Shown here piece by piece: positions 1 to 64,000 of a stretch of 64,000 nucleotides of DNA; the stretch's first letter is position 1, and each line of letters starts with the position of its first letter. The position numbers were made by a program, and so were the translations under genes. The DNA is from Mesoflavibacter sp. (lineage in GTDB: Bacteria > Pseudomonadota > Alphaproteobacteria > UBA8366 > Aestuariispiraceae), in the NCBI GenBank assembly GCA_017792345.1, contig CP051228.1, positions 806,001-870,000 on the forward strand. The letters run 5' to 3'. The notes beneath the pieces are model-generated. The model searched no databases. It had not been told where the DNA came from and saw nothing but the letters and a program-made list of their open reading frames with translations.

Positions 1-2477
1 TCAAACCGCGGGCTGTAGACGAAAATCTCGCGCAGCGGCGCGGGCTGCGGAATCTCCTGGATGTCCCGGCTGGAGAATTTGAACGAGACATAGGATTTGT
101 GCTGCCCGTCCGCGTCCGGCTGATAGAAGCTGGTCCGGAGCGTCACCTGGATCATGTTCAGGAACCGCCGGATGATGCGGTCCTCGTCCAGATTCGAGAC
201 ATCTTCCAGGGCCGCGAGAACCGCGTCGGCATGCTGCTGCGCCAGCGCCTCCCGGTCGTTTCCGATCGCCGGGTCGAACTTGGTCGTGAACAGGCTGGCC
301 AGGCTGCGCGCGATCCCGGCATTGTTGGCCAGGGTTTCCGCCATATAGTCCTGCGAGAACGGGATCGCCGCCTGGCGCAGGTATTTCGAATAGGCCCGGC
401 AGACCACGACATCGCGCCAGGCCAACCCTGCGGACAGGACCAGGCGGTTGAACCCGTCGTTTTCGACATCGCCCGCCAGGACGCGCAGGAAGCTGTCGTG
501 GAAGACGTCGCGCACGGCCTGGAAATCGATATCCCGGCCGTCCTCCGTCTCCAGCGCGAAGTCGTGGATATAGACGCCCGACGCCCCGTCATGGGCGTCC
601 GGGGCCATGCGCTGCTGCGCCGACAAGCGGCCCGGCACCTTGTCGCTGCCGGCGGGATGTACCTCGTACAGCAACTCCTCCATCACCTTCACGCCCATGT
701 TTTCCAGCATCGGCATGACGGTCGACAGGATCAGCGGCTTGAACGGTGAATAGATCTTGAACCGCACCTGATGGGCCGCGGCCTCAATCGGATGGTACAG
801 GTTGACCCTGGGCGTGCCGTCGCCCAGGGCGCCTTCTACCTGCTCGATATCATAACAGGCCGTCTGGACGTTGAAGTCGACCGTATAGGCGTGCGGGAAG
901 GCCTCGCGGTAGCGGTGGTAGAGCCCGATGCCGCGTTCTTCCCCCAGATTTTCGATCAGCGCCTGATGCAACCGGTCTTCCCAGGTGCGGGTGACCTCCG
1001 CCAGATTCTGTTCGATCTCCTTGCGGTCGACTTCCGGCACCGCGCCTGGGGTCGTTTTGACGATGAACTGGACCCGGGTCAGCGGTTCGTCCGTCATGAA
1101 GGTGTAGTGGGCGGCGATATGACCATCGAATTCCTTCGCCAATTGCGCGCCGATGGTCTTGCGCAGCGACGACGAGAACCGGTCGCGCGGCACATAGACC
1201 AGCGCCGAGACATAGCGCTGGAACGGATCCTGGCGCAGGAAGACCGCAATGCGCTGACGTTCCTGCAGGAACAGGATGCCGCGCGCGATCTCCGCCAGTC
1301 TTTCGGTCGAGATCTGGAACAACTCGTCGCGCGGATAGCTTTCCAGCACATGCATCAGCGCCTTGGACGAATGCCCGCCCGGTTCGAACCCGGCGGATTC
1401 CACCACGGCGTTCACCTTGTGGCGCAACAGGGGGATTTCGCGCGGCGACTGGTTATACGCGACGGAGGTCAGAAGCCCGATGAACAGGCGTTCGCCAACC
1501 GCATTGCCGTCCTTGTCGAATTTCTTGATCGCAATCGTATCCATGTGGACCCGGCGGTGCACGGTGGACCGGTTGTTGGCCTTGGTGATGCGCACCAGAT
1601 CCGGCGCCCGCATATGGGTTTGGATTTCCAGCGGCAGGGCGCCCAGATTGCGCAGGCCCTCGAAGACCTGGCGTTCCGCATCACGCAGAATGCCCAGACC
1701 GCTTTCGGGCGAGATCTCCAACCGCGCCTTCTTACCGGTGCCGCTATAGGCGATGTCGCGGTACCCCATGAAGGTGAAATGGTCGTCGTGAAGCCATTGC
1801 AGAAACTCCTTGGTTTCCGCGACGGCGCTCTTTTCAATCCCCTTGGGCGGCGTCTTGTCCAATTCCTTCTTGATCGCCAAAGCCTGGGCACGCATGGCGG
1901 CCCAGTCCTCGACCGAAGCGCGGACGTCGGCCAGAACCCGGCCGATCCCCTCTTCGATAGCGCGCAGCACTTCCGGGGCCGATTGTTCATCGACCTCGAT
2001 ATGCATGAAGCTTTCGCGCGGGAAGTCTTCTGTTTTCGCAGCGGCCGACGGGAAGTCCTTGGCCTTTCCCTTGCCGTCCCGGTCGACGCCGAAGACCGGA
2101 TGGACCACCAGATGGACGGTATACATCTGACGCGCCAGTTCCATGGTGACGCTGTCGACCAGGAACGGCATGTCGTCATTGACGATTTCGATCACGGTAT
2201 GGGTCGAATGCCAGCCGTGCTTTTCGAACCGCGGATTATAGGCACGGATTTTCGGATTGCCCGGCAGGCGTTCCTGCCCGAAGGCCCACATCGAAATCGC
2301 GGCGCCATACAGGTCTTCGGCCTCGCGGTCGCAAATGTCTTCCGGCGGGACATTGCGATAATAATGCGTGGTAAAGACATGGGCCGGTTCGCGCTGCTCC
2401 GCCTTGATGCGGCTGTCGATCAGCCCGTGAACCTTCTCAAGCAGTTCCGTCTTCTTCGCGTCGATTCGGTCGGTCAT
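1..2477 (-). CDS. gdhZ: NAD-specific glutamate dehydrogenase, large type (N-terminal part)
   Basis: This is the first 825 codons of a gene that runs off the left edge. It oxidatively deaminates glutamate to 2-oxoglutarate and ammonia with NAD, feeding glutamate carbon into the TCA cycle in the cytoplasm. The minus-strand frame is open over its whole length. It begins MTDRIDAKKTELLEKV and continues with stretches typical of the ~1600-residue bacterial GDH family, such as DDMPFLVDSVTMEL around residue 110 and an HLVVHPVFGVDR run just after. The catalytic Rossmann part would lie outside the window. The start ATG has a G-rich stretch just upstream. The name gdhZ follows Caulobacter usage. Confidence in the family is high. 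Confidence 0.93.
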   Translation of the reverse strand, partial: MTDRIDAKKTELLEKVHGLIDSRIKAEQREPAHVFTTHYYRNVPPEDICDREAEDLYGAAISMWAFGQERLPGNPKIRAYNPRFEKHGWHSTHTVIEIVNDDMPFLVDSVTMELARQMYTVHLVVHPVFGVDRDGKGKAKDFPSAAAKTEDFPRESFMHIEVDEQSAPEVLRAIEEGIGRVLADVRASVEDWAAMRAQALAIKKELDKTPPKGIEKSAVAETKEFLQWLHDDHFTFMGYRDIAYSGTGKKARLEISPESGLGILRDAERQVFEGLRNLGALPLEIQTHMRAPDLVRITKANNRSTVHRRVHMDTIAIKKFDKDGNAVGERLFIGLLTSVAYNQSPREIPLLRHKVNAVVESAGFEPGGHSSKALMHVLESYPRDELFQISTERLAEIARGILFLQERQRIAVFLRQDPFQRYVSALVYVPRDRFSSSLRKTIGAQLAKEFDGHIAAHYTFMTDEPLTRVQFIVKTTPGAVPEVDRKEIEQNLAEVTRTWEDRLHQALIENLGEERGIGLYHRYREAFPHAYTVDFNVQTACYDIEQVEGALGDGTPRVNLYHPIEAAAHQVRFKIYSPFKPLILSTVMPMLENMGVKVMEELLYEVHPAGSDKVPGRLSAQQRMAPDAHDGASGVYIHDFALETEDGRDIDFQAVRDVFHDSFLRVLAGDVENDGFNRLVLSAGLAWRDVVVCRAYSKYLRQAAIPFSQDYMAETLANNAGIARSLASLFTTKFDPAIGNDREALAQQHADAVLAALEDVSNLDEDRIIRRFLNMIQVTLRTSFYQPDADGQHKSYVSFKFSSRDIQEIPQPAPLREIFVYSPRF

Positions 2478-2707
2478 GCCGATTTCCCCCGCCGGATGTC
2501 GGAGCCGTTCCGAGCATTGCGCGCCGTCGTTGCGGCAGTCGGCTCCGGTTGTGTTTCCATCACCTTAATCCGAAATGCCGATGGCGCAAACGTCGGAAGA
2601 CAATCGGATTTTCCGGCAAATGTTACGACGGGACGTGTTACCATTTTTCATTCGGCTCCGTTGAGCGGAGCGACATGAAGACGGTGGGAGCACGGCAGGG
2701 GGCGGGC

Positions 2708-2974
2708 ATGACGACGCTTCAACAAGACGATAACCGGGTCTGGACCGGTGAGCACACGATGGACGCGCGGTATCGCCTGCCCTGGTTCGGCGGCCCGATC
2801 TATCTGCGCATCATGGTGGGGCGGGAGCGGCGGCCGGTCGCGCGGTCGGAAGAGGATGCGGCGCGCAGCGTCCGGCGATCGGCGGCAACATTCCTGTTCT
2901 TCACACTGGGTGCCTGTCTGTTTTACACCGTCGCGGCGGTTCTGCTGTTGCTCGGCAGCGCGGTCCTGGAGTGA
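2708..2974 (+). CDS. small membrane protein, unknown function
   Basis: I do not recognise this 88-residue protein. It has a charged N-terminal half containing a WFGGPIYLRIMVGRERR stretch. One hydrophobic segment at about residues 62-86 (FLFFTLGACLFYTVAAVLLL) should cross the inner membrane near the C terminus. I chose the ATG that follows an AGGGGG Shine-Dalgarno-like run; an in-frame ATG at 2675 would add 11 residues. It is transcribed divergently from the glutamate dehydrogenase gene, so the two may share a control region of about 230 bp. Codon use is like the neighbours, which supports a real gene, but no role can be assigned. Confidence 0.6.
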   Translation: MTTLQQDDNRVWTGEHTMDARYRLPWFGGPIYLRIMVGRERRPVARSEEDAARSVRRSAATFLFFTLGACLFYTVAAVLLLLGSAVLE

Positions 2975-3017
2975 CGGGCCGGGGGCTCCGGCGGACGGCT
3001 TGGACGGTGCGGGTCTG

Positions 3018-3512
3018 TTAGGGCAGTTCCTGGCGGACGGCGGTTTCCAAAGCTTCGGCCACCTTCAGGGAGACCTCGTCGCCTTCCTGGGCCCGCTTTT
3101 CCTTCAGCACGATATGCAAGGCCTTCAAATGCTGTTCGATCAGCATCGGCTTCAGCGGCTTCGCCGTGTCCCGCTCGATGATGTATTTGCAGAAGGACGT
3201 GCCGATCCGGGTAATCAGCGGATAGCCGAGCGTCGTGCCCTGACCGCGCAAATTGTGGACGCGGCGAAACAGCTTATCCAGCGCCGCCTGCTCCGGATTG
3301 GCGCGGTAGGCGGCCATCAACTTGTCCAGATCGGCCAATTCCTCCGCCAGGATGCCGTCGAACTCGCCGGCAACCTTGGCCACCACATCCTCGGCGCGGC
3401 GCAAGGCCTCGGAAGGGCGCGGCCCGCCCATGGCAGGCACCTTGTCGGCCAAGGGAGTCGGTTTGATGAACTCGACCTGGGCCGGGCCGTCCTTCCGTCT
3501 GTCCTGTGTCAT
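3018..3512 (-). CDS. Hpt-domain phosphotransfer protein
   Basis: A 164-residue protein whose C-terminal ~100 residues form a histidine phosphotransfer (Hpt) helical bundle. The segment FRRVHNLRGQGTTLGYPLI carries the expected phospho-accepting His followed by L-x-G-x-G/A. Such proteins shuttle phosphate between hybrid kinases and response regulators in the cytoplasm. The first ~45 residues are charged and probably flexible. The gene lies 13 bp behind a single-domain response regulator on the same strand, so the two are almost certainly co-transcribed and likely exchange phosphate. No histidine kinase is nearby. The open frame extends further upstream, but MTQDRRKDG is the natural start between the two genes. 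Confidence 0.78.
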   Translation of the reverse strand: MTQDRRKDGPAQVEFIKPTPLADKVPAMGGPRPSEALRRAEDVVAKVAGEFDGILAEELADLDKLMAAYRANPEQAALDKLFRRVHNLRGQGTTLGYPLITRIGTSFCKYIIERDTAKPLKPMLIEQHLKALHIVLKEKRAQEGDEVSLKVAEALETAVRQELP

Positions 3513-3525
3513 GCGGTTTGCGGGC

Positions 3526-4041
3526 TCATCCGATTTCAGCGTAATCGACCGGCAGGCGGCGTTCCGGGCCGCCGTAATCCTCATTCGCGATCCGGCGGCG
3601 GTCCGGCCCGAAATAGGCATCGCCGACGCGCACAAAGGCGCGCGGCCGCTCGACCATCGCCACGATGCGCGAATACAAGGCCTTGGCCGACACCGGCTTC
3701 GTCAAAAATTCCGTGATGCCGAAATCGCGGGCTTCCAAAACCCGTTTGCGCTCGGCGAAACCGGTCAACATCAGGATGTTCACATAGGGGCACGGGCTGT
3801 CTTCGTCGCTGCGCAGCAAGTGAACCAATTCCGGTCCTTCGCCGCCATCCATGTCCCAATCGGAAATCACGATATCGGGGCCGAATTCCTTCGCCGCCAG
3901 AAACCCGTCATAGCCGGAATGGGCGGTATGGACATGACCGACCCCCATGGCTTTCAGAATCTGGGTAACGACGCGGGTCATAAAGCGACTGTCATCCACG
4001 ACCAGCACGCGCAGATACCGGAAATCGTAATTTTTGGCCAT
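3526..4041 (-). CDS. response regulator, receiver domain with short C-terminal tail
   Basis: A 171-residue regulator with one receiver domain at about residues 10-130. The acidic pair is in VLVVDDSRF, the phospho-acceptor Asp in DIVISDWDMD, the conserved Thr in NILMLTG, and the Lys in FLTKPVS. About 40 residues follow, rich in Arg and Asp (FGPDRRRI, YGGPERRLP), with no DNA-binding domain. It probably signals through protein contacts, most simply with the Hpt protein encoded next. The chosen start MAKNYDF follows GGGGA closely; an ATG at 4056 would add five residues. Similar tails occur in chemotaxis-like and stress-signalling receivers, but the output here is unknown. Confidence 0.82.
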   Translation of the reverse strand: MAKNYDFRYLRVLVVDDSRFMTRVVTQILKAMGVGHVHTAHSGYDGFLAAKEFGPDIVISDWDMDGGEGPELVHLLRSDEDSPCPYVNILMLTGFAERKRVLEARDFGITEFLTKPVSAKALYSRIVAMVERPRAFVRVGDAYFGPDRRRIANEDYGGPERRLPVDYAEIG

Positions 4042-4232
4042 TTCCCCAACCTTCATCTCGGGTTCACGCCGGGGGCAGAGCCCCGTCCCGATCGCACGCA
4101 CCGCCTCCCCGCGGCCCGCTCAGACTATACAGCGCAACCGCATCGGAAGAAACGGCTATGACAGTTTTATTAACCATTTTTTCGCTGCGCACGCCCGATC
4201 CCCGGGGCGGTACAGGGCCGGCTCAAGCCGGA

Positions 4233-4829
4233 TCACGCCACCATGGGCACGATACACAGCGCCAGCAGGATTCCGGTACCGATATTGAACCATTTCAGGC
4301 GCTGCGGATGGGCCAGAAATCCCTGCAGGGCCGTTCCGAACCCGGCCCAGAGGGAAACGCTGGGAAAGTTGATGATCACGAAGACCAGTGCGATGAACAG
4401 GACCGATACGAAGGGGTTTTCCTTGTCCGCATAGATCGCGATGGCGCTGACGGCCATCATCCAGGCTTTTGGATTGACCCATTGGAACAGCGCCGCGCCG
4501 ATCAGTGTCATCGGACGCGCCTTTTCCGGCGACGCGGTTGACAAGCTGCGCGACAGTGCGATGCGGAATGCGAGATAGAGCAGATACCCGCCGCCGGCCA
4601 CTTTCAGCGCCAGTTCCAGGATGGGAAACTGCTGCAACAACGCCCCCAGCCCCATGCCGATGCAGATCACCAACACCCCGAACCCGAAGGCAATGCCGAC
4701 CATATGCGGAATCGTCCGGCGGAAGCCGAAGTTCACGCCCGACGCCAACAGCATCATGTTGTTGGGGCCCGGCGTCGCCGAAGCCACGAAGGCAAAAGTC
4801 GCAACCGCGATCAAGGTTTCAAGGGACAT
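4233..4829 (-). CDS. LysE/RhtB-family amino acid exporter
   Basis: A 198-residue inner-membrane protein of the LysE/RhtB translocator family, which exports amino acids or related small metabolites. The N-terminal ATPGPNNMMLLASG motif is the family signature, and about six hydrophobic segments cover the chain. An internal FQWVNPKAWMMA motif is also typical. Length matches the family (~200-210). I chose the ATG preceded by AGGTG at a spacing of six; an upstream in-frame ATG would add five residues. The substrate cannot be told from sequence. The gene stands alone between the response regulator (same strand, about 190 bp away) and the tRNA-Gly gene. Confidence 0.88.
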   Translation of the reverse strand: MSLETLIAVATFAFVASATPGPNNMMLLASGVNFGFRRTIPHMVGIAFGFGVLVICIGMGLGALLQQFPILELALKVAGGGYLLYLAFRIALSRSLSTASPEKARPMTLIGAALFQWVNPKAWMMAVSAIAIYADKENPFVSVLFIALVFVIINFPSVSLWAGFGTALQGFLAHPQRLKWFNIGTGILLALCIVPMVA

Positions 4830-5018
4830 GGCAGCACCTCGCAATTAGGTCAGTGAAGCTGCCATAGAGGTGGAACGCTGTAATCCGAAACATTGTCCCG
4901 ATGACAATTTTCCGGACTGGGTACGGTCAGGCGGATGCCGGTAGGACTTCTTCAAGCACTGTCAGCGGTTCGGCCCAAAGGTCCGGAGCATCCATTGTCG
5001 GTTCTGAAAGAGAGAAAA

Positions 5019-5093
5019 TGGAGCGGGCGAAGAGATTCGAACTCTCGACATCAACCTTGGCAAGGTTGCGCTCTACCCCTGAGCTACGCCCGC
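5019..5093 (-). tRNA. tRNA-Gly (GCC)
   Basis: Read on the minus strand, the segment folds into a full cloverleaf. The acceptor stem is GCGGGCG/CGCCCGC, the D-arm GCTCAGGGGTAGAGC, and the anticodon arm CAACC-TTGCCAA-GGTTG with anticodon GCC. The T-arm is GAGAG-TTCGAAT-CTCTT, with one G-U pair, and the 3' CCA is encoded. This is an ordinary elongator glycine tRNA reading GGC and GGU. No integrase or attachment-site duplicate is visible beside it. Confidence 0.97.
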
Positions 5094-5291
5094 ATCCGTT
5101 CCGCCATCGGCGCCTATCGGCCGGTCGGCGGCGCCTCGTTGCCGAAGCGAGGGCGTGTATATACGGATCGATCCCGCTATGGCAAGCCCGTTTTCGAAAC
5201 AATTTCGTCATCGCCCCCCAACGCGGGTTTTCCGCCGCCTTCGAATGGGCTAGCAAGGCCCGTCACGACGCGTAAGGGAGGGTATGGCGCC

Positions 5292-5804
5292 ATGCCGAAG
5301 ACCGATCAGGATCTGTATCAGCGGCTCGCCGCGCTGGGAATCGACCACAAGACGACCGAACATGCGCCGGTCTTCACCGTGGAGGAAAGCCAGCAGTTAT
5401 GTGGACAGCTGGACGGCGCGCATATCAAGAACCTCTTCCTGCGCGATCGGAAGAAACGGATGTGGCTATGCACCGTTCTGGAGGATCGCGAGATCGACCT
5501 GAAGGCCCTTCGCAAGCGATTGGGCGCGCAGGGCTCGCTGAGTTTCGGCGCACCGGACCTTTTGATGGAGGTTCTGGGCGTTATCCCCGGCTCTGTCACG
5601 CCGCTGGCCGTTGTGAACGACACCGAGCGGCAGGTGACGGTCGTGCTGGACGACGGCCTGTTTGAAGAGGACCTGGTCAATTGCCATCCGCTGCGCAACG
5701 ACCGGACGACCACACTGCGGGGCGAAGATCTGCTGCGCTTTCTGCGCGCCGAAAGCTATGAGCCGGAGCGGATCGATTTCGGTCAGCCGCTGACCGACGC
5801 ATAA
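5292..5804 (+). CDS. YbaK/ProX-type aminoacyl-tRNA deacylase (PrdX-like)
   Basis: A 170-residue protein of the YbaK/prolyl-tRNA-synthetase editing-domain superfamily, the free-standing ProX/PrdX branch. These hydrolyse mischarged Ala- or Cys-tRNA-Pro in trans. Supporting stretches are YQRLAALGIDHKTTEHAPVF at the N terminus, HIKNLFLRDRKKRMWLC with the conserved Lys-Asn, and VIPGSVTPLAVVND, the usual GxxxPLAxxND-type motif. Length fits the family. The ATG follows GGGAGG at a good spacing; the open frame upstream runs through the tRNA gene on the other strand and is not coding. The precise tRNA substrate is inferred from the family. Confidence 0.88.
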   Translation: MPKTDQDLYQRLAALGIDHKTTEHAPVFTVEESQQLCGQLDGAHIKNLFLRDRKKRMWLCTVLEDREIDLKALRKRLGAQGSLSFGAPDLLMEVLGVIPGSVTPLAVVNDTERQVTVVLDDGLFEEDLVNCHPLRNDRTTTLRGEDLLRFLRAESYEPERIDFGQPLTDA

Positions 5805-5925
5805 CGCCCACAAGGCCGCGAATTCGCAGCCGGGACTTGAGGTCGGCGCCGGAAACGCCTAGATCACATGCGCCGCGTCGGCGCGACCGCCCGGCACGGA
5901 ACCAGACAAAGACGGGAGAGCGTCC

Positions 5926-6849
5926 ATGGAACCCTTGATCGGACAAGCCGATGCGCAGGCCGGCGCCGCCGCCATCATCGACGGCAGCGATGCGACCTTC
6001 CGCGAAGATGTGATGGAGGCCAGCCTTCAGACGCCCGTCATCGTCGATTTCTGGGCCCCCTGGTGCGGACCGTGCAAACAGCTTGGCCCGGCCCTGGAGA
6101 AGGCCGTCACGAAGGCGGCCGGCAAGATCAAGCTGGTCAAGATCAACATCGACGAAAACCCGGCGATCGCCGGTCAGCTGCGGGTCCAGTCGATCCCGGC
6201 CGTCTTCGGATTTGTCGGCGGCCGCCCGGTGGACGGATTCGCGGGCGCATTGCCGGAAAGCCAGATCAAGGACTTCATCAACCGCCTGATCGCCGCCGCC
6301 GGCGGGGAGGCCGGGGACGACCCGATCGAACAGGCGATGGAGCAGGCGGAAGCCGCGGTCGAGGCCGGGGATTTCGGCACCGCCGCCGCGATATACGGCC
6401 AGGTCGTCGAACACGACCCGGAGAACATGAAAGCCTTGGGCAAGCTGGCGCAGGCCTATATCAAACTGGAAGAACTGGACGCCGCGCAGGCACTTCTGGA
6501 CGAAGTCCCGGAAGCCAAGGCGCAGGATCCCGACATCGCGTCCGCGCGCGCCGCCCTGGAATTCGCCGCCAAGGCAGCCGAGGCCGAGGGCAAGCTCGCC
6601 CCGTTGGAAGCCGCGCTGGCCGCCAACCCGAACGACCATCAGGCCCGTTTCGACCTGGCCGAAGCCCAGGCGGCCATGGGCCAGTCCGAAGAGGCCATCG
6701 ACAATCTTTTGTACATCATTCAGACCGACAGGGGCTGGAAGGATGACGCGGCGCGCCTACAATTACTGAAAGTCTTCGAGGCTTTGGGTCCCACCGACCC
6801 CGAGGTCTTGTCGGGACGCCGTCGTCTCTCGTCGCTGCTGTTCAGCTGA
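5926..6849 (+). CDS. cnoX: thioredoxin-TPR co-chaperone, CnoX/YbbN-like
   Basis: A 307-residue cytoplasmic protein. Residues ~25-130 are a thioredoxin fold with the intact active site FWAPWCGPCKQL. The rest is an alpha-helical TPR-like region, with YGQVVEHDPENMKALGKLAQ and ANPNDHQARFDLAEAQAA as repeat-like helices. This matches the CnoX (YbbN) family, which holds unfolded and oxidation-prone proteins and passes them to chaperones. Unlike E. coli YbbN, which has SxxC, both cysteines of CGPC are present, so thiol-disulfide exchange should be possible, as reported for alphaproteobacterial members. It starts a run of same-strand genes with the Lon-domain, Trm112-like and DUF971 genes. Confidence 0.9.
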   Translation: MEPLIGQADAQAGAAAIIDGSDATFREDVMEASLQTPVIVDFWAPWCGPCKQLGPALEKAVTKAAGKIKLVKINIDENPAIAGQLRVQSIPAVFGFVGGRPVDGFAGALPESQIKDFINRLIAAAGGEAGDDPIEQAMEQAEAAVEAGDFGTAAAIYGQVVEHDPENMKALGKLAQAYIKLEELDAAQALLDEVPEAKAQDPDIASARAALEFAAKAAEAEGKLAPLEAALAANPNDHQARFDLAEAQAAMGQSEEAIDNLLYIIQTDRGWKDDAARLQLLKVFEALGPTDPEVLSGRRRLSSLLFS

Positions 6850-6935
6850 GGCCCGGTCACCGACCGGATCGGCGGGCCCCATGGCCAGGGTGGAAACCAT
6901 TACCTTGGACCCGACCGCCGCATGACGGCGCGGGC

Positions 6936-7610
6936 ATGGCCGGAACGATGAGTCAGTTCGATCCCAAATTCGACGCCTTGCCGTCGACCCTGCCGGTTTT
7001 TCCATTGACCGGCGTTCTGTTGCTGCCGCGCGGCGTCCTGCCGCTGAACATTTTCGAGCCACGCTATCTGAACATGATCCAGGACGCGCTGGCGGCGGAC
7101 CGATTGATCGGCATGACCCAGCCGCGCGACAAGGCGGAAAGCGGCCAGGAACCGCCGATCTATCCGATGGGCTGCGCCGGCCGGATCACCGCCTTCGAGG
7201 AAACCGACGACGGCCGCTTCCTGATCAGCCTCAAGGGCGTATGCCGGTTCCGGGCCGGTGAGGAAATTCCGACGACGCGCGGCTATCGGCGGGTCCGTCC
7301 CGACTGGTCCGATTTCGAAGCCGATCTGACCGTGCCGGAAAAGCAGGCCGTCGACCGTGCCGCATTGTTCAAAAGCCTGAAAGCCTATTTCGCCGCCCAG
7401 GGGATCGAAGCAAGCTGGTCCGCGCTGAAGGAGACGCCGGACGAGCGGCTGATCAACTCCCTGGCCATGATCTGCCCCTTCGATCCGCCGGAAAAACAGG
7501 CGCTGCTGGAGGCCGAGACCTTGTGCGACCGGGCGAAGGTCCTGACCGCCCTGGTCGAGATGGCCGTGCTTGACACCGGCGGGGGTGGCGGCGAGAAAGC
7601 AAAGCAATAG
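6936..7610 (+). CDS. Lon substrate-binding (N-terminal) domain protein
   Basis: A 224-residue protein consisting only of the Lon N-terminal (LAN/PUA-like) domain. It opens with TLPVFPLTGVLLLPRGVLPLNIFEPRYLNM, the hallmark of this domain. There is no ATPase or protease part. Stand-alone copies are common in alphaproteobacteria between a thioredoxin-like gene and a Trm112-like gene, as here, and their role is not settled. The C terminus is helical with a Gly-rich tail. Two in-frame ATGs 12 bp apart could serve as start; I kept the first because GCGGG precedes it. It lies 27 bp before the next gene. Confidence 0.87.
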   Translation: MAGTMSQFDPKFDALPSTLPVFPLTGVLLLPRGVLPLNIFEPRYLNMIQDALAADRLIGMTQPRDKAESGQEPPIYPMGCAGRITAFEETDDGRFLISLKGVCRFRAGEEIPTTRGYRRVRPDWSDFEADLTVPEKQAVDRAALFKSLKAYFAAQGIEASWSALKETPDERLINSLAMICPFDPPEKQALLEAETLCDRAKVLTALVEMAVLDTGGGGGEKAKQ

Positions 7611-7637
7611 CCGCCGCACGGTTTAGGAGACCGGAAC

Positions 7638-7859
7638 ATGTCCAAGGATCCGAAAGACGACCGCCCCGCGACCGCCGGAACGCCCGGTGTCGATCGCCAA
7701 TTGCTGGACTTCCTGGTCTGCCCGGTGACCCATGGGACCTTGCGCTATGATTCCGACGCGCAGGAACTGATCAGCGACACGGCCGGCCTCGCCTATCCGA
7801 TCCGCGACGGCATTCCGATCATGCTGCCCGAAGAGGCGCGCGAATTGAAGGCCGACTGA
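7638..7859 (+). CDS. Trm112-family zinc-ribbon-like protein
   Basis: A 73-residue protein of the Trm112/YcaR family. It has [17 protein letters not shown] near residue 25 and a C-terminal [17 protein letters not shown], both typical. In other organisms Trm112 activates methyltransferases; the bacterial short forms are of uncertain function. Only one of the usual zinc-ligand cysteines (CPVT) is visible, so metal binding may be lost, which is common in the bacterial short forms. A GGAG-type ribosome site precedes the ATG. The gene sits five bases before the DUF971 gene, so the two are probably translated from one message. Confidence 0.87.
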
Positions 7860-7864
7860 CGCAG

Positions 7865-8254
7865 ATGGCTGGCGATCCCGAAGCGGACCGGTTCTCGACC
7901 AAGGCATGGCCCGTCGAAATCCGGCACAAGAAATCCGAGAAGCGCCTGGAAGTCGATTTCGACGACGGCGCCAAATTCTCCTATCCGGCCGAATATCTGC
8001 GCGTCGAAAGCCCATCGGCCGAGGTCCAGGGCCATACGCCCAGCCAGAAGAAACTGATATCCGGCCGCCGCCATGTCGGCATCATGAAGATGGAGCCGGT
8101 CGGCAATTACGCGGTGCGCATCGAATTCGACGATATGCACGATACCGGCATTTTCAGTTGGAAGTACCTCTATGAACTGGGCGTCGACTATGAAGCCCGC
8201 TGGCAGGCCTATCTGAACGAGCTGGACACCAAGGGCCTGAGCCGCGACCCGTAG
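7865..8254 (+). CDS. DUF971 protein (gamma-butyrobetaine hydroxylase N-terminal-like domain)
   Basis: A 129-residue protein covering just the DUF971 domain. RHKKSEKRLEVDFDDGAKF and LPAEYLR-like YPAEYLRVESP are followed by KWEPVGNYAVRIEFDD-type and HDTGIFSWKYLYELG motifs, all characteristic. The same domain is found at the N terminus of gamma-butyrobetaine hydroxylases and fused to Mrp/ApbC-type iron-sulfur carriers. Alone it is thought to have an iron-sulfur-related role, which is an inference. The gene is the last of the short same-strand run and ends four bases before the convergent GST gene. Confidence 0.86.
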   Translation: MAGDPEADRFSTKAWPVEIRHKKSEKRLEVDFDDGAKFSYPAEYLRVESPSAEVQGHTPSQKKLISGRRHVGIMKMEPVGNYAVRIEFDDMHDTGIFSWKYLYELGVDYEARWQAYLNELDTKGLSRDP

Positions 8255-8257
8255 GCC

Positions 8258-8899
8258 CTACGCGTCGAAATCGGGCCGCGTTACCCTGACTGCGTTCCGC
8301 GCCGCCATCGCCGCATGCCATACGGATAGACGCGGATGGCCCTGCAATTGGACCGCCCCCTGCTCCGCCATCGCAAAGTAATCGATCATTGGGAACACGT
8401 GGAAATCCGCGAGGGTCGGGTTGTCTCCCAGTAGATAGGGCCCATCCGGCACGGCCAGCCGTTCCAGCGCGCCCAGCAAACGCGGCGAGGCGGCAATTCC
8501 TGCGGACAATTCAGCCGGATCGGTAACCTCGCCCATCTTTTGCCGGTACCAGCCTTGGACGAAGACCTGCCGGACCAGCGGCCAGTAACCGTAGCTGTCG
8601 ATGATCGAGACGATCTGCGCCTGACGCGCGCGGCCTTTTGCATCGGAAGGCTGCAACGCCGGGCCTTCGAAGCCTTCGTCCAGATAGCGGGTGATCGCAC
8701 CGGTCTCATAAAGCTGGAAGTCCCCGTCGATCAGAACCGGCACGCGGCAGAAGGGCTGCATCTCCAGGAAGGATGCCGGCACGTCGGCCTCGAACGGATC
8801 GATCTCGACCCAATCATAGGCCAGGCCCTTTTCATGCAGCGTCAGCCGCGCAATCCAGGAATAGACGCTGTGACGATAGGCGTGCAGGCGTAATGTCAC
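8258..8899 (-). CDS. glutathione S-transferase family protein
   Basis: A 213-residue cytosolic GST-like protein. The N-terminal thioredoxin-like domain contains LEMQPFCRVPVLIDGDFQLYETGAI, with the cis-Pro VPVL and the E-T/S glutathione-contact pair. The C-terminal all-helical domain contains YLLGDNPTLADFHVFPMIDYF, the usual N-capping box and hydrophobic staple. The likely catalytic residue is a Ser or Tyr in HAYRHSVYSWIARLTL. The substrate is unknown. It is followed on the same strand, upstream by nine bases, by the ubiquinone hydroxylase gene, so the two may be co-transcribed, although a functional link is not evident. Confidence 0.87.
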   Translation of the reverse strand: MTLRLHAYRHSVYSWIARLTLHEKGLAYDWVEIDPFEADVPASFLEMQPFCRVPVLIDGDFQLYETGAITRYLDEGFEGPALQPSDAKGRARQAQIVSIIDSYGYWPLVRQVFVQGWYRQKMGEVTDPAELSAGIAASPRLLGALERLAVPDGPYLLGDNPTLADFHVFPMIDYFAMAEQGAVQLQGHPRLSVWHAAMAARNAVRVTRPDFDA

Positions 8900-8908
8900 G
8901 ACCGGCGC

Positions 8909-10129
8909 CTATAAGGCCTCGCCGCGCACCAGGCGCGGCAGGTCGCCGACGACGCCCATCGCGTGACGCATCAGAAAATGCTTCACCGGCGGCAGGCGGT
9001 TCACCGTGGCAAGGCCCAGATCGCGGACCGCGCGGACCGGCGGCACGTCATTGGAGAACAGGCGCAGCAAGCCGTCGGTCACGGCCGCCAGCAGGACATT
9101 GTCGAAGCGCCGGCGCCGTTCGTAATCCCGCAGCACCGACGGCGCGCCGATATCCAGCCCCAAACGGGCTGCATCGACCAGCACCTCGGCGAAGCCGGCG
9201 ACATCGCGCAGGCCCATATTCAAGCCCTGGCCGGCGATCGGGTGGATCGAATGGGCCGCATCGCCGATCAAAGCGAACCGCCGGTCGGTATAGCGTTCGG
9301 CCTGCTGCAGGCTGAGCGGATAGGCGAAGCGGGGACCGGACAATTCGACATCCCCCAGCCAATCGCCGAACCGCAGCGTCAGTTCCTTCAGGAAATCCGC
9401 ATCATTCATCGCCATGAAGCGTTCTGCGCGGTCCTTCTGCTCCGACCAGACGATGTTGCAGCGGCGCTCCGTCATCGGCAGCATCGCAAATGGACCGCCG
9501 GGCAGGAACAGTTCAACCGCAACACCATCGTGATCTCGCTCATGCCGGACGGTCGCCACCATCGAGACCTGATCGTAGTTCCAGCCGCTGACGCCGATGC
9601 CCGCCTCTTCCCGGCGTTTCGAAAATTTTCCATCGGCGGCGATCGCCAAAGCGGCCGAGATTTCGCGCCCGTCGTCCAGAACCGCCAGCGCCTGGTCGGC
9701 GTCACGGTCGATCCGCGCGACACTGGCCGGGGCCAGCAGGGTCAGTCCGTCAGTCCGTGCCGCGACCTTGTGCAAGGCCTGGCGCGTCACCCGGTTTTCG
9801 ATGATCCAACCAAACGGGTCTTCCCCGACATCGGCGTGATCGTAATGCAGGAACAGCGGCGACACACCGCGCAGCGGATGTCCGTCGGCGACCCGGATAT
9901 CCCAGATCGGCGAGGCGTGATCGGCCATCTCGGACCAGATCCCCGCCCCTTCCAGCACCCGCTTTGAGCCGAGTGCGATAGCCGACGCGCGGCCGTCATA
10001 GGCAAGGGATTGCACGGATTCCGGCGTTTCGCGATCCACCACCACGACCTGGATCCCCGCCCGCGCCAAGGCGATCGCGAGGCTGAGACCGACCATGCCG
10101 CCACCGGCGAAAACCACATCCGTGCGCAT
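8909..10129 (-). CDS. FAD-dependent ubiquinone-biosynthesis hydroxylase (UbiH/UbiL/Coq6 family)
   Basis: A 406-residue class A flavin monooxygenase. The N-terminal GGGMVGLSLAIALARAG binds ADP of FAD, AYDGRASAIA is the UbiH-family block, and IGDAAHSIHPIAGQGLNMG is the second FAD motif. It likely hydroxylates the aromatic ring during ubiquinone synthesis; which carbon it targets cannot be told, since alphaproteobacteria use broad-specificity UbiL as well as UbiH and UbiF types. Length is normal for the family. The start ATG lies 400 bp from glnK, which runs the opposite way, so the spacer carries promoters for both. Confidence 0.88.
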   Translation of the reverse strand: MRTDVVFAGGGMVGLSLAIALARAGIQVVVVDRETPESVQSLAYDGRASAIALGSKRVLEGAGIWSEMADHASPIWDIRVADGHPLRGVSPLFLHYDHADVGEDPFGWIIENRVTRQALHKVAARTDGLTLLAPASVARIDRDADQALAVLDDGREISAALAIAADGKFSKRREEAGIGVSGWNYDQVSMVATVRHERDHDGVAVELFLPGGPFAMLPMTERRCNIVWSEQKDRAERFMAMNDADFLKELTLRFGDWLGDVELSGPRFAYPLSLQQAERYTDRRFALIGDAAHSIHPIAGQGLNMGLRDVAGFAEVLVDAARLGLDIGAPSVLRDYERRRRFDNVLLAAVTDGLLRLFSNDVPPVRAVRDLGLATVNRLPPVKHFLMRHAMGVVGDLPRLVRGEAL

Positions 10130-10351
10130 CTTCCGTCCAATCCTAATCGGGCGCCAAAACCTGTCCCTGAAGGTCGTCCGCCACCGCCTGTCTGTCCAGT
10201 GCCAGAATGCCGCAAAACAATGGTTATTTTTTAGCCGTTTATTCTAATTGCATATTTTTTGTTCATTTTTGTGACGCCTCAAAGACATCGATTTTGAATT
10301 GAGAGTCCCTAACCCACTGACTCTCCTGAAAGTTTCGATTCCCGAACGATC

Positions 10352-10367
10352 TGGCACGCATCTTGTT
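10352..10367 (+). promoter_or_regulatory. sigma-54 (-24/-12) promoter, putative, for glnK-amtB
   Basis: The segment reads TGGCACGCATCTTGTT. It matches the RpoN consensus TGGCACG-N4-TTGCW except for one base (GT instead of GC at -12), with the correct 10-base spacing. It lies about 160 bp upstream of glnK, a gene usually driven by NtrC and RpoN under nitrogen limitation. A second weaker match (TGGCACC-N4-TTCTT) lies near 10425. AT-rich sequence at 10225-10300 could hold activator sites, but no clear NtrC palindrome was found. Confidence 0.5.
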
Positions 10368-10504
10368 ATTAGCTTCCCGAACCTTGTGCGCCGCAGCAAA
10401 ACCGGCAGCGGTTGGCACCCGGGTTCTTCGCGGGGGGACGTTGGTCGATTGCGCGGAGGAACCGGTCGCATGGCGCGAAGGGAGAGCGTACCAGGCATTA
10501 CTAG

Positions 10505-10867
<363 letters not shown>

Positions 10868-10883
10868 GGAGGTTCAAGGAAAC

Positions 10884-12218
10884 ATGTCTATCGCAACCAA
10901 TATGAAACGCGCCACGATCGGCGGCCTTGCCGCGGCGGTCGCGGCCTTGGCGGCCACGCCGGCCCTGGCGGAGGTCGAGATCGAGACGGCTTACGTCTTC
11001 AACACCTTCTCCTTCCTGGTGTCGGGCTTCCTGGTCATGTGGATGGCCTGCGGCTTCGCCATGCTGGAATCCGGCCTGGTCCGCACCAAGAACACCGCGA
11101 CGATCTGTCTGAAGAACATCGCGCTCTATTCCGTCGCCGGGATCATGTACTACCTGATCGGCTATAACCTGATGTATGTCGGCGTCGACGCCGGCTGGAT
11201 CGGCAGCTTCTCGATCTTCTATGACGGGTCGCTGGACGAAGCCGCACTGGCGGCGGAAGTCGCCGATGTCGGCTATTCCACCATGTCCGACTGGTTCTTC
11301 CAGATGGTCTTCGTCGCCACGGCCGCGTCGATCGTCTCCGGCACTGTCGCCGAACGCGTCAAGTTCTGGCCGTTCATGATCTTCACGGTCGTCCTGACCG
11401 CGGTGATCTATCCGGTGCAGGCCTCCTGGACCTGGGGCGGCGGCTGGCTGTCCGAAATGGGCTTCTCCGATTACGCCGGTTCGACGCTGGTTCACAGCTG
11501 CGGCGGTTGGGCTGCCCTGGTCGGTGCCATCCTGCTTGGCCCGCGTAAGGGCAAGTACGGTGCCGACGGCAAGGTCACCCCGATGCCGGGCGCGAACCTG
11601 CCGCTCGCTACGCTGGGCACGTTCATCCTGTGGCTCGGCTGGTTCGGCTTCAACGGCGGTTCGGTCCTGGCCCTGGGCTCGGCGGCTGCCGCTGCGGAAA
11701 TGTCGATCGTCTATGCCAACACCAACCTGGCCGCGGCCGCCGGTGTTGTCGTCGCGATCTTCATGACGCAGATCATGTACAAGAAGATCGACCTGACCAT
11801 GGCTCTGAACGGTGCCATCGGGGGTCTGGTTGCCATCACCGCCGGTCCGGCCCTGGAGTTCAGCTTCCTGGCCATCATCGTCGGCGGTGTCGGCGGCGCC
11901 CTGGTCGTGATCGCGGTCCCGCTGATCGACAAGCTGAAGATCGACGACGTGGTCGGTGCCATCTCGGCCCACCTGGTCGCCGGTATCTGGGGCACGCTGT
12001 GCGTCGCCTTCTTCGGCGGCGGCGACCTGGTCGCCCAGATCACGGGTATCGTCGCGGTCGGCATCTGGACGGTTGTCACCAGCGCCATCGTCTGGGGCAT
12101 CTTGAAGGTCACGATCGGCATCCGTGCCAACGAAGAGGACGAAATGATCGGGCTCGACAAGGCAGAGCTCGGCATGGAGGCCTATCCGGAATTCGGTTCG
12201 GGTTCCTCCTCGATGTAA
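10884..12218 (+). CDS. amtB: ammonium transporter AmtB
   Basis: A 444-residue inner-membrane ammonium channel. An N-terminal signal peptide ends near the ALAEVEIE stretch, and eleven hydrophobic segments follow. Family blocks include AFAMLESGLVRTKN, GFSDYAGSTLVHSCGGWAAL carrying the first pore His, LGTFILWLGWFGFNGGS, and ISAHLVAGIWGTL carrying the second pore His. The short cytoplasmic tail ends YPEFGSGSSSM. The start follows AAGGA, 16 bp after glnK, so both belong to one operon governed by the putative sigma-54 promoter. A hairpin terminator follows the gene by 60 bp. Confidence 0.96.
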   Translation: MSIATNMKRATIGGLAAAVAALAATPALAEVEIETAYVFNTFSFLVSGFLVMWMACGFAMLESGLVRTKNTATICLKNIALYSVAGIMYYLIGYNLMYVGVDAGWIGSFSIFYDGSLDEAALAAEVADVGYSTMSDWFFQMVFVATAASIVSGTVAERVKFWPFMIFTVVLTAVIYPVQASWTWGGGWLSEMGFSDYAGSTLVHSCGGWAALVGAILLGPRKGKYGADGKVTPMPGANLPLATLGTFILWLGWFGFNGGSVLALGSAAAAAEMSIVYANTNLAAAAGVVVAIFMTQIMYKKIDLTMALNGAIGGLVAITAGPALEFSFLAIIVGGVGGALVVIAVPLIDKLKIDDVVGAISAHLVAGIWGTLCVAFFGGGDLVAQITGIVAVGIWTVVTSAIVWGILKVTIGIRANEEDEMIGLDKAELGMEAYPEFGSGSSSM

Positions 12219-12277
12219 GTCGAGGGGACAACACAAGGGAAACGACCCGAACCACACGTTTCCACCCCGCAAAACTT

Positions 12278-12309
12278 CCCCGGAGGGTCCGCCTTCCGGG
12301 GATTTTTTT
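12278..12309 (+). terminator. Rho-independent terminator of glnK-amtB
   Basis: A GC-rich stem with outer arms CCCCGGA and TCCGGGG extends inward with one bulge (GG against CC). It is followed at once by ATTTTTTT. It lies 60 bases after the amtB stop codon on the same strand. Confidence 0.85.
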
Positions 12310-12441
12310 ATGTGCGGCAAGCCGGCTGGCAACCGGCTCGATGTTTCGCGTAATGCTTGTCGGCGATGCGGAAACGATCTTATCCTTTGGTGACGTGCAT
12401 GGGTTGGCGGTGCAGCCGCCTGATAGCTGGGGAGAGAAAGA

Positions 12442-12765
12442 ATGGCATTGCTGATCTATTTGGCGTTCGGAATACTTTTTGCGCTTCTCTGCGCCAGCAT
12501 GGCCAAATCAAGAAACCGTAGCATTGGCCTTTGGACGGTACTGGGCTTCTTTCTGGGACTCTTTGCCGTACTGATCCTGGCGATCATTGGGAAAGACAAG
12601 GATGCGCCCGCCGCCGCCGACCCCGCGAGTGCCGGCACACCGGCTTTGCAGCCCGCGAAATCGAATTCCAATCTCGATGAGATTGCAAAACTGAAGAAGC
12701 TGCTGGACGACGGCGTCCTGACCCGGGACGAGTTCGACGAACAGAAGAGACGGCTTCTGCAATAA
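12442..12765 (+). CDS. small membrane protein with C-terminal SHOCT domain
   Basis: A 107-residue protein. Two hydrophobic stretches at about residues 3-20 and 27-47 form a hairpin in the inner membrane. An Ala/Pro-rich linker follows. The last 30 residues (EIAKLKKLLDDGVLTRDEFD, then EQKRRLL) form a SHOCT short C-terminal domain. SHOCT domains are associated with oligomerisation or membrane-linked proteins, but no biochemical role is known for this arrangement. A GGAGAGAA ribosome site precedes the ATG. The gene stands alone between the amtB terminator and the aminotransferase gene. Confidence 0.8.
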   Translation: MALLIYLAFGILFALLCASMAKSRNRSIGLWTVLGFFLGLFAVLILAIIGKDKDAPAAADPASAGTPALQPAKSNSNLDEIAKLKKLLDDGVLTRDEFDEQKRRLLQ

Positions 12766-12923
12766 TCGGCACGGTCCCCAGCATGTAGCGATCGCATCAC
12801 GGGGACCTGTCAATCCGCCCCAAATCTAGTATAGTCTACCCTATCAAGCGAATGGTCCGAGATTTGCTTCCAGCCGTTGCGGTCGGAAGCAGGTTTTCGG
12901 ATTCTTAACGGCATAGGACGACG

Positions 12924-14144
12924 ATGGGCGGTTCACGGCTCGACCTTCTTAAAAATTTCCCCTACCGGCGGCTGAACGCCCTGCTGGAGGGCCTGGAGTC
13001 TTCGCACGACCCGCTGTTTCTGCAAATCGGGGAGCCGCAGGACGCGGTGCCGGCTCTGGTCCTGCCCACGGTGAATGCGCATGCCGGTCTGTTTGGGAAA
13101 TATCCGCCGCCCAATGGCGCGCCGGATTACAACGAGGCCGTGGCGCGCTGGATCGAGGGGCGCTATGGCCTCGGCGCGGGATCGATCGATCCGGTAACTC
13201 AGGTGACCGCCCTGTGCGGCACGCGCGAAGGACTGTTCCAGGCGGCGCTGATGGCGGTGATGCGCAAGCGCGAACGCATGCGCGACCCGGGTGTCGCCCC
13301 GGCGGTGCTGGTCCCCAACCCGATGTATCATGTCTATTTCGGCGGGGCCGTGGTCGGCGACGCGGAACCGGTACTGCTGAACGCGACGGCGGAGAACGGG
13401 TTCCTGCCGGACTATGCCGGTCTGCCGAAATCCGTCCTGGACCGGACCGCGATCTGCTATCTGTGCACGCCCGGCAATCCGACCGGGGCCGTGGCGTCGC
13501 GCGACGCGGTGCGCGACTTGCTGGCCCTGGCGCGCAAGCATGATTTCGTCCTGGCGGTCGACGAATGCTATTCCGAGATCTGGTTCGACACACCGCCGGC
13601 CGGCGGGTTCGACGCGGCGCACGATCTGGGTGGAACGGACAATCTTCTGGTCTTCAATTCCCTGTCGAAACGGTCCGGGTCGCCGGGCTTGCGGTGCGGC
13701 TTCGTCGCCGGAGACCCGGCCCTGATGGAACCGCTGATGCTGCTACGCTCCTATGGCGGCGCCCAGGTACCGGGCGCGCTGATGGCGGCGGGAACGGCGC
13801 TGTGGCGCGACGAGGATCATGCGGAAGCCAATCGCCGCCGCTACCTTAATTTGGTCGAAATCGCCGACCATCATCTGGCGGGGATTCCGGGATATCGCAA
13901 ACCGGAGGCCGGATTCTTCCTGTGGATCGACGTCTCGGCGCAGTTCGGCGACGGCGAGGCCGCTGCGAAACAGCTTTGGGCCAAAGCCGGGGTGAAGACC
14001 CTGCCCGGACGTTATATGGCCCGTCCGGACCCGGTGACAGAGGCCAGCCCCGGCGATCCCTATATCCGGATCGCCCTGGTACACGACCCGGAGACAGTGG
14101 GCGAGGCAATGACCCGTATCGGCGCGGTTCTACGCGGCGCCTGA
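12924..14144 (+). CDS. class I/II pyridoxal-phosphate aminotransferase (DapC-like)
   Basis: A 406-residue fold-type I aminotransferase. PLFLQIGEPQ and YPPPNGAPDYNEAVARW form the N-terminal region, and TPGNPTGAVASRDA holds the conserved Asn. VDECYSEIWFDTPP holds the Asp, and FNSLSKRSGSPGLRCGF the PLP-binding Lys in SLSKRS. A late Arg in PYIRIALV binds the substrate carboxylate. The sequence resembles N-succinyl-diaminopimelate and aspartate-type aminotransferases; the lysine-pathway assignment is an inference. It lies 38 bp before ftsK, an arrangement seen in related bacteria. A purine-rich stretch precedes the ATG. Confidence 0.85.
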   Translation: MGGSRLDLLKNFPYRRLNALLEGLESSHDPLFLQIGEPQDAVPALVLPTVNAHAGLFGKYPPPNGAPDYNEAVARWIEGRYGLGAGSIDPVTQVTALCGTREGLFQAALMAVMRKRERMRDPGVAPAVLVPNPMYHVYFGGAVVGDAEPVLLNATAENGFLPDYAGLPKSVLDRTAICYLCTPGNPTGAVASRDAVRDLLALARKHDFVLAVDECYSEIWFDTPPAGGFDAAHDLGGTDNLLVFNSLSKRSGSPGLRCGFVAGDPALMEPLMLLRSYGGAQVPGALMAAGTALWRDEDHAEANRRRYLNLVEIADHHLAGIPGYRKPEAGFFLWIDVSAQFGDGEAAAKQLWAKAGVKTLPGRYMARPDPVTEASPGDPYIRIALVHDPETVGEAMTRIGAVLRGA

Positions 14145-14182
14145 CGATAGATTTACGGAACGCGGAACAGCGAGACGAGACC

Positions 14183-16564
14183 ATGGTTGCGAAAACACAG
14201 GAAAAACCGGCCTTTCTGCCGGCCGGAACGACCGATTATCTGCGCAAGCGCGGGATCGAATGTCTCGGCGTCGGATTGATCGTCCTCAGCCTCGCCCTGC
14301 TGGCCGCCCTGATCTCCTACGATCCGCTGGACCCGTCCCCGAATACCGCGACAGATCGGATTCCGGTCAACCTTCTGGGGACGTACGGGGCGGCGGTCGC
14401 CGACGTGGCGCTGCAAAGCCTGGGTCTGGCGGCGTTCCTGGGCTTTCCGCTGCTGGCGGGTTGGGGCTGGCGCCTGGTCGTGGACCGCGCCCTGCCGCGG
14501 ACTTACATCCGTCTCGCCCTGACACCGGTTCTCGCCGTCCTGACGGCGCTCGCGCTTGCCACCCTGCCGCCGCATGCCTCCTGGCAGCTCGCCGCTGGCC
14601 TCGGCGGGTTCCTGGGCGATATGAGCCTCGGCGCGCTTCAGACTGTCCTGCCGCCCGTCGACCCGACCTGGATCGGCCTTGCCGTCGCAATCCCGGCCGC
14701 CGCGGTTGCGCTCTACGGTTTCGGGATCACGCTGGGCGAATGGCGCGCCCTGGGCACGCAAAGCTGGTCCGGCCTGCGCGGCGCGGCCGGTCTGGTTCGC
14801 AGAACCGACAAGCTGGCGCCCGCCTTGAAGGACCTGCTGACCCGCGATACCGGCCGGGTCGAGCCGATACTGGAACGCTCCGTCAAACGCGAGGCCCCGC
14901 CACGGGTCGCGCCCGCCGCCCCGCGCCCGCAGCGCGACGACCGGGTCGAGACGCCGGAAGCCCCGCGGCCGTCGAAACGCGCCAAGGAAGAACGCCAGAT
15001 CAAGCTGGACCTGCCGCCGCAAGACGGCGAGTTCCACCTGCCGCCGATCGACATCCTGGTCGACCGCCAGCCGGACCCGGAAGCGCAGGCCAAGAATGCG
15101 GAAGGGCTGGAGCAGAACGCCCGCATGCTGGAAGGCGTGCTGGAAGATTTCGGGGTCAAGGGCGAGATCGTACGCGTACGCCCCGGCCCGGTGGTGACGC
15201 TTTACGAATTGGAACCGGCACCCGGCACCAAGACCAGTCGCGTGATCGGCCTCAGCGACGATATCGCGCGGTCGATGTCTGCGATTTCCGTGCGCATCGC
15301 CACGGTTCCGGGCCGCAGCGTGATCGGCATTGAACTACCGAACGGGCGGCGCGAAATGGTCGGCTTCCGCGAATTGGTCGCGTCGGATACGTACGATCGG
15401 TCCAAATCCAAACTGCCGATGATCCTGGGCAAGGATATCGGCGGCGCGCCGGAAGTCGTCGACCTGGCCACCATGCCCCACCTGCTGATCGCCGGGACGA
15501 CCGGGTCCGGGAAGTCGGTCGGCATGAATACGATGATCCTGTCGCTGCTCTACAAGCTGACGCCGGACCAATGCCGCTTCATCATGATCGACCCCAAGAT
15601 GCTGGAACTGTCCGTCTATGACGACATCCCGCATCTTCTGGCCCCTGTCGTCACCGATCCGAAGAAGGCCGTCGTCGCCCTGAAATGGGCGGTGCGCGAG
15701 ATGGAAGACCGCTATCGCGCCATGTCCAAGCTGGGTGTGCGGAACATCGAGGGCTACAACAAGCGCGTGACGGAAGCGTCCCGCAAGGGCGAGGTCATCA
15801 CGCGGCGGGTTCAGACCGGGTTCGATGCCGAAAGCGGCAAGCCGATCTTCGAAGACGAGCCGCTGGATCTCAGCCCCCTGCCCTATATCGTCGTCCTGGT
15901 CGACGAGATGGCCGATCTGATGCTGGTCGCCGGCAAGGATATCGAAGCGTCGATCCAACGGCTGGCCCAGATGGCCCGCGCCGCCGGCATCCACCTGATC
16001 ATGGCGACGCAGCGCCCGTCGGTCGACGTCATCACCGGGACGATCAAGGCAAACTTCCCGACCCGCATTTCCTTCCAGGTGACCTCCAAGGTCGACAGCC
16101 GCACCATCCTGGGCGAACAGGGCGCGGAACAGCTTCTGGGCAAGGGCGACATGCTGCACATGGCGGGCGGCGGACGCGTCACCCGCGTCCATGGTCCCTT
16201 CGTCGACGACAGCGAAGTTGAGGCGGTTTGTCAGTACCTTAAGGCCCAAGGTGTACCGGCCTATGTTGACAGCGTGACGGACGAGGACGATATGACAGGC
16301 GGTTTCGATACCGATGTCAGCGGCGCCAGCAACCCGATGGGCGGCGGAGGCGGCGACGATAACGGTGAAAATTCGCTCTACGATCAGGCGGTTGCTCTGG
16401 TCGCCCGGGAAGGCAAATGTTCGACCAGCTTCGTTCAGCGCCACCTGCAGATCGGCTATAACAGGGCCGCCCGGATCGTCGAGCGCATGGAAAAGGAAGG
16501 GGTCGTCAGTGCGGCCAACCATGTTGGAAAACGTAACGTCCTTATCGGCGATCATTCCGCGTAA
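14183..16564 (+). CDS. ftsK: DNA translocase FtsK
   Basis: A 793-residue septal DNA pump that moves and orients the chromosome termini during division and activates XerCD at dif. It has four or so hydrophobic segments in the first ~190 residues and a shorter-than-E. coli linker. The FtsK alpha-beta motor carries Walker A (LIAGTTGSGKSVGMN) and Walker B (YIVVLVDEMADLM). A C-terminal gamma winged helix ends near NHVGKRNVLIG, which reads KOPS-like DNA sites. The frame is open further upstream into the aminotransferase gene, but MVAKTQEKP is the first sensible start after that gene. Its last 44 bases overlap the lolA start. Confidence 0.96.
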   Translation: MVAKTQEKPAFLPAGTTDYLRKRGIECLGVGLIVLSLALLAALISYDPLDPSPNTATDRIPVNLLGTYGAAVADVALQSLGLAAFLGFPLLAGWGWRLVVDRALPRTYIRLALTPVLAVLTALALATLPPHASWQLAAGLGGFLGDMSLGALQTVLPPVDPTWIGLAVAIPAAAVALYGFGITLGEWRALGTQSWSGLRGAAGLVRRTDKLAPALKDLLTRDTGRVEPILERSVKREAPPRVAPAAPRPQRDDRVETPEAPRPSKRAKEERQIKLDLPPQDGEFHLPPIDILVDRQPDPEAQAKNAEGLEQNARMLEGVLEDFGVKGEIVRVRPGPVVTLYELEPAPGTKTSRVIGLSDDIARSMSAISVRIATVPGRSVIGIELPNGRREMVGFRELVASDTYDRSKSKLPMILGKDIGGAPEVVDLATMPHLLIAGTTGSGKSVGMNTMILSLLYKLTPDQCRFIMIDPKMLELSVYDDIPHLLAPVVTDPKKAVVALKWAVREMEDRYRAMSKLGVRNIEGYNKRVTEASRKGEVITRRVQTGFDAESGKPIFEDEPLDLSPLPYIVVLVDEMADLMLVAGKDIEASIQRLAQMARAAGIHLIMATQRPSVDVITGTIKANFPTRISFQVTSKVDSRTILGEQGAEQLLGKGDMLHMAGGGRVTRVHGPFVDDSEVEAVCQYLKAQGVPAYVDSVTDEDDMTGGFDTDVSGASNPMGGGGGDDNGENSLYDQAVALVAREGKCSTSFVQRHLQIGYNRAARIVERMEKEGVVSAANHVGKRNVLIGDHSA

Positions 16565-17240
16565 GGCGCTGTCGGGCATTGTCCTTGTGGCGTCCCTGAT
16601 CGCCGCCTCCGGTACCGCGGTCTGGGCGCAATCCGCGCAACAGTTTGACCCCAATGCGAATGCCGTGGCGACGCGCGGTGCGGCACTGGGTGCCGAAGAG
16701 CAGCGCATTCTGTTGAACGAGGTCGAGGCCTATTTCGACGGCGTCGATACGATGCAGGCACGGTTTCTTCAGTACAATATGGACGGGACCGTCTATCGCG
16801 GCGACGTGAAGATCGACCGGCCCGGCAAGATGCTGATCGATTACGACGCACCGGTTCCCTTCAAAATCGTCGCCGACGGCACTTTCTACATCTTCGTCGA
16901 CGAGGATCTGGAAGAGGTGTCGCATATTCCCCTGGCGCTCACCCCCGCCAACATGCTGTTGCGGCAACCGATGAATCTGGGCCAGGACCTGACCGTTATC
17001 GACGCGGCGCGCGACAGCGGCGTACTCTATGTCACGCTGGCCCAGAAGGAATCCGAAGACGCCGGGACGCTGACGCTCGCCTTCAACGAAGAACCGCTAG
17101 CCCTGCGGCAATGGACCGTGATCGACGCCCAGGGCGTGGTGACCCGCGTTCTGTTGCAGAACCCGTCGACAGGCGTGGATTTCGCTGCCGACACGTTCTC
17201 CTTCGTCAATCCCTGGGCCTCCCGCGAAGGCGGTAACTAG
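16521..17240 (+). CDS. lolA: outer-membrane lipoprotein carrier LolA family protein
   Basis: A 239-residue periplasmic protein. A signal peptide (IVLVASLIAASGTAVWAQSA) occupies roughly residues 18-37. The mature part contains VDTMQARFLQYNMDGTVYRG and KIDRPGKMLIDYDAP, typical of the LolA beta-barrel that carries lipoproteins from LolCDE to the outer membrane. The ATG lies inside the last codons of ftsK, overlapping by 44 bp, a common ftsK-lolA layout that implies translational coupling. Length is close to the family norm. The C terminus ends shortly before the convergent dioxygenase gene. Confidence 0.88.
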   Translation: MLENVTSLSAIIPRKALSGIVLVASLIAASGTAVWAQSAQQFDPNANAVATRGAALGAEEQRILLNEVEAYFDGVDTMQARFLQYNMDGTVYRGDVKIDRPGKMLIDYDAPVPFKIVADGTFYIFVDEDLEEVSHIPLALTPANMLLRQPMNLGQDLTVIDAARDSGVLYVTLAQKESEDAGTLTLAFNEEPLALRQWTVIDAQGVVTRVLLQNPSTGVDFAADTFSFVNPWASREGGN

Positions 17241-17252
17241 AGCGGTATGCGT

Positions 17253-18041
17253 TCAGCCGAAAGCGTAAGCGTCCATCGCCAAGACGGTGTAGCACACGCT
17301 GTCATGCAGGCGGCGGCCGGTTCCGGCGCCGCCTGCGCCCATCGCGACGAAGAAGGGCAGGAAATGCTCGTCGGTCGGATGGTTATGGCGCCCTTCCGGG
17401 TGTTCCGCGAAGCCGCATAGCGCCGCCTCGTCGCCCGCACTGACCTTGTCGGCCACCCATTCCTGGAAGGATGTCACCCATTCCGGCGTTTGCGTGACGC
17501 CGGCACGCATCAGACGCTGCCATTCCCCCAGATTGTGGGTCACATTGCCGGAGCACAGGATCAGGACGCCCTCATCCCGCAGTGGCGCCAGGGCGGCACC
17601 CAGCCCGGCATGGTGACGCGCATCGCCGCCCGCCCTGAGGGACAATTGCACCACGGGAATATCGGCATCCGGATAGATGAGGCTGAGCGGCGTCCAGACG
17701 CCGTGATCCAGGTTCCGGTCGCCATCCACGCCCGCCGGGATGCCCGCGTCCGACAGCAGTCCCGTTACCCTTTGGACCAGCGCAGGATCGCCCTGCGGCG
17801 CATAGGTCATGTCATAGAGCTGAGGCGGAAAGCCGTAGAAGTCGTAAAGTGCCGCCTGCTGCGCTGCGCCCGTCACCGCATGATCCTGCGTCTCCCAATG
17901 GGCGGAGACGGCCAGGATGGCGCTTGGGCGTGCAGGGAGCGACGCTGCCAGACCGGTGAGGAAATCGCGGGCAGCGAGGCGCTCCAGTGGCAGCGTCGGC
18001 GGACCGTGCGAAATGAAGAGGGCTGGCAGAGTTTGGGTCAT
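17253..18041 (-). CDS. DODA-type extradiol ring-cleavage dioxygenase family (YgiD-like)
   Basis: A 262-residue class III (LigB-superfamily) extradiol dioxygenase-like protein. LFISHGPPTLPL supplies the first metal His, and AVSAHWETQ the second. DHGVWTPLSLIYP and ILCSGNVTHNLGEW are also conserved in the family. E. coli YgiD acts on 4,5-DOPA in vitro, but the natural substrate is unclear, so the substrate here is not known. Three in-frame starts are possible. I took MTQTLPALF because it matches the family N terminus; ATG 18053 directly abuts its only GAGG. The gene is convergent with lolA. Confidence 0.86.
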   Translation of the reverse strand: MTQTLPALFISHGPPTLPLERLAARDFLTGLAASLPARPSAILAVSAHWETQDHAVTGAAQQAALYDFYGFPPQLYDMTYAPQGDPALVQRVTGLLSDAGIPAGVDGDRNLDHGVWTPLSLIYPDADIPVVQLSLRAGGDARHHAGLGAALAPLRDEGVLILCSGNVTHNLGEWQRLMRAGVTQTPEWVTSFQEWVADKVSAGDEAALCGFAEHPEGRHNHPTDEHFLPFFVAMGAGGAGTGRRLHDSVCYTVLAMDAYAFG

Positions 18042-18174
18042 GTCCGTAGGCATCCTCGATTGTTGACGCAATTACTCTATCGCGTCTCAGACCGGGCGAT
18101 TAAGCCCAAGACTGGAAACAGTCTGTCCCGAAATCGGCGGACATTGAAAATCGAAAGGCGGGAAAGGGGGCCAA

Positions 18175-18330
18175 AATTAAGGCGCCCCGTCTCGGGGGAG
18201 GGGGAGACGGGGCGCAGCCTTGCAGAGAAGGCGCCGGAAACCCGGGAATTCTCCCGGTCTCCGGTGGAAGCCGCTGCCTGGTATTGGGGGAGGAGGGCGA
18301 CAGCGCTTCCTCTTGATGAAGGATATGGGG
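18175..18330 (-). ncRNA. putative small RNA with C-rich anti-Shine-Dalgarno-like loops
   Basis: No gene is seen between 18042 and 18484. On the minus strand the stretch forms consecutive hairpins. 18234-18264 pairs CCGGA and CCGGGA with TCCCGG and TCCGG, and 18217-18232 pairs GCCTT with AAGGC. The strongest is 18182-18215, with perfect 12-bp arms GCGCCCCGTCTC and GAGACGGGGCGC, followed by CTTAATTTTGG, which looks like an intrinsic terminator. The terminator loop reads CCCCTCCCCC, and an unpaired CCCTCCTCCCCC lies upstream near 18285-18297. C/U-rich anti-SD loops of this kind mark several alphaproteobacterial sRNA families. The 5' end is a guess and no promoter was fixed. Confidence 0.42.
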
Positions 18331-18484
18331 ATAACCGGAAGCTTTGTAGAGTGAACAAAACGCAATCCCGTCATGCTTCTGACGCATGGCTGAAAACAAT
18401 GCCCTGCCCGCAGCGGCGAACTTGCCAATCCGGCGGCGGCTTCATAGCTTCTTCTCAACATTCGACGAATGAATTGGTGCCCCG

Positions 18485-20506
18485 ATGACCGCTGCCTCCG
18501 CCCTGAGCGACCTTCAGGAAATTCTGAAAACCTGTGACATCCTGCGCGATCCGGCCGAGATTGAGGCCGTCCTGCGCGGCGTCGCCGCCGCCCCGCGCGA
18601 AGCCCAGGACGGCTGGACCGACCTGATGGCCCCCAAGGCCGACGCAGCGACGCGGCAGAAGATGATCGCGGCCGGACACCGTTTCATCGAGGCATTGGGC
18701 ACCCCCTTCAGTGACGGACCGGCCCCGGCGGAACGGCTGCAAGCCTTACGCGCCGAGATGCGCCGGCTTGGTCTTGCCGGTCTGGTCATTCCGCGCACCG
18801 ACGAGTATCAGGGCGAATACATCGCCCAGCGCGCCGAGCGGGTCCAATGGTTGACCGGTTTCGCCGGATCGGCCGGGACCGTCGTCGTCGGCCTGGACAA
18901 GGCCGCGATCTTCGTCGACGGCCGCTACACACTGCAGGTGCAAAGTCAGGTCGATACCGCCCTGTTCGAGCCGCGGCATTTGGTCGACGAACCCGCGACC
19001 GACTGGATCGCCGAGAACTTCGGTCCCGGCGACAAGATCGGCTTCGATCCTTGGCTACACACCCAGCATGGCGCGGGTCACCTGAACATCGCCGCAAAAC
19101 GGGCCGGCGCGGAACTGGTCCGGGTCGAACCGAACCCGGTCGATGCGGTCTGGACCGATCAGCCAGCCGCCCCGCTCTCGCCCGTTGTGCCTCATGATGT
19201 CGCCTTCGCCGGGGAAAGTGCCGAGGACAAACGCCGCCGTTTGGGCAAAGCGTTGGATATCGACGGCATCGACGCGGTGGCGATCACGGCAACCGATTCC
19301 ATCGCGTGGCTGTTGAATATGCGCGGCGGCGATGTGCCGAACTGCCCGCTACCGCTCAGTTTCGCATTGCTGCACAAGGATGGGGCAGTCGACTGGTTCA
19401 TCGACGACCGCAAGCTGACCCCGGATGCAAAGTCCAAACTGGGGAACGAGATCGCGGTCCGGCCGGAAAGCGCCTTTCCCGATGCCCTGGCGGAGCTGGG
19501 ACGTCAGGGCCGCACTGTCCAGGCCGACCCTGCGACCGCGCCCTGCCTGGTCTTCGACCGCCTGACGCAATACGGCGCGCGGACGGTCGAGGCCGCGGAT
19601 CCCTGCCTGATGCCCAAGGCCTGCAAGAACGCCGTCGAAATCGACGGTACGCGCAATGCGCATCGGCGTGACGGGGCCGCCTTGTCCCGCTTCCTGCATT
19701 GGATCGAAAGCGACGCCGCCAAGGGCGGGCAGACGGAGTTGAGCGCCATCGATCGCCTGCGCCAGTTCCGTGCCGGCGGTGAGCATTTCCGGGGGCTCAG
19801 CTTCGATACGATCGCGGGCGCCGGTCCGAATGGCGCGGTGATCCATTATCGTGCCGGCGAACGCACGAACCGCCCCATCGAAAGCGGCCAGTTACTGTTG
19901 GTCGACAGCGGAGGGCAATATCTGGACGGGACGACCGACGTCACCCGCACCGTCGCCGTCGGCACGCCGACCACGGAAATGAAAGCGCGGTTCACGCTGG
20001 TGCTGAAGGGCCATATCGCCATCGCCACCGCCCGTTTCCCCGTCGGCGTCAGCGGCAGTCAACTCGATCCGCTGGCCCGTATGCCGCTGTGGCGGGCCGG
20101 GCTGGACTTCGACCATGGGACCGGGCATGGCGTCGGCAGCTATCTCAACGTCCATGAAGGCCCGCAACGCATCGCCAAGGCCCACAATTCGGTGGCACTG
20201 CGACCCGGCATGATCCTGTCGAACGAACCCGGCTATTACAAAGCCGGAGAATACGGCATCCGGATCGAGAATCTGGTCGTCGTCCGCGAAGTTTCGGAGC
20301 CGCCGGCGGGCGCCGAACGCAAGCTGCTGGAATTCGAGACGATCACCCTCGCCCCGATCGACCGCAATCTGGTCGACACTGACCTACTGACCGAGGCGGA
20401 ACGGGCCTGGCTGAACCTCTATCACGACCGTGTCCGCGCAGAGATCGCCCCGCAACTGGACGGGGACGCGCTAGCCTGGCTCGAAGCGGCAACCGCGCCG
20501 CTCTGA
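18485..20506 (+). CDS. pepP: aminopeptidase P (M24 family Xaa-Pro peptidase)
   Basis: A 673-residue metallopeptidase that removes N-terminal residues preceding proline. Two creatinase-like N-terminal domains start near residue 80 (GLVIPRTDEYQGEY) and end before the C-terminal pita-bread fold. All metal ligands are visible: Asp pair in LLVDSGGQYLDGTTDVTR, His in FDHGTGHGVGSYLNVHE, Glu in ILSNEPGYYKAGEYG, and Glu in LLEFETITLAP. The protein carries about 75 residues ahead of the usual start of the family; these may form an extra helical segment, or the true start may be an internal Met. No strong ribosome site precedes the ATG. Confidence 0.9.
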   Translation: MTAASALSDLQEILKTCDILRDPAEIEAVLRGVAAAPREAQDGWTDLMAPKADAATRQKMIAAGHRFIEALGTPFSDGPAPAERLQALRAEMRRLGLAGLVIPRTDEYQGEYIAQRAERVQWLTGFAGSAGTVVVGLDKAAIFVDGRYTLQVQSQVDTALFEPRHLVDEPATDWIAENFGPGDKIGFDPWLHTQHGAGHLNIAAKRAGAELVRVEPNPVDAVWTDQPAAPLSPVVPHDVAFAGESAEDKRRRLGKALDIDGIDAVAITATDSIAWLLNMRGGDVPNCPLPLSFALLHKDGAVDWFIDDRKLTPDAKSKLGNEIAVRPESAFPDALAELGRQGRTVQADPATAPCLVFDRLTQYGARTVEAADPCLMPKACKNAVEIDGTRNAHRRDGAALSRFLHWIESDAAKGGQTELSAIDRLRQFRAGGEHFRGLSFDTIAGAGPNGAVIHYRAGERTNRPIESGQLLLVDSGGQYLDGTTDVTRTVAVGTPTTEMKARFTLVLKGHIAIATARFPVGVSGSQLDPLARMPLWRAGLDFDHGTGHGVGSYLNVHEGPQRIAKAHNSVALRPGMILSNEPGYYKAGEYGIRIENLVVVREVSEPPAGAERKLLEFETITLAPIDRNLVDTDLLTEAERAWLNLYHDRVRAEIAPQLDGDALAWLEAATAPL

Positions 20507-20516
20507 GACCTCGCTA

Positions 20517-21062
20517 CCGCCATTTCCGCGCTTGTCGGGAATCCGGGGAACAGGCAGGCCTCCTGCCGGCGGCCCTGGGTCCCCGCCTTCGCAGGGACGA
20601 CCAACATTTTCGATAGCCGTCATCCCGGCGAAAGCCGGGATCCAGAGAAACAGGCAGGGATGTGCCACAGGGCCCTGGATTCCGGCTTTCGCCGGAATGA
20701 CGGAACAATGCGTAGTGGACCGCCCGACCACGACTGACCGATCCACAGGCTCTACCCGTCCAACCTATGCCCCCCGTCATTTCCGCGCTTGTCGTGAATG
20801 CGGGGAAACAGACAGGCTCCCTGCCGACGGCCCTGGGTCCCCGCCTTCGCGGGGACGACAAACATTTTCGATAGCCGTCATCCCGGCGAAAGCCGGGATC
20901 TAGGGAAACAGGCAGGGATGTGCCACAGGGCCCTGGATTCCGGCTTTCGCCGGAATGACGGAACAATGCGTGGTGGACCACCCGACCACGACTGACCGAT
21001 CCGCAGGCCCTATCCGTCCAACCTATAACCCCCGTCATTCCCGCGCAGGCGGGAATCCAGGA
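20517..21062 (+). repeat. tandem ~257-bp repeats built from palindromic units
   Basis: Two full copies of a 257-258-bp unit begin at 20517 and 20774, with a partial third copy from 21032. They agree at most positions. Each unit contains small palindromes of the type GTCATCCCGGCGAAAGCCGGGATCCAG in one orientation, answered by the inverse form (CTGGATTCCGGCTTTCGCCGGAATGAC) 35-60 bp later, so each pair can fold into a larger cruciform. Similar palindromes recur near 44320, 45290, 45350, 45450 and 46140. There is no gene inside. The block separates pepP from the convergent GMC oxidoreductase gene and may also act in termination. Confidence 0.85.
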
Positions 21063-21079
21063 GAAGCAGGCACAGGATC

Positions 21080-22741
21080 TTACCGCTGCGCAGTTTCCCA
21101 GTTCGGGTTCTGCCAGATCGGCGGGTCCTCTCGGGGCAATGGGGGGGCACCCAAAATGGCATCGCTGAGCTTTTCGGCCATCATCAGGGTCGGACAATTG
21201 GTATTGCCGTTAACCACCATCGGCATCAGCGAGGCGTCGACCACCCTCAAGCCGGACACCCCATAAACCCGTCCGGAGGGATCGCAAACCGCCATGGGAT
21301 CGCTTTCTGCCCCCATCTTGGCGGTGCAGGACAAATGCCATTGCGTATCCACCGCCTCCGCCAGTTTGGCGTCCAGCGCCTCATCGTCCTGTGCCGAGGG
21401 GCCGGGGAAGATTTCGTCGCGGCGGATACCGTCGAAGGCCGGTTGCGCCAGCAAGTCCCGGGTCAGTTGTACCCCCCGGCGCATGATTTCCCGGTCGCGC
21501 GGGTCCTGCAGATAGTTGACCAATATGCGCGGCGGATCGGCCGGGTCGGCGCTGCGCAGCGTAATCTCGCCGCGTGAATGGGCCCGCATCAGACCGATAT
21601 GAATTTGGAATGCATGTTCCGGAATCGGATCGACCCCGCCGAGCTGTATGGCGATCGGCATGATGGTGAGTTGGATATCCGGATAATCGACCCCGGCGGC
21701 GGAGCGGAGATAGGCCACGGCGTCGAACAGATTGGTCGCACCGATCCCCTTGCGGCCCAGCATCCATTGCAGCCCCACCAGCGCCTTACCCGGCCAGCGG
21801 GCTTGATTGAGGATCGACAGTGGGCGGTCGCAGCGGACTTTCACCACGAAGTCCGGATGTTCGTTCAGATTGGCGCCGACGCCGGGCCGGTCGGCCACGA
21901 TCCCGATACCGAAGGCTTTGAGATCCGCCGCCTTACCGATACCGGAATGCATCAGGAGATGCGGCGTGCCGACCGCGCCGGAGGACAGGATGACCTCCCG
22001 TGCCGCGAAAGCTGTATCGATCGTCCCGGAAGCGTCTGAATACTCGACCCCGATGGCGCGGGTCCCGTCGAACAGAACGCGCCGCGCCAGCACGCCGGTT
22101 TCGATTTTGAGATTGGCGCGGGCCTTGGCGGGGTTCAGGAAGGCGCGGGCCGAACTCCAACGTTCCCCGTCCTTGACCGTACTGTCCAGCAGGCCGAACC
22201 CTTCCTGCAGATAGCCGCTGACATCGTCGGAGACCGGGTAGCCGGCCTGCTCGCCCGCCTTCAGAAAGGCGGCCACGATCGGATTGGTAACCGACGGGCG
22301 CCGGACATGCAGTGGCCCATCGCCGCCACGATAGGCATCCGCTCCGCCCTCATAGGATTCCAGGCGTTTGAAATAGGGCAGCACATCGGCATAGCCCCAC
22401 CCGTCGCAGCCCATCTGGCGCCAGGTATCGTAATCGCGAGGATGACCGCGCACGCAGACCATGCCGTTGATCGACGATGACCCGCCCAGGACACGGCCGC
22501 GGTCATGCTTCAGCGACCGGCCGCCCAACCCTAGCTCGGCTTCTCCCTGGTAGGCCCAGTTATGGCGCTTCTGGGTCAGGGCGACACCCATGGCGGACGG
22601 CATACGCAGGGTCCAATGGCGATCCGGCGGACCGGCTTCCAGCAGCAGGACCTTATGCTTCCCATCCGCCGTCAGCCGATTGGCCAGAACGCAGCCGGCG
22701 GAACCGGCGCCGACGATGATGAAATCCGGATCGAACCCCAT
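21080..22741 (-). CDS. GMC-family FAD oxidoreductase, choline-dehydrogenase-like
   Basis: A 553-residue flavoprotein alcohol oxidoreductase. FIIVGAGSAGCVLANRLTADG is the N-terminal dinucleotide fold. HDRGRVLGGSSSINGMVCVRG is GMC signature 1, and SSGAVGTPHLLMHSGIG is signature 2. The C-terminal VDTQWHLSCTAKMGAESDP and VVNGNTNCPTLMMAEKLSD hold the catalytic His region. It resembles BetA-type choline dehydrogenases and relatives acting on other alcohols, so the substrate is uncertain. It follows the Rieske oxygenase gene by six bases, so the two share an operon facing away from the GlxA-type regulator. Confidence 0.9.
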   Translation of the reverse strand: MGFDPDFIIVGAGSAGCVLANRLTADGKHKVLLLEAGPPDRHWTLRMPSAMGVALTQKRHNWAYQGEAELGLGGRSLKHDRGRVLGGSSSINGMVCVRGHPRDYDTWRQMGCDGWGYADVLPYFKRLESYEGGADAYRGGDGPLHVRRPSVTNPIVAAFLKAGEQAGYPVSDDVSGYLQEGFGLLDSTVKDGERWSSARAFLNPAKARANLKIETGVLARRVLFDGTRAIGVEYSDASGTIDTAFAAREVILSSGAVGTPHLLMHSGIGKAADLKAFGIGIVADRPGVGANLNEHPDFVVKVRCDRPLSILNQARWPGKALVGLQWMLGRKGIGATNLFDAVAYLRSAAGVDYPDIQLTIMPIAIQLGGVDPIPEHAFQIHIGLMRAHSRGEITLRSADPADPPRILVNYLQDPRDREIMRRGVQLTRDLLAQPAFDGIRRDEIFPGPSAQDDEALDAKLAEAVDTQWHLSCTAKMGAESDPMAVCDPSGRVYGVSGLRVVDASLMPMVVNGNTNCPTLMMAEKLSDAILGAPPLPREDPPIWQNPNWETAQR

Positions 22742-22747
22742 CCCGGT

Positions 22748-23917
22748 CTATTCCGCCGCCGCGCGTTGCGGGGCAGGCGCCTTGCCGGTCAGGGCGTCAT
22801 GGATCAGCACATGGAAATGGTGCAGCAGATGCTCGCTGTTCGGCCCGCGCTCGGCGTCGATCATGTAACGGCCCTGATCGAAACCGAAGGACCGCAGACC
22901 GCGCTGAACATAAAGGTTCAGATCAATATCCTCCGGCCCCAACTGGGTGTTGAACCAGTCGATGGCCGCCTTGCTGAGGTCGCCCGGCTCCCGCGATTTC
23001 GGTGCGTAATGGCCGAAGCGCAGCAGCGTCTTTTCCGGCCCGATGGGGATCGAATTGAACGTCCCGACCACATCGGCATAGGGGAAGGCATAGATCGTCG
23101 TCATCGGCCAGAGCTGGATATTATAGAACCAGTCGGTCTGATAGTGCTGACCCGCGACCGGATGACCGAAAGCCGTCTCCACCTCCCGGGGCGGCCCCTT
23201 GAAATCCCACCATTTGCCGTTGGCCGTCAGGGTATAGCCGTCGAAATCGATCAAGGACGCCAGTTCCCGGTGAACCGGCCCGGACAGTTTGAAGTGATAG
23301 CCCTCGATGGCGTTGTCGGTGATCACCTTCCAGTTGGCGTCGACGACATAGTCGACCTCCTCCACGAAACGCAGATTGTTGAGGTCCGGCAGGAAGGGGC
23401 TCATCGCTTCCACCGCGCCGTCGAACTCCTCCGCGACCGGGGTGGCGTTCGGGTCCATGTTCACATACCAGAACCCGCCGTAGTTCTCGCAGCGTACGGG
23501 CTTCAGGCCGTATTGCGTCGGGTCGAACCCTTCCAGGGTCTCGCTGCGCGGGGCGGCGCGCAGGGAACCGTCCAGCTTATAAGCCCAGGCATGGTACGGG
23601 CAGACGATCATGCGGCGGATCTGACCCCGTCGCTCCTGGATCAGCTGCGTCCCACGATGCTGACAAACATTGTAGAAGGCCTTCACCGATCCGTCGTCGC
23701 TGCGGATGATCAGGATGCTCTGATCCAGCATGTCGAATTTCACGAAGTCGCCGACCGACTCGATCTCACTGTCGTGGCATGCGCAGTGCCAGGACGGATA
23801 GAAGATCGTCTCGGCCTCGCGTTCGAAGATGTCGCGGTCATAGTAATAGCGCGACGGCAGCGTCAGCGCGGTTTCTGGGCGGTCCCAATGCCATTCGGTC
23901 GCTTTCTCCGGTCCCAT
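22748..23917 (-). CDS. Rieske-type ring-hydroxylating / demethylating oxygenase, alpha subunit
   Basis: A 389-residue non-heme iron oxygenase. The Rieske [2Fe-2S] ligands are Cys85, His87, Cys106 and His109 in NVCQHRGTQ and VCPYHAW. The mononuclear iron site is in DNAIEGYHFKLSGPVH, with His208 and His216. The family hydroxylates aromatics but also demethylates glycine betaine, stachydrine or carnitine. Pairing with a choline-dehydrogenase-like enzyme and a GlxA/AraC regulator favours a quaternary-amine substrate, which is inference. No reductase partner is encoded beside it. The ATG at 23917 fits the family N terminus; the open frame upstream crosses the promoter region. Confidence 0.88.
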   Translation of the reverse strand: MGPEKATEWHWDRPETALTLPSRYYYDRDIFEREAETIFYPSWHCACHDSEIESVGDFVKFDMLDQSILIIRSDDGSVKAFYNVCQHRGTQLIQERRGQIRRMIVCPYHAWAYKLDGSLRAAPRSETLEGFDPTQYGLKPVRCENYGGFWYVNMDPNATPVAEEFDGAVEAMSPFLPDLNNLRFVEEVDYVVDANWKVITDNAIEGYHFKLSGPVHRELASLIDFDGYTLTANGKWWDFKGPPREVETAFGHPVAGQHYQTDWFYNIQLWPMTTIYAFPYADVVGTFNSIPIGPEKTLLRFGHYAPKSREPGDLSKAAIDWFNTQLGPEDIDLNLYVQRGLRSFGFDQGRYMIDAERGPNSEHLLHHFHVLIHDALTGKAPAPQRAAAE

Positions 23918-24007
23918 GGCGGCGTCTCTCCTTCGGTTGGAAATGCGTGGCTGACAGGACGCTACTCCGAAAGCACCGCCATACTTTTCTGTTATAGACA
24001 AAACTGT

Positions 24008-24029
24008 GTCGATATTTGTTAATATCGAC
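24008..24029 (+). promoter_or_regulatory. perfect inverted repeat overlying the GlxA-regulator start region
   Basis: GTCGATATT and AATATCGAC form 9-bp perfect arms with a TGTT spacer, ending two bases before the regulator ATG. No ribosome site is visible between them. It may be the operator of the divergent regulator-oxygenase promoter region (autoregulation), or an RNA hairpin that hides the start. The 114-bp spacer separates the Rieske oxygenase gene from the regulator. Confidence 0.6.
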
Positions 24030-24031
24030 GA

Positions 24032-25009
24032 ATGACCCAACGCGCCGTTTTCATCGTCTATCCTGGATTCAGCCTGACGACCCTGGCCGTCCTGACGGAC
24101 GCCTTCTTCGTCGCCAATTGGCAATCGGGACGGCCGGTCTACCGCTGGACCGTCGCCATCCCGGAAAGAACCGCCGCACGGGGGTTCAGCAATATCGCCG
24201 TCGACGCGGTTCCACTGGACGGCCTGAACCCGCGCGAAGCGGACATCGTGCTGGCGCTCAGCAGCTTCGATCCCTATGGTCTGGCCGACGCCAAGGGGGT
24301 GACGGCCTTCCTGCGCGCCGCCCACCGGTTCGGGGCACGCATTGCCGGCGTCGAGACCGGCAGCGTTACCCTCGCCCGGGCAGGGCTATTGGATGGACGG
24401 CCCGCCGCCATTCATTGGGCCAACCGCGACGGTTTCGCGGAAACCTTCCCGGGCATCCCCGTCAGCGACAGGCCGGTTGAGCGCGCCGGGCGCTGCCTGA
24501 CCTGCGCCGGGGCCTCCTCCGCCGTCGATCTGGCGCTGGCATTGATCGAGGAGGATGGCGGTCCCAATCTGGCCCGGATCGTCTCCGCCCACATGCTGCG
24601 CCCGGCCGGACTGGCCCAGGCGGGCGCCAATGCCGCACCGGGCCCGGGCGACGACGCGCTGGTCACGCGCGCGCTGCGGGTGATGGAGGATCATATCGAC
24701 GCCCCCCTGCCCCTGTCGCGGATCGCAGCGCAGGTCGCCACCACGCAGAAGACCCTGGAGCGCCGCTTTCGCCGCGCCCTGGGCCGGACGCCCGGCGACC
24801 ATTACCTGACCCTGCGCCTGACCCGGGCCCAGAACCTGCTGCAACAGACAAGTCTGTCCGTCGGCGAAATCGCCGCCGATACCGGGTTCGAAAGCCTGCC
24901 TAGTTTCTCCCGCGCATACCGCGCGCGTTTCGGCATTGCGCCCAGCCGGGACCGAGTTCAGACGGAAACAGCGCCGGTACCGCGCGTTTCGACCCTATTG
25001 AAGGGCTAA
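24032..25009 (+). CDS. GlxA-family transcription factor (DJ-1/PfpI domain plus AraC HTH)
   Basis: A 325-residue regulator. Residues ~1-190 form a DJ-1/PfpI-like (class I amidotransferase-like) sensor domain starting RAVFIVYPGFSLTTLAVLTD. Residues ~215-310 form an AraC HTH pair: LPLSRIAAQVATTQKTLERR with FRRALGRTPGDHY, then LSVGEIAADTGFESLPSFSR and YRARFG. Relatives include GbdR, CdhR and ArgR, which respond to betaine, carnitine or arginine, so a small nitrogenous inducer is plausible. It is divergent from the Rieske-GMC operon, its probable target. Its last four bases overlap the end of the convergent DnaB-like gene. Confidence 0.88.
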   Translation: MTQRAVFIVYPGFSLTTLAVLTDAFFVANWQSGRPVYRWTVAIPERTAARGFSNIAVDAVPLDGLNPREADIVLALSSFDPYGLADAKGVTAFLRAAHRFGARIAGVETGSVTLARAGLLDGRPAAIHWANRDGFAETFPGIPVSDRPVERAGRCLTCAGASSAVDLALALIEEDGGPNLARIVSAHMLRPAGLAQAGANAAPGPGDDALVTRALRVMEDHIDAPLPLSRIAAQVATTQKTLERRFRRALGRTPGDHYLTLRLTRAQNLLQQTSLSVGEIAADTGFESLPSFSRAYRARFGIAPSRDRVQTETAPVPRVSTLLKG

Positions 25010-25719
25010 TGGATCGCCTCGAAGCGCGACTGCCCCTTATTCAAGAAACAGGCCTTGGTGAAGAGCCGCAAGTCGACCGGGTTCGGCAGGCGAATGTCCG
25101 ACAGGTCCGGCAGCGGCTTGTCCGCCGTTTCGAAGGCGCGGTCGATCTGGGACAGAAAAATCAGGATCATCCCGCGCGCCAGCGCAAATCGCCGCAGACT
25201 GTCGATCTGATCGGCCAGCGTCGGCGTGTCGCGGCGTTGATCCATTAACTGCAGGTAGTCGATGACCGCAAGCGACCCATGGGGCAGATCGGACAGGCGC
25301 GCGACGATCCTGTCGGCGCCGAGAGCATCTGTCGTATCGATCCAAAGGCCATCGTTCAGGTCGGCTTCCCGGCCCCCCGCCGCAACGTATCGCGCCCGTG
25401 CCTCCGCCTCGGTGTATTCGAAGGTGAAGAAGATGCCCTGCCCGCCGGACTTCAGATGCTCGGCCAGAAACTCCAGCGCCATGACAGTCTTGCCGTGACC
25501 CGGCCGCGCGGCGATCAACAGCAGGTCGCCTGGATCGAGACGGGAGAGATAGTCGGTAACGGGATGGGCCTGCGCGGCCCTTGCCGCCAGCAGCGACCAG
25601 CTTTCGTAGCCTTCCTGCCGGGCAATGTCGTCCAGGGCCGCATGCAGAGGGATCGTTTGGTCGCGGGCAATCTGCTTCGCGCGGCGCTTCAAACGGAAAA
25701 TCGGTGCGGAAAGACGCAT
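25006..25719 (-). CDS. solitary DnaB-like RecA-fold ATPase
   Basis: A 237-residue protein with the C-terminal core of DnaB-type helicases but no DnaB N-terminal domain. It has Walker A in LLLIAARPGHGKTVMALEFL and Walker B in SLAVIDYLQLMDQR. A helicase H3/H4-like stretch IFLSQIDRAFE follows, and a basic N-terminal segment MRLSAPIFRLKRRAKQIARD precedes. The role is unknown; such single-domain proteins occur in alphaproteobacteria and might act on DNA or as regulatory ATPases. The ATG at 25719 follows GGAGG at seven bases, which decides the start. It lies alone, convergent with the GlxA regulator gene. Confidence 0.8.
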   Translation of the reverse strand: MRLSAPIFRLKRRAKQIARDQTIPLHAALDDIARQEGYESWSLLAARAAQAHPVTDYLSRLDPGDLLLIAARPGHGKTVMALEFLAEHLKSGGQGIFFTFEYTEAEARARYVAAGGREADLNDGLWIDTTDALGADRIVARLSDLPHGSLAVIDYLQLMDQRRDTPTLADQIDSLRRFALARGMILIFLSQIDRAFETADKPLPDLSDIRLPNPVDLRLFTKACFLNKGQSRFEAIH

Positions 25720-25891
25720 CAGGGAACCTCCAGTTCCGGACAGGTGCCGCAATCCCTCCTTATGCGTCCCGCCCGAAATGGTCGGTTCGAAAGATCATGC
25801 ACCCTGCAGGTCGACTGCTTCCCGGATGGAGGGAGGGGGCGCGGGCCACGCCTGCCGACAGGGTAACGCATCGCGTGGCAACCGCCAAAGA

Positions 25892-25915
25892 AAAGGCGGC
25901 CCGAAGACCGCCTTT
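25892..25915 (-). terminator. Rho-independent terminator of the ETF-QO gene
   Basis: On the minus strand AAAGGCGG pairs with CCGCCTTT around a TTCG-containing loop, followed by TCTTT. It lies 21 bases after the stop codon of the electron-transfer-flavoprotein oxidoreductase gene. Confidence 0.85.
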
Positions 25916-25935
25916 CCTGAACCATATCATCCGAC

Positions 25936-27588
25936 CTACATATTCGGGTAGGTCGGGCCTTCGCCACCCTGCGGGACGACCCAGTGGATGTTCTGGGTCG
26001 GATCCTTGATGTCGCAGGTTTTGCAGTGGACGCAGTTCTGGGCGTTGATCTGCAGGCGCGGGTTCGACCCGTCATCCTCGCGGACGATCTCGTAAACCCC
26101 GGCCGGACAGTAGCGCTGCGCCGGTTCGTCATATTGCGCCAGATTGACCTCCACCGGCACGGACGCGTCTTTCAGCGTCAGGTGGACCGGCTGGTCTTCC
26201 TCATGGTTCGTGCCCGAGAAGGAAACATTGGTCAGACGATCGAAGCTGATCACCCCGTCCGGCTTCGGGTAGTCGATCTTCGGACACTGATCCGCCGGCT
26301 TCAGGGACTTGTGGTCCGGACCGTGGTGGCTGATCGTCCAGGGCGCCTTGCCCCGGAACAGCACCGTGTCGATGGCGGAGTAGAAGAAGGCGGGCCAGAA
26401 GCCCCATTTGAAGGACGGGCGGATGTTTCGGACGCTGTAAAGCTCATCCCAGACCCAGGTTTTCTTCAGCGCCTCCGGATAGGCGGTGATTTCGCGCGGG
26501 GCCTCGCCCTCGCCGGTCAGAGCCTCGAACAGCGCCTCGGCGGCCGTCATGCCGGACTTCATCGCGGTATGCGTGCCCTTGATCTTCGGCACGTTCAGGA
26601 AGCCCGCCTCGCAACCGACCAGACAGCCGCCCGGGAAGGTCAGTTTCGGGATCGACTGGAACCCGCCTTCGTTCAGGGCGCGGGCGCCATAGGAAATGCG
26701 TTTGCCGCCTTCCAGCACCTTCTTCACTGCGGGGTGATGCTTGAAGCGTTGGAATTCCATATAGGGGAAGAGATGCGGGTTCTCGTAGTCGAGGCCGATC
26801 ACGAAGCCTATCGAAACCTGATTGCCCTCCAGATGATACATGAAGGATCCGCCATAGGTCTTCGTATCCATCGGCCAGCCGGTCGTATGCACGATCTTGC
26901 CCGGCTCCGACTTCGCGGGATCGATTTCCCACAATTCCTTGATCCCGATGCCGTAGGTCTGCACCTCGGCGTCCTGGCGCAGGTCGAACTTCTCCATCAG
27001 CAGCTTGCCGAGGTGACCGCGGCAGCCTTCGGAGAACACGGTCTGCTTGGCATGCAGTTCCATACCGACCTGGAACATCGGACCTTCACTGCCGTCCTTC
27101 AGGCGGCCCATATCGCCGGTCGCGACGCCCTTCACGCTGCCGTCCTCGTGATACAGGATCTCGGCGGCGGCGAAGCCGGGATAGATTTCCACGCCCATCG
27201 CCTCGGCCTGCTCGCCCAGCCAGCGGCAGAGGTTGCCCAGCGAGATGATGTAATTGCCGTGGTTGTTCATCTGCGGCGGCGTCGGCAGGCGGAAGGACCG
27301 GGTTTCGGTCAGAAACAGGAAATGGTCGTCCTTGGCCGGGGTGTCGAGCGGCGCGCCCTTTTCCTTCCAGTCCGGGATCAACTCGTTCAGCGCACGCGGC
27401 TCCAGCACCGCGCCGGACAGGATATGCGCGCCCACTTCCGCGCCCTTTTCAATGACGCAGACGGCGATTTCCTTGCCGGTTTCCTGTTCCAACTGCTTCA
27501 AGCGGATCGCGGTGGCCAGACCGGACGGGCCCGCGCCCACGATCACCACATCATATTCCATGCTTTCGCGTTCGACCGCTTCGGACAT
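25936..27588 (-). CDS. etfD: electron transfer flavoprotein-ubiquinone oxidoreductase
   Basis: A 550-residue membrane-associated enzyme that takes electrons from ETF and reduces ubiquinone, linking acyl-CoA and methylated-amine dehydrogenases to the respiratory chain. It has an N-terminal FAD fold ([19 protein letters not shown]), a central [20 protein letters not shown] stretch, and a C-terminal ferredoxin-like site (RYCPAGVYE and [17 protein letters not shown]) holding one [4Fe-4S] cluster. Length matches the family. A terminator follows. The dimethylglycine-dehydrogenase-like gene at 38.7 kb is a plausible electron source through ETF, although the etfAB genes are not in the window. Confidence 0.96.
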
Positions 27589-27677
27589 TCTACCGACCCC
27601 TTATCCTTGATCTTGGAACGCATCGCTTGGCGTCCCCCAATTCGGCAGGCACAATAAAGAAGGACGCTGAAAAGGCA

Positions 27678-28529
27678 ATGACGGTTGGCGACGGGAACGT
27701 GCTGGAAAACGACGCAAAAGCCCTGATTTCCGCGCTGGAATGGCAGGTCGCCATGGGCGTGGACGAGGCCATTGCCGGTATCCCCGTCGACCGGTATGCC
27801 CAGGCCGCAGCCCGGCGCCAGGCCCGCGCCGATCAGGCCCGACCGGCGGCCCCTCCGCAAATGCCCGTCGCCCCGGCACCGCGCCCGCGGGCCGATGCGG
27901 ATTCTCCGCTTGGCGCAGCCGAGGCCGCCGCCGCCGGACAGAAGGCCGCGCGCTATTGCAAGTCGCTGGATGATCTGCGCCAGGCACTGGAAAGTTTTGA
28001 CGGCTGTTCCCTGCGCAACACGGCGACCCAGCTCGTTTTCGGCGACGGCAATCCGCAGGCCGACATCATGGTGATCGGCGAAGCCCCCGGCGCGGATGAG
28101 GACAGACAGGGCAAGCCCTTCGTCGGCGTGTCCGGCCAATTGCTGGACCGCATGCTGTCCTTCATCGGCCTTACTCGGGAAAACTTCTACATCACGAACA
28201 CGGTCTATTGGCGCCCACCGGGCAACCGGAAGCCCAATGACGGGGAGTTCGCGGTCTGCCGCCCCTTCGTGGACCGGCATATCGAACTGATCGATCCGAA
28301 ACTGCTGCTGCTGGTCGGTGACAAGTCGGTGCGCGGCCTCGCCGGCGCCACGACCGGCATCACCCGCAGCCGGGGTCAGTGGTACGACGTCAAGATCGGC
28401 GACAAGACGATTCCGGCGCTTGCCACCTTCCACCCGGCCTATCTGCTGCGCACCCCCGCCGCCAAGCGCCAGGCCTGGCAGGATCTGCTGACCTTCCAGC
28501 GCCGCATGCGGGAACTTGGGCTGAACTGA
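27678..28529 (+). CDS. family 4 uracil-DNA glycosylase
   Basis: A 283-residue DNA repair enzyme that removes uracil from DNA. The catalytic core starts near residue 100 with LDDLRQALESFDGC. IGEAPGADEDRQGKPFVGVSG is the motif A region with the water-activating residue in GEAPG. Later, FYITNTVYWRPPGNRKP and the C-terminal TFHPAYLLRTP (motif B) follow. Family 4 members carry a [4Fe-4S] cluster. The first ~95 residues are Ala/Pro-rich and variable, as in alphaproteobacterial members. I chose ATG 27678; the longer frame begins with TTG at 27627. It is divergent from the ETF-QO gene. Confidence 0.9.
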   Translation: MTVGDGNVLENDAKALISALEWQVAMGVDEAIAGIPVDRYAQAAARRQARADQARPAAPPQMPVAPAPRPRADADSPLGAAEAAAAGQKAARYCKSLDDLRQALESFDGCSLRNTATQLVFGDGNPQADIMVIGEAPGADEDRQGKPFVGVSGQLLDRMLSFIGLTRENFYITNTVYWRPPGNRKPNDGEFAVCRPFVDRHIELIDPKLLLLVGDKSVRGLAGATTGITRSRGQWYDVKIGDKTIPALATFHPAYLLRTPAAKRQAWQDLLTFQRRMRELGLN

Positions 28530-28535
28530 CCCGCC

Positions 28536-29396
28536 CTACCGGAACATCAGGATCGGCAGGCGGCAGGAGCGGACGAGGCTGGTCGTCGTGGAACCGATGA
28601 TCAGGTTGCGGATGCGGCTATGGCCGTAGGCGCCCATGATCAGCATCTGGCTTTTCTTTTCGACCGCCACATCGGGAATGGCCTGTTCCGGTTCGCCGGC
28701 ACGGATTTCCCAGGTCGCGGTCAGCCCCGCCTGTTTCAACGTCGCGGCGACGCCTTCCAGTTCAGCGCGAGCATCGGGTGAATCTTCACCGGCCCTCAGG
28801 ATGTGGAATGCGATCCCGGCATAGGCCGACGCATCCGTGCCGGACAGATACCGCACCGCCTTTGCGATGCTAGTGCCGCCGTCATAGGCGATCAGACAGC
28901 GCTCGATGGGGCTGAATTCATAGTTTGCCACCAGAACCGGCTTGTCCGACCCGCGCAGCACGCGTTCCAGGTTGGACCCCAGATGCTCCCGGGCATAGCC
29001 GGATGCCTCGCCCCGCTTGCCGACGACGATCACATCGGCGTCCTGTTCGGCAACGGCGTCTGCCAGATCATCGTGACGCAGCCGCGTTTCGACCGCGGCC
29101 TCCGTCTTATCCGCCAAGCGCGCCGCAACATCCTCCAGGATCGCCCGGCCGCGCGCGAGCGCAAGCTGCGCCCATTCCTCATCGGCCGCGGACAGCTTGG
29201 TCAAGAGATCGGTGCGGGCGCCGAGGCTGAGATTGCCGCTGAGATCCGCCGGGACGCTCTGGCGCGACCGACGGCCCAGCATATGGGTCACCATGATCCG
29301 CGACGGCGCGTTGAGATTGGCCAGCCAGGCCGCATGGTCGCAGACGCTGGCCGAATAAACGGACCCGTCCACGAAAGCCGCGAGTTTCAAGCTCAT
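28536..29396 (-). CDS. universal stress protein, two-domain
   Basis: A 286-residue protein with two tandem UspA domains (about residues 5-140 and 150-285). The second ends with the family ATP-binding pattern MLIMGAYGHSRIRNLIIGST and LVRSCRLPILMF. The first domain has a matching DVIVVGKRGEASGY. Two-domain UspA proteins are cytoplasmic and ATP-binding, and support survival under stress. It lies seven bases after the SulP transporter gene on the same strand, so both come from one message. That pairing suggests a link between anion uptake and a stress or energy signal, which is inference. Confidence 0.88.
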   Translation of the reverse strand: MSLKLAAFVDGSVYSASVCDHAAWLANLNAPSRIMVTHMLGRRSRQSVPADLSGNLSLGARTDLLTKLSAADEEWAQLALARGRAILEDVAARLADKTEAAVETRLRHDDLADAVAEQDADVIVVGKRGEASGYAREHLGSNLERVLRGSDKPVLVANYEFSPIERCLIAYDGGTSIAKAVRYLSGTDASAYAGIAFHILRAGEDSPDARAELEGVAATLKQAGLTATWEIRAGEPEQAIPDVAVEKKSQMLIMGAYGHSRIRNLIIGSTTTSLVRSCRLPILMFR

Positions 29397-29403
29397 TTCC
29401 CCC

Positions 29404-30891
29404 TCAATGCCCCATCAGCTTGTCCATCGCGCCCGGTTGATCGGCGACACCCAATTTGTCGACGATCGTCTCGGACGCCTCGTTCATGCCGACGAGGTCG
29501 ACCTGCGTTCCTTCTCTGCGGAACTTCAGGATCACCATGTCCACGGCAGCGACACTGGAGATATCCCAGATATGCGCCTTGCTGACGTCGATGATGACGG
29601 AATCGGGCGCCTCGCGAAAGTCGAAGGCGCGCTCGAAGGCTTCGGCGCTGGCAAAGAATATCTGCCCTTCGACGATATAGGTCCGGGTCCGACCATCCGG
29701 CGTGATCGTGCTGGTGACCCGGAACAATTGCGCAATCTTGGCGGCGAAGAACAGGGCCGACAGTAGGACCCCGAACGCAACGCCGATGGCGAGGTTGTGG
29801 GTATAGACGACCAACGCGACGGTGCTGAGCATGACGATGGAGGAGGAGCGCGGATTGGTGCGCAGCGCCTTGATCGACGACCAGCTGAAGGTTCCGACCG
29901 AAACCATGATCATGATCGCGACCAGCGCGGCCATCGGAATTTCGCTGACCAGATCGCCCAGGACCAGGATCATGAACAACAGGCCGCAGCCCGCGAAGAA
30001 ACCGGAAAGGCGGCCGCGCCCGCCGGATTTCACGTTGATGATCGACTGACCGATCATGGCACAGCCGGCCATGCCGCCGAGGAAACCGGTCACCGTGTTG
30101 GCGACACCCTGGCCGATGCATTCGCGGTTCTTGTTGCCGGTCGTGTCGGTCAATTCGTCGACGATCTGCGCCGTCATCATGCTTTCCAGCAGCCCGACCG
30201 CCGCGACGGCAATGGAATACGGCAGAATGATCCACAGCGTTTCCAGCGTCAGCGGGACATCCGGCAGCAGGAAGATCGGCAGGGTATCCGGCAATTCGCC
30301 CATATCGCCGACAGTGCGCAGATCCAGTCCGAAGCCCCAGACGATCGCGGTGATGATGACGATGCAGATCAGCGGCGACGGAATGACCGAGATGACGCGC
30401 GGCACCAGATAGATGATGGCAAGCCCCAGCGCGACCAGCGCATAGGTCAGCGGCGGCACGTCGATCAATTCGGGAAGCTGGGCCAGGAAGATCAGGATCG
30501 CGAGCGCGTTGACGAAGCCGGTCATGACCGATCGCGACACGAAGCGCATGACCCGCGCCAGTTTCAGCCATCCGGCGGCGATCTGGATCACGCCAGTCAG
30601 GACGGTACAGGCCAGCAGATATTGCAGTCCGTGATCCCGGACCAGGGTCACCATCACCACCGCCGTCGCCGCCGTCGCCGCGGAAATCATGCCCGGCCGG
30701 CCGCCGACGATGGAGGTCAGCACCGCGATCGAAAAGGAAGCGTAGAGCCCGATCTTCGGATCGACCCCCGCGATGATCGAGAAGGCGATCGCCTCGGGTA
30801 TCAGCGCCAGGGCGACGACAAGTCCGGCCAGAAGGTCGGCGCGCACATTGCCCAGCCATTCGTGTTTCAAGGTTCGCAGAGGGTCGGTCAT
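29404..30891 (-). CDS. SulP-family anion transporter with STAS domain
   Basis: A 495-residue inner-membrane transporter. It has about ten to twelve hydrophobic segments, with the SulP blocks [19 protein letters not shown] and [21 protein letters not shown]-terminal STAS domain follows at about residues 395-490 ([16 protein letters not shown]). It may carry sulfate, bicarbonate or another anion; BicA-type bicarbonate carriers have the same layout, so sulfate is not certain. The start ATG follows AGGA at six bases; an upstream in-frame start is less supported. It is the first gene of the SulP-universal stress protein pair, and its upstream region faces the BCCT gene terminator. Confidence 0.9.
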
Positions 30892-31019
30892 CGCGGGTCC
30901 TGGTCTCGGGCCCATCGGATGAGCCGGGTTTGCAGTCATTTCCTGTGCAGGAAAGGCGCGGACCCTACATTGCTGCACCGCACAAAATCAAGTCAAAGCG
31001 ACCTTCCGGACAAGCGAAA

Positions 31020-31045
31020 CGCCCCGCATCTTTCGACACGGGGCG
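31020..31045 (-). terminator. Rho-independent terminator of the BCCT gene
   Basis: On the minus strand CGCCCCG pairs with CGGGGCG around a 12-base loop, followed by TTTCGCTT. It lies about 30 bases after the BCCT stop codon. The T-run is interrupted, so the strength is uncertain. Confidence 0.65.
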
Positions 31046-31073
31046 CTTCTTCGGTACGCATTTCAGTCGGACG

Positions 31074-32738
31074 TCAGACTTTCGCTGCCTTCTTCAAGTG
31101 GCTGCGTTCCTGCATCAGTCCGCGATAGATCGCATAACACATCACCAACAGGACCACCGTGAACGGCAGGCCCGTCGAGATCACCATCGACTGCAACGAC
31201 TTCAGGCCGCCGGCCGAAAGCAGCAGGACGATCGCCACCGCACCTTCGAAGACGCACCAGAAGACGCGTTGCGGCACGGGGCCGTCGGTCTTGCCGCCCG
31301 CCGTGATCGTATCGATGACCAGCGAGCCGCTGTCGGACGACGTCACAAAGAAGACGATGACCAGCACGATCCCGATGAAGGACGTGATCGACGCCATCGG
31401 CATCGGGTCCAGCATCTTGAACAGCTGCAGTTCCAGGGCCGCGTCCTGGGCCGCGGTATAGCCCTCGACCAGGACCTGCTGAATGGCCACGCCACCGAAG
31501 ACCGACATCCACAGGACGCAGACCAGAGACGGGATGAGCAGGACACAGGTCACGAATTCCCGGACGGTCCGGCCGCGGCTGACCCGCGCGATGAACATGC
31601 CGACGAAGGGCGACCAGGAAATCCACCAGGCCCAATAGAACGACGTCCAACCCTGGCTGAAGTTCACATCCTCCCGCCCGAACGGATTGGACAGGGCCGG
31701 CAGGTATTCGACATAGGCGACCAGATTCGACGCGAAGCCTGTCAGGACCGCAATTGTCGGTCCCGCGAACAACACGAAGAGCAACAGCAGCAGGGCGAGC
31801 CCCATATTGATTTCGGAGAGGACCTTCACGCCGCCCTCAAGCCCGCGCAGGACCGAGATCAGGGCAATGGCAGTAATGCCCGAAATAAGCACGACCTCCA
31901 TCGTGCCGCTGGCGGGTATGCCGAACAATTCCTCCAGACCGGCATTCGCCTGGGTTGCGCCAAGGCCGAGTGAGGTCGCCAAGCCGAACAAGGTCGCGAA
32001 CACGGCGAGCGTGTCGATGACATGGCCGACCCAACCCCAGACGCGTTCGCCGAAGATCGGATAGAAAGCCGACCGGATCGACAACGGCAGGCCCTTGTTA
32101 TAGCTGAACAGAGCCAGCGACAGCGCGACGACCGCGTAAATCGCCCAGGGATGCAAAGCCCAATGGAAGATCGTCGTCGCCATGCCGAGCCGCACAGCTT
32201 CCGCCTGATCTCCTTCCGCGCCGCCGAGCGGGGCCCAGTCGGTGCGGACACCGTTCTCGACGGTTGTTCCGCCCATCGCGGTGGAGAAATGCGCCATCGG
32301 TTCGGAGACGCCGTAGAACATCAGGCCGATGCCCATGCCCGCCGCGAACAGCATCGCGAACCAGCCGAGATAGCTGAAATCGGGTGTCGCCTCCGCGCCG
32401 CCCAGTCGGACATTGCCCAAGGGCGTCACGATCAGCATCAGGCAGAACAGCACGAAGATATTTGCCGCGCCCAGGAAGAACCAATCGAAGCTCTTGGTCA
32501 CGGCGCTGAACAGCCAGGAGAAGGCCTCTCCCGCCTGCTCCGGCAGCGCCAAAGTGTAGAACACGAACGCCACGATGGTGATACCGGACACCATGAAGAC
32601 CGGGTTGTGAATATCGAACCCCAGGGGCCCGACGGTACCGTCGATATTGTCCTGACCGATTTCGTACTCGGTCTCGATCACGTGGGAATGCCCGTCCGGA
32701 CTGGGCACGCCCTGAGATTGCGTCGGTGAATCGCTCAT
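31074..32738 (-). CDS. BCCT-family transporter (betaine/carnitine/choline type)
   Basis: A 554-residue inner-membrane carrier with about twelve hydrophobic segments. It has the BCCT core FYWAWWISWSPFVGMFIARVSRGRTVREF and a Trp-rich WALHPWAIYAVVAL stretch. A preceding GMGIGLMFYGVSEPMAHF is also signature for the family. It probably takes up glycine betaine, choline, carnitine or a related compatible solute using a sodium or proton gradient. The N terminus (~50 residues) is hydrophilic. The gene is alone with a ~690-bp upstream region and its own terminator. The substrate fits with the amine-oxidation genes nearby, but this is inference. Confidence 0.92.
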   Translation of the reverse strand: MSDSPTQSQGVPSPDGHSHVIETEYEIGQDNIDGTVGPLGFDIHNPVFMVSGITIVAFVFYTLALPEQAGEAFSWLFSAVTKSFDWFFLGAANIFVLFCLMLIVTPLGNVRLGGAEATPDFSYLGWFAMLFAAGMGIGLMFYGVSEPMAHFSTAMGGTTVENGVRTDWAPLGGAEGDQAEAVRLGMATTIFHWALHPWAIYAVVALSLALFSYNKGLPLSIRSAFYPIFGERVWGWVGHVIDTLAVFATLFGLATSLGLGATQANAGLEELFGIPASGTMEVVLISGITAIALISVLRGLEGGVKVLSEINMGLALLLLLFVLFAGPTIAVLTGFASNLVAYVEYLPALSNPFGREDVNFSQGWTSFYWAWWISWSPFVGMFIARVSRGRTVREFVTCVLLIPSLVCVLWMSVFGGVAIQQVLVEGYTAAQDAALELQLFKMLDPMPMASITSFIGIVLVIVFFVTSSDSGSLVIDTITAGGKTDGPVPQRVFWCVFEGAVAIVLLLSAGGLKSLQSMVISTGLPFTVVLLVMCYAIYRGLMQERSHLKKAAKV

Positions 32739-33426
32739 GATCCCACCCCCAAAATTATATGACTACCCGGACCGATCCGATAACCGGCCCCGCTCTGGAT
32801 TCTGTTCATAGAAGTTGTCTCCCGCAGTTTGATTGTCGCGCGACCGCCGGGGAGTCTTGTTTCGCGTCGTTCGTTGTTGACGGCGGTCCGCTTGTCGGCA
32901 CCAGGACGGACGGTGGGTGAATTTGCGTCTCCCCCCTTTCGCCGTATTTCCCCAGCGCCGTGCTGCCGATCCGTCCAATCTTCGGACGGATCGGCCCAAA
33001 CACTTCACTTACGGTGCATTACGCCAAAGATTCGCCAAATTTTCAAATCACCCGGATTTTTAAACGGGTGACAGGGCAAATATAACGCAACACAAATGTC
33101 GCCGTACAAGCAGAAATCCCCTGATTTTCACCGGCGAACGCTACCGCAGAACATAATGTTATTTTCGACGGAGAATGCGACCCGCATTTCTCCTATCACC
33201 CCCTGTCGTTATGATTCGTAATATTTATGAAACAGAGCCTATCGGCCCCGCGATGGCCAATCTGTAACATCTGCGACACAAACACGGTGGGCTTGCGTCC
33301 GTCATAACGGACATGTGAGGCGGCGTGTTTCGCAATCGCCCGATGCGCCCGTCATTTTCCATTCATGTTGCCCGCCCCCGGCGTTCGGGGTTGGATGCCT
33401 GAATGGAGCAGGAGAGAAAGAAGGCC
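32739..33426. other. ~690-bp intergenic region with a strong hairpin
   Basis: No convincing gene is present. The only ORFs are short and lack ribosome sites and family resemblance. A perfect hairpin at 32966-32994 (arms CCGATCCGTCC and GGACGGATCGG, seven-base loop) has no T-run on either side. The section from about 33100 to 33300 is more AT-rich than its surroundings and probably holds the promoters of the BCCT gene and the flavoprotein gene. Confidence 0.7.
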
Positions 33427-34863
33427 ATGCCGGAACGGATCGATACCGATATTTGCGTCATCGGCGCGGGGTCCGGCGGATTGAGCGTCGCGGCGGGCGC
33501 CTCGCAGATGGGTGCGCGCACGGTCCTGATCGAAAAGGGCCTGATGGGCGGCGATTGTCTGAACTATGGCTGCGTCCCGTCCAAGGCCCTGTTGGCCGCG
33601 GGACATGCCGCGCAGGCCAAACGCGATTCGGGGCGCTTTGGGATCGCCGCCACCGAACCCGCCGTCGATTGGGCGAAGGTGCGCGATCACGTTCGCGGCG
33701 TCGTCGCCGCCATCGCACCGAACGATTCCGTGGAGCGGTTCGAAGGGCTTGGCGTGACCGTGTTGCAGGGTGCCGCGCGCTTCACCGGCCCGCAGGAGGT
33801 ACAGGTCGGCGACACGGTCATCCGCGCCAAATACATCGTGGTCGCGACCGGGTCCTCCCCCTTTATCCCGCCGGTTTCCGGATTGAAGGACACGCCCTAT
33901 TTCACCAACGAGACCATTTTCGACAACGACGCGCCGATCGACCATCTGATCGTGATCGGGGGCGGGCCGATCGGCTTGGAAACGGCGCTGGCCCATCGCC
34001 GACTTGGGGCGAAGGTCACGGTCATCGAAATGGCCCGCGCGCTGGGCAAGGACGATCCCGAGGCGGCGGCCCTGGTCCTGGAGCGGCTGCGTGGCGAAGG
34101 GATCGACATCCGCGACCGCACCGAACTGAAATCCGTTGAGAAGACGGAGACCGGTATCCGCGCGACGGTCGAACGCGAAGGCCGGACCGAGACGGTGGAG
34201 GGCAGCCATCTGCTGATCGCCGTCGGCCGCCGCGCGAACACCGCCGGGTTGGACCTGGAGAAGGCTGGGATCGAGACCGACCGGGGCGCGATCAAGGTCG
34301 ATGCGCATCTGAAGACCGCGAACCGTCGTGTCTTCGCCATCGGCGATGTGCGCGGCGGGTATCAGTTCACCCATATGGCAGGCTATGACGCCGGAATCGT
34401 TATCCGTCAGGCATTATTCAAGATGGTCTGGGTCAAGGTCGATCACAGCGCGGTGCCCTGGGTCACCTATACCGACCCCGAACTGGCCCAGGTCGGCCTG
34501 ACCGAAGCGGATGCAGAGGCCAAGCTGGGCAAGGGCAACTACCAGATCCTGCGCTGGGGCTTCGCCGAGAACGACCGTGCCCAGGCCGAACGCGCGACGG
34601 ACGGCTTCGTGAAGGTCATCACCGACAAGAAGGGCCGCGCCCTGGGCTGCACCCTGGTCGGCCGCCATGCCGGGGAGCTGGTCCTACCCTGGGTGATGGC
34701 CGTCCAGCAGAAACAGAAGATGGGTCAGATCGCCAGCCTGATCGCACCCTACCCGACCCTGTCCGAGGTCACCAAACGCGCCGCCGGCAGCCACTTCACG
34801 CCCAGCCTGTTCAGCGAAAAGACCCGCAAGGTGGTGCGGACGCTGATGCGCTGGATTCCCTAA
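33427..34863 (+). CDS. FAD/NAD-dependent pyridine nucleotide-disulfide oxidoreductase (dihydrolipoamide/mercuric reductase-like)
   Basis: A 478-residue flavoprotein. It has an N-terminal FAD fold (DICVIGAGSGGLSVAAGA), the redox-active disulfide in GGDCLNYGCVPSKALL, a central NAD fold (HLIVIGGGPIGLETALAH), and a C-terminal dimerisation domain ending LSEVTKRAAGSHFTPSLF. It lacks the extra HMA domain and C-terminal Cys pair of true mercuric reductases. It also lacks the classic His-Glu dimerisation motif of lipoamide dehydrogenase (HAHPTLSE is replaced by APYPTLSE), so its substrate is open. The start MPERIDTD follows GAAGG closely; an upstream ATG adds eight residues with no ribosome site. Confidence 0.86.
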   Translation: MPERIDTDICVIGAGSGGLSVAAGASQMGARTVLIEKGLMGGDCLNYGCVPSKALLAAGHAAQAKRDSGRFGIAATEPAVDWAKVRDHVRGVVAAIAPNDSVERFEGLGVTVLQGAARFTGPQEVQVGDTVIRAKYIVVATGSSPFIPPVSGLKDTPYFTNETIFDNDAPIDHLIVIGGGPIGLETALAHRRLGAKVTVIEMARALGKDDPEAAALVLERLRGEGIDIRDRTELKSVEKTETGIRATVEREGRTETVEGSHLLIAVGRRANTAGLDLEKAGIETDRGAIKVDAHLKTANRRVFAIGDVRGGYQFTHMAGYDAGIVIRQALFKMVWVKVDHSAVPWVTYTDPELAQVGLTEADAEAKLGKGNYQILRWGFAENDRAQAERATDGFVKVITDKKGRALGCTLVGRHAGELVLPWVMAVQQKQKMGQIASLIAPYPTLSEVTKRAAGSHFTPSLFSEKTRKVVRTLMRWIP

Positions 34864-34951
34864 CCCGTCCCTTCCTTCGACGCGTGATTTCAGATGCGTT
34901 CGACCCTACACTCGATCCTGCGACGTCGTGTCGTTGGAGACGGTGAGGGAA

Positions 34952-35671
34952 ATGTTCCTACCTCGGATTGCCCTTTTAGCGACGCTGTTCGGCATTCTGG
35001 GATGCGCCGGGCCGACGGAGACGAGCCGTGAGGCCGCGCCGGGACAGGCCCTTTCGGTCGAGGGCCTGTACGCGGAGCCTGTCTTCGCCGCCGATACTGC
35101 GCTGTTCGATGCCTGGACGCTGGTGCCGATCCGCGGCGATGGGCGTTGGGGTCTGGAGCCGGGGCCGGACGGCGCGCTCGCCATTGCCGGGCGGCCCGAG
35201 GCGGGCGCATCCGCGATCTATCTGAACACCGATATAGACCCGGTCGCCTGTCCGGTTCTGGAATGGCAATGGAGCGTCGGCGCGGTCCAGCCCAGCGCCG
35301 ATCTGACTCGCCGCGAGACGGACGATGTCGCGGCGGCCCTGTTCGTCCTGTTCGGGGATGCGGGATCGCCCCTGGATCCGAAGCCCGTCCCGACCCTGCG
35401 TTATGTCTGGACCACGGAGCGGCATCAGGTGGGGGATGTCATTCCGAACCCTTACCTGCCCGACTTCGTGCGCAACATCGTCGTCGCGCGGGGGGAGGCC
35501 GATATCGGTGTCTGGCGGCAGGAACGCCGGGACCTACAGGCGGATTACCGCGCCGCGTTCGGTGCGCCGCCGGACGCCTTCGTCTGGTCGGTCGCGCTTT
35601 TCGTCGACAACGATCAGACGGGAGAACCGGCCGCCGCCTTTTTCCGCGACGCCTCGGTCTATTGCGACTGA
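34952..35671 (+). CDS. DUF3047-family lipoprotein
   Basis: A 239-residue predicted lipoprotein. A hydrophobic signal (RIALLATLFGILGC) ends in a lipobox-like ILGC with the modified Cys near residue 18. The mature part has LEWQWSVG, RRETDDVAAALFVLFGD and RNIVVARGEA, the pattern of DUF3047 proteins. Those are of unknown function and are usually exported. I chose the ATG after GAGGGA; a GTG eight codons upstream is less supported. It follows the disulfide oxidoreductase gene by about 90 bp on the same strand, and precedes the FNT transporter gene. Confidence 0.75.
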   Translation: MFLPRIALLATLFGILGCAGPTETSREAAPGQALSVEGLYAEPVFAADTALFDAWTLVPIRGDGRWGLEPGPDGALAIAGRPEAGASAIYLNTDIDPVACPVLEWQWSVGAVQPSADLTRRETDDVAAALFVLFGDAGSPLDPKPVPTLRYVWTTERHQVGDVIPNPYLPDFVRNIVVARGEADIGVWRQERRDLQADYRAAFGAPPDAFVWSVALFVDNDQTGEPAAAFFRDASVYCD

Positions 35672-35769
35672 AACGCTGAATCTGCGCGAGACCTAATTCG
35701 ACGGGAACCTTTCGGTCCGGTCGGACGTTCATGCGGTGATCCGACAGACCGCAAGGGGAACGACAGGAA

Positions 35770-36576
35770 TTGTCCGGCAAGACCACAGACCAGGAAGCCC
35801 GGAAGGAGGAAGGCGGCAAGCTGCGCCTGCCCTCCTCCAAGATCTACCAACTGATCGCCAAGGAAGGTCGCGATGAGTTGGAACGACCGTTCCAATCACT
35901 CGCCGCGTCCGGCCTGGTGGCGGGGCTGTGCATCAGCTTTTCGTTGTTCTGCGAGGGCTTCTTCAAACTGCACGCCCCGGAAGGCGCGGATTTCTATCTG
36001 GTCGAAAACCTGGGATACACGGTCGGCTTCCTGATTGTCGTCCTGGGGCGGTTCCAACTGTTCACCGAAAATACGATCACCGTGATCCTGCCGCTGCTGG
36101 AGGAACCGAGCCGCGGCCATCTGGTCCGCATTGCGCGGCTGTGGTCGGTCGTTCTGGCCTTCAACCTGGTCGGCACGTTCCTGGTCGCCGTGATGGTCAG
36201 TCATTTGCCGCTGTTCAGTCCGGAACAGATTGAACCCTTCATGGAAGTGTCGCGCCATGCCGTGGACCGTCCCCTGGGCGACGTCTTCTTCCAGGCCATG
36301 CCCGCGGGTTTCCTGATCGCCGCCATGGTCTGGATGATGCCGACCGCGGAACATTCGAAGGTGCTGGTCATCGCCGCGATGACCTATCTGATCGCCATCG
36401 GCGACTTCGCCCATGTCATCGCCGGGTCGGTCGAGGCCTTCCTTCTGATGTTGCACGGCGACATCGGCCTGGGCCACGGATTGGGCTATCTGATCCTGTC
36501 CGCGGCCGGCAACATCATCGGCGGCACCGGCGTCTTCGCCATGATGGCCTATGCCCAGGTGCAGGAGGAAATGTAG
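35770..36576 (+). CDS. formate/nitrite transporter (FNT) family protein
   Basis: A 268-residue inner-membrane channel-like protein of the FNT superfamily, with six hydrophobic segments. It contains GYTVGFLIVVLGRFQLFTENTITVILPLL, which matches the FNT central pore region, and a C-terminal YLILSAAGNIIGGTGVFAMM motif. The branch resembles YfdC-like proteins, so a specific substrate (formate, nitrite, hydrosulfide) cannot be assigned. The start appears to be TTG with AGG just upstream; no ATG or GTG is available at a suitable place. The hydrophilic N-terminal ~40 residues are charged. It is convergent with the PAS-domain gene. Confidence 0.85.
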   Translation: MSGKTTDQEARKEEGGKLRLPSSKIYQLIAKEGRDELERPFQSLAASGLVAGLCISFSLFCEGFFKLHAPEGADFYLVENLGYTVGFLIVVLGRFQLFTENTITVILPLLEEPSRGHLVRIARLWSVVLAFNLVGTFLVAVMVSHLPLFSPEQIEPFMEVSRHAVDRPLGDVFFQAMPAGFLIAAMVWMMPTAEHSKVLVIAAMTYLIAIGDFAHVIAGSVEAFLLMLHGDIGLGHGLGYLILSAAGNIIGGTGVFAMMAYAQVQEEM

Positions 36577-36594
36577 CCAGAACCGGCTCCGGCG

Positions 36595-37200
36595 CTAGCC
36601 GGGCGGCACGTCGCCCAGCGCGACATACCAGATGTCCAGGCCCGGCAGGTCCCGATCGAACGACTGGGACATCCAATCGCAGACCGTCAGCCCGACAAAG
36701 CCGGTCACCGTTTCGCCGTTTTCCGACAGCGGCAGGACAAGACGCTCCCCGACGCCATACCGCTCCGCCGCCAGATAGACCGTGCCCGACATATAGATCA
36801 GATCGCCCCGTTCACTGACCGGGCGCCAACGCTTCCGGATCAGCGCGGCCTTGTCCGCCGGCATGCCGTCCCCCAGGGCGACCCCGCGCATGTTGCGCCG
36901 TCCATTGTATCGGCTGAAAACATCGGTAACGTCCTCCCCGGACACCCGGTAGACGAACGCATCCGCCTCCCGGTCATAGTCGCCGACATAGATCACCGGC
37001 AAGGCCCAGGGAAAATCGACCGGGTCCATGTCCCGCAGTTTCGGCATGGCGCGGCCCTGCCGCCGCACGCACCAATAGTCGAAGAACCGCCGAATGACGC
37101 TGCTGCGCGCGGTGTCGAAGATATGGACGTCCCCGTCATGGTAGCGGGCGATATCGTCGGGTCCGAAAGGACCGGTAACTCTGGCGGGAATGGAATCCAT
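36595..37200 (-). CDS. PAS_5-type (DUF1488-like region absent) PAS-domain protein
   Basis: A 201-residue protein resembling the PAS_5 family found in alphaproteobacteria. LPKLRDMDPVDFPWALPVIYVGD-type text opens the domain, followed by FVYRVSGEDVTDVF and GLTVCDWMSQSFD at the end. The family is a single PAS-like domain without an output domain, and its role is poorly known. It may sense a small molecule. A second member lies at 62303. The first ~35 residues precede the domain. It is convergent with the FNT gene and leaves a ~100-bp spacer to the enolase-superfamily gene. Confidence 0.72.
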   Translation of the reverse strand: MDSIPARVTGPFGPDDIARYHDGDVHIFDTARSSVIRRFFDYWCVRRQGRAMPKLRDMDPVDFPWALPVIYVGDYDREADAFVYRVSGEDVTDVFSRYNGRRNMRGVALGDGMPADKAALIRKRWRPVSERGDLIYMSGTVYLAAERYGVGERLVLPLSENGETVTGFVGLTVCDWMSQSFDRDLPGLDIWYVALGDVPPG

Positions 37201-37303
37201 CGAACTGTCCGTAACGGTATGATCGCCCGCGCACGATATCAGTCACATTCAAACTGTTAAATCTCTCACCTTGTCACACCCGGAACCGCAGCGACTAAAC
37301 CTG

Positions 37304-38470
37304 TCATATGGTGCCCAATTCGAACGCCACGTGGTCGCGTAACGCCGCCTGATCCAATTCAATGCCGAAGCCCGGCGCATCGGAGATCGGCAGGCGGCCG
37401 GTCGACGGGTCGTGCAGCAGCGGATTGCGCGCGACCTCGACATAGCCGGGCACGCGACCCCAATAGGGGAAATGTTCCTGGACATAGAAATTCGGGATGC
37501 AGGCGCTGAGGTGAGCGGCGATGCGGACCGCGACCGTGCTGCCGCAGACATGGGGCTGGACCTTCAGGCTGTAGGCATCGGCGATGGCGGCAATCTTATA
37601 CGCCTCCGCAAAGCCGCCGGTATTCCCGATATCGGGCTGCAGGATGTCGACGCATCGGCGTTCCAGCAGGTCCCGGAACCCCATACGCAGATACTGCCGC
37701 TCCCCCGTCGCGACCGGAATGCGGGTCTGCGATGCGATCCGTTCCAGCGCGCCGAGATCGCCCGGGTCGCCGACCTCCTCGATGAATTCGATATCCAGGT
37801 CCGAAACCGCATCCAGGAAATAGATCGTGTCGGCCAGCGCGATGCCGCCGCCGAAATCCAGGCACAGCCGCCCGGTCGGCCCCAGCACGCCGTGAACGGC
37901 ACGGACCAGATCGGCGGCACGGCGCCAGGATTGCGGGTCGGACGCGTCGCGATTGACCGGGTGACGCAGGGTCCCATTCGGCTGTACCCGCGCGAAGGGG
38001 TACATTTTCAGCCAGTCGAAACCGTCGGCCACGGTCGCCTCGGCCATCCGCACGATCTCCGCATCCGACGTCGCGCCGAAATACCAGCCATTGGCATAAC
38101 AGGGCAGGTCGTCCCGCATCCGCCCGCCGAACAGGTCATAGACCGGTACCCCCAGCGCCTTGCCCCGGATATCCCACAGCGCCATTTCGATGGCACTCAG
38201 CGCCGCCCCGGCAATGCCGCCCGGATTCTTCAGCCAGAAGGACTGATCGTACATTTCCCCGGTCAGCGCATTGATGCCGGGCGCGCCCTTGCCGATCACG
38301 AAGCGGGTCAGCAGATCCTTGATCATCCCCGCCGCGCCGCTGCCGCCGCCGCCATAGGCGATGGCCGCCTCCCCGACGCCCTCGATCCCATCGGCATCGC
38401 GCAGGGTGACAAGGACGGGCTTCAGCCCTTCCCCGGCGACCTGATAGATTGTGGCCGATTGGATTTTCAT
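37304..38470 (-). CDS. enolase-superfamily mandelate racemase/dehydratase-like protein
   Basis: A 388-residue member of the mandelate racemase subgroup. The N-terminal capping domain is followed by a TIM barrel with metal ligands in LCLDFGGG (Asp), EFIEEVGDP (Glu) and PVATGERQY (Glu). The catalytic base candidates are the Lys in DWLKMYPF and the His in KVQPHVCGS. Members dehydrate or epimerise acid sugars; the Lys region resembles galactonate-dehydratase types, but the substrate is unknown. The start MKIQSATIYQ matches the family; the open frame upstream is not coding. It faces away from the dimethylglycine-dehydrogenase-like gene, with a shared 225-bp spacer. Confidence 0.86.
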   Translation of the reverse strand: MKIQSATIYQVAGEGLKPVLVTLRDADGIEGVGEAAIAYGGGGSGAAGMIKDLLTRFVIGKGAPGINALTGEMYDQSFWLKNPGGIAGAALSAIEMALWDIRGKALGVPVYDLFGGRMRDDLPCYANGWYFGATSDAEIVRMAEATVADGFDWLKMYPFARVQPNGTLRHPVNRDASDPQSWRRAADLVRAVHGVLGPTGRLCLDFGGGIALADTIYFLDAVSDLDIEFIEEVGDPGDLGALERIASQTRIPVATGERQYLRMGFRDLLERRCVDILQPDIGNTGGFAEAYKIAAIADAYSLKVQPHVCGSTVAVRIAAHLSACIPNFYVQEHFPYWGRVPGYVEVARNPLLHDPSTGRLPISDAPGFGIELDQAALRDHVAFELGTI

Positions 38471-38695
38471 GGCACGCCCCCCGATCCTTAAATGTCGGGC
38501 AAGGATGGCGCGGTCCGGAACCGGCAACAAGCGCGCCTCAGGCACACCACTTGTGCCGTCATGCACCCGTGGGAATGCCCAAAGAAGCATCGCTTTATGT
38601 CTGCACAAAAACCCTCTTTCCCTGGTCTTCAAACCGAGTCAGAGTGCGCGCCGACGTGATGGGTTCGCTGCGGCGATGGCTTAGAGGGTTTCTGC

Positions 38696-41125
38696 ATGAA
38701 AAATCAGGCGCGTGTGGTGGTGATCGGCGGCGGGGTCGTCGGGTGTTCGGTTCTGTATCACCTGACCAAGATGGGCTGGACCGACATCATGCTGATCGAG
38801 CGGTCGGAGCTGACCTCCGGGTCGACCTGGCACGCGGCCGGCGGGTTCCACACGCTGAACGCCGACACGAACATGGCGGCGCTGCAGGGCTATACGATCA
38901 AGCTGTATCGCGAGTTGGAGAAGATCACCGGCCAGTCCTGCGGGTTGCACCATGTCGGCGGCGTGACCATCGCGACGACGCCGGACCGCCTGGACTATCT
39001 GAAGGCGGAGCGCGCGAAGCACCGTTACATGGGCCTGGAGACGGAAATCGTCGGGCCGGAAGAGATCAAGAAGCTGTCGCCCATCACCAATGTCGACGGC
39101 GTTCTGGGCGCGCTCTACGACCCGCTGGACGGGCATCTGGACCCGTCGGGCACGACCCATGCCTATGCCAAGGCCGCACGCATGGCCGGGGCCGAGATCG
39201 TCCTGCGCAACCGGGTGATCGAGACCAATCCGCGCGCGGACGGGACCTGGGACGTGGTGACCGAGATGGGCACCGTCCATGCCGAACATGTCGTCAATGC
39301 CGGCGGATTGTGGGCGCGCGAGGTCGGCGAGATGGCCGGCATCATGCTGCCGCTGCACCCGATGGAGCACCAGTATCTGGTGACCGGCGACATCCCGGAA
39401 GTCTATGAGCGCGACGAGGAACTGCCCCATGTCATGGACCCGGCGGGCGAGACCTATCTGCGCCAGGAAGGCCGCGGCCTCGTCATCGGCATCTATGAGC
39501 AGGATTGCGACCCCTGGGCCGTCGACGGCACGCCGTGGGATTTCGGGCATGAGCTGCTGAACGACAATCTGGAACGCATCGCCGAGCCGCTGGACGCCGC
39601 CTTCAAGCGCTATCCGGTGCTGGAGCGCGCCGGGATCAAGACAATCATCAACGGCCCCTTCACCTTCGCGCCGGACGGCAACCCGCTGGTCGGGCCGATC
39701 CCCGGCCTGCGCAATTACTGGTCCGCCTGCGCCGTCATGGCCGGGTTCAGCCAGGGCGGCGGCGTCGGCCTGACGCTGGCCGAATGGATGGTCGAGGGCG
39801 AGCCGGGCCGCGACGTCTATGCCATGGATGTCGCCCGTTTCGGCGATTACTGCACCCGCCCCTATACCCGCATGAAGGTGAAGGAGAACTATCAGCGCCG
39901 CTTCTCCATCTCCTACCCCAATGAGGAACTGCCGGTCGGGCGGCCGCTGCAGACGACCCCGGCCTATGGGCTGTGGAAGGCCCAGCGCGCGGTCTTCGGC
40001 TCCGGCTACGGGCTGGAGCATGTGAACTATTTCGCGCCGGAAGGCGAACCGCTGTTCGAAACGCCGACCTTCCGCCGCTCCAACGCCTTCGACGCCATCG
40101 CCGCCGAATGCCGCGCGGTGCGCGAGGCCGTGGGCATCAACGAGATCCACAATTTCGGCAAGTATCTCGTCTCCGGCCCCGGCGCCGTCGACTGGCTGAA
40201 CCGCATCATGGCGAACCGCGTGCCGAAATTCGGCAAGATCGCCTTGACCCCGATGCTGTCGCCCAAGGGTAAGATCATCGGCGATTTCACCATGTCCCGC
40301 CTGGCCGAGGAGGAGGTGCAGCTCACCGCCTCCTATTCCGCGCAGGCCTTCCACATGCGCTGGTTCCTGCACCACCTGCCGCAGGATGGCAGCGTCACGC
40401 TCCAGAACGTCTCGCTGCAGCGTATCGGCTTCCAGATCGCCGGGCCGAATGCCCGCGAATTGCTGTCCCGCGTCACCGGCAGCGACGTCTCGAACGCGGC
40501 GATGCCCTTCCTCAGCTGCACGCCGGTCGAAATCGGCCCGATCCCGGCCCTGGTCAACCGCGTCACCTATACCGGCGATCTGGGCTACGAAATCTATGTC
40601 GACGCCGTGCACCAATGCGCGCTCTACGAGGCACTGTCGGCGGCCGGCGACGATCTGGGCCTCAAGCCATTCGGCATGCGCGCGATGATGAGCCTGCGCC
40701 TGGAAAAGAGCTTCGGCTCCTGGATGCGCGAATTCCGCCCGGAATTCACCTGCACCGAAACCGGTCTGGACCGCTTCATCAGCTTCAAGAAGAACGATTT
40801 CATCGGCCACGCCGTCGCCGTCCGGGAACGCGACACTCCCCCCGCCCGCCACCTGGCAACCTTCATCGTCGACGCCGGCGACGGCCCGGATGCGGCCGAC
40901 TGCGTCGCCGACGAGCCAATCTACAAGGACGGCAAGGTCGTCGGCTTCGTCACCTCAGGCGGCTACGCCCATTACAGCCAAAAGAGCGTCGCCATCGGCA
41001 TGATCCCAAAGGAAATGATCGAAGACGGCGCGAAGTTCGAAATCGAAATCCTGGGCGAGGTGAAGCAGGCCACGCTGATCGAGGAGGTCCTGTTCGACCC
41101 GAAGGCGGAGAGGATGCGGGGGTGA
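38696..41125 (+). CDS. FAD-dependent dimethylglycine/sarcosine dehydrogenase-like protein
   Basis: An 809-residue two-part enzyme. The N-terminal ~430 residues form an FAD-binding amine oxidoreductase domain beginning with RVVVIGGGVVGCSVLYHLTKMG, with the covalent-flavin His region in STWHAAGGFHTLNAD. The C-terminal ~380 residues resemble the GcvT/aminomethyltransferase folate-binding domains (GLGYEIYVD-like DLGYEIYVDAVHQ and LGLKPFGMRAMMSLRLEKSF). Such enzymes demethylate dimethylglycine or sarcosine, pass the methyl to tetrahydrofolate, and send electrons to ETF and ETF-QO. The exact substrate is not certain. The 3' end is copied as a decayed remnant at 42225. Confidence 0.9.
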   Translation: MKNQARVVVIGGGVVGCSVLYHLTKMGWTDIMLIERSELTSGSTWHAAGGFHTLNADTNMAALQGYTIKLYRELEKITGQSCGLHHVGGVTIATTPDRLDYLKAERAKHRYMGLETEIVGPEEIKKLSPITNVDGVLGALYDPLDGHLDPSGTTHAYAKAARMAGAEIVLRNRVIETNPRADGTWDVVTEMGTVHAEHVVNAGGLWAREVGEMAGIMLPLHPMEHQYLVTGDIPEVYERDEELPHVMDPAGETYLRQEGRGLVIGIYEQDCDPWAVDGTPWDFGHELLNDNLERIAEPLDAAFKRYPVLERAGIKTIINGPFTFAPDGNPLVGPIPGLRNYWSACAVMAGFSQGGGVGLTLAEWMVEGEPGRDVYAMDVARFGDYCTRPYTRMKVKENYQRRFSISYPNEELPVGRPLQTTPAYGLWKAQRAVFGSGYGLEHVNYFAPEGEPLFETPTFRRSNAFDAIAAECRAVREAVGINEIHNFGKYLVSGPGAVDWLNRIMANRVPKFGKIALTPMLSPKGKIIGDFTMSRLAEEEVQLTASYSAQAFHMRWFLHHLPQDGSVTLQNVSLQRIGFQIAGPNARELLSRVTGSDVSNAAMPFLSCTPVEIGPIPALVNRVTYTGDLGYEIYVDAVHQCALYEALSAAGDDLGLKPFGMRAMMSLRLEKSFGSWMREFRPEFTCTETGLDRFISFKKNDFIGHAVAVRERDTPPARHLATFIVDAGDGPDAADCVADEPIYKDGKVVGFVTSGGYAHYSQKSVAIGMIPKEMIEDGAKFEIEILGEVKQATLIEEVLFDPKAERMRG

Positions 41126-41392
41126 GTGTTTCAGGATGCTTGCCCGCGAATATCGCAAGGGAGCCCAAAACGTCACTCAAAAACGGCGCGAATTCTACTT
41201 TGGAGCGCCGCTGTGAGATTCCTTGGGTTGCCCCCCCGAGCTTGGGAAGGCCACAACTCTCTAGAATCTTCCGAAGTGCCAACAACGGGTACCGAAGTTT
41301 TTTAATCCTACACAATCTCTAAAATGTGGTGCTATGAATGGTTGCTTGACCGAAGAGAGTACGATCAGACGGACCATCTAGTGTGATGACCA

Positions 41393-42100
41393 ATGCCAAA
41401 GATTGCGTTGACCGACCTACGCTCGACTATCCTGCAGGCTGTAGACTCTGCCGCAGCAGACTTTGAGAAGTGGACCAGAAATTTCTGGGTCACCGACTAT
41501 GGAGCCGAAGGCCTGATACAGACTCGAATCGCAGAACGGCTCTACTCGCTTCAAGAAAATGGTGCGAATCAAAAGTTTGCCGTGGGCATCGAGATCTCGA
41601 TTTCCGAAGCCGCCAATCGCACGTTACAGCGCGCCGATAACCAGAAACTTGAAACTGCGGCGATCAGTGGCCGCAGCCGACCGGATATCTGCATTTGGGA
41701 TCAATCCGGACGCGTACCCTACATCGTAGAAGTCAAACGAAAATGGGATACCGAAACCGCGGCACAGGATATTCGCCGATGCGGCGATTTCGTCCGAATC
41801 TTCGGAGGCAATCACAGGATTGGCGCGAAGGCCGCCTTCTTCGCGGTCGTTCTTCACCGCGGGCTGCGCGCCGGTGCGGAGTACTTCGAGCCGGACGACA
41901 AAGAGGTTCAGGCCAGTCTCGTTGACAAGGCAAGGAACGCGTTAGCACGGCAGGGGCACCAACCGCTGAAGGTATCAGCCTTTGTATCTGAGGCTCGTAA
42001 TTTCAATTTCCGCCCAACATGGCCGGCAGACCCGGCATCGGCAATGAATCATCATCAATGGCTCTGGCGTGGAGCGGTCATTGAAGTGCGGCGGAATTGA
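41393..42100 (+). CDS. PD-(D/E)XK nuclease-like protein
   Basis: A 235-residue protein of unknown family that carries a PD-(D/E)XK nuclease core. GRSRPDICIWD supplies Asp98, and VPYIVEVKRKWD supplies Glu113-Val-Lys115 on the next strand. An upstream helix with GLIQTRIAERL could provide the early Glu. The rest (DIRRCGDFVRIFGG, KAAFFAVVLHRGLR) is consistent with a Mrr- or Hjc-like fold. Such proteins are often restriction or repair nucleases. It sits in the accessory segment between the dehydrogenase gene and its decayed copy, and convergent with the DUF262 gene. The ATG has only a weak ribosome site. Confidence 0.72.
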   Translation: MPKIALTDLRSTILQAVDSAAADFEKWTRNFWVTDYGAEGLIQTRIAERLYSLQENGANQKFAVGIEISISEAANRTLQRADNQKLETAAISGRSRPDICIWDQSGRVPYIVEVKRKWDTETAAQDIRRCGDFVRIFGGNHRIGAKAAFFAVVLHRGLRAGAEYFEPDDKEVQASLVDKARNALARQGHQPLKVSAFVSEARNFNFRPTWPADPASAMNHHQWLWRGAVIEVRRN

Positions 42101-42224
42101 GGCAGTTCGTTGAACGAGACAATTGCATGCTCGTGATTGACCTCGCTACCAACCTAGATCTTAGGAAACGAGGGGAGTACCGCCGAAGCCGAACTAACGT
42201 CCTATTTCTCGAACTGAATGAGAG

Positions 42225-42299
42225 TGTGTCGCCGACGGGCTGGTCTACAAGAACGGCGATGTTCTGTTCGACCCGAAGGCGAAGCCGACGCGAGGGTTG
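42225..42299 (+). pseudogene. decayed 3' fragment of a second dimethylglycine-dehydrogenase-like gene
   Basis: Translated in one frame this gives CVADGLVYKNGDV followed directly by LFDPKAKPTRG. It mirrors CVADEPIYKDGKV and LFDPKAERMRG in the last 75 codons of the gene ending at 41125. The stretch between them, 150 bases in the intact gene, is missing in frame. By eye, 30 of 39 and 28 of 33 bases match. After it come a shifted frame with a stop and no start. The fragment is a paralogue remnant, not a gene. Confidence 0.75.
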
Positions 42300-42357
42300 G
42301 GCTTGACGCCAGCTACAAGCAGTTCGACGATATGCACGAAGCCTTTGCCCACAATTT

Positions 42358-43965
42358 TTAGGTTTTATCTAAGTGAAGCGTGTCACACAGCTTCGCAGCC
42401 AACTCTGAGAGTTTGAACGCCCTATTCTCGACAAACTTTTCATAATCGTCAGACCATAGAATGTCGTCGGTTAGTGCAGAATTAAGAATCTGGACTATGG
42501 CATTGTTATCTTTTGGCATATTTTGTCGATATTCAGATGGTGCCTTTCCACCTAGCTTCCGATTATCGGCTCGAGACAAAAAGCAAAAATTCGCCAGAAT
42601 ACTATCGCCATATTTTTCTTTCTGACCGGTCTTCTCAAGAAAACTTCTCGGCATCATATGATGAAATTCAGACCTATTGGCCGCCTTAAGCGTCTCAGAC
42701 AGATTTACTTTCTGCCCAGACACAAATGAACGAGGGTCATTCGATGCAAGCATAAGTATGAGAGTTTTCGTATTAACGTTGCTTATTCTAAAAACATTAT
42801 TTATGAACATATCCTTAGATATATTTGTTTGAAATTCTCCAATTTTCGAATCTTTTTCATCTCGCAACAACGCCATCTGTTCAATATCAGTTTTCAGGTT
42901 TCGGAGAACACCAGAGCTATATCGTCGTGAAAATGATGAACGCCAAAACCACTTATTAATCGCCGTTCTCTGAAAGTCATTTACCGCCCTCTCCTTATCA
43001 CCACTAACCGCGAAAAAGACAGAAAGCGGGACCAACTGCGTTACGAACGGTAAGTTATCTAGTCTCTGTGCCACAAACTGGTTCCTCAGATAGTCGACCG
43101 CATAGCTAATACCATTTCGAATCTGATCGAAATTTTCTCTCACTTCCGCGCCGTTAAGCTTCATCAAGGCAGACGGCGATGCATCGCCTGTGAGGATTGC
43201 CGAACAGCAACGAAGCATTAAATCTGTATCACTTCCGATACCATGAAATCCAAACGGAGCCAAATGCTCAGACAGTTCTTCAAACTGATCTGCTAGTTGG
43301 AAATCTTCACTCCAAGTCCAAGCAGATAGCAATTGAAGCGTATCAAGTTCCACTCCTTGCCGATTCACTCTTTCAAAAATAATTGCTACCGTTTCCTTGT
43401 CATCAGTTTTTGTTATTTGAACTGGAATCTTTATTTCCTTAAATCTAGATTGAAGTTCATCAATTCTATTTATGGACTCCTGCCCAAGCGACTCGGTCGC
43501 GGCTCGATACGAGGTGGTTTCAAAGAGAGTACGCAGTGGGAAATGCCGACCTTTAACAACCTCGTCCGGTCGCAACGCCAAAAATTGATTATCTTGCGCA
43601 GTTTCGTCCGCACCTAAATCAAAATATATATCCATCCAATCTGCTTTCTCCTCATCGGAAACAAGTAGTTCATTTTGGAATACCCCAAATATAGATGTCA
43701 CTCTTTGCTGTCCATCTAGGACATAATCAACCGGGTAATCTTCTTTAGGCTGCGGCAATCTAAAAGGTCCAAGCTCACGATCAAATTTTAATTGTTCTTT
43801 AGTTCGCCAAAACATCAAGGAACCGAAGGGGTAACCTTTATAGATACTATCCATAAGGTATGCGACTCTTTCAGAGTCCCAAACAAATCCTCTCTGGAAG
43901 GCAGGAATTCGAATCTGGCCATTACTGACAGCTTCAATTATCCCACGAATGCTAAAATCTTCCAT
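42358..43965 (-). CDS. DUF262 / HNH (GmrSD-like) type IV restriction-family protein
   Basis: A 535-residue protein with an N-terminal DUF262 domain: IRIPAFQRGFVWD with the conserved QR at residues 24-25, and YVLDGQQRVTSIF with DGQQR at 84-88. A C-terminal HNH-type (DUF1524-like) nuclease region has FHHMMPRSFLEK at ~434-445 and Asn459 and Asn468 further on (ANFCFL, ADNRKLGGKAPSEY). GmrSD-, SspE- and BrxU-type defence enzymes share this layout and cut modified or foreign DNA using nucleotide hydrolysis. The coding sequence is clearly more AT-rich than the neighbours, a sign of recent transfer. The start MEDFSIRGII is preceded by AGG. Confidence 0.85.
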   Translation of the reverse strand: MEDFSIRGIIEAVSNGQIRIPAFQRGFVWDSERVAYLMDSIYKGYPFGSLMFWRTKEQLKFDRELGPFRLPQPKEDYPVDYVLDGQQRVTSIFGVFQNELLVSDEEKADWMDIYFDLGADETAQDNQFLALRPDEVVKGRHFPLRTLFETTSYRAATESLGQESINRIDELQSRFKEIKIPVQITKTDDKETVAIIFERVNRQGVELDTLQLLSAWTWSEDFQLADQFEELSEHLAPFGFHGIGSDTDLMLRCCSAILTGDASPSALMKLNGAEVRENFDQIRNGISYAVDYLRNQFVAQRLDNLPFVTQLVPLSVFFAVSGDKERAVNDFQRTAINKWFWRSSFSRRYSSGVLRNLKTDIEQMALLRDEKDSKIGEFQTNISKDMFINNVFRISNVNTKTLILMLASNDPRSFVSGQKVNLSETLKAANRSEFHHMMPRSFLEKTGQKEKYGDSILANFCFLSRADNRKLGGKAPSEYRQNMPKDNNAIVQILNSALTDDILWSDDYEKFVENRAFKLSELAAKLCDTLHLDKT

Positions 43966-44163
43966 AATCCTAATCTCGCCTTCGCATCATGATTTAGAAT
44001 CTTAGTCGCAGAATTCCAAAATTTACAATACTTAGTAGAATTTTGTTATAAAAATCTCAGTGTACGAACAAGCCTAGCGCAAATGTATCTGCGTGGACCA
44101 GAGCGCCCTTTCCCTTGCCAAACCGCCCCGCATCCGCAGTTCTCTCCCCGTCTGCTCCGTCCG

Positions 44164-44470
44164 TCCTGGAAAGGGAAAGAGACGACACCTTCAGTTAAGA
44201 CCATGGTTCCGGAGGGGGCGCCACCTCTGATCGGTAGCCATGTGCCGAAGGCGGGGGAGTCTGATCATGAACTGCGGGGTCGGCGGGATTGACGGGCGCA
44301 CTTCCCCTGAACCGTCATTCCCGCGAAGGCGGGAATCCAGAGCGCTGTGGCACGATCCTGCCTTGTTCCCTGGGCCCCGGCTTTCGCCGGGGCGACGATG
44401 CCGGGAAGGGGGCAACGTCCCTCCGCGACCTTGGCGTCTTCTTTGCGTCCTCTGCGGTTCTCTTCCCCTA
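44164..44470 (+). repeat. ~300-bp direct repeat, left copy
   Basis: It begins TCCTGGAAAGGGAAA and ends TCTCTTCCCCT. It matches the right copy at 45140-45545 over most of its length, the right copy being longer by about 95 bp. Inside are the small palindromes of the type seen at 20517, including GTCATTCCCGCGAAGGCGGGAATCCAG and CCGGCTTTCGCCGGGGCGACGATGCC. The two copies flank the toxin-antitoxin pair. No coding region is supported inside this copy. Confidence 0.8.
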
Positions 44471-44519
44471 AACCGGCCGCCGCCGCAGCACCTCGGACCC
44501 GGGTATTGGGGATTTCGCG

Positions 44520-44531
44520 ATATGCGCATAT
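44520..44531 (+). promoter_or_regulatory. palindrome upstream of ccdA, likely operator
   Basis: ATATGCGCATAT is a perfect 12-base palindrome 27 bases before the chosen ccdA start. It lies in the likely promoter. CcdA/CcdB complexes repress their own promoter, so this is a reasonable operator, though unproven. Confidence 0.5.
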
Positions 44532-44558
44532 AGTATGCGTAACGTTATGGAGATTCCG

Positions 44559-44789
44559 ATGTCCGCCCATGCCAGAAAGCCTACCAACCTCTCCCTTGAC
44601 GCCACCCTGATCGGAGAGGCGAAGGCGCTGTCCGTCAACCTCTCCCGGGCGGCGGAGGAAGGTGTGCGGGCGGCCGTTGCGAAGGCGAAGGCGGCGCGGT
44701 GGAAGGCGGAGAACGCCGAGGCTCTGGATGGCTATAACCGGTGGGTCGAGGCGAACGGACTGCCGCTCGACAAGTACCGGCAGTTCTGA
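44559..44789 (+). CDS. ccdA: CcdA-family antitoxin
   Basis: A 76-residue antitoxin of a type II toxin-antitoxin pair. The N-terminal half (RKPTNLSLDATLIGEAKALS) is a ribbon-helix-helix DNA-binding fold. The C-terminal half (AENAEALDGYNRWVEANGLP, then LDKYRQF) is the CcdB-binding tail, closely following the F-plasmid CcdA pattern ending in W-x3-N-x5-Y. It binds and neutralises the toxin encoded eight bases downstream. I chose ATG 44559 because GGAG lies six bases ahead; two earlier in-frame ATGs lack a ribosome site. An operator-like palindrome lies just upstream. Confidence 0.9.
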   Translation: MSAHARKPTNLSLDATLIGEAKALSVNLSRAAEEGVRAAVAKAKAARWKAENAEALDGYNRWVEANGLPLDKYRQF

Positions 44790-44797
44790 GGCGGACG

Positions 44798-45097
44798 GTG
44801 GCACAATACGATCTTTACGCCATGCCCGATGGCGCCGGGTATCTGCTGGACGTTCAGGTGGAACTGCTGGAAGAGTTGCGCACACGGGTCGTTGTGCCAC
44901 TGCTGCCCCGCGCGGAGGCCCCGCCGCCGGCACGGCGGTTGAACCCCGTTTTTCCGTTGAACGGCGCGGATCATGTGATGGTAACCCAGAACCTCGCCGC
45001 AGTGCCGGTATCGATCCTTGGCAAGCCGGTCGGGTCGCTGGCGTCGCAGGCCGACGAACTGCGTAATGCATTGGATATGGTGTTCATCGGCTTCTAG
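44798..45097 (+). CDS. ccdB: CcdB-family toxin (gyrase poison)
   Basis: A 99-residue toxin that traps DNA gyrase cleavage complexes when free of the antitoxin. The sequence follows CcdB throughout: AQYDLYAMPDGAGYLLDVQV at the start, RTRVVVPLLPRAEAPPPARR in the middle, FPLNGADHVMVTQNLAAVPV, and a final DELRNALDMVFIGF with the C-terminal gyrase-binding residues. The start is probably GTG eight bases after the ccdA stop; the frame is open further upstream inside ccdA. Length is that of the family. The pair sits between two long direct repeats. Confidence 0.88.
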   Translation: MAQYDLYAMPDGAGYLLDVQVELLEELRTRVVVPLLPRAEAPPPARRLNPVFPLNGADHVMVTQNLAAVPVSILGKPVGSLASQADELRNALDMVFIGF

Positions 45098-45139
45098 CCC
45101 CATGCCACATCGTCCTGCATCCGCTTTCCGCGCCGTCGA

Positions 45140-45545
45140 TCCTGGAAAGGGAAATCGATGGCACCTTCAATTGAAACCATGGTTCCGAAGGGGTCGCCGC
45201 CTCTGACCGGTAGCCATGTGGCAAAGGCGGGCAGTCTTAACCTGACCGCCGTTACGCGGGATTGAAGGGCGCACCTCCCCTGAATCGTCATTCCCGCGAA
45301 GGCGGGAATCCAGGGCGCTGTGGCACGATCCTGCCTATTTCCCTGGATCCCCGCCTTCGCGGGGATGACGGGATGGGAATGGGGATGACGGAAGTGAGGG
45401 GCGGGGAGTGTGGTGGAGGATGGCGCGGTCCTGCCTTATTCCCTGGGCCCCGGCTTTCGCCGGGGCGACGATGCCGTGAATGGGGGCACCGATTCCTCCG
45501 CGTTCTTCGCGCCTTCTTCGCGTCCTCTGCGATTCTCTTCCCCTA
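45140..45545 (+). repeat. ~300-bp direct repeat, right copy (longer by an insertion)
   Basis: It starts TCCTGGAAAGGGAAAT and ends TCTCTTCCCCTA, and matches the copy at 44164. An extra ~95 bp near 45348-45440 includes a further palindrome pair (CCCCGCCTTCGCGGGGATGAC). Its last three bases carry the stop codon of the convergent aroQ-like gene. No gene is supported inside. Confidence 0.78.
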
Positions 45546-46022
45546 TACCGGCAGCGTCCGCAGCGGCGCGGGCAATCCGTCCGGCACGGCGTCCAGCATG
45601 CGGGCCGCCGACAGCATGGCCATCAGGTAGCCATAAGGACCCAGTCCGCAGATCACCGATGTGGCAGCGGTGGAGATGATGGAATGGCGGTGGTGGATGT
45701 CGCGGGCGTGGATGTTGGAGATATGGACCTCCACGATCGGGCCGTCGAAGGTCTTCAGCGCGTCCAGCAACGGGACGGAATGGAAGGACAGGCCCGCCGG
45801 GTTGAGGATGATGGCGCGGCCGGTCTTGCGGACCTCGTGGATCCATTCGATCAACTGCCCCTCATAGTTCGACTGACGGAAGGTCATGGACAGGCCCAGC
45901 GTCTTCGCGAAACCGGTGCAGGCCTCCTCGATCTGCGGCAGGGTCGTGGCGCCGTAGATTTCCGGCTCCCGCTCCCCCAGCAGGTTCAGATTCGGGCCGT
46001 TCAGGATGGTCAGGTCGGTCAT
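45543..46022 (-). CDS. aroQ: type II 3-dehydroquinate dehydratase family protein (AroQ-like)
   Basis: A 159-residue protein of the dodecameric AroQ family, which reversibly dehydrates 3-dehydroquinate in the shikimate or quinate route. TDLTILNGPNLNLLGEREPEIYG keeps the active-site Asn, Arg and Tyr, and IVEVHISNIHARD keeps the catalytic His. However, the substrate-contact segment usually reading T-H-T-S after the N-x-G-G loop reads S-F-H-S here (NPAGLSFHSV), and QSNHEG reads QSNYEG, so the substrate may differ. The start MTDLTIL matches the family; the frame upstream is not conserved. A repeat copy overlaps its last bases. Confidence 0.84.
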   Translation of the reverse strand: MTDLTILNGPNLNLLGEREPEIYGATTLPQIEEACTGFAKTLGLSMTFRQSNYEGQLIEWIHEVRKTGRAIILNPAGLSFHSVPLLDALKTFDGPIVEVHISNIHARDIHHRHSIISTAATSVICGLGPYGYLMAMLSAARMLDAVPDGLPAPLRTLPV

Positions 46023-46125
46023 GGCGGTCTCTCCCGGGTCGGATCGTTGATCGCCGCCATAGGAGCATGCCCGGGGCCGATTGCCGAGAGGGTTCGGGAA
46101 GTTCATTTCGGCGGCATTGTGCCGG

Positions 46126-46196
46126 CGGCCCTGGACCCCGGCTTTCGCCGGGGTGACGGCAAAGGGGGTGTGGCGTCCTTGGCGGTTCTCTTCCGA
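46126..46196 (+). repeat. third, partial copy of the repeat family
   Basis: It carries the palindrome CCCCGGCTTTCGCCGGGGTGACGGC followed by GTGGCGTCCTTGGCGGTTCTCTTCC. These match the inner and right ends of the repeats at 44164-44470 and 45140-45545. It occupies the spacer between the aroQ-like gene and the next minus-strand gene. Confidence 0.6.
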
Positions 46197-46200
46197 CCGC

Positions 46201-46650
46201 TCACGCCGCGAAGGCGATCAACCGGCCGCAGATCAGGGCGGCGATCCAGCAGCCGAGCGAGATCAGGGCATGGGCCCGGGGATGCGCGGGGGGAGTCCGG
46301 CGGCTGCCCCACAGCGCGGCGGCGGTGCCGAGCGCGATGAGGGCGAGCTTTGCCTGAAACACGGAGAGTGCCAGATAGTCGGCGGGCTGGATGCTGAACA
46401 GCAGCAGCCCGGTCAAGGCGGCGAGGATCAGCCCCGCCATCGCGCAGGGCCGCAAAACGCGGATCAGCGCGGCGCTGTCCAGTGCTTTTCCGTGCCAGCC
46501 CAGCAGGCGCAGATTCATCGGCACGACGGCGCCGATCAACAGCGCGACCCCCAGGATATGCGACGCGTTGACGGCGGCGTAGCCCCAGCGCGCACCGCGC
46601 AGATAGGCGGCAGGCGGCGTCTCCGCAAGGGCGGTCAGCAGCGCCTCCAT
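46201..46650 (-). CDS. small polytopic membrane protein (DUF2214/DUF6644-like)
   Basis: A 149-residue protein with four hydrophobic segments (near residues 20-45, 62-85, 97-115 and 128-147). GYAAVNASHILGVALLIGAV with a conserved His and MNLRLLGW in the second segment resemble short integral-membrane proteins of the DUF2214/DUF6644 type. These may carry heme or sit in cytochrome-like bundles, but the role is unknown. It is followed by the DUF6152-like exported protein gene nine bases upstream on the same strand, so the two are co-transcribed. Confidence 0.65.
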   Translation of the reverse strand: MEALLTALAETPPAAYLRGARWGYAAVNASHILGVALLIGAVVPMNLRLLGWHGKALDSAALIRVLRPCAMAGLILAALTGLLLFSIQPADYLALSVFQAKLALIALGTAAALWGSRRTPPAHPRAHALISLGCWIAALICGRLIAFAA

Positions 46651-46659
46651 CGCCGGCGG

Positions 46660-47028
46660 TCAGTTCCGTTCCGGATAGAGCACGAATTCCCGGTCGCCGA
46701 TATAGAACTTCTCCGCCTTCAGCAGTTTCTGCGACGGGTCGGCGGCAGGCTCTCCGACAATCCGGATCTCGACGCCCTCGGCCAGATCGCCATCCTGCAC
46801 GCCGGCGCGTTCGTTGCGCCAGGGCTGGCCGACCTCGACGGTCCAGATCTCGCCCTCCGCGTCAACGGTCAGAACGCCATGCGGGTTGCCCAGCTTGGCC
46901 GACTGGATGATGCCGGTCAGTTCGATATTGCCGCCCGTCGTCCAGCGCCAGCCGTGATGGGCCGAAGCCGTGGCGGCGATGCCGATCAGGATCAGAAAAC
47001 CGGTCAGGGCCGCGAACAAAGGTTTCAT
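46660..47028 (-). CDS. DUF6152-like exported protein
   Basis: A 122-residue periplasmic protein. A signal peptide (LFAALTGFLILIGIAATASA) ends near residue 23, followed at once by HHGWRW. The mature part has LTGIIQSAKLGNPHGVLTVDAEGEIWTVEVG and a C-terminal EKFYIGDREFVLYPERN. This is the pattern of DUF6152 proteins, which start the mature chain with H-H-G or A-H-H-x-x-W and are often found with small membrane proteins, as here. Function is not known. The start ATG has AGGAGAGA close by. It is the first gene of a two-gene unit. Confidence 0.72.
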   Translation of the reverse strand: MKPLFAALTGFLILIGIAATASAHHGWRWTTGGNIELTGIIQSAKLGNPHGVLTVDAEGEIWTVEVGQPWRNERAGVQDGDLAEGVEIRIVGEPAADPSQKLLKAEKFYIGDREFVLYPERN

Positions 47029-47120
47029 GCCGTCTCTCCTTCCTGATGGCAGGTGTCAACGCTCAAAGTAGGACGGCGGCACGGAAATTCCAGGAGGCCG
47101 GTGCCAACGCCCGACGCAGG

Positions 47121-47732
47121 CTACTTGCCCCCGACCTTGAGGCCGTCGAGACCGTCATAGGTCGCAAGCTGGGTCCGTTGCGGCAAGCCGACCGAAAAGT
47201 TTTCGGAAAGGAAGCGAAAGGCGGCCGTACTCTCGTCGTCAACCGCATAGGGTACCAGGGCTGGCGCCTGCGGATGGAGTCCGAGGGTCAATGTCCCGAT
47301 ATAGGTCACTTGGCCGCGCGGCGCGTCGAACTCATAGCGTTTCACCCCGCCGGACGACAATATGACCTTCCCGGAGCCGACCCTTTCCGAATAGTCGAAC
47401 GCGTAATGGCCCGGCCGGACCTTCCGTAGAAAATACTGAACGCCGTCCTTCTCCTGGCCGGCCATAAAATGGAAATTACTGAGCCAGACGAGATCGTTGG
47501 GATCGTTGCCGGTCCAGACGTTGCTCTCGACATCCGGATCCGTCCGTTCCCAAAGAAAGTTCCAGCCCGACAACAAACTGTCGTCGCCACTGTAACGGAC
47601 TCCGGCGAGAACGAATGCGAATTCGGTATCCCACGCCGGCTCTTCGGTCGGAGAAACGATTACCTTCGTGTTGCACCCTGCCAGAAAAAAGACGGTGCAG
47701 AGCAAGGCGATTGTCAGGGTACACGGGCGCAT
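47121..47732 (-). CDS. lipoprotein of unknown function
   Basis: A 203-residue predicted lipoprotein that I do not recognise. The signal (LTIALLCTVFFLAGC) ends in a good lipobox LAGC at about residue 20. The mature part is polar and beta-rich, with AFVLAGVRYSGDDSLLSGW, RKVRPGHYAFDYSE and QVTYIGTLTLGL, suggesting a surface- or periplasm-exposed beta fold. I chose MRPCTLTI as the start; the open frame upstream continues into non-coding sequence. It is not obviously linked to its neighbours on the same strand. Confidence 0.65.
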   Translation of the reverse strand: MRPCTLTIALLCTVFFLAGCNTKVIVSPTEEPAWDTEFAFVLAGVRYSGDDSLLSGWNFLWERTDPDVESNVWTGNDPNDLVWLSNFHFMAGQEKDGVQYFLRKVRPGHYAFDYSERVGSGKVILSSGGVKRYEFDAPRGQVTYIGTLTLGLHPQAPALVPYAVDDESTAAFRFLSENFSVGLPQRTQLATYDGLDGLKVGGK

Positions 47733-47811
47733 GACGACGATCCTCTTCACGTAAGCCCGCGCATCTTTGCGACGGTCAGTCCCAGGGTCAACCGGCGGCA
47801 GCACTTATTAG

Positions 47812-48057
47812 ATGGACCTGGACACGATCGACACGACGGCGGCGACGGACAAGTCCGTCGCGGTCGCGACCATGGATCTGCGGCCCTACATCTTCAATGC
47901 CGATAAAACGCCGGATTTCGTCGGCCTGCAATGCAAGATCAAGGCAACCGTCTTCGCCGCACGTCTCTTTTCGGTCAGGCGATTGCGGGTTCGGCCAGGC
48001 GGCGGCGCTCCACGCCATAGGCATAGACCGTCAGGCGCCAGAACGATGCCAGGCTGA
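47812..48057 (+). CDS. possible small gene or gene remnant, uncertain
   Basis: An 81-codon frame whose first ~45 residues (MDLDTIDTTAATDKSVAVAT, then MDLRPYIFNADKTPDFVGLQ) look protein-like. The rest runs antisense across the neighbouring membrane-protein gene and reads as random Arg-rich sequence. It could be the 5' part of a decayed gene. A palindrome (GCGACGG and CCGTCGC, loop ACAAGT) lies at about 47841-47860, inside the frame. No family is recognised and there is no strong ribosome site. I list it only as a weak candidate. Confidence 0.2.
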   Translation: MDLDTIDTTAATDKSVAVATMDLRPYIFNADKTPDFVGLQCKIKATVFAARLFSVRRLRVRPGGGAPRHRHRPSGARTMPG

Positions 48058-48256
48058 TCCCGGCGGCCAGCCAGAGCGCGACGGTCAGGACGACGCTGGG
48101 CAGATCGAACGATCCGACGGTGGCCCAGAACAGGGCGGAGAGGATGGCGAAAATCTCGCTGCCGATCAGACCGGCGACTAGCAAGGCGGCGGACAGGCAG
48201 GACAGCCGGACCGACAGGGATGCGGACGGAAGGGACGCGGACGGAAGGGGGGACAT
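47975..48256 (-). CDS. small membrane protein, unknown
   Basis: A 93-residue protein with two long hydrophobic segments at about residues 21-45 and 52-75. The first contains LVAGLIGSEIFAILSALFWA and the second VVLTVALWLAAGISL. It ends in a basic tail. The ATG follows AGGAGT at eight bases, which is a strong ribosome site and decides the start. The gene is divergent from the MarR-type regulator across a 149-bp spacer that carries palindromes, so the regulator may control it. No family is recognised. Confidence 0.65.
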   Translation of the reverse strand: MSPLPSASLPSASLSVRLSCLSAALLVAGLIGSEIFAILSALFWATVGSFDLPSVVLTVALWLAAGISLASFWRLTVYAYGVERRRLAEPAIA

Positions 48257-48373
48257 GGCCGGAACACTCCTTGGTGAAGCCGTCAGGAGATATCGGCATC
48301 CCCTTCCCGCCCCGCCAGAGGATGCCCGCAGTATATTTTCGCGGGCGAAACCAGGCGTTTCAGAATCCGATTG

Positions 48374-48395
48374 CCTAATTTATTTAGGACTCCTA
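48374..48395 (+). promoter_or_regulatory. AT-rich palindromes ahead of the MarR-type gene
   Basis: CCTAA-TTTAT-TTAGG and the overlapping TAGGA-C-TCCTA form two palindromes between -32 and -11 of the MarR-type start. MarR proteins usually bind such short palindromes in their own promoter, so this is a likely operator also able to affect the divergent membrane-protein gene. Confidence 0.5.
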
Positions 48396-48405
48396 TATAT
48401 AAATC

Positions 48406-49044
48406 ATGATCCAGTCTGACGCTACAGAGCAAAGCCTTTCCGGGTTGTCCCGCATCGCGGCCTTCCTGCGTCAGCAGGATTGGCAGGACGGCGAGCGGCT
48501 GGGCCTGACGCCGACACAGATGGCGATCCTGCACCTGATCCGACAGCGCGGCCCGCTGCGGATCGCCGCCCTGGCGGCGCAGGTCGGCGCAACCCAGGCA
48601 ACGGTCAGCGATGCCGTGGCAGCCCTCGTCGCGAAGGGGGCTGTCGCGCGCGTCAAAGACCCGGCGGACGGGCGTGCGGTGCTGGCGACCCTGACCCAGG
48701 CCGGAGAGAGAACGGCCGACGACCTCGCGGATCGGCCCAATGCCCTGGACGGCATCCTCGCCAGCCTGGAACCGCGCGACCGGGGCGATCTGAACCGCGT
48801 CCTCGTGAAGCTTGTACGTGGCCTGCAGGAAGCGGGCGCGATCGCGCCGCAGCGGCTCTGCGTCACCTGCCGGTTCTTCCGGCCCCACCTTCATGACGAT
48901 GCGGCCAATCCGCATCACTGCGACTTCGTGAACGCCGCCTTCGGGGAGCCGCACTTGCGCCTCGACTGCGGCGACCACGAGGCGGCCGAACCCGATCAGG
49001 CCCGCCGCACGGCGCGGCGGTTCGATACGGGTCCCCCGGCCTGA
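48406..49044 (+). CDS. MarR-family regulator with a Cys/His-rich C-terminal tail
   Basis: A 212-residue regulator. Residues ~10-145 form a MarR winged helix (LTPTQMAILHLIRQRGPLRI, AAQVGATQATVSDAVAAL and the wing VARVKDPADGRAVLATLT). Residues 150-195 add an unusual tail: Cys152 and Cys155 (CVTC), His161, His163, His170, His171, Cys172, His183, Cys188 and His191. Four cysteines in this spacing suggest a zinc or iron-sulfur site, so it may sense metal or redox state. It is divergent from a small membrane protein gene and followed by an exported protein, 80 bp away. Confidence 0.82.
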   Translation: MIQSDATEQSLSGLSRIAAFLRQQDWQDGERLGLTPTQMAILHLIRQRGPLRIAALAAQVGATQATVSDAVAALVAKGAVARVKDPADGRAVLATLTQAGERTADDLADRPNALDGILASLEPRDRGDLNRVLVKLVRGLQEAGAIAPQRLCVTCRFFRPHLHDDAANPHHCDFVNAAFGEPHLRLDCGDHEAAEPDQARRTARRFDTGPPA

Positions 49045-49124
49045 CGAAAAGACGCCCCGATCGCGGCAACGACCGGGGCGTCCGTTTCACAACCTCTCTT
49101 CGCACAGAAAGGAAGTTCCCGATC

Positions 49125-49907
49125 ATGACATGGAAGACTTACCCGGGCCAGCATGGGCTGGTCCACACCCTAGTCACGCCGGTCCTTGCCGCCGCGCTGT
49201 TCGCGGCATCCGGTCCGGCCGCCGCCCATGACCAGCATACCGGCGGCATCCAGGCCGCGCCGAACGCTGCCGAGAAGGCCGATTTCGATATCGTCCACGC
49301 CAAGGTTACCGTCGCGGGCAATGTCGCGACCTTCCATATGGCGGTCTCCGGCGAGGCGGGCGATAGCCGTCCCGCGGCGACCGGCCAGTTGGCCGGGGCG
49401 GAGGTCTTCGCCTATGTCTGGCCGACCGGCCTGGACGCGTCGGCGGTCGGATTCGACCAGGGCGCGGGCATTCTGTCGCTGGCCGTTACCGCCCATCCGG
49501 ATTTCGACGACACGCCGCTGTTCGACGAAAACGGCAACGGCGACACGGCCAATGATGGCGATCTGTGGCACAGCCATTGGGTCGTGCTGGGGCCGGACGA
49601 GGCCTGTGGGGCCGGCGCGCTGAAGGTCCTGGACATCCCGGAAGGGGCCACGCCGAACCTGCCCAAGACCTGGCCCGGCCTGCCGATCTTGATCGACAGT
49701 CCCGGCTGGCAGCCCTTGTTGAGCGGCGAATCGGTCGACGTGAAGGTTGCCTTCGCACCGGGCCAGGACCTGACCGGCATTGCCTATGACGGCGTTACCA
49801 GCGGGCTGCGGGTGAACGCGAATGTCCATGCGCCGCTGCTCTGCGTCACCGATGTGTTCGACGTGGCGTCCGGCGACCTCAGCCTGCCCGGACGTATCGG
49901 GCAATAG
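49125..49907 (+). CDS. exported protein with EF-hand-like acidic loop, unknown function
   Basis: A 260-residue protein. A signal peptide (LVTPVLAAALFAASGPAAA) ends near residue 36, followed by HDQHTGG. The mature part is beta-rich. The segment PLFDENGNGDTANDGDLW (about residues 130-147) has the D-x-N-x-N-G-D spacing of a calcium-binding loop. Two Cys near residues 166 and 245 could form a disulfide. I do not recognise a family. It follows the MarR-type gene and may be under its control. A GGAAG ribosome site precedes the ATG. Location is most likely periplasmic. Confidence 0.6.
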   Translation: MTWKTYPGQHGLVHTLVTPVLAAALFAASGPAAAHDQHTGGIQAAPNAAEKADFDIVHAKVTVAGNVATFHMAVSGEAGDSRPAATGQLAGAEVFAYVWPTGLDASAVGFDQGAGILSLAVTAHPDFDDTPLFDENGNGDTANDGDLWHSHWVVLGPDEACGAGALKVLDIPEGATPNLPKTWPGLPILIDSPGWQPLLSGESVDVKVAFAPGQDLTGIAYDGVTSGLRVNANVHAPLLCVTDVFDVASGDLSLPGRIGQ

Positions 49908-49965
49908 GTCCCTGCCGCCGGGGCGGGCCATGGTCCTGCCCGCCCCCGGCGGTTAAGGTCCCGGC

Positions 49966-50526
49966 ATGACCCAAGACGCCTTTCTGAACCACTGTCTCGC
50001 CAATCCCTACAATCGGGAGATTCTGAGCCGGCTGGGCGACCTGCCGCCGGCAACCTGGCTGACGTCCGGCTGTCTGGTGCAACCGGTCTGGAACGCGTCG
50101 GCGGGACGGGCGCCCCAGGCGGATATCGACGACTACGACCTGATCTACCGCGATCCCGACACCTCCTGGGAGGCGGAGGACGCGGTCATCCGCCGCGCCG
50201 CCGCACTGTTCGCCGACCTGCCCGTCCGCATCGAAATCCGCAATCAGGCGCGGGTGCCGATCTGGTACCGGGAAAAGTTCGGCATCGCCTACCCGCCGGT
50301 CCGGCAGGCACAACACGCGGTGCTGCGCTTCCCGTCGAAAACCACCGCGGTCGCCCTGACCACCGGCCGCGATGGCAAGCCGTTGGTCTATGCCCCCTTC
50401 GGCGTAGAGCCCGCTTTACGGGGCCGGATCGTCCCGAACCACCGGTTGGACATTCCTTCGGTCTATGCCGAAAAGACGCGACGATGGAAGTCGATCTGGC
50501 CCCATCTGACCGTCCTTCCCTGGTGA
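49966..50526 (+). CDS. DUF925-family nucleotidyltransferase-like protein
   Basis: A 186-residue protein of the DUF925/NTP_transf_6 group. PPATWLTSGCLVQPVWN resembles the family's GS-containing N-terminal motif. DIDDYDLIYRDPDTSWEAED supplies the Asp pair, and VRIEIRNQARVPIWYREKFG the third strand and the family's Trp-Tyr region. The fold is expected to be that of minimal nucleotidyltransferases, but no substrate is known. It follows the exported protein gene by about 60 bp on the same strand. Confidence 0.78.
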   Translation: MTQDAFLNHCLANPYNREILSRLGDLPPATWLTSGCLVQPVWNASAGRAPQADIDDYDLIYRDPDTSWEAEDAVIRRAAALFADLPVRIEIRNQARVPIWYREKFGIAYPPVRQAQHAVLRFPSKTTAVALTTGRDGKPLVYAPFGVEPALRGRIVPNHRLDIPSVYAEKTRRWKSIWPHLTVLPW

Positions 50527-50669
50527 CGGGCGTGAGACGGAAACAACGCCTCACCCCTAAACCTATGGGCAGAGGCAGGCGTCGCTGTTAGTCTAATGGC
50601 TCTGGACGTCGGTAGAACCAAAACAAATGCCACTTCCGGATACGCCAAAGATTATCGGGGAGGATAGCT

Positions 50670-52079
50670 TTGGACCTGACGCCGGACAGCGAAGAGATCG
50701 ACCGGATCAATCTGAAGAGCCTGCTGAAACACGCCCATATTGGCGTGGTCATTCACCGGCTGGACACGTCCATCGTTTATGCCAACCCGACGGCGTTGAA
50801 GCTGCTGGACATGTCCTACAATCAGGTTATTGGCCGAGACGCCTATGACCCGAGTTGGTACTTCATCGACGAGTATCAGCAGAAAATTCCAATCGATACC
50901 TATCCCGTGAAGCAGGTCCTGAACACAGGCATGCCGCTGATCAACGAGATGATCGGCCAGTACAGCCCCGCGACGCGCGAAGTGAACTGGTTTCTGGTTA
51001 ACGCCTATCCCGAAGTCGGCGAAGAATTCGGTGACGAAGGCTTTGTCGTCGTGACCTTCAACGAGATCAGCGCCCGTCGGCATCTGTTTTCCTACCGTGA
51101 TGTGATCGAAAACACGCGGGATGTCGTCATCGTCACGGACGCGGAGGGCATTGAGGCGCCATTCGGGCCGCAGATCGTCTTCGTCAATCGCGCATTCGAA
51201 GAATTGACCGGCTTCAGTTCCGCCGAAGCGATCGGCGAAACACCTCGGATCTTGCAGGGGCACGGCACCGACGCCGCTTGCCGCCAGCGTATTCGCGAGG
51301 CCCTGCAGGCGCACCAACCGATCCGCGAAACGATCCTGAACTACTCAAAATCAGGCAAACCGTACTGGTTGGATATGGATATCTTTCCGCTGCGGAATCA
51401 ATTCGGGAAGGTGACCCATTTCGCCGCGATCGAACGCGACGTCACGGATCAGACCTACTACGCCGATCAGCTTTCGAAGCGCAACGAAGACCTTCGGCAC
51501 CTGAAGCAGAGCCTGGAAAAATTGGTGTCGGACAAGACCAAGGAGTTGCGCGATGCGAACTACACGCTGCAACGCCTTGCCCTTTACGATGATCTGACCG
51601 GAATCCCCAATCGGCGGTGTTTTCTGGATCAGTTCAAGAAACAATGTGCGATGGCGGATCGATACGAAAAATTGGTCGCCATCGGCATGGTCGACCTGGA
51701 CCACTTCAAGAAAATCAACGACCGATATGGACACGATGTCGGCGACGCTGTGCTGAAGGAAACCGCGCAGTATTTCCGCAGTTTCTTCCGCGCAGAGGAC
51801 AGTTTCGGACGGATGGGAGGCGAGGAGTTCGCCTTTGCCGTTCTGGTTCGCGACGCCGAGGCGGCGGAAAGCATGTGCCGTCGCCTCGTCTCCAGATTTG
51901 CTGAAACGCCCGTCACCGTGGGCGGACAGGAAATCTCGGTCACCATGAGCGCCGGGGTCTTCGTAGCCCCCTCCCCTACCCTGGAAATCAATATCGACGA
52001 CGCCCTCAGAAAGGCGGATGCGGCCCTGTACGAAGCCAAAAAGGCCGGCCGCAACCAGGCCGTAGGCTGGCGAAAATAA
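50670..52079 (+). CDS. PAS-PAS diguanylate cyclase (GGDEF)
   Basis: A 469-residue cytoplasmic sensor enzyme that makes cyclic di-GMP. It has two PAS domains (about residues 15-130 and 145-275) and a helical linker. A GGDEF domain (about residues 305-469) has signature RMGGEEFAF near residue 382, so the catalytic GGEEF is intact, and an Asp in MVDLDHFKKIND. The second PAS resembles LOV domains (LNYSKSGKPYWLDM, VTHFAAIERDVT), but the photoactive Cys position reads GETPRILQ. There is no EAL domain. The start is TTG, with GGGGAGG seven bases ahead. Confidence 0.9.
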   Translation: MDLTPDSEEIDRINLKSLLKHAHIGVVIHRLDTSIVYANPTALKLLDMSYNQVIGRDAYDPSWYFIDEYQQKIPIDTYPVKQVLNTGMPLINEMIGQYSPATREVNWFLVNAYPEVGEEFGDEGFVVVTFNEISARRHLFSYRDVIENTRDVVIVTDAEGIEAPFGPQIVFVNRAFEELTGFSSAEAIGETPRILQGHGTDAACRQRIREALQAHQPIRETILNYSKSGKPYWLDMDIFPLRNQFGKVTHFAAIERDVTDQTYYADQLSKRNEDLRHLKQSLEKLVSDKTKELRDANYTLQRLALYDDLTGIPNRRCFLDQFKKQCAMADRYEKLVAIGMVDLDHFKKINDRYGHDVGDAVLKETAQYFRSFFRAEDSFGRMGGEEFAFAVLVRDAEAAESMCRRLVSRFAETPVTVGGQEISVTMSAGVFVAPSPTLEINIDDALRKADAALYEAKKAGRNQAVGWRK

Positions 52080-52085
52080 CAGGGG

Positions 52086-53156
52086 TCAGGCGGCGCTCTG
52101 CAACAACGCCCGCATTGCGTCGACCGCCTCTTCGACCTGACCCCGCGAGACATCCAGATGGGTCACGGCGCGCATGGTGCGCTTGTCGAAAGCACCGATC
52201 CGGATGCCCTTCTTCATCAAGGCAGCGGAAATGGCCGGGGCATCGAACGCCGCACCGTCGGCGATATGATACAGCACGATATTGCTGTGTACGGTGGCCG
52301 GGTCGAGTTCTATCCCCGGCAGGTCCGCAATCCCGTCCGCGAACAGTTTTGCATTGGCATTGTCCTCCGCCAATCGCGCCAGATTGTGATCCAGGGCATA
52401 GAGCCCAGCGGCTGCCAGATAGCCGGACTGGCGCAGCGCGCCCCCCATGCGCTGTTTGACCCGCCAGGCCTCGGCGATGAAATCCTTGGATCCCGCCAAG
52501 ACCGCGCCGACGGGGCAGCCCAGCCCCTTGGACAGGTCGATCCAGACGCTGTCCGTCGCCTGGACGATCCGTGCCGCCGGCTCTTTCAGGGCCGCGACGG
52601 CGTTCATCAGCCGCGCGCCGTCCATATGCAGGGCGCAATCCTTATCCCGCGCCAGCGCGCCCAACGCATCGATCCGGTCGACCGGCCAGACCGTGCCGCC
52701 GCCCAGATTGGCGGTCTGCTCCACCTCGATCAGGGTAACACGCGGGGCATAGCGGTTGGCCCGAGGCGGGATTGCCTCTGCCGCCTGATCGACCGTGTAG
52801 ACGCCGCGAACGCCCTGAAGCGGCATGATGTTGACGCCCGCGGTCGCCCCGGCCCCGCCGCCTTCAAAACCGATGATATGCGCGGTCTTGTCCGCGATGA
52901 CCGCGTCGCCGGGACGGCAATGGATCTGCAATGCGATCTGATTGCACATCGTCCCCGACGGCAGGAAGACCGCGGCTTCCTTGCCCAGCAACTCTGCAAC
53001 CCTCTCCTCCAGGCGCAGGGTGGTTGGATCCTCCATCGCCTGTTCGTCGCCCGTCGCGGCTTCGGCCATCGCGGCCAACATGGCGGCGGAAGGTCTGGTC
53101 TTGGTATCGCTGAAAAGATCGATACGGATGTCGTTCGCGCGGGCGCTGCCAGCCAT
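52086..53156 (-). CDS. ltaE: low-specificity L-threonine aldolase family protein
   Basis: A 356-residue PLP enzyme of the threonine aldolase/beta-eliminating lyase group. It cleaves threonine or similar beta-hydroxy amino acids to glycine and an aldehyde. Family text includes IDLFSDTKTRPSAAMLAAMA, FLPSGTMCNQIAL, DKTAHIIGFEGGGAGATAG, ALHMDGARLMNAVA and the PLP-Lys stretch WIDLSKGLGCPVGAVLAG. Length is normal. It lies 42 bp after the GlcG-like gene on the same strand, so the two may be one unit. Glycine formed this way could feed the one-carbon pathway served by the dimethylglycine-dehydrogenase-like enzyme. Confidence 0.9.
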   Translation of the reverse strand: MAGSARANDIRIDLFSDTKTRPSAAMLAAMAEAATGDEQAMEDPTTLRLEERVAELLGKEAAVFLPSGTMCNQIALQIHCRPGDAVIADKTAHIIGFEGGGAGATAGVNIMPLQGVRGVYTVDQAAEAIPPRANRYAPRVTLIEVEQTANLGGGTVWPVDRIDALGALARDKDCALHMDGARLMNAVAALKEPAARIVQATDSVWIDLSKGLGCPVGAVLAGSKDFIAEAWRVKQRMGGALRQSGYLAAAGLYALDHNLARLAEDNANAKLFADGIADLPGIELDPATVHSNIVLYHIADGAAFDAPAISAALMKKGIRIGAFDKRTMRAVTHLDVSRGQVEEAVDAMRALLQSAA

Positions 53157-53198
53157 TGGTACCTCTGAATGTCTTGAGAACTTGAGAAAGAATTGGGC

Positions 53199-53642
53199 TC
53201 AGTCCGCATCCGCCGCCAGGCCGGCGGATCGGATTCCGGCGATCGCGTTCGCCTCGTCATACTCACCGGCCTCGCCCGCGACGCCGACCGCGCCCATGAC
53301 GGACCCATCCGTATCGCGGATGAAGACGCCGCCCCGCGTCGCGATCAGCGGCAAGCCCATCCGTTCCATGGAAACCCGGCTGATGCCTTCGAACCAGACC
53401 GGCCATTGTTCGGCCATGTCCATCAGATCGGCGGTCGACTTGCCATAGGCGATGCAGGTCTGGGCCTTGGCCTGGGCGATATGGCCCAGCAGCGGCGGCG
53501 CACCGCCCTCGCGCTCAAAGGCCAGAAGATGGCCGCCCGCGTCGCAGACCGCCACCGCCAACCGTCGGTCGGGAGAGGATCTCGGGGCGGACAGCGCCTG
53601 ATCAATGATGATCCGCGCCTGCGCCAGCGTGACTGACCGCAT
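53199..53642 (-). CDS. GlcG/HbpS-family protein
   Basis: A 147-residue protein of the GlcG/HbpS family. It opens with LAQARIIIDQALSAPR, continues RRLAVAVCDAGGHLLAFEREGGAP, and ends with GGVFIRDTDGSVMGAVGVAG-type text, as in the family. Some members bind heme or cobalamin, and others accompany glycolate or diol metabolism genes; no ligand can be assigned here. The start MRSVTLAQ fits the family; the open frame upstream is not conserved. It is upstream of the threonine aldolase gene and divergent from the VOC-family gene. Confidence 0.85.
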   Translation of the reverse strand: MRSVTLAQARIIIDQALSAPRSSPDRRLAVAVCDAGGHLLAFEREGGAPPLLGHIAQAKAQTCIAYGKSTADLMDMAEQWPVWFEGISRVSMERMGLPLIATRGGVFIRDTDGSVMGAVGVAGEAGEYDEANAIAGIRSAGLAADAD

Positions 53643-53752
53643 CGACAACTCCCTTTCCGATTTTTGCCGTTTCGCTGGAACGTTGAGGAGGAAGCGCCCA
53701 TGTGTCAAACAGAACAGGCCTGCCGAAACCCTGCGACGGAATGGAAGCTGAC

Positions 53753-54124
53753 ATGTTGGGACCCATCGACACGGTGCGCCTCTTTACCGTGAACTTGAAG
53801 AAATCGCTGGATTTCTATCAGGGGAAACTGGGCATGACGCCTGCAGTTTCAGACGAGAACGTCGCAATTTTCGACACCGGTTCCGCAAAGCTGATGCTGG
53901 AGGTTCTGGAGACGGACAGCGAGGAAGCGGAAGACCTCGTCGGCCGCTTCACCGGCCTGTCCTTTGCGGTTCCGGATATCCGCGCCGCCGTCGCCGAGAT
54001 GGAAGGCAAGGGCGTGCCCTTCGACGGCCGGCCCGAACTGCAGCCCTGGGGCGGGGCGCTGGCCCATTTCTTCGATCCGGACGGCAATGTCCTGACGATC
54101 GTCCAATACCCGCTACAGGACTGA
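53753..54124 (+). CDS. VOC-family (glyoxalase/bleomycin-resistance fold) protein
   Basis: A 123-residue protein with one vicinal-oxygen-chelate fold. It has VRLFTVNLKKSLDFYQGKLG at the N terminus, VGRFTGLSFAVPDIRAAVAEM in the middle and GGALAHFFDPDGNVLTIVQ near the end. Metal ligands His/Glu typical of glyoxalase I are only partly visible, so the reaction is unknown. The chosen ATG has GGAAG five bases ahead; an in-frame ATG at 53741 adds four residues. It lies seven bases before the cyclase gene and is likely co-transcribed. Confidence 0.8.
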   Translation: MLGPIDTVRLFTVNLKKSLDFYQGKLGMTPAVSDENVAIFDTGSAKLMLEVLETDSEEAEDLVGRFTGLSFAVPDIRAAVAEMEGKGVPFDGRPELQPWGGALAHFFDPDGNVLTIVQYPLQD

Positions 54125-54131
54125 CACACTC

Positions 54132-55424
54132 ATGCGCCGGGGATTGGACGCCGAGGCCATTTTCTCCCGCGAACGGGTCGCCTCCACGCGGCTGGCCATG
54201 CTGGGACGTCTTGGGGTCATCGCCGCGATCGCGATCTGGATCTCGCTGACCCGGAACCCGCCGCTGGTCTATTACACGCTCGGCGCCTGCGCCCTGTTCG
54301 CGGCGATCACCGCCCTGCATTACCGCCTGGTGCCCAGTTATGCCCAGATGCGGTGGCTGCCCTATGTCTTCTATGGGTTGGACGTCGCGATGGTGATCGC
54401 GGGGATCGCGCTGTCGATCCTGATCTTTTTCGATCACGTGCCGCCGGCGATGGTCTACCACTTCAACTATTTTCCGTTCTTCTTCCTGGTGCTGATCAGC
54501 ACGGGCATGAGCCTGTCCCCGCGCGTCGTCTTATGGACCGGCGTCTGTATCGTGGCGGGTTGGCTGATGTTGTATCTGGTCGTCGACCATCCGGCCGGAT
54601 TGGATTGGGACGACATCCCGGCCGACGCGCGGGGCGACGCCTTCCTGGCCTATATCCTGTCGCCCGACTGGGTCGGCGGGTTCAGTCGCATCCAGGAATC
54701 CATCGTCATCCTGGCCACAGCGGGGATTTTGGGCCTGATCGTCTATCGCGCCCGCCGGCTGGTCGCCCGTCAGATCGAGGCTGAGCAGAGCCGCCGCGCG
54801 GTGCGCGAGGCTTTCGGCCAATATGTGCCGGACACCGTGGCCGACGCGATGATCGCGACAGGCGGCATCTTGCCGCCCGAACAACGCCGCGCCAGCGTGC
54901 TGTTCTGCGACCTGACAGGCTTCACCGCGATGACACACCGTCTGGGGCCCGAACGGACGGTCGCCGTATTGAATGACTATTTCGACTGCGTCGCCGCCTG
55001 TATCGGCCGGCATGGCGGCATCATCACCCAGTTTCAGGGCGACGCCGCGCTGGCGGTGTTCAACGCCCCGACCGATCTGGCGGATCATGAACGCAGCGCC
55101 CTGAACGCCGCGCGGGAAATCCTGGAATCCTGCGCCGGCAGTACGTTCGGCGGGCAGGAAATGATCCCCCGCATCGGCATCGCGACCGGCGAGTTGGTGG
55201 CGGGGACCGTTGGCGGCGCCGGGCGGCGGGGCTATACGGTCCATGGCGATACGGTCAATCTGGCCGCGCGGCTGGAAGCCAAGAACAAGGACCAGGGCAC
55301 GCGCATCCTGCTTTCGGCCGAAACCGCCGCAGCGCTGGGCGAAGGTGAGGCGCTGCGGGCCATCGAGAATGTCTCTCTGCCCGGTGTCGCAGAACCGGTG
55401 ACAGTCTATACGCCCACCCAGTAA
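54132..55424 (+). CDS. membrane-bound class III adenylate/guanylate cyclase
   Basis: A 430-residue protein. About five to six hydrophobic segments fill residues ~20-220. A cyclase catalytic domain occupies about residues 250-425: ASVLFCDLTGFTAMTHRLG with the first metal Asp, ITQFQGDAALAVFNAP with the second Asp, and YTVHGDTVNLAARLEAKNK with the Asn and Arg that position the transition state. All catalytic residues appear present. It makes cAMP or possibly cGMP; the substrate-choosing residues do not settle which. It follows a small VOC gene by seven bases. Confidence 0.9.
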   Translation: MRRGLDAEAIFSRERVASTRLAMLGRLGVIAAIAIWISLTRNPPLVYYTLGACALFAAITALHYRLVPSYAQMRWLPYVFYGLDVAMVIAGIALSILIFFDHVPPAMVYHFNYFPFFFLVLISTGMSLSPRVVLWTGVCIVAGWLMLYLVVDHPAGLDWDDIPADARGDAFLAYILSPDWVGGFSRIQESIVILATAGILGLIVYRARRLVARQIEAEQSRRAVREAFGQYVPDTVADAMIATGGILPPEQRRASVLFCDLTGFTAMTHRLGPERTVAVLNDYFDCVAACIGRHGGIITQFQGDAALAVFNAPTDLADHERSALNAAREILESCAGSTFGGQEMIPRIGIATGELVAGTVGGAGRRGYTVHGDTVNLAARLEAKNKDQGTRILLSAETAAALGEGEALRAIENVSLPGVAEPVTVYTPTQ

Positions 55425-55511
55425 TCTTGCGGTATCGTGCGGGGTGCGGTTGCGTCGCGGCGAATCCGGGACTACCTAGATACGGATCGAACCCATGCTG
55501 AAAGTACGATT

Positions 55512-56177
55512 TTGACGCAGCAGCCCACCCGCATCGCACCGTCCATCCTGTCCGCCGATTTCGCGGCCCTGGGCGCGGAAGTCGCAGCCATCGACACGGC
55601 CGGCGCGGATTACATCCATATCGACGTGATGGACGGCCATTTCGTGCCCAACATCACCATCGGACCCGCCGTGGTCAAAGCGCTGCGCCCGCATACAGAG
55701 AAGGTCTTCGACGTCCATCTGATGATCGCGCCGGTCGATCCCTATATCGAGGCCTTTGCGGCGGCCGGGGCGGATATTCTGACGATCCATCCCGAATCCG
55801 GCCCGCATCTGCACCGAACGCTGCAGAGCATCCGCGCCATGGGCAAGAAGGCGGGCATCGTCTTGAACCCCGGTACGCCCGTGCATGTGGTGGAACCGGT
55901 CATGGACCTTCTGGACCTGATCCTGGTCATGTCGGTCAATCCAGGTTTTGGCGGACAGAGCTTTATCGGCAGTCAATTGGATAAGATCGCCCGACTGCGT
56001 GAGATGATCGACGCGACGGGACGCGAGATCGATCTGGAGGTCGACGGCGGCATCAATTTCGAAACCGCGCCGCGTGCCGTGGCCGCCGGGGCCGACGTCC
56101 TGGTCGCCGGGACCGCGACATTCAACGGCGGTCCGGACAGTTACGCTAAAAACATTCGCCGCCTTCGCGGCATGTGA
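55512..56177 (+). CDS. rpe: ribulose-phosphate 3-epimerase
   Basis: A 221-residue TIM-barrel enzyme interconverting ribulose 5-phosphate and xylulose 5-phosphate. It has [18 protein letters not shown] at the N terminus and [20 protein letters not shown] with metal His/Asp and general base. [14 protein letters not shown] and [13 protein letters not shown] close the fold, and the phosphate-binding loop VAGTATFNG follows. Start: TTG 55512 gives the usual N terminus and length, although its ribosome site is weak; GTG 55437 would add 25 unconserved residues. The nearby ATG at 55495 is out of frame. It follows the cyclase gene on the same strand by about 90 bp. Confidence 0.92.
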
Positions 56178-56204
56178 CGCCAGTCGAAGGGGCCGGGGGC
56201 CATC

Positions 56205-57866
56205 ATGGAACCGGTGACGATTCCGCCCAACCCGATCGGACAGGAAGTGCGCTATAGAACCGCGCGCCTTGCAGGCGCTTTGGGCCTGTACGGGATCATG
56301 CTGTCGGGCGCCCGGCCGGGCGCGCCGTACCGAACGGTGCCGGATCCGTGGCCGGGCGATCCCGCGCGCGGCCGCGCCATCGCGTCCGGCCGCTACACCT
56401 TCGCCGGAACCACCGTTACACCGACCGGGTCGCTCTGGGATCAGCCGGAGGCCGGCACCGGGTGGCGCATCGCCGCGCAGGGATTCGAATGGCTGCGCGA
56501 TCTGGAAGCATCCGGCGGGGACGAGGCGGGCGAGTGCGCCCAGCGCCTGACCCTGGAATGGCTCGACCGCGACTTGGCCGGCAGCAAACCGGCCAGCGAC
56601 CGGATCGCCTGGTCGGCGGGCACGGTCGGACGTCGGGTGCGCGCCTGGCTGTATCACTGGCGGCTGATCACGGACGGGCTGAGCGGCGAGCGCACGGAAG
56701 CATTGCTGGATTCGCTGGGGCGTCAGATCCGTCACCTGACCCACTATGCCGGGTCGGACGGGATCGGCGCGGAACGCCTGCTTGGTATTGTCGGCTATGT
56801 CCAGGCCTGCCTTATGCTGCCGATGTTCTCCCCCCGCACCGGCGCGGCGATCGGCCTTTTGGAACGCGAACTATCATATTCGATCCTGCCGGATGGCTGC
56901 CATGCGACCCGCAGCCCGCGCATCCAGTTCGAAGTCATGCGCGATCTGGTCGGCCTGAAGGAATTGTTCCAGGAGATGCAGCGGGAAATCCCGATCGGGC
57001 TGATGACCGCCATCGACCGTATGGCGCCGGTCCTGCGCTTCTTCCGGCATGGCGATGGCGGGTTGGCCCTGTTCCACGACAGCCGCGAGGGCGACAGCGC
57101 CGAGATCGATGCGGTACTGGGCCGTGCGGATGCACGCGGCCGGGCACCCGCGCGCTGCCCGCATGGCGGATTCGAAAAGCTGATCTCTGGCAAGCTGAGC
57201 GTTCTGGCGGATGCCGGCGCGCCGCCCGGCTATCCTTTCGACGCGCATGCCCATGCCGCGCCTCTGGCCATCGAGGTCGGCTATGCGGCGGAACGGCTGA
57301 TCGTCAACTGCGGCGCCGCGCGCCTGACCGAAGGGGACTGGGCGCGGGCCCAACGCAGCACCGCCGCCCATTCGACGCTGGGAGTCGAAGACACGAATGC
57401 GGACGAGATCGGCAAGGATGGCCGGATCGGCCGCCGCCGCGCCAGCACCGTCGTCGAGCGAAACGAGGCCGACGGCGCGGTCTGGGTCGAGATGTCCCAT
57501 GACGGCTATGCCAAACCTTTTGGCCTGACACATACCCGCCGTCTGTATCTGGCGCCGGAAGGTACCGATCTGCGGGGCGAGGACGCGCTGGACGGGCCGG
57601 AAGGACATACCTTCACGATCCGATTTCATCTGCATCCCAAGGTTCAGGTATCGCTTCTGTCCAACAACGCCTCCGCGCTGTTGAAGACGCCGTCGGGAAC
57701 CGGCTGGCGGCTGCGCGTAAGCGGTGCGGCGATGTCGCTGACCGACAGTGTCTATCTGGGCGGTTCACAGGAAACCAAACGGACCCAGCAAATCCTGCTG
57801 ACCGGCGTTACGGGGCCGGAGGGCGTCAAGGTGAAGTGGGCGCTTCAGCGCGAAACCAAGCGGTAG
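56205..57866 (+). CDS. heparinase II/III-family protein
   Basis: A 553-residue protein of the heparinase II/III polysaccharide-lyase family, often found near rpe or purH in alphaproteobacteria. The N-terminal half is an alpha-toroid domain (ERLLGIVGYVQACLMLPMF, CHATRSPRIQFEVMRDLVGL). The C-terminal half is beta-rich and carries the family's conserved DGAVWVEMSHDGYAKPFGLTHTRRLYL stretch. No signal peptide is evident, so a cytoplasmic role, perhaps on glycan intermediates, is possible; this is not known. It follows rpe by 27 bp on the same strand. Confidence 0.85.
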   Translation: MEPVTIPPNPIGQEVRYRTARLAGALGLYGIMLSGARPGAPYRTVPDPWPGDPARGRAIASGRYTFAGTTVTPTGSLWDQPEAGTGWRIAAQGFEWLRDLEASGGDEAGECAQRLTLEWLDRDLAGSKPASDRIAWSAGTVGRRVRAWLYHWRLITDGLSGERTEALLDSLGRQIRHLTHYAGSDGIGAERLLGIVGYVQACLMLPMFSPRTGAAIGLLERELSYSILPDGCHATRSPRIQFEVMRDLVGLKELFQEMQREIPIGLMTAIDRMAPVLRFFRHGDGGLALFHDSREGDSAEIDAVLGRADARGRAPARCPHGGFEKLISGKLSVLADAGAPPGYPFDAHAHAAPLAIEVGYAAERLIVNCGAARLTEGDWARAQRSTAAHSTLGVEDTNADEIGKDGRIGRRRASTVVERNEADGAVWVEMSHDGYAKPFGLTHTRRLYLAPEGTDLRGEDALDGPEGHTFTIRFHLHPKVQVSLLSNNASALLKTPSGTGWRLRVSGAAMSLTDSVYLGGSQETKRTQQILLTGVTGPEGVKVKWALQRETKR

Positions 57867-57892
57867 AACCGATTAAGGTTCACCAGGCCGGA

Positions 57893-58375
57893 TCACAGAT
57901 CTTCGGCCGGGATGCGTTTGATTTCCGGCCACAGCGTATCGGCCGTCGCGATATGGCCGTCTCGGTTTTCCAGCCAGATCAGCCGCGTCCCGGGATCGAG
58001 TTGCAGGAATAGCCGGTCCCCCACGATCTCCCAGGCATTGGGGTCGATGTCGAACTTCTGCTTCTGCGTGACGCCATAGGCGCAGTACCCGCCATAAGCC
58101 GGCGCGTATTTGTCGGGATCCGCATCGAACAAGGCCTTATGCTCCGCCGACGCGAACTGAAACAATGCGTCTCCATGGCTCGACTGGAAATCGGCGGAAC
58201 CTTCCACCGGGCGGCCCTCGGTGAAATACGCCACCGCGTCATAGCCGTGGATGGCCAGGTTGGCATCGTTGGTATTCATCGCCGTCTCGGCGGAATCCTG
58301 TGTGCCGATCAGAACCCAAGACACCAGGGCGACCGCAATGGCGACCGCGACAACCGATTGAACCGCGCGCTTCAT
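57893..58375 (-). CDS. YHS-domain protein with N-terminal membrane anchor
   Basis: A 160-residue protein. A hydrophobic segment (SVVAVAIAVALVSWVLIG) at the N terminus anchors or exports it. The rest is a YHS-type domain (AIHGYDAVAYFTEGRPVEGS, DPDKYAPAYGGYCAYGVTQ) that resembles metal-sensing YHS proteins, with the Tyr/Cys-containing C-terminal loop. Such domains occur with copper- or heavy-metal ATPases; here none is nearby. The function is unknown. The gene is convergent with the heparinase-like gene. Confidence 0.86.
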   Translation of the reverse strand: MKRAVQSVVAVAIAVALVSWVLIGTQDSAETAMNTNDANLAIHGYDAVAYFTEGRPVEGSADFQSSHGDALFQFASAEHKALFDADPDKYAPAYGGYCAYGVTQKQKFDIDPNAWEIVGDRLFLQLDPGTRLIWLENRDGHIATADTLWPEIKRIPAEDL

Positions 58376-58486
58376 GGTGATCCGACCCGTTCCGAAAAGT
58401 GAAATACCCCGAAATCTCGGATCGAAGTTTCAGCGCCGCATACGGGCAGTGTCAACCGCCCGTTGACGATCCCTCGTCCTTGCGGA

Positions 58487-59587
58487 TTAAACGTTGAAGC
58501 GGAAATGGAAGACGTCGCCGTCCTTCACCAGGTAATCGCGGCCTTCCAGCCGCACCTTGCCGGCCTCTTTGGCCGCCGCTTCGCCCCCCAGCCCGGCGTA
58601 ATCATCATAGGCGATGGTTTCCGCCGCGATGAAGCCGCGTTCGAAATCCGTATGGATGACCCCTGCGGCCTGCGGCCCCTTGGCCCCGCGGAACACGGTC
58701 CAGGCACGGGCCTCTTTCGGGCCAACCGTGAAGAAGGTGATCTGATCCAACAGCGAGTATCCGGCGCGAATCACGCGGGTCAGGCCGGTTTCCTCCAGCC
58801 CCAGCGTATCGAGGAATTCGCGGCGCTCCTCCTCGGTATCCAATTGTGCCACCTCGGCCTCGATCGCAGCGGAAATCACGACCGCCTGCGCACCCTCGGC
58901 CTTGGCTTTCTCGAAGACCTTCGCGGAAAATTCGTTGCCGGTGCCGGCCGCCTCTTCCTCGACATTGCAGACATACAGAACAGGCTTGGACGTGATCAGT
59001 TGCAGCCGGCGGAAAGGCACTTCCTCTTCCGGCGTCAGATCGGCCAGGCGGGCGGGTTTGCCGTCGCGCAGCAGGTCCAGCGCCTTGGTCATCAGGGCGA
59101 TATCCGCCTTGGCTTCCTTGTCGCCGGAATTGGCCCGTTTCTGGATCGGCTGGATGCGCCGCTCCAGACTTTCCATATCCGACAGCATCAATTCGGTCTC
59201 GACCGTCTCCGCATCGCGCAACGGATCGACGGAGCCCTCGACATGGGTGATGTCGCCATTTTCGAAGCAGCGCAGGACGTGGCAGATCGCGTCGACTTCG
59301 CGGATATTCCCCAGGAACTGGTTGCCCAGCCCTTCGCCCTTCGACGCGCCCTTCACCAGGCCGGCAATGTCGACGAATTCCAACTGGGTCGGGATGATCT
59401 TTGCGGATTTGGCCAAGGCGGCCAACTTGTCCAGGCGAGGATCCGGCACGGCGACGCGGCCCACATTCGGCTCAATGGTGCAGAACGGGAAGTTCGCGGC
59501 CTGGGCGGCCTGCGTTTCGGTCAGGGCGTTGAACAGGGTCGATTTGCCGACATTGGGCAGGCCGACGATACCGCAATTGAAGCCCAT
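58487..59587 (-). CDS. ychF: redox-regulated ATPase YchF
   Basis: A 366-residue Obg-related P-loop protein that hydrolyses ATP instead of GTP. It has G1 GIVGLPNVGKSTLFNALT, a G3 region FVDIAGLVKGASKGEG, and VLYVCNVEEE in the place of the NKxD of GTPases. A C-terminal TGS domain ends with KDGDVFHFRFNV. It binds ribosomes and takes part in stress responses. It is followed on the same strand by pth and rplY, a common alphaproteobacterial order. Length matches the family. Confidence 0.95.
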   Translation of the reverse strand: MGFNCGIVGLPNVGKSTLFNALTETQAAQAANFPFCTIEPNVGRVAVPDPRLDKLAALAKSAKIIPTQLEFVDIAGLVKGASKGEGLGNQFLGNIREVDAICHVLRCFENGDITHVEGSVDPLRDAETVETELMLSDMESLERRIQPIQKRANSGDKEAKADIALMTKALDLLRDGKPARLADLTPEEEVPFRRLQLITSKPVLYVCNVEEEAAGTGNEFSAKVFEKAKAEGAQAVVISAAIEAEVAQLDTEEERREFLDTLGLEETGLTRVIRAGYSLLDQITFFTVGPKEARAWTVFRGAKGPQAAGVIHTDFERGFIAAETIAYDDYAGLGGEAAAKEAGKVRLEGRDYLVKDGDVFHFRFNV

Positions 59588-59607
59588 GGGGCCCTCCTAG
59601 CTAATAG

Positions 59608-60306
59608 TCACTGAGCGTCCGGATCGCCGGACATCCATTTCTTCAGTTGCGCCGCCAATCCGCTATCCGGCTTCGCGTCCGGCGCGTCGGCGGGGGCCGG
59701 CGCCGCCTTGGCGGGCTTTGGATCGGATGCCGGTTTCGGCGGGTTCAAATCCATCGCCAGTTTCGACATGAAATCCGACGCCTTGCCTTGCGCCAGCAGA
59801 TCGAAACGGTCGGAAATGCCGTCCAGCAGTCGTTCGAATTCCGGCCATTCCGCCTTGCTGAAATCGGACAGGACATGCCCCACGACGCGTGCCTTGTCGC
59901 CGGGATGGCCGATGCCGATACGCACCCGCCAATAGTCCTTGCCGATATGGGCATCGATCGATTTCAGACCGTTATGACCGCCATTGCCGCCGCCCTGCTT
60001 CACCTTGATGCGCGTCGGGGCGAGGTCCAGCTCGTCATAGAGGACGGTGACGTCGCCTGCATTCAGCTTGAAGAAGCGCATGGCTTCGCCGACGGACCGG
60101 CCGCTTTCGTTCATGAAGGTGGCGGGCTTGAGGATCAGAACCTTCTCGCCGCCGACCTCACCTTCCGAGGTCAGGCCCTGAAAGCGGCTGCGCCAGGCGG
60201 AAAAGGAATGGCGGCGGACGATTTCGTCCACCGCCAGGAATCCGACATTGTGGCGGTTGCGCTCGTATTTCGGTCCGGGATTGCCGAGCCCAACAACGAG
60301 ACGCAT
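59608..60306 (-). CDS. pth: peptidyl-tRNA hydrolase
   Basis: A 232-residue enzyme that releases peptides from dropped-off peptidyl-tRNA. [27 protein letters not shown] holds the catalytic-His region and conserved Asn. [20 protein letters not shown] supplies the second conserved Asn, and [24 protein letters not shown] the tRNA-binding loop. The last ~45 residues are Pro/Ala/Lys-rich and probably disordered, longer than in E. coli. It is followed by ychF 20 bases away. It is preceded by rplY with a 30-bp gap. Confidence 0.95.
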
Positions 60307-60336
60307 GGGATACCGCCTTTCGTCCGGTCGGGAGGG

Positions 60337-60990
60337 TTACTCCTCGGACTCCGCTTCCTCTTCGTCGTCCGCCGCTTCTTCGACGTCCTCGTCCTCATCA
60401 TCGCTCTCGACCGGCTCGGAGATCGAGGGCGACGAGATGTTGGCGACGACGAAGTCGCGATCCTGAATGACCGGCTCGACGCCTTCCGGCAGCGTGACCA
60501 TGGAAATCCGGATCGTATCGCCGATCTGGGTCCCGGTCAGGTCGCAAACGACTTCGTGCGGAATGTCGTCGACCGGGCACATCAGTTCGACTTCATCGCG
60601 CGTGACGTTCAGAATGCCGCCCTGGTCGATGCCCGGGCTGGCTTCTTCATTGATGAAGGTGACCGGAATGTTGACGTTGATCTTCGACCCTTTGCGCAGG
60701 CGCATGAAGTCGATGTGAAGCGGTGCGTCGGTGACCGGATGGAACTGCACGTCGCGCGGCAGCGCCTTTTCCTTGGCCCCGCCTTCAACGTCGACCGTAT
60801 AGATCGTGTTGAACAGCAGACCCATTTCCAACTGCTTCATAATGTGACGCGGATCGACCGCAATCGTCAGGGGATCCTTGTTGTCGCCATAGACGACACC
60901 CGGCACAAGGCCTTCGCGGCGGACCGCACGGGCTGCCCCCTTACCTGCCCGCTCCCGCGCTTTGGCGGGGAAGATCGCTTCTTCAGCCAT
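60337..60990 (-). CDS. rplY: 50S ribosomal protein L25/general stress protein Ctc
   Basis: A 217-residue long-form L25, the CTC type that binds 5S rRNA. The N-terminal domain (ARERAGKGAARAVRREGLVPGVVYGDNK) is the RNA-binding barrel, and the C-terminal domain extends over NVNIPVTFINEEASPGIDQGG. The last ~30 residues are strongly acidic. The start MAEEAIFPAK is chosen by family; the frame upstream runs into the prs 3' spacer. A perfect 8-bp hairpin (CCGGATCG/CGATCCGG, 61020-61040) lies in its leader. Confidence 0.94.
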   Translation of the reverse strand: MAEEAIFPAKARERAGKGAARAVRREGLVPGVVYGDNKDPLTIAVDPRHIMKQLEMGLLFNTIYTVDVEGGAKEKALPRDVQFHPVTDAPLHIDFMRLRKGSKINVNIPVTFINEEASPGIDQGGILNVTRDEVELMCPVDDIPHEVVCDLTGTQIGDTIRISMVTLPEGVEPVIQDRDFVVANISSPSISEPVESDDEDEDVEEAADDEEEAESEE

Positions 60991-61144
60991 CTCGTTTCTC
61001 CTCAATATGCGAGTATCCACCGGATCGACCTCCGATCCGGCGACCGACCTCCAGGGGTGTCGGCTGGGGCTCCTCAGAGCCAATGCTTCGCGCGACCGGT
61101 ACGGTCTGGACCGCCCGGCGCCCGAAAAGCGGCCTCTTCTACAC

Positions 61145-62080
61145 TCAATCGAAGAGGCTGGAAACCGATTTTTCTTCGTAAATCCGGCGGATCGCCTCGG
61201 CCAGCAGCGGGGCGATCGTAACCTGCCGCACATTGTGGCTGACCCGCACCGCCTCGGTCGCCTGAATCGAATCGGTGATGACCAGCTGCTCCAGCGGCGA
61301 CGCCGCGACGCGGGCGACCGCACCACCGGACAGAACGCCATGGGTAACCACCGCATGGACCGACTTCGCCCCGGCATCGACCAGTGCCTGCGCCGCGTTG
61401 CACAGCGTCCCGGCGGAATCGACGATATCGTCGATCAGGATACAGGTCCGGCCTTTCGGCTCGCCGATAATGTTCATGACTTCGGACACGCCGGCCTTTT
61501 CGCGGCGCTTGTCGATAATGGCCAGATCGCATTCCAGGCGTTTGGCCAGCGCACGGGCGCGCACCACGCCGCCGACATCGGGCGAGACGACCATCAGCTC
61601 GTCCTCATCCTTCAGCGTTTCCTTCAAGTCCTTATGCAGGACCGGCAGGGCGAAGAGATTGTCGGTCGGGACTTCGAAAAAGCCCTGGATCTGACCGGCA
61701 TGCAGGTCCAGCGTCAAAACGCGGTTGGCGCCGGCCGTTTCGATCAGATTGGCGACCAGCTTGGCCGAGATCGGCGTCCGCGGCCCGGTTTTCCGATCCT
61801 GACGGGCGTATCCGTAATAGGGAATGACCGCCGTGACGCGCCGGGCGGAACCGCGCCGAAGCGCGTCCATCATGACCAGCAGTTCCATCAGATTGTCATT
61901 GGTCGGATAGTTCGTCGACTGAACCACGAACACGTCTTCGCCGCGTACGTTCTCCAGGATCTCGACGAAAATCTCCATGTCGGAGAAGCGCCGGATCGAG
62001 GCTTTGGTCAGCGGAACGTTGAGATAAGCGGAAATCGCTTCGGCAAGCGGCTTGTTCGAGTTGCCGGCAAGAATTTTCAT
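61145..62080 (-). CDS. prs: ribose-phosphate pyrophosphokinase
   Basis: A 311-residue enzyme making phosphoribosyl pyrophosphate from ribose 5-phosphate and ATP. It has [16 protein letters not shown] at the N terminus, [21 protein letters not shown], the PRPP signature [19 protein letters not shown], and the loop [20 protein letters not shown]. These place it in the class I Prs family. The usual start MKILAGN is preceded by no strong ribosome site. It is upstream of rplY by about 150 bp; the two may still be read together. Length matches the family. Confidence 0.95.
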
Positions 62081-62302
62081 GAGATGGCGTATCCCTGATG
62101 CGCCGGGACCCACCGCGTTTCGCTGAACACGGTCACCCCCGCTTTCGACTTCGTCCGCCGCTCCGCACCCCGCAGCCTTCCTCCGCTCCACCCCTGTGGG
62201 AAAGACCGTGCCGGGACGCGCGAACGACCGCGCGGGTGGGGTATACCAAGGGGCATGCGGACTGTAAACGGCCTGCCGCGTTTCGCCGCGCCAAGGGACC
62301 CA

Positions 62303-62836
62303 TTATCGACCGCTGCCCAGGGGTCTGGAGACGGAATGCGGATGGCGCCCCGGGACCCGGCCGACGGTCACCACCTGGCTCACACGACCGCCTTCCGCCG
62401 AGAGAGGCAGACTTAGAAGGTGCAAATCCAAGACGCCGCCACCGTTCAGATCGATCGGTCCTTGCCAGCGCCCGATCCCCGGCGCGTCCATCAGCCCGCG
62501 CAGAAAGTCGAAATCCGCCTCGTCGAATCCATACATCCCTGGCCGCAAATCCCGCCAGGTAAGGTCGACGCCGAAAACGGTGCTGTAGAACGTGCCCCAA
62601 AGCCGGTGTCGGATCGTCATCGGTTGCCATTCCGTGACTTCCAACATGTTGACGAATCCGAGCCACCCCGTGAAATCCCGCATCTGGAAGCTCTTCCAGG
62701 ACGGCAGAGGTCCATTTATCGCCTTCGCGCGCCATAGGTGGACGAGAGGCGAAAACGCGTCGAAGGTCTCGGCCGACGTATCGAGCGGGAAGGTTTCGTA
62801 AAGCCAATTGTCGGAGCCGGTGGGCACGCGCGACAC
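62303..62836 (-). CDS. PAS_5-type protein
   Basis: A 177-residue protein similar in layout to the one at 36595. FSPLVHLWRAKAINGPLPSWKSFQ and LGFVNMLEVTEWQPMTIRHRLWGTFYSTVFGVDLTWRDL match the PAS_5-type pattern of W, P/L and R/G positions. No output domain follows. The function is unknown. The gene is downstream of xerC on the same strand, with about 120 bp between. The start MSRVPTGSDN is not supported by a clear ribosome site. Confidence 0.6.
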   Translation of the reverse strand: MSRVPTGSDNWLYETFPLDTSAETFDAFSPLVHLWRAKAINGPLPSWKSFQMRDFTGWLGFVNMLEVTEWQPMTIRHRLWGTFYSTVFGVDLTWRDLRPGMYGFDEADFDFLRGLMDAPGIGRWQGPIDLNGGGVLDLHLLSLPLSAEGGRVSQVVTVGRVPGRHPHSVSRPLGSGR

Positions 62837-62957
62837 TCATTTGTTGCCGTCGCCGCCATTGTACGACGTTTCCGACGGCTCTCCCACCCGGTACTTCGCT
62901 ACCGCAACATTGCCATTGATTCATTGATCCTGAACAATCCGCCATGTGGCGAAACGG

Positions 62958-63917
62958 TCATCCCTTGGCGCGCGGATGAGCCCGGGCATATTCCGCCATC
63001 AGGCGGGCGGTATCGACCTCGGTATAGCGCTGCGTCGTACTCAGAGACGCATGGCCAAGAAGTTCCTGAATGGCCCGCAGATCGCCGCCGCCCGCCAGCA
63101 GATGGGTCGCAAAACTATGGCGCAGGGCATGCGGCGTCGCCGTGTCCGGCAGGCCCAGGGCGGCGCGCAACATGCGGATCGGCTTGCGCGCGCTGTCCTG
63201 GTTCATGCGCCCGCCGCGCACACCGCGAAACAACGGCCCATCCGGATCGCCCGCGAAGGGGCTTTCCGTCAGATAGGCTGCGATCGCATCCCGAACCACC
63301 GGCAGTACGGGTACGAAGCGTTCCTTGTTGCCTTTCCCCAGAACCCGCATCGCGTCGCCGTCAGGGGCCTGCCCCTCGTTCAGCGACAACGCCTCGGCGA
63401 TGCGCAGCCCGCAGCCATAGAGCAGGGTCATGAGGGCGACGTTGCGCTTCGCGACCCATGCTTCGGTCTCGAAATCCCCGGCGGATTCGATCAACAACTC
63501 CGCATCGGGGACGCTCAGCGGTTTCGGCACCGAATGGGGAATCTTTGGCGCGCGCACTAGGTTCAACCGGTCGTTCTCAACGAGGCCCCGTTTGCGCAGA
63601 TAGCGAAAGAAGGTCCGGATCGACGACAGTTTCCGGGCCCGCGATATGTCCTGGACCCCGCCTTCCGACAGCCGCGCCAACCAGGATCGGAAATCCAATT
63701 GCCGTAAATCCGCCAGGTCGGACAGTTCCGGCGGCGCCCCCAGATGGCGGGTCAAGAAGGTCAGGAAATCCTCGACGTCCCGGCTATAGGCGGACACCGT
63801 ATGGGGGCTGAGGCGGCGTTCGTCGTTCAACCAGGTCAGGAAGGCGAGATAGGCCTTGGCCACCGGCCCGTCGCCGATGACCGGGTGCTGCGACAGGTCG
63901 AAGCGGTCATCGGCCAT
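62958..63917 (-). CDS. xerC: tyrosine recombinase XerC
   Basis: A 319-residue site-specific recombinase that with XerD resolves chromosome dimers at dif. The N-terminal SAM-like domain includes YLAFLTWLNDERRLSPHTVSAYSRD. The catalytic residues are visible in order: Arg in LYGCGLRIAEALSL, Lys in GKGNKERFVPV, His-x-x-Arg in HALRHSFATHLL, His in LLGHASLSTTQRY, and the nucleophile Tyr in the same segment. The start MADDRFDL is preceded by GGGGGC; an ATG eight codons upstream overlaps that site. A DUF484-like gene end lies 24 bp upstream. Confidence 0.94.
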   Translation of the reverse strand: MADDRFDLSQHPVIGDGPVAKAYLAFLTWLNDERRLSPHTVSAYSRDVEDFLTFLTRHLGAPPELSDLADLRQLDFRSWLARLSEGGVQDISRARKLSSIRTFFRYLRKRGLVENDRLNLVRAPKIPHSVPKPLSVPDAELLIESAGDFETEAWVAKRNVALMTLLYGCGLRIAEALSLNEGQAPDGDAMRVLGKGNKERFVPVLPVVRDAIAAYLTESPFAGDPDGPLFRGVRGGRMNQDSARKPIRMLRAALGLPDTATPHALRHSFATHLLAGGGDLRAIQELLGHASLSTTQRYTEVDTARLMAEYARAHPRAKG

Positions 63918-63941
63918 GCCGCGCCCCCTCGGCAGCGGCAC

Positions 63942-64000
63942 TTACTCCGGCAGATCCAGCCAAATGCGCACCAATTGGGCCAGGACCGCCGACAGGAACC
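63942..64000 (-). CDS. C-terminal end of a DUF484-like gene (partial)
   Basis: The last 18 codons plus stop of a gene that enters from the right edge, reading FLSAVLAQLVRIWLDLPE. DUF484 proteins usually lie just before xerC and end in a similar V-R-I-W-L pattern, so the assignment rests on position and a short match only. The stop lies 24 bases before the xerC start, so the two are probably one message. Confidence 0.5.
   Translation of the reverse strand, partial: FLSAVLAQLVRIWLDLPE

What the first reader, a model, noticed from the sequence alone, without database searches (positions are those of the whole stretch)
41126..45546. Small accessory island with two putative DNA-attacking enzymes and a toxin-antitoxin pair
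Between the dehydrogenase gene and the aroQ-like gene lie a PD-(D/E)XK-like gene, an AT-rich DUF262/HNH gene of GmrSD/SspE type, and CcdA/CcdB. Base composition changes clearly, most strongly at 42358-44080. The nuclease-like gene has no obvious annotated family. Established: DUF262/DUF1524-type proteins restrict modified phage DNA. Inference: the nuclease-like gene and the DUF262 gene could form one unusual defence unit, though they are convergent.
Basis: partly seen in the sequence, partly recalled or inferred. Interest (0 to 1): 0.62.

Follow-up and report, generated by a model that had tools for sequence, protein, structure and literature searches.

The report
Two unrelated lone nuclease genes inserted
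A short stretch of foreign DNA beside a metabolic gene carries two nuclease genes that probably act separately against invading DNA; the toxin-antitoxin pair next to it is shared with relatives and not part of it, so the locus is fairly ordinary.

Summary
The anatomy is largely as described, but the proposed two-enzyme defence unit is not supported. The nearest same-genus genome (G003, 95.7% nt) lacks 41124-44310: its dehydrogenase-like gene runs almost straight into the repeat at 44311. CcdAB is present in G003 and in G001, so it is not part of the insert. The insert holds two intact genes. (1) 41393-42100(+): a 235-aa PD-(D/E)XK nuclease-like protein with invariant E/D/ExK residues and a restriction-endonuclease-like predicted fold, unmatched in the family libraries tried. 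(2) 42358-43965(-): a 535-aa DUF262-HNH protein whose model resembles BrxU, with 68.5%-identical relatives on Agrobacterium plasmids. No locus fetched from another genome holds both. Of four other nuclease-bearing genomes, one has any DUF262 protein, on other contigs; 16 DUF262-bearing relatives retested with the nuclease profile gave none. A probable decayed copy of the upstream gene's 3' end lies between them and their GC differs (55.6% and 41.6%), suggesting separate arrivals. Best reading: two lone accessory nucleases sharing an insertion site, one a BrxU/GmrSD-like Type IV restriction candidate, one an unnamed restriction-like nuclease.

The parts
38696..41125 (+). Chromosomal FAD oxidoreductase/GcvT (dimethylglycine dehydrogenase-like; name recalled) gene; its 3' end is the left edge of the insert
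   Evidence: DAO + GCV_T domains; orthologues in same-genus genomes; 95.7% nt to G003 up to 41123
41124..44310 (.). Segment absent from closest relative G003 (right edge uncertain, 44111-44310)
41393..42100 (+). 235-aa PD-(D/E)XK nuclease-like protein (E39, D98, E113-x-K115)
   Evidence: five-sequence alignment invariants; AF2 pTM 0.80; restriction-endonuclease-like structures head the VIA-align list
42225..42297 (+). Probable decayed copy of the 3' end of the 38696-41125 gene, with an internal deletion
   Evidence: repeat families D5 and D7; the only matches besides itself in 14 genomes are the 3' ends of that gene in G000, G003 and G004; moderate statistics
42358..43965 (-). 535-aa DUF262-HNH (BrxU/GmrSD-like) protein, AT-rich
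   Evidence: PF03235 9.7e-31; PADLOC PDC-M55C 2.7e-62; BrxU by Foldseek 7.8e-14 and VIA Z 16.5
44535..44789 (+). ccdA antitoxin; neighbour, not part of the insert
   Evidence: PF07362; present in G003 and G001
44798..45097 (+). ccdB toxin; neighbour, not part of the insert
   Evidence: PF01845; present in G003 and G001

Best explanation
A 3.2-kb accessory insertion at the 3' end of a dehydrogenase-like gene carries two lone nuclease genes, probably acquired separately. The DUF262-HNH protein most likely works as a BrxU/GmrSD-like Type IV restriction enzyme: the N-terminal ParB/sulfiredoxin-like domain binds and hydrolyses a nucleotide through DGQQR, and the C-terminal HNH domain cuts invading (probably modified) DNA. 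The PD-(D/E)XK protein is most likely a stand-alone, metal-dependent restriction-like endonuclease. As neither gene of the insert is a methyltransferase, it more likely recognises a modification or needs activation than cuts an unmodified site constitutively. Shown: absence in the closest relative, intact motifs, predicted folds, lack of co-occurrence in the genomes searched. Inferred: enzymatic activity, specificity, defence role, separate arrival.
For: Absence in G003; invariant catalytic residues in 5 sequences, the other four 16-46% identical to the window protein; fold; DUF262 domain and near-full-length defence-candidate models; BrxU fold and BrxU as the only PDB sequence hit; the nuclease gene, of low GC, without the DUF262 gene at other places in G004 and G226; the DUF262 gene without the nuclease in G011 and G076 and at six plasmid loci; no co-occurrence in relatives; probable gene remnant between the two; different GC.
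Against: No activity shown. Few nuclease homologues (four outside this genome), so the co-occurrence test is small, and one of the four (G579) does carry DUF262 proteins, on other contigs. One search had no positive control of its own. The remnant is short (40 nt at 83%, E 3e-4) and with permissive gapped scoring only just beats 2000 shuffles (74.38 against 74.30). The Agrobacterium DUF262 gene has near-local GC (54.5% against 56.2%), so the low GC here does not identify the donor. Foldseek alone gave no confident match for the nuclease model; its first row is a sphingomyelinase at E 3.4e-3, and methyltransferases are mixed with nucleases.
Confidence: 0.72

Rival explanations
1. The nuclease and the DUF262 protein form one two-component defence unit.
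For: Adjacent and convergent, both within a segment absent from G003.
Against: No fetched locus from another genome holds both (many of these loci reach only about 1.5 kb beyond the match); 1 of 4 other nuclease-bearing genomes has any DUF262 protein, on other contigs; 0 of 16 DUF262-bearing relatives retested has the nuclease; probable remnant between them and different GC.
Confidence: 0.05
2. The PD-(D/E)XK protein is a free-standing selfish (homing-type) nuclease rather than a defence enzyme.
For: Lone gene, scattered, at different intergenic sites in G000, G004 and G226.
Against: Different flanks in each genome; canonical ExK active site; no cognate site tested.
Confidence: 0.12
3. The whole stretch including ccdAB arrived as one addiction-stabilised island.
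For: Adjacent in the window.
Against: ccdAB follows the same gene in G003 and G001 without the two nuclease genes; its GC is normal.
Confidence: 0.03

Closest known systems
BrxU (GmrSD-family Type IV restriction enzyme, PDB 7p9k/7p9m)
   Same: DUF262 with DGQQR, HNH-type C-terminal domain, structural match over nearly the full length
   Different: about 18-19% identity; no BREX model among the PADLOC matches of 44 other window ORFs at E<=1e-5; no Pfam GmrSD_C match
PADLOC candidate models PDC-M55C and HEC-05
   Same: near-full-length profile matches, 2.7e-62 and 2.2e-30; PDC stands for 'phage defence candidate' (PMC11514479, passages)
   Different: no other PDC-M55 component matched among the 4 proteins of the finding and 44 neighbour ORFs scanned (that the system has other components is recalled); the name PDC-M55 occurs in no paper of the library
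PD-(D/E)XK restriction endonuclease superfamily (3ijm, Bse634I, Cfr10I, SgrAI, NucC)
   Same: core fold and ExK active site
   Different: no sequence-level family; best Z 8.8, only just above the aligner's stated background of 7 to 8

Membership tests
PD-(D/E)XK nuclease superfamily (for 41393-42100) | Conserved acidic residues and (D/E)xK at the core strands | tested here: met
   E39, E67, R96, D98, E113, K115, D126, R129 invariant in 5 of 5 aligned sequences
PD-(D/E)XK nuclease superfamily (for 41393-42100) | Restriction-endonuclease-like fold | tested here: met
   AF2 pTM 0.80; VIA top rows are restriction-endonuclease-like: Z 8.8 over 119 residues at 3.2 A for 3ijm, Z 7.8 over 162 at 3.5 A for Bse634I; unrelated rows such as Rep15 stand at Z 5.7. 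Foldseek alone weak
PD-(D/E)XK nuclease superfamily (for 41393-42100) | Metal-dependent nuclease activity | not testable with these tools
   needs a biochemical assay
GmrSD family | DUF262 (PF03235) with DGQQR | tested here: met
   9.7e-31; DGQQR at 84-88 invariant in the alignment of 6
GmrSD family | DUF1524 (PF07510) C-terminal domain | tested here: not met
   no PF07510 match at E<=0.1, although the model's C-terminus aligns with Cas9 HNH domains at Z about 5
GmrSD family | (E/D)H-N-N catalytic motif of GmrD (PMC4619093, passages) | tested here: inconclusive
   H435, H436, P439, N459, N468 invariant in 6; H in place of E/D
GmrSD family | NTP-dependent cleavage of modified DNA | not testable with these tools
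   needs an assay
SspE/DndI (phosphorothioate-sensing) | Partner phosphorothioate modification genes | tested here: inconclusive
   no DndC (TIGR03183) in the genome, but none of 14 control genomes exceeded the model's cut-off; ssp genes were not searched genome-wide
SspE/DndI (phosphorothioate-sensing) | Full-length SspE profile match | tested here: not met
   two SspE models match over 26-28 residues only, best E 6.5e-5; the predicted fold does resemble SspE and DndI, below BrxU
CcdAB toxin-antitoxin | Adjacent CcdA and CcdB | tested here: met
   PF07362 1.9e-27 and PF01845 1.3e-28

The most novel reading that the evidence does not exclude
The 41393-42100 protein belongs to an undescribed, sparsely scattered family of solitary PD-(D/E)XK restriction-like enzymes (relatives in the same class plus more distant members elsewhere in the same phylum) that act without a methyltransferase, by recognising a DNA modification or an infection signal.
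Probability: 0.25. Interest if true: 0.4.

Novelty: new member of a known kind. Interest (0 to 1): 0.2.

Why it matters
It corrects a plausible 'two-gene system plus TA' reading and shows one insertion site that probably gathered two independent lone nucleases. It also puts an unnamed PD-(D/E)XK family, with intact active-site residues, on the list for testing.

Tried and rejected
Searches for relatives of the nuclease in genome contigs with the single protein, in plasmids and phages and in viral contigs found nothing; the second genome-contig scan found only the G004 record. PDB sequence searches with the nuclease gave nothing meaningful. A permissive Pfam scan (E<=10) of three family members gave one weak match in one of the three, HSDR_N_2 at 0.12, and none for the window protein. 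NCBIfam gave the DUF262 protein only a weak DGQHR match, 0.012, below cut-off.

Of 11 of 398 phylum genomes matching at E<=0.01, I kept three: own, G579 (1.8e-10) and G522 (1.6e-6). I dropped the other eight: their matches cover only part of the profile, mostly positions 83-159 of 241, at E 5e-5 to 8e-3. In four of the loci that I read (L078, L079, L080, L085) the ORF there looks like another PD-(D/E)XK family (DUF3782-like; name recalled). The loci of G519, G549 and G735 I did not read.

Other defence genes near by: of 44 window ORFs scanned with PADLOC at 1e-5 (44 of the 55 picked by my simple caller; some real genes, for example around 46-49 kb, were not in the set), the matches were single-protein hits to SspH, mad8, PycC and HerA models. 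I take these as generic relatives (sulfate permease, cyclase and FtsK by Pfam; the pairing of model to gene is my inference). Integrase-driven insertion was considered: the one Phage_integrase match among these 44 ORFs is at 62961-63941, about 19 kb away.

Full report
Observation. The window lies in a genome held as one 4.91-Mb contig. GC falls from a window mean of 62.7% to 55.6% in the nuclease gene and 41.6% in the DUF262 gene, and is 63-64% again in ccdAB.

Borders. In G003, the closest relative in the set (95.7% nt over 38616-41123), the match breaks inside the stop codon of that gene and resumes 7 bases later at window position 44311, then runs through ccdAB (93.6% over 44311-45100) to aroQ. 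So 41124-44310 is what G003 lacks, and ccdAB is shared. G001 also has ccdAB after this gene (69.0% nt over 44584-45095). No ccdAB match was seen in the 5.6 to 9.2 kb read after this gene in G002, G004 and G005. The stretch 44151-44412 resembles 45127-45384 (82%), so the right edge is uncertain by about 200 bases.

Nuclease gene. No match in Pfam, PADLOC or NCBIfam at E<=0.1, nor in PHROGs at E<=1. Homologues by sequence or profile: G004 (47%; 2 of 190 genomes including own), G226 (2 of 385 including own), G579 and G522 (see Tried and rejected for eight weaker genomes that I dropped). In the order, 2 of 43 genomes match, own and G004. The five sequences share E39, E67, R96, D98, E113, K115, D126 and R129. 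The AF2 model has mean pLDDT 74.3 and pTM 0.80. VIA-align ranks restriction-endonuclease-like structures first (3ijm Z 8.8, 119 residues, 3.2 A; Bse634I Z 7.8, 162 residues, 3.5 A). Foldseek alone gave no match at E<=0.001, and Z near 8 is close to the aligner's background. Motif and fold together carry the assignment.

DUF262 gene. GmrSD_N by Pfam (9.7e-31); no GmrSD_C match. PADLOC candidate model PDC-M55C matches residues 7-529 at 2.7e-62 and HEC-05 residues 3-520 at 2.2e-30; weaker matches go to NsnA, HEC-06, PD-T4-2_A, SspE (28 residues) and Orf5. By sequence, BrxU is the only PDB hit at E<=0.1 (1.5e-10). By structure BrxU leads (Foldseek 7.8e-14; VIA Z 16.5 over 458 residues, rmsd 15.8 A, so domains match but their arrangement in the model does not); DndI, SspE, ParB and Cas9 HNH domains follow. 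The model itself is moderate (mean pLDDT 69.3, pTM 0.57). Relatives at 68.5-68.6% identity lie on three Agrobacterium plasmid records; in the two that I opened they sit between a peroxiredoxin and an MgtC gene. 56 of 72,556 plasmid records and 2 of 50,697 phage records match at 1e-10. What GmrSD, BrxU and SspE do is taken from passages of PMC4619093 and PMC10952713.

One unit or two? In the same 190 relatives the DUF262 protein matched 21 genomes including own and the nuclease 2 including own, with only the own genome in common. With the five-sequence profile, 0 of 20 genomes matched: 16 of the 20 other DUF262-bearing genomes, plus four same-genus genomes (no positive control in that call, but the same profile finds G000 and G004). 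PF03235 was sought in 8 genomes and found in 5. Of the four other genomes with the nuclease, G004, G226 and G522 have none and G579 has two, on contigs other than the nuclease's. G003, which lacks this insert, has one DUF262 protein elsewhere. Of 108 sequences held (the window and 107 loci, six plasmid loci among them), only those from this same stretch of the own genome hold both. In G004 the nuclease gene lies between a gene that I read as gcvP and one that I read as a TauD-type dioxygenase; in G226 it follows a gene that I read as a WYL-type regulator (names recalled, not tested). Its GC there is 43.7% and 42.2%, against locus values of 56.3% and 68.0%.

Between the two genes, 42225-42297 resembles two pieces of the 3' end of the oxidoreductase gene in the right order (79% over 38 and 47 nt). 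Besides itself, its only matches at E<=0.001 in 14 genomes are the 3' ends of that gene in G000, G003 and G004 (E 2.9e-4 to 9.5e-4). A permissive gapped test only just exceeds 2000 shuffles. I call it a probable remnant. If right, the two genes are separated by a scar of the insertion site, which fits successive insertions.

Mechanism. Type IV-like restriction by the DUF262-HNH protein is the most economical reading; the nuclease is a lone restriction-like endonuclease of unknown trigger. Neither is demonstrated. As a finding it is a small accessory insertion of known kinds, plus one unnamed nuclease family.

Noticed in passing
44151-44490 and 45127-45564: Direct repeats (82-88%) containing REP-like palindromes flank ccdAB; G003 has a shorter arrangement.
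   Followed up: partly
62961-63941 (-): Tyrosine recombinase (Phage_integrase 1.3e-30); the three ORFs before it at 58463-62095 have no Pfam match at 1e-5 and lower GC3, 0.65-0.66.
   Followed up: no
42298-42357: Stretch after the probable gene remnant that reads as a possible C-terminal fragment of another protein running up to 42360 (frame 0); origin unknown.
   Followed up: no
L069:1288-1977 and 1984-3207: In G226 the nuclease gene starts 6 bases after a WYL-type regulator-like gene (name recalled) on the same strand, GC 42% against 71%.
   Followed up: no
L102:6001-7573: The DUF262 gene of Agrobacterium strain 15955 is annotated shorter (1392 bases) than in FDAARGOS_1048 (1581), and its match is in two pieces.
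   Followed up: no
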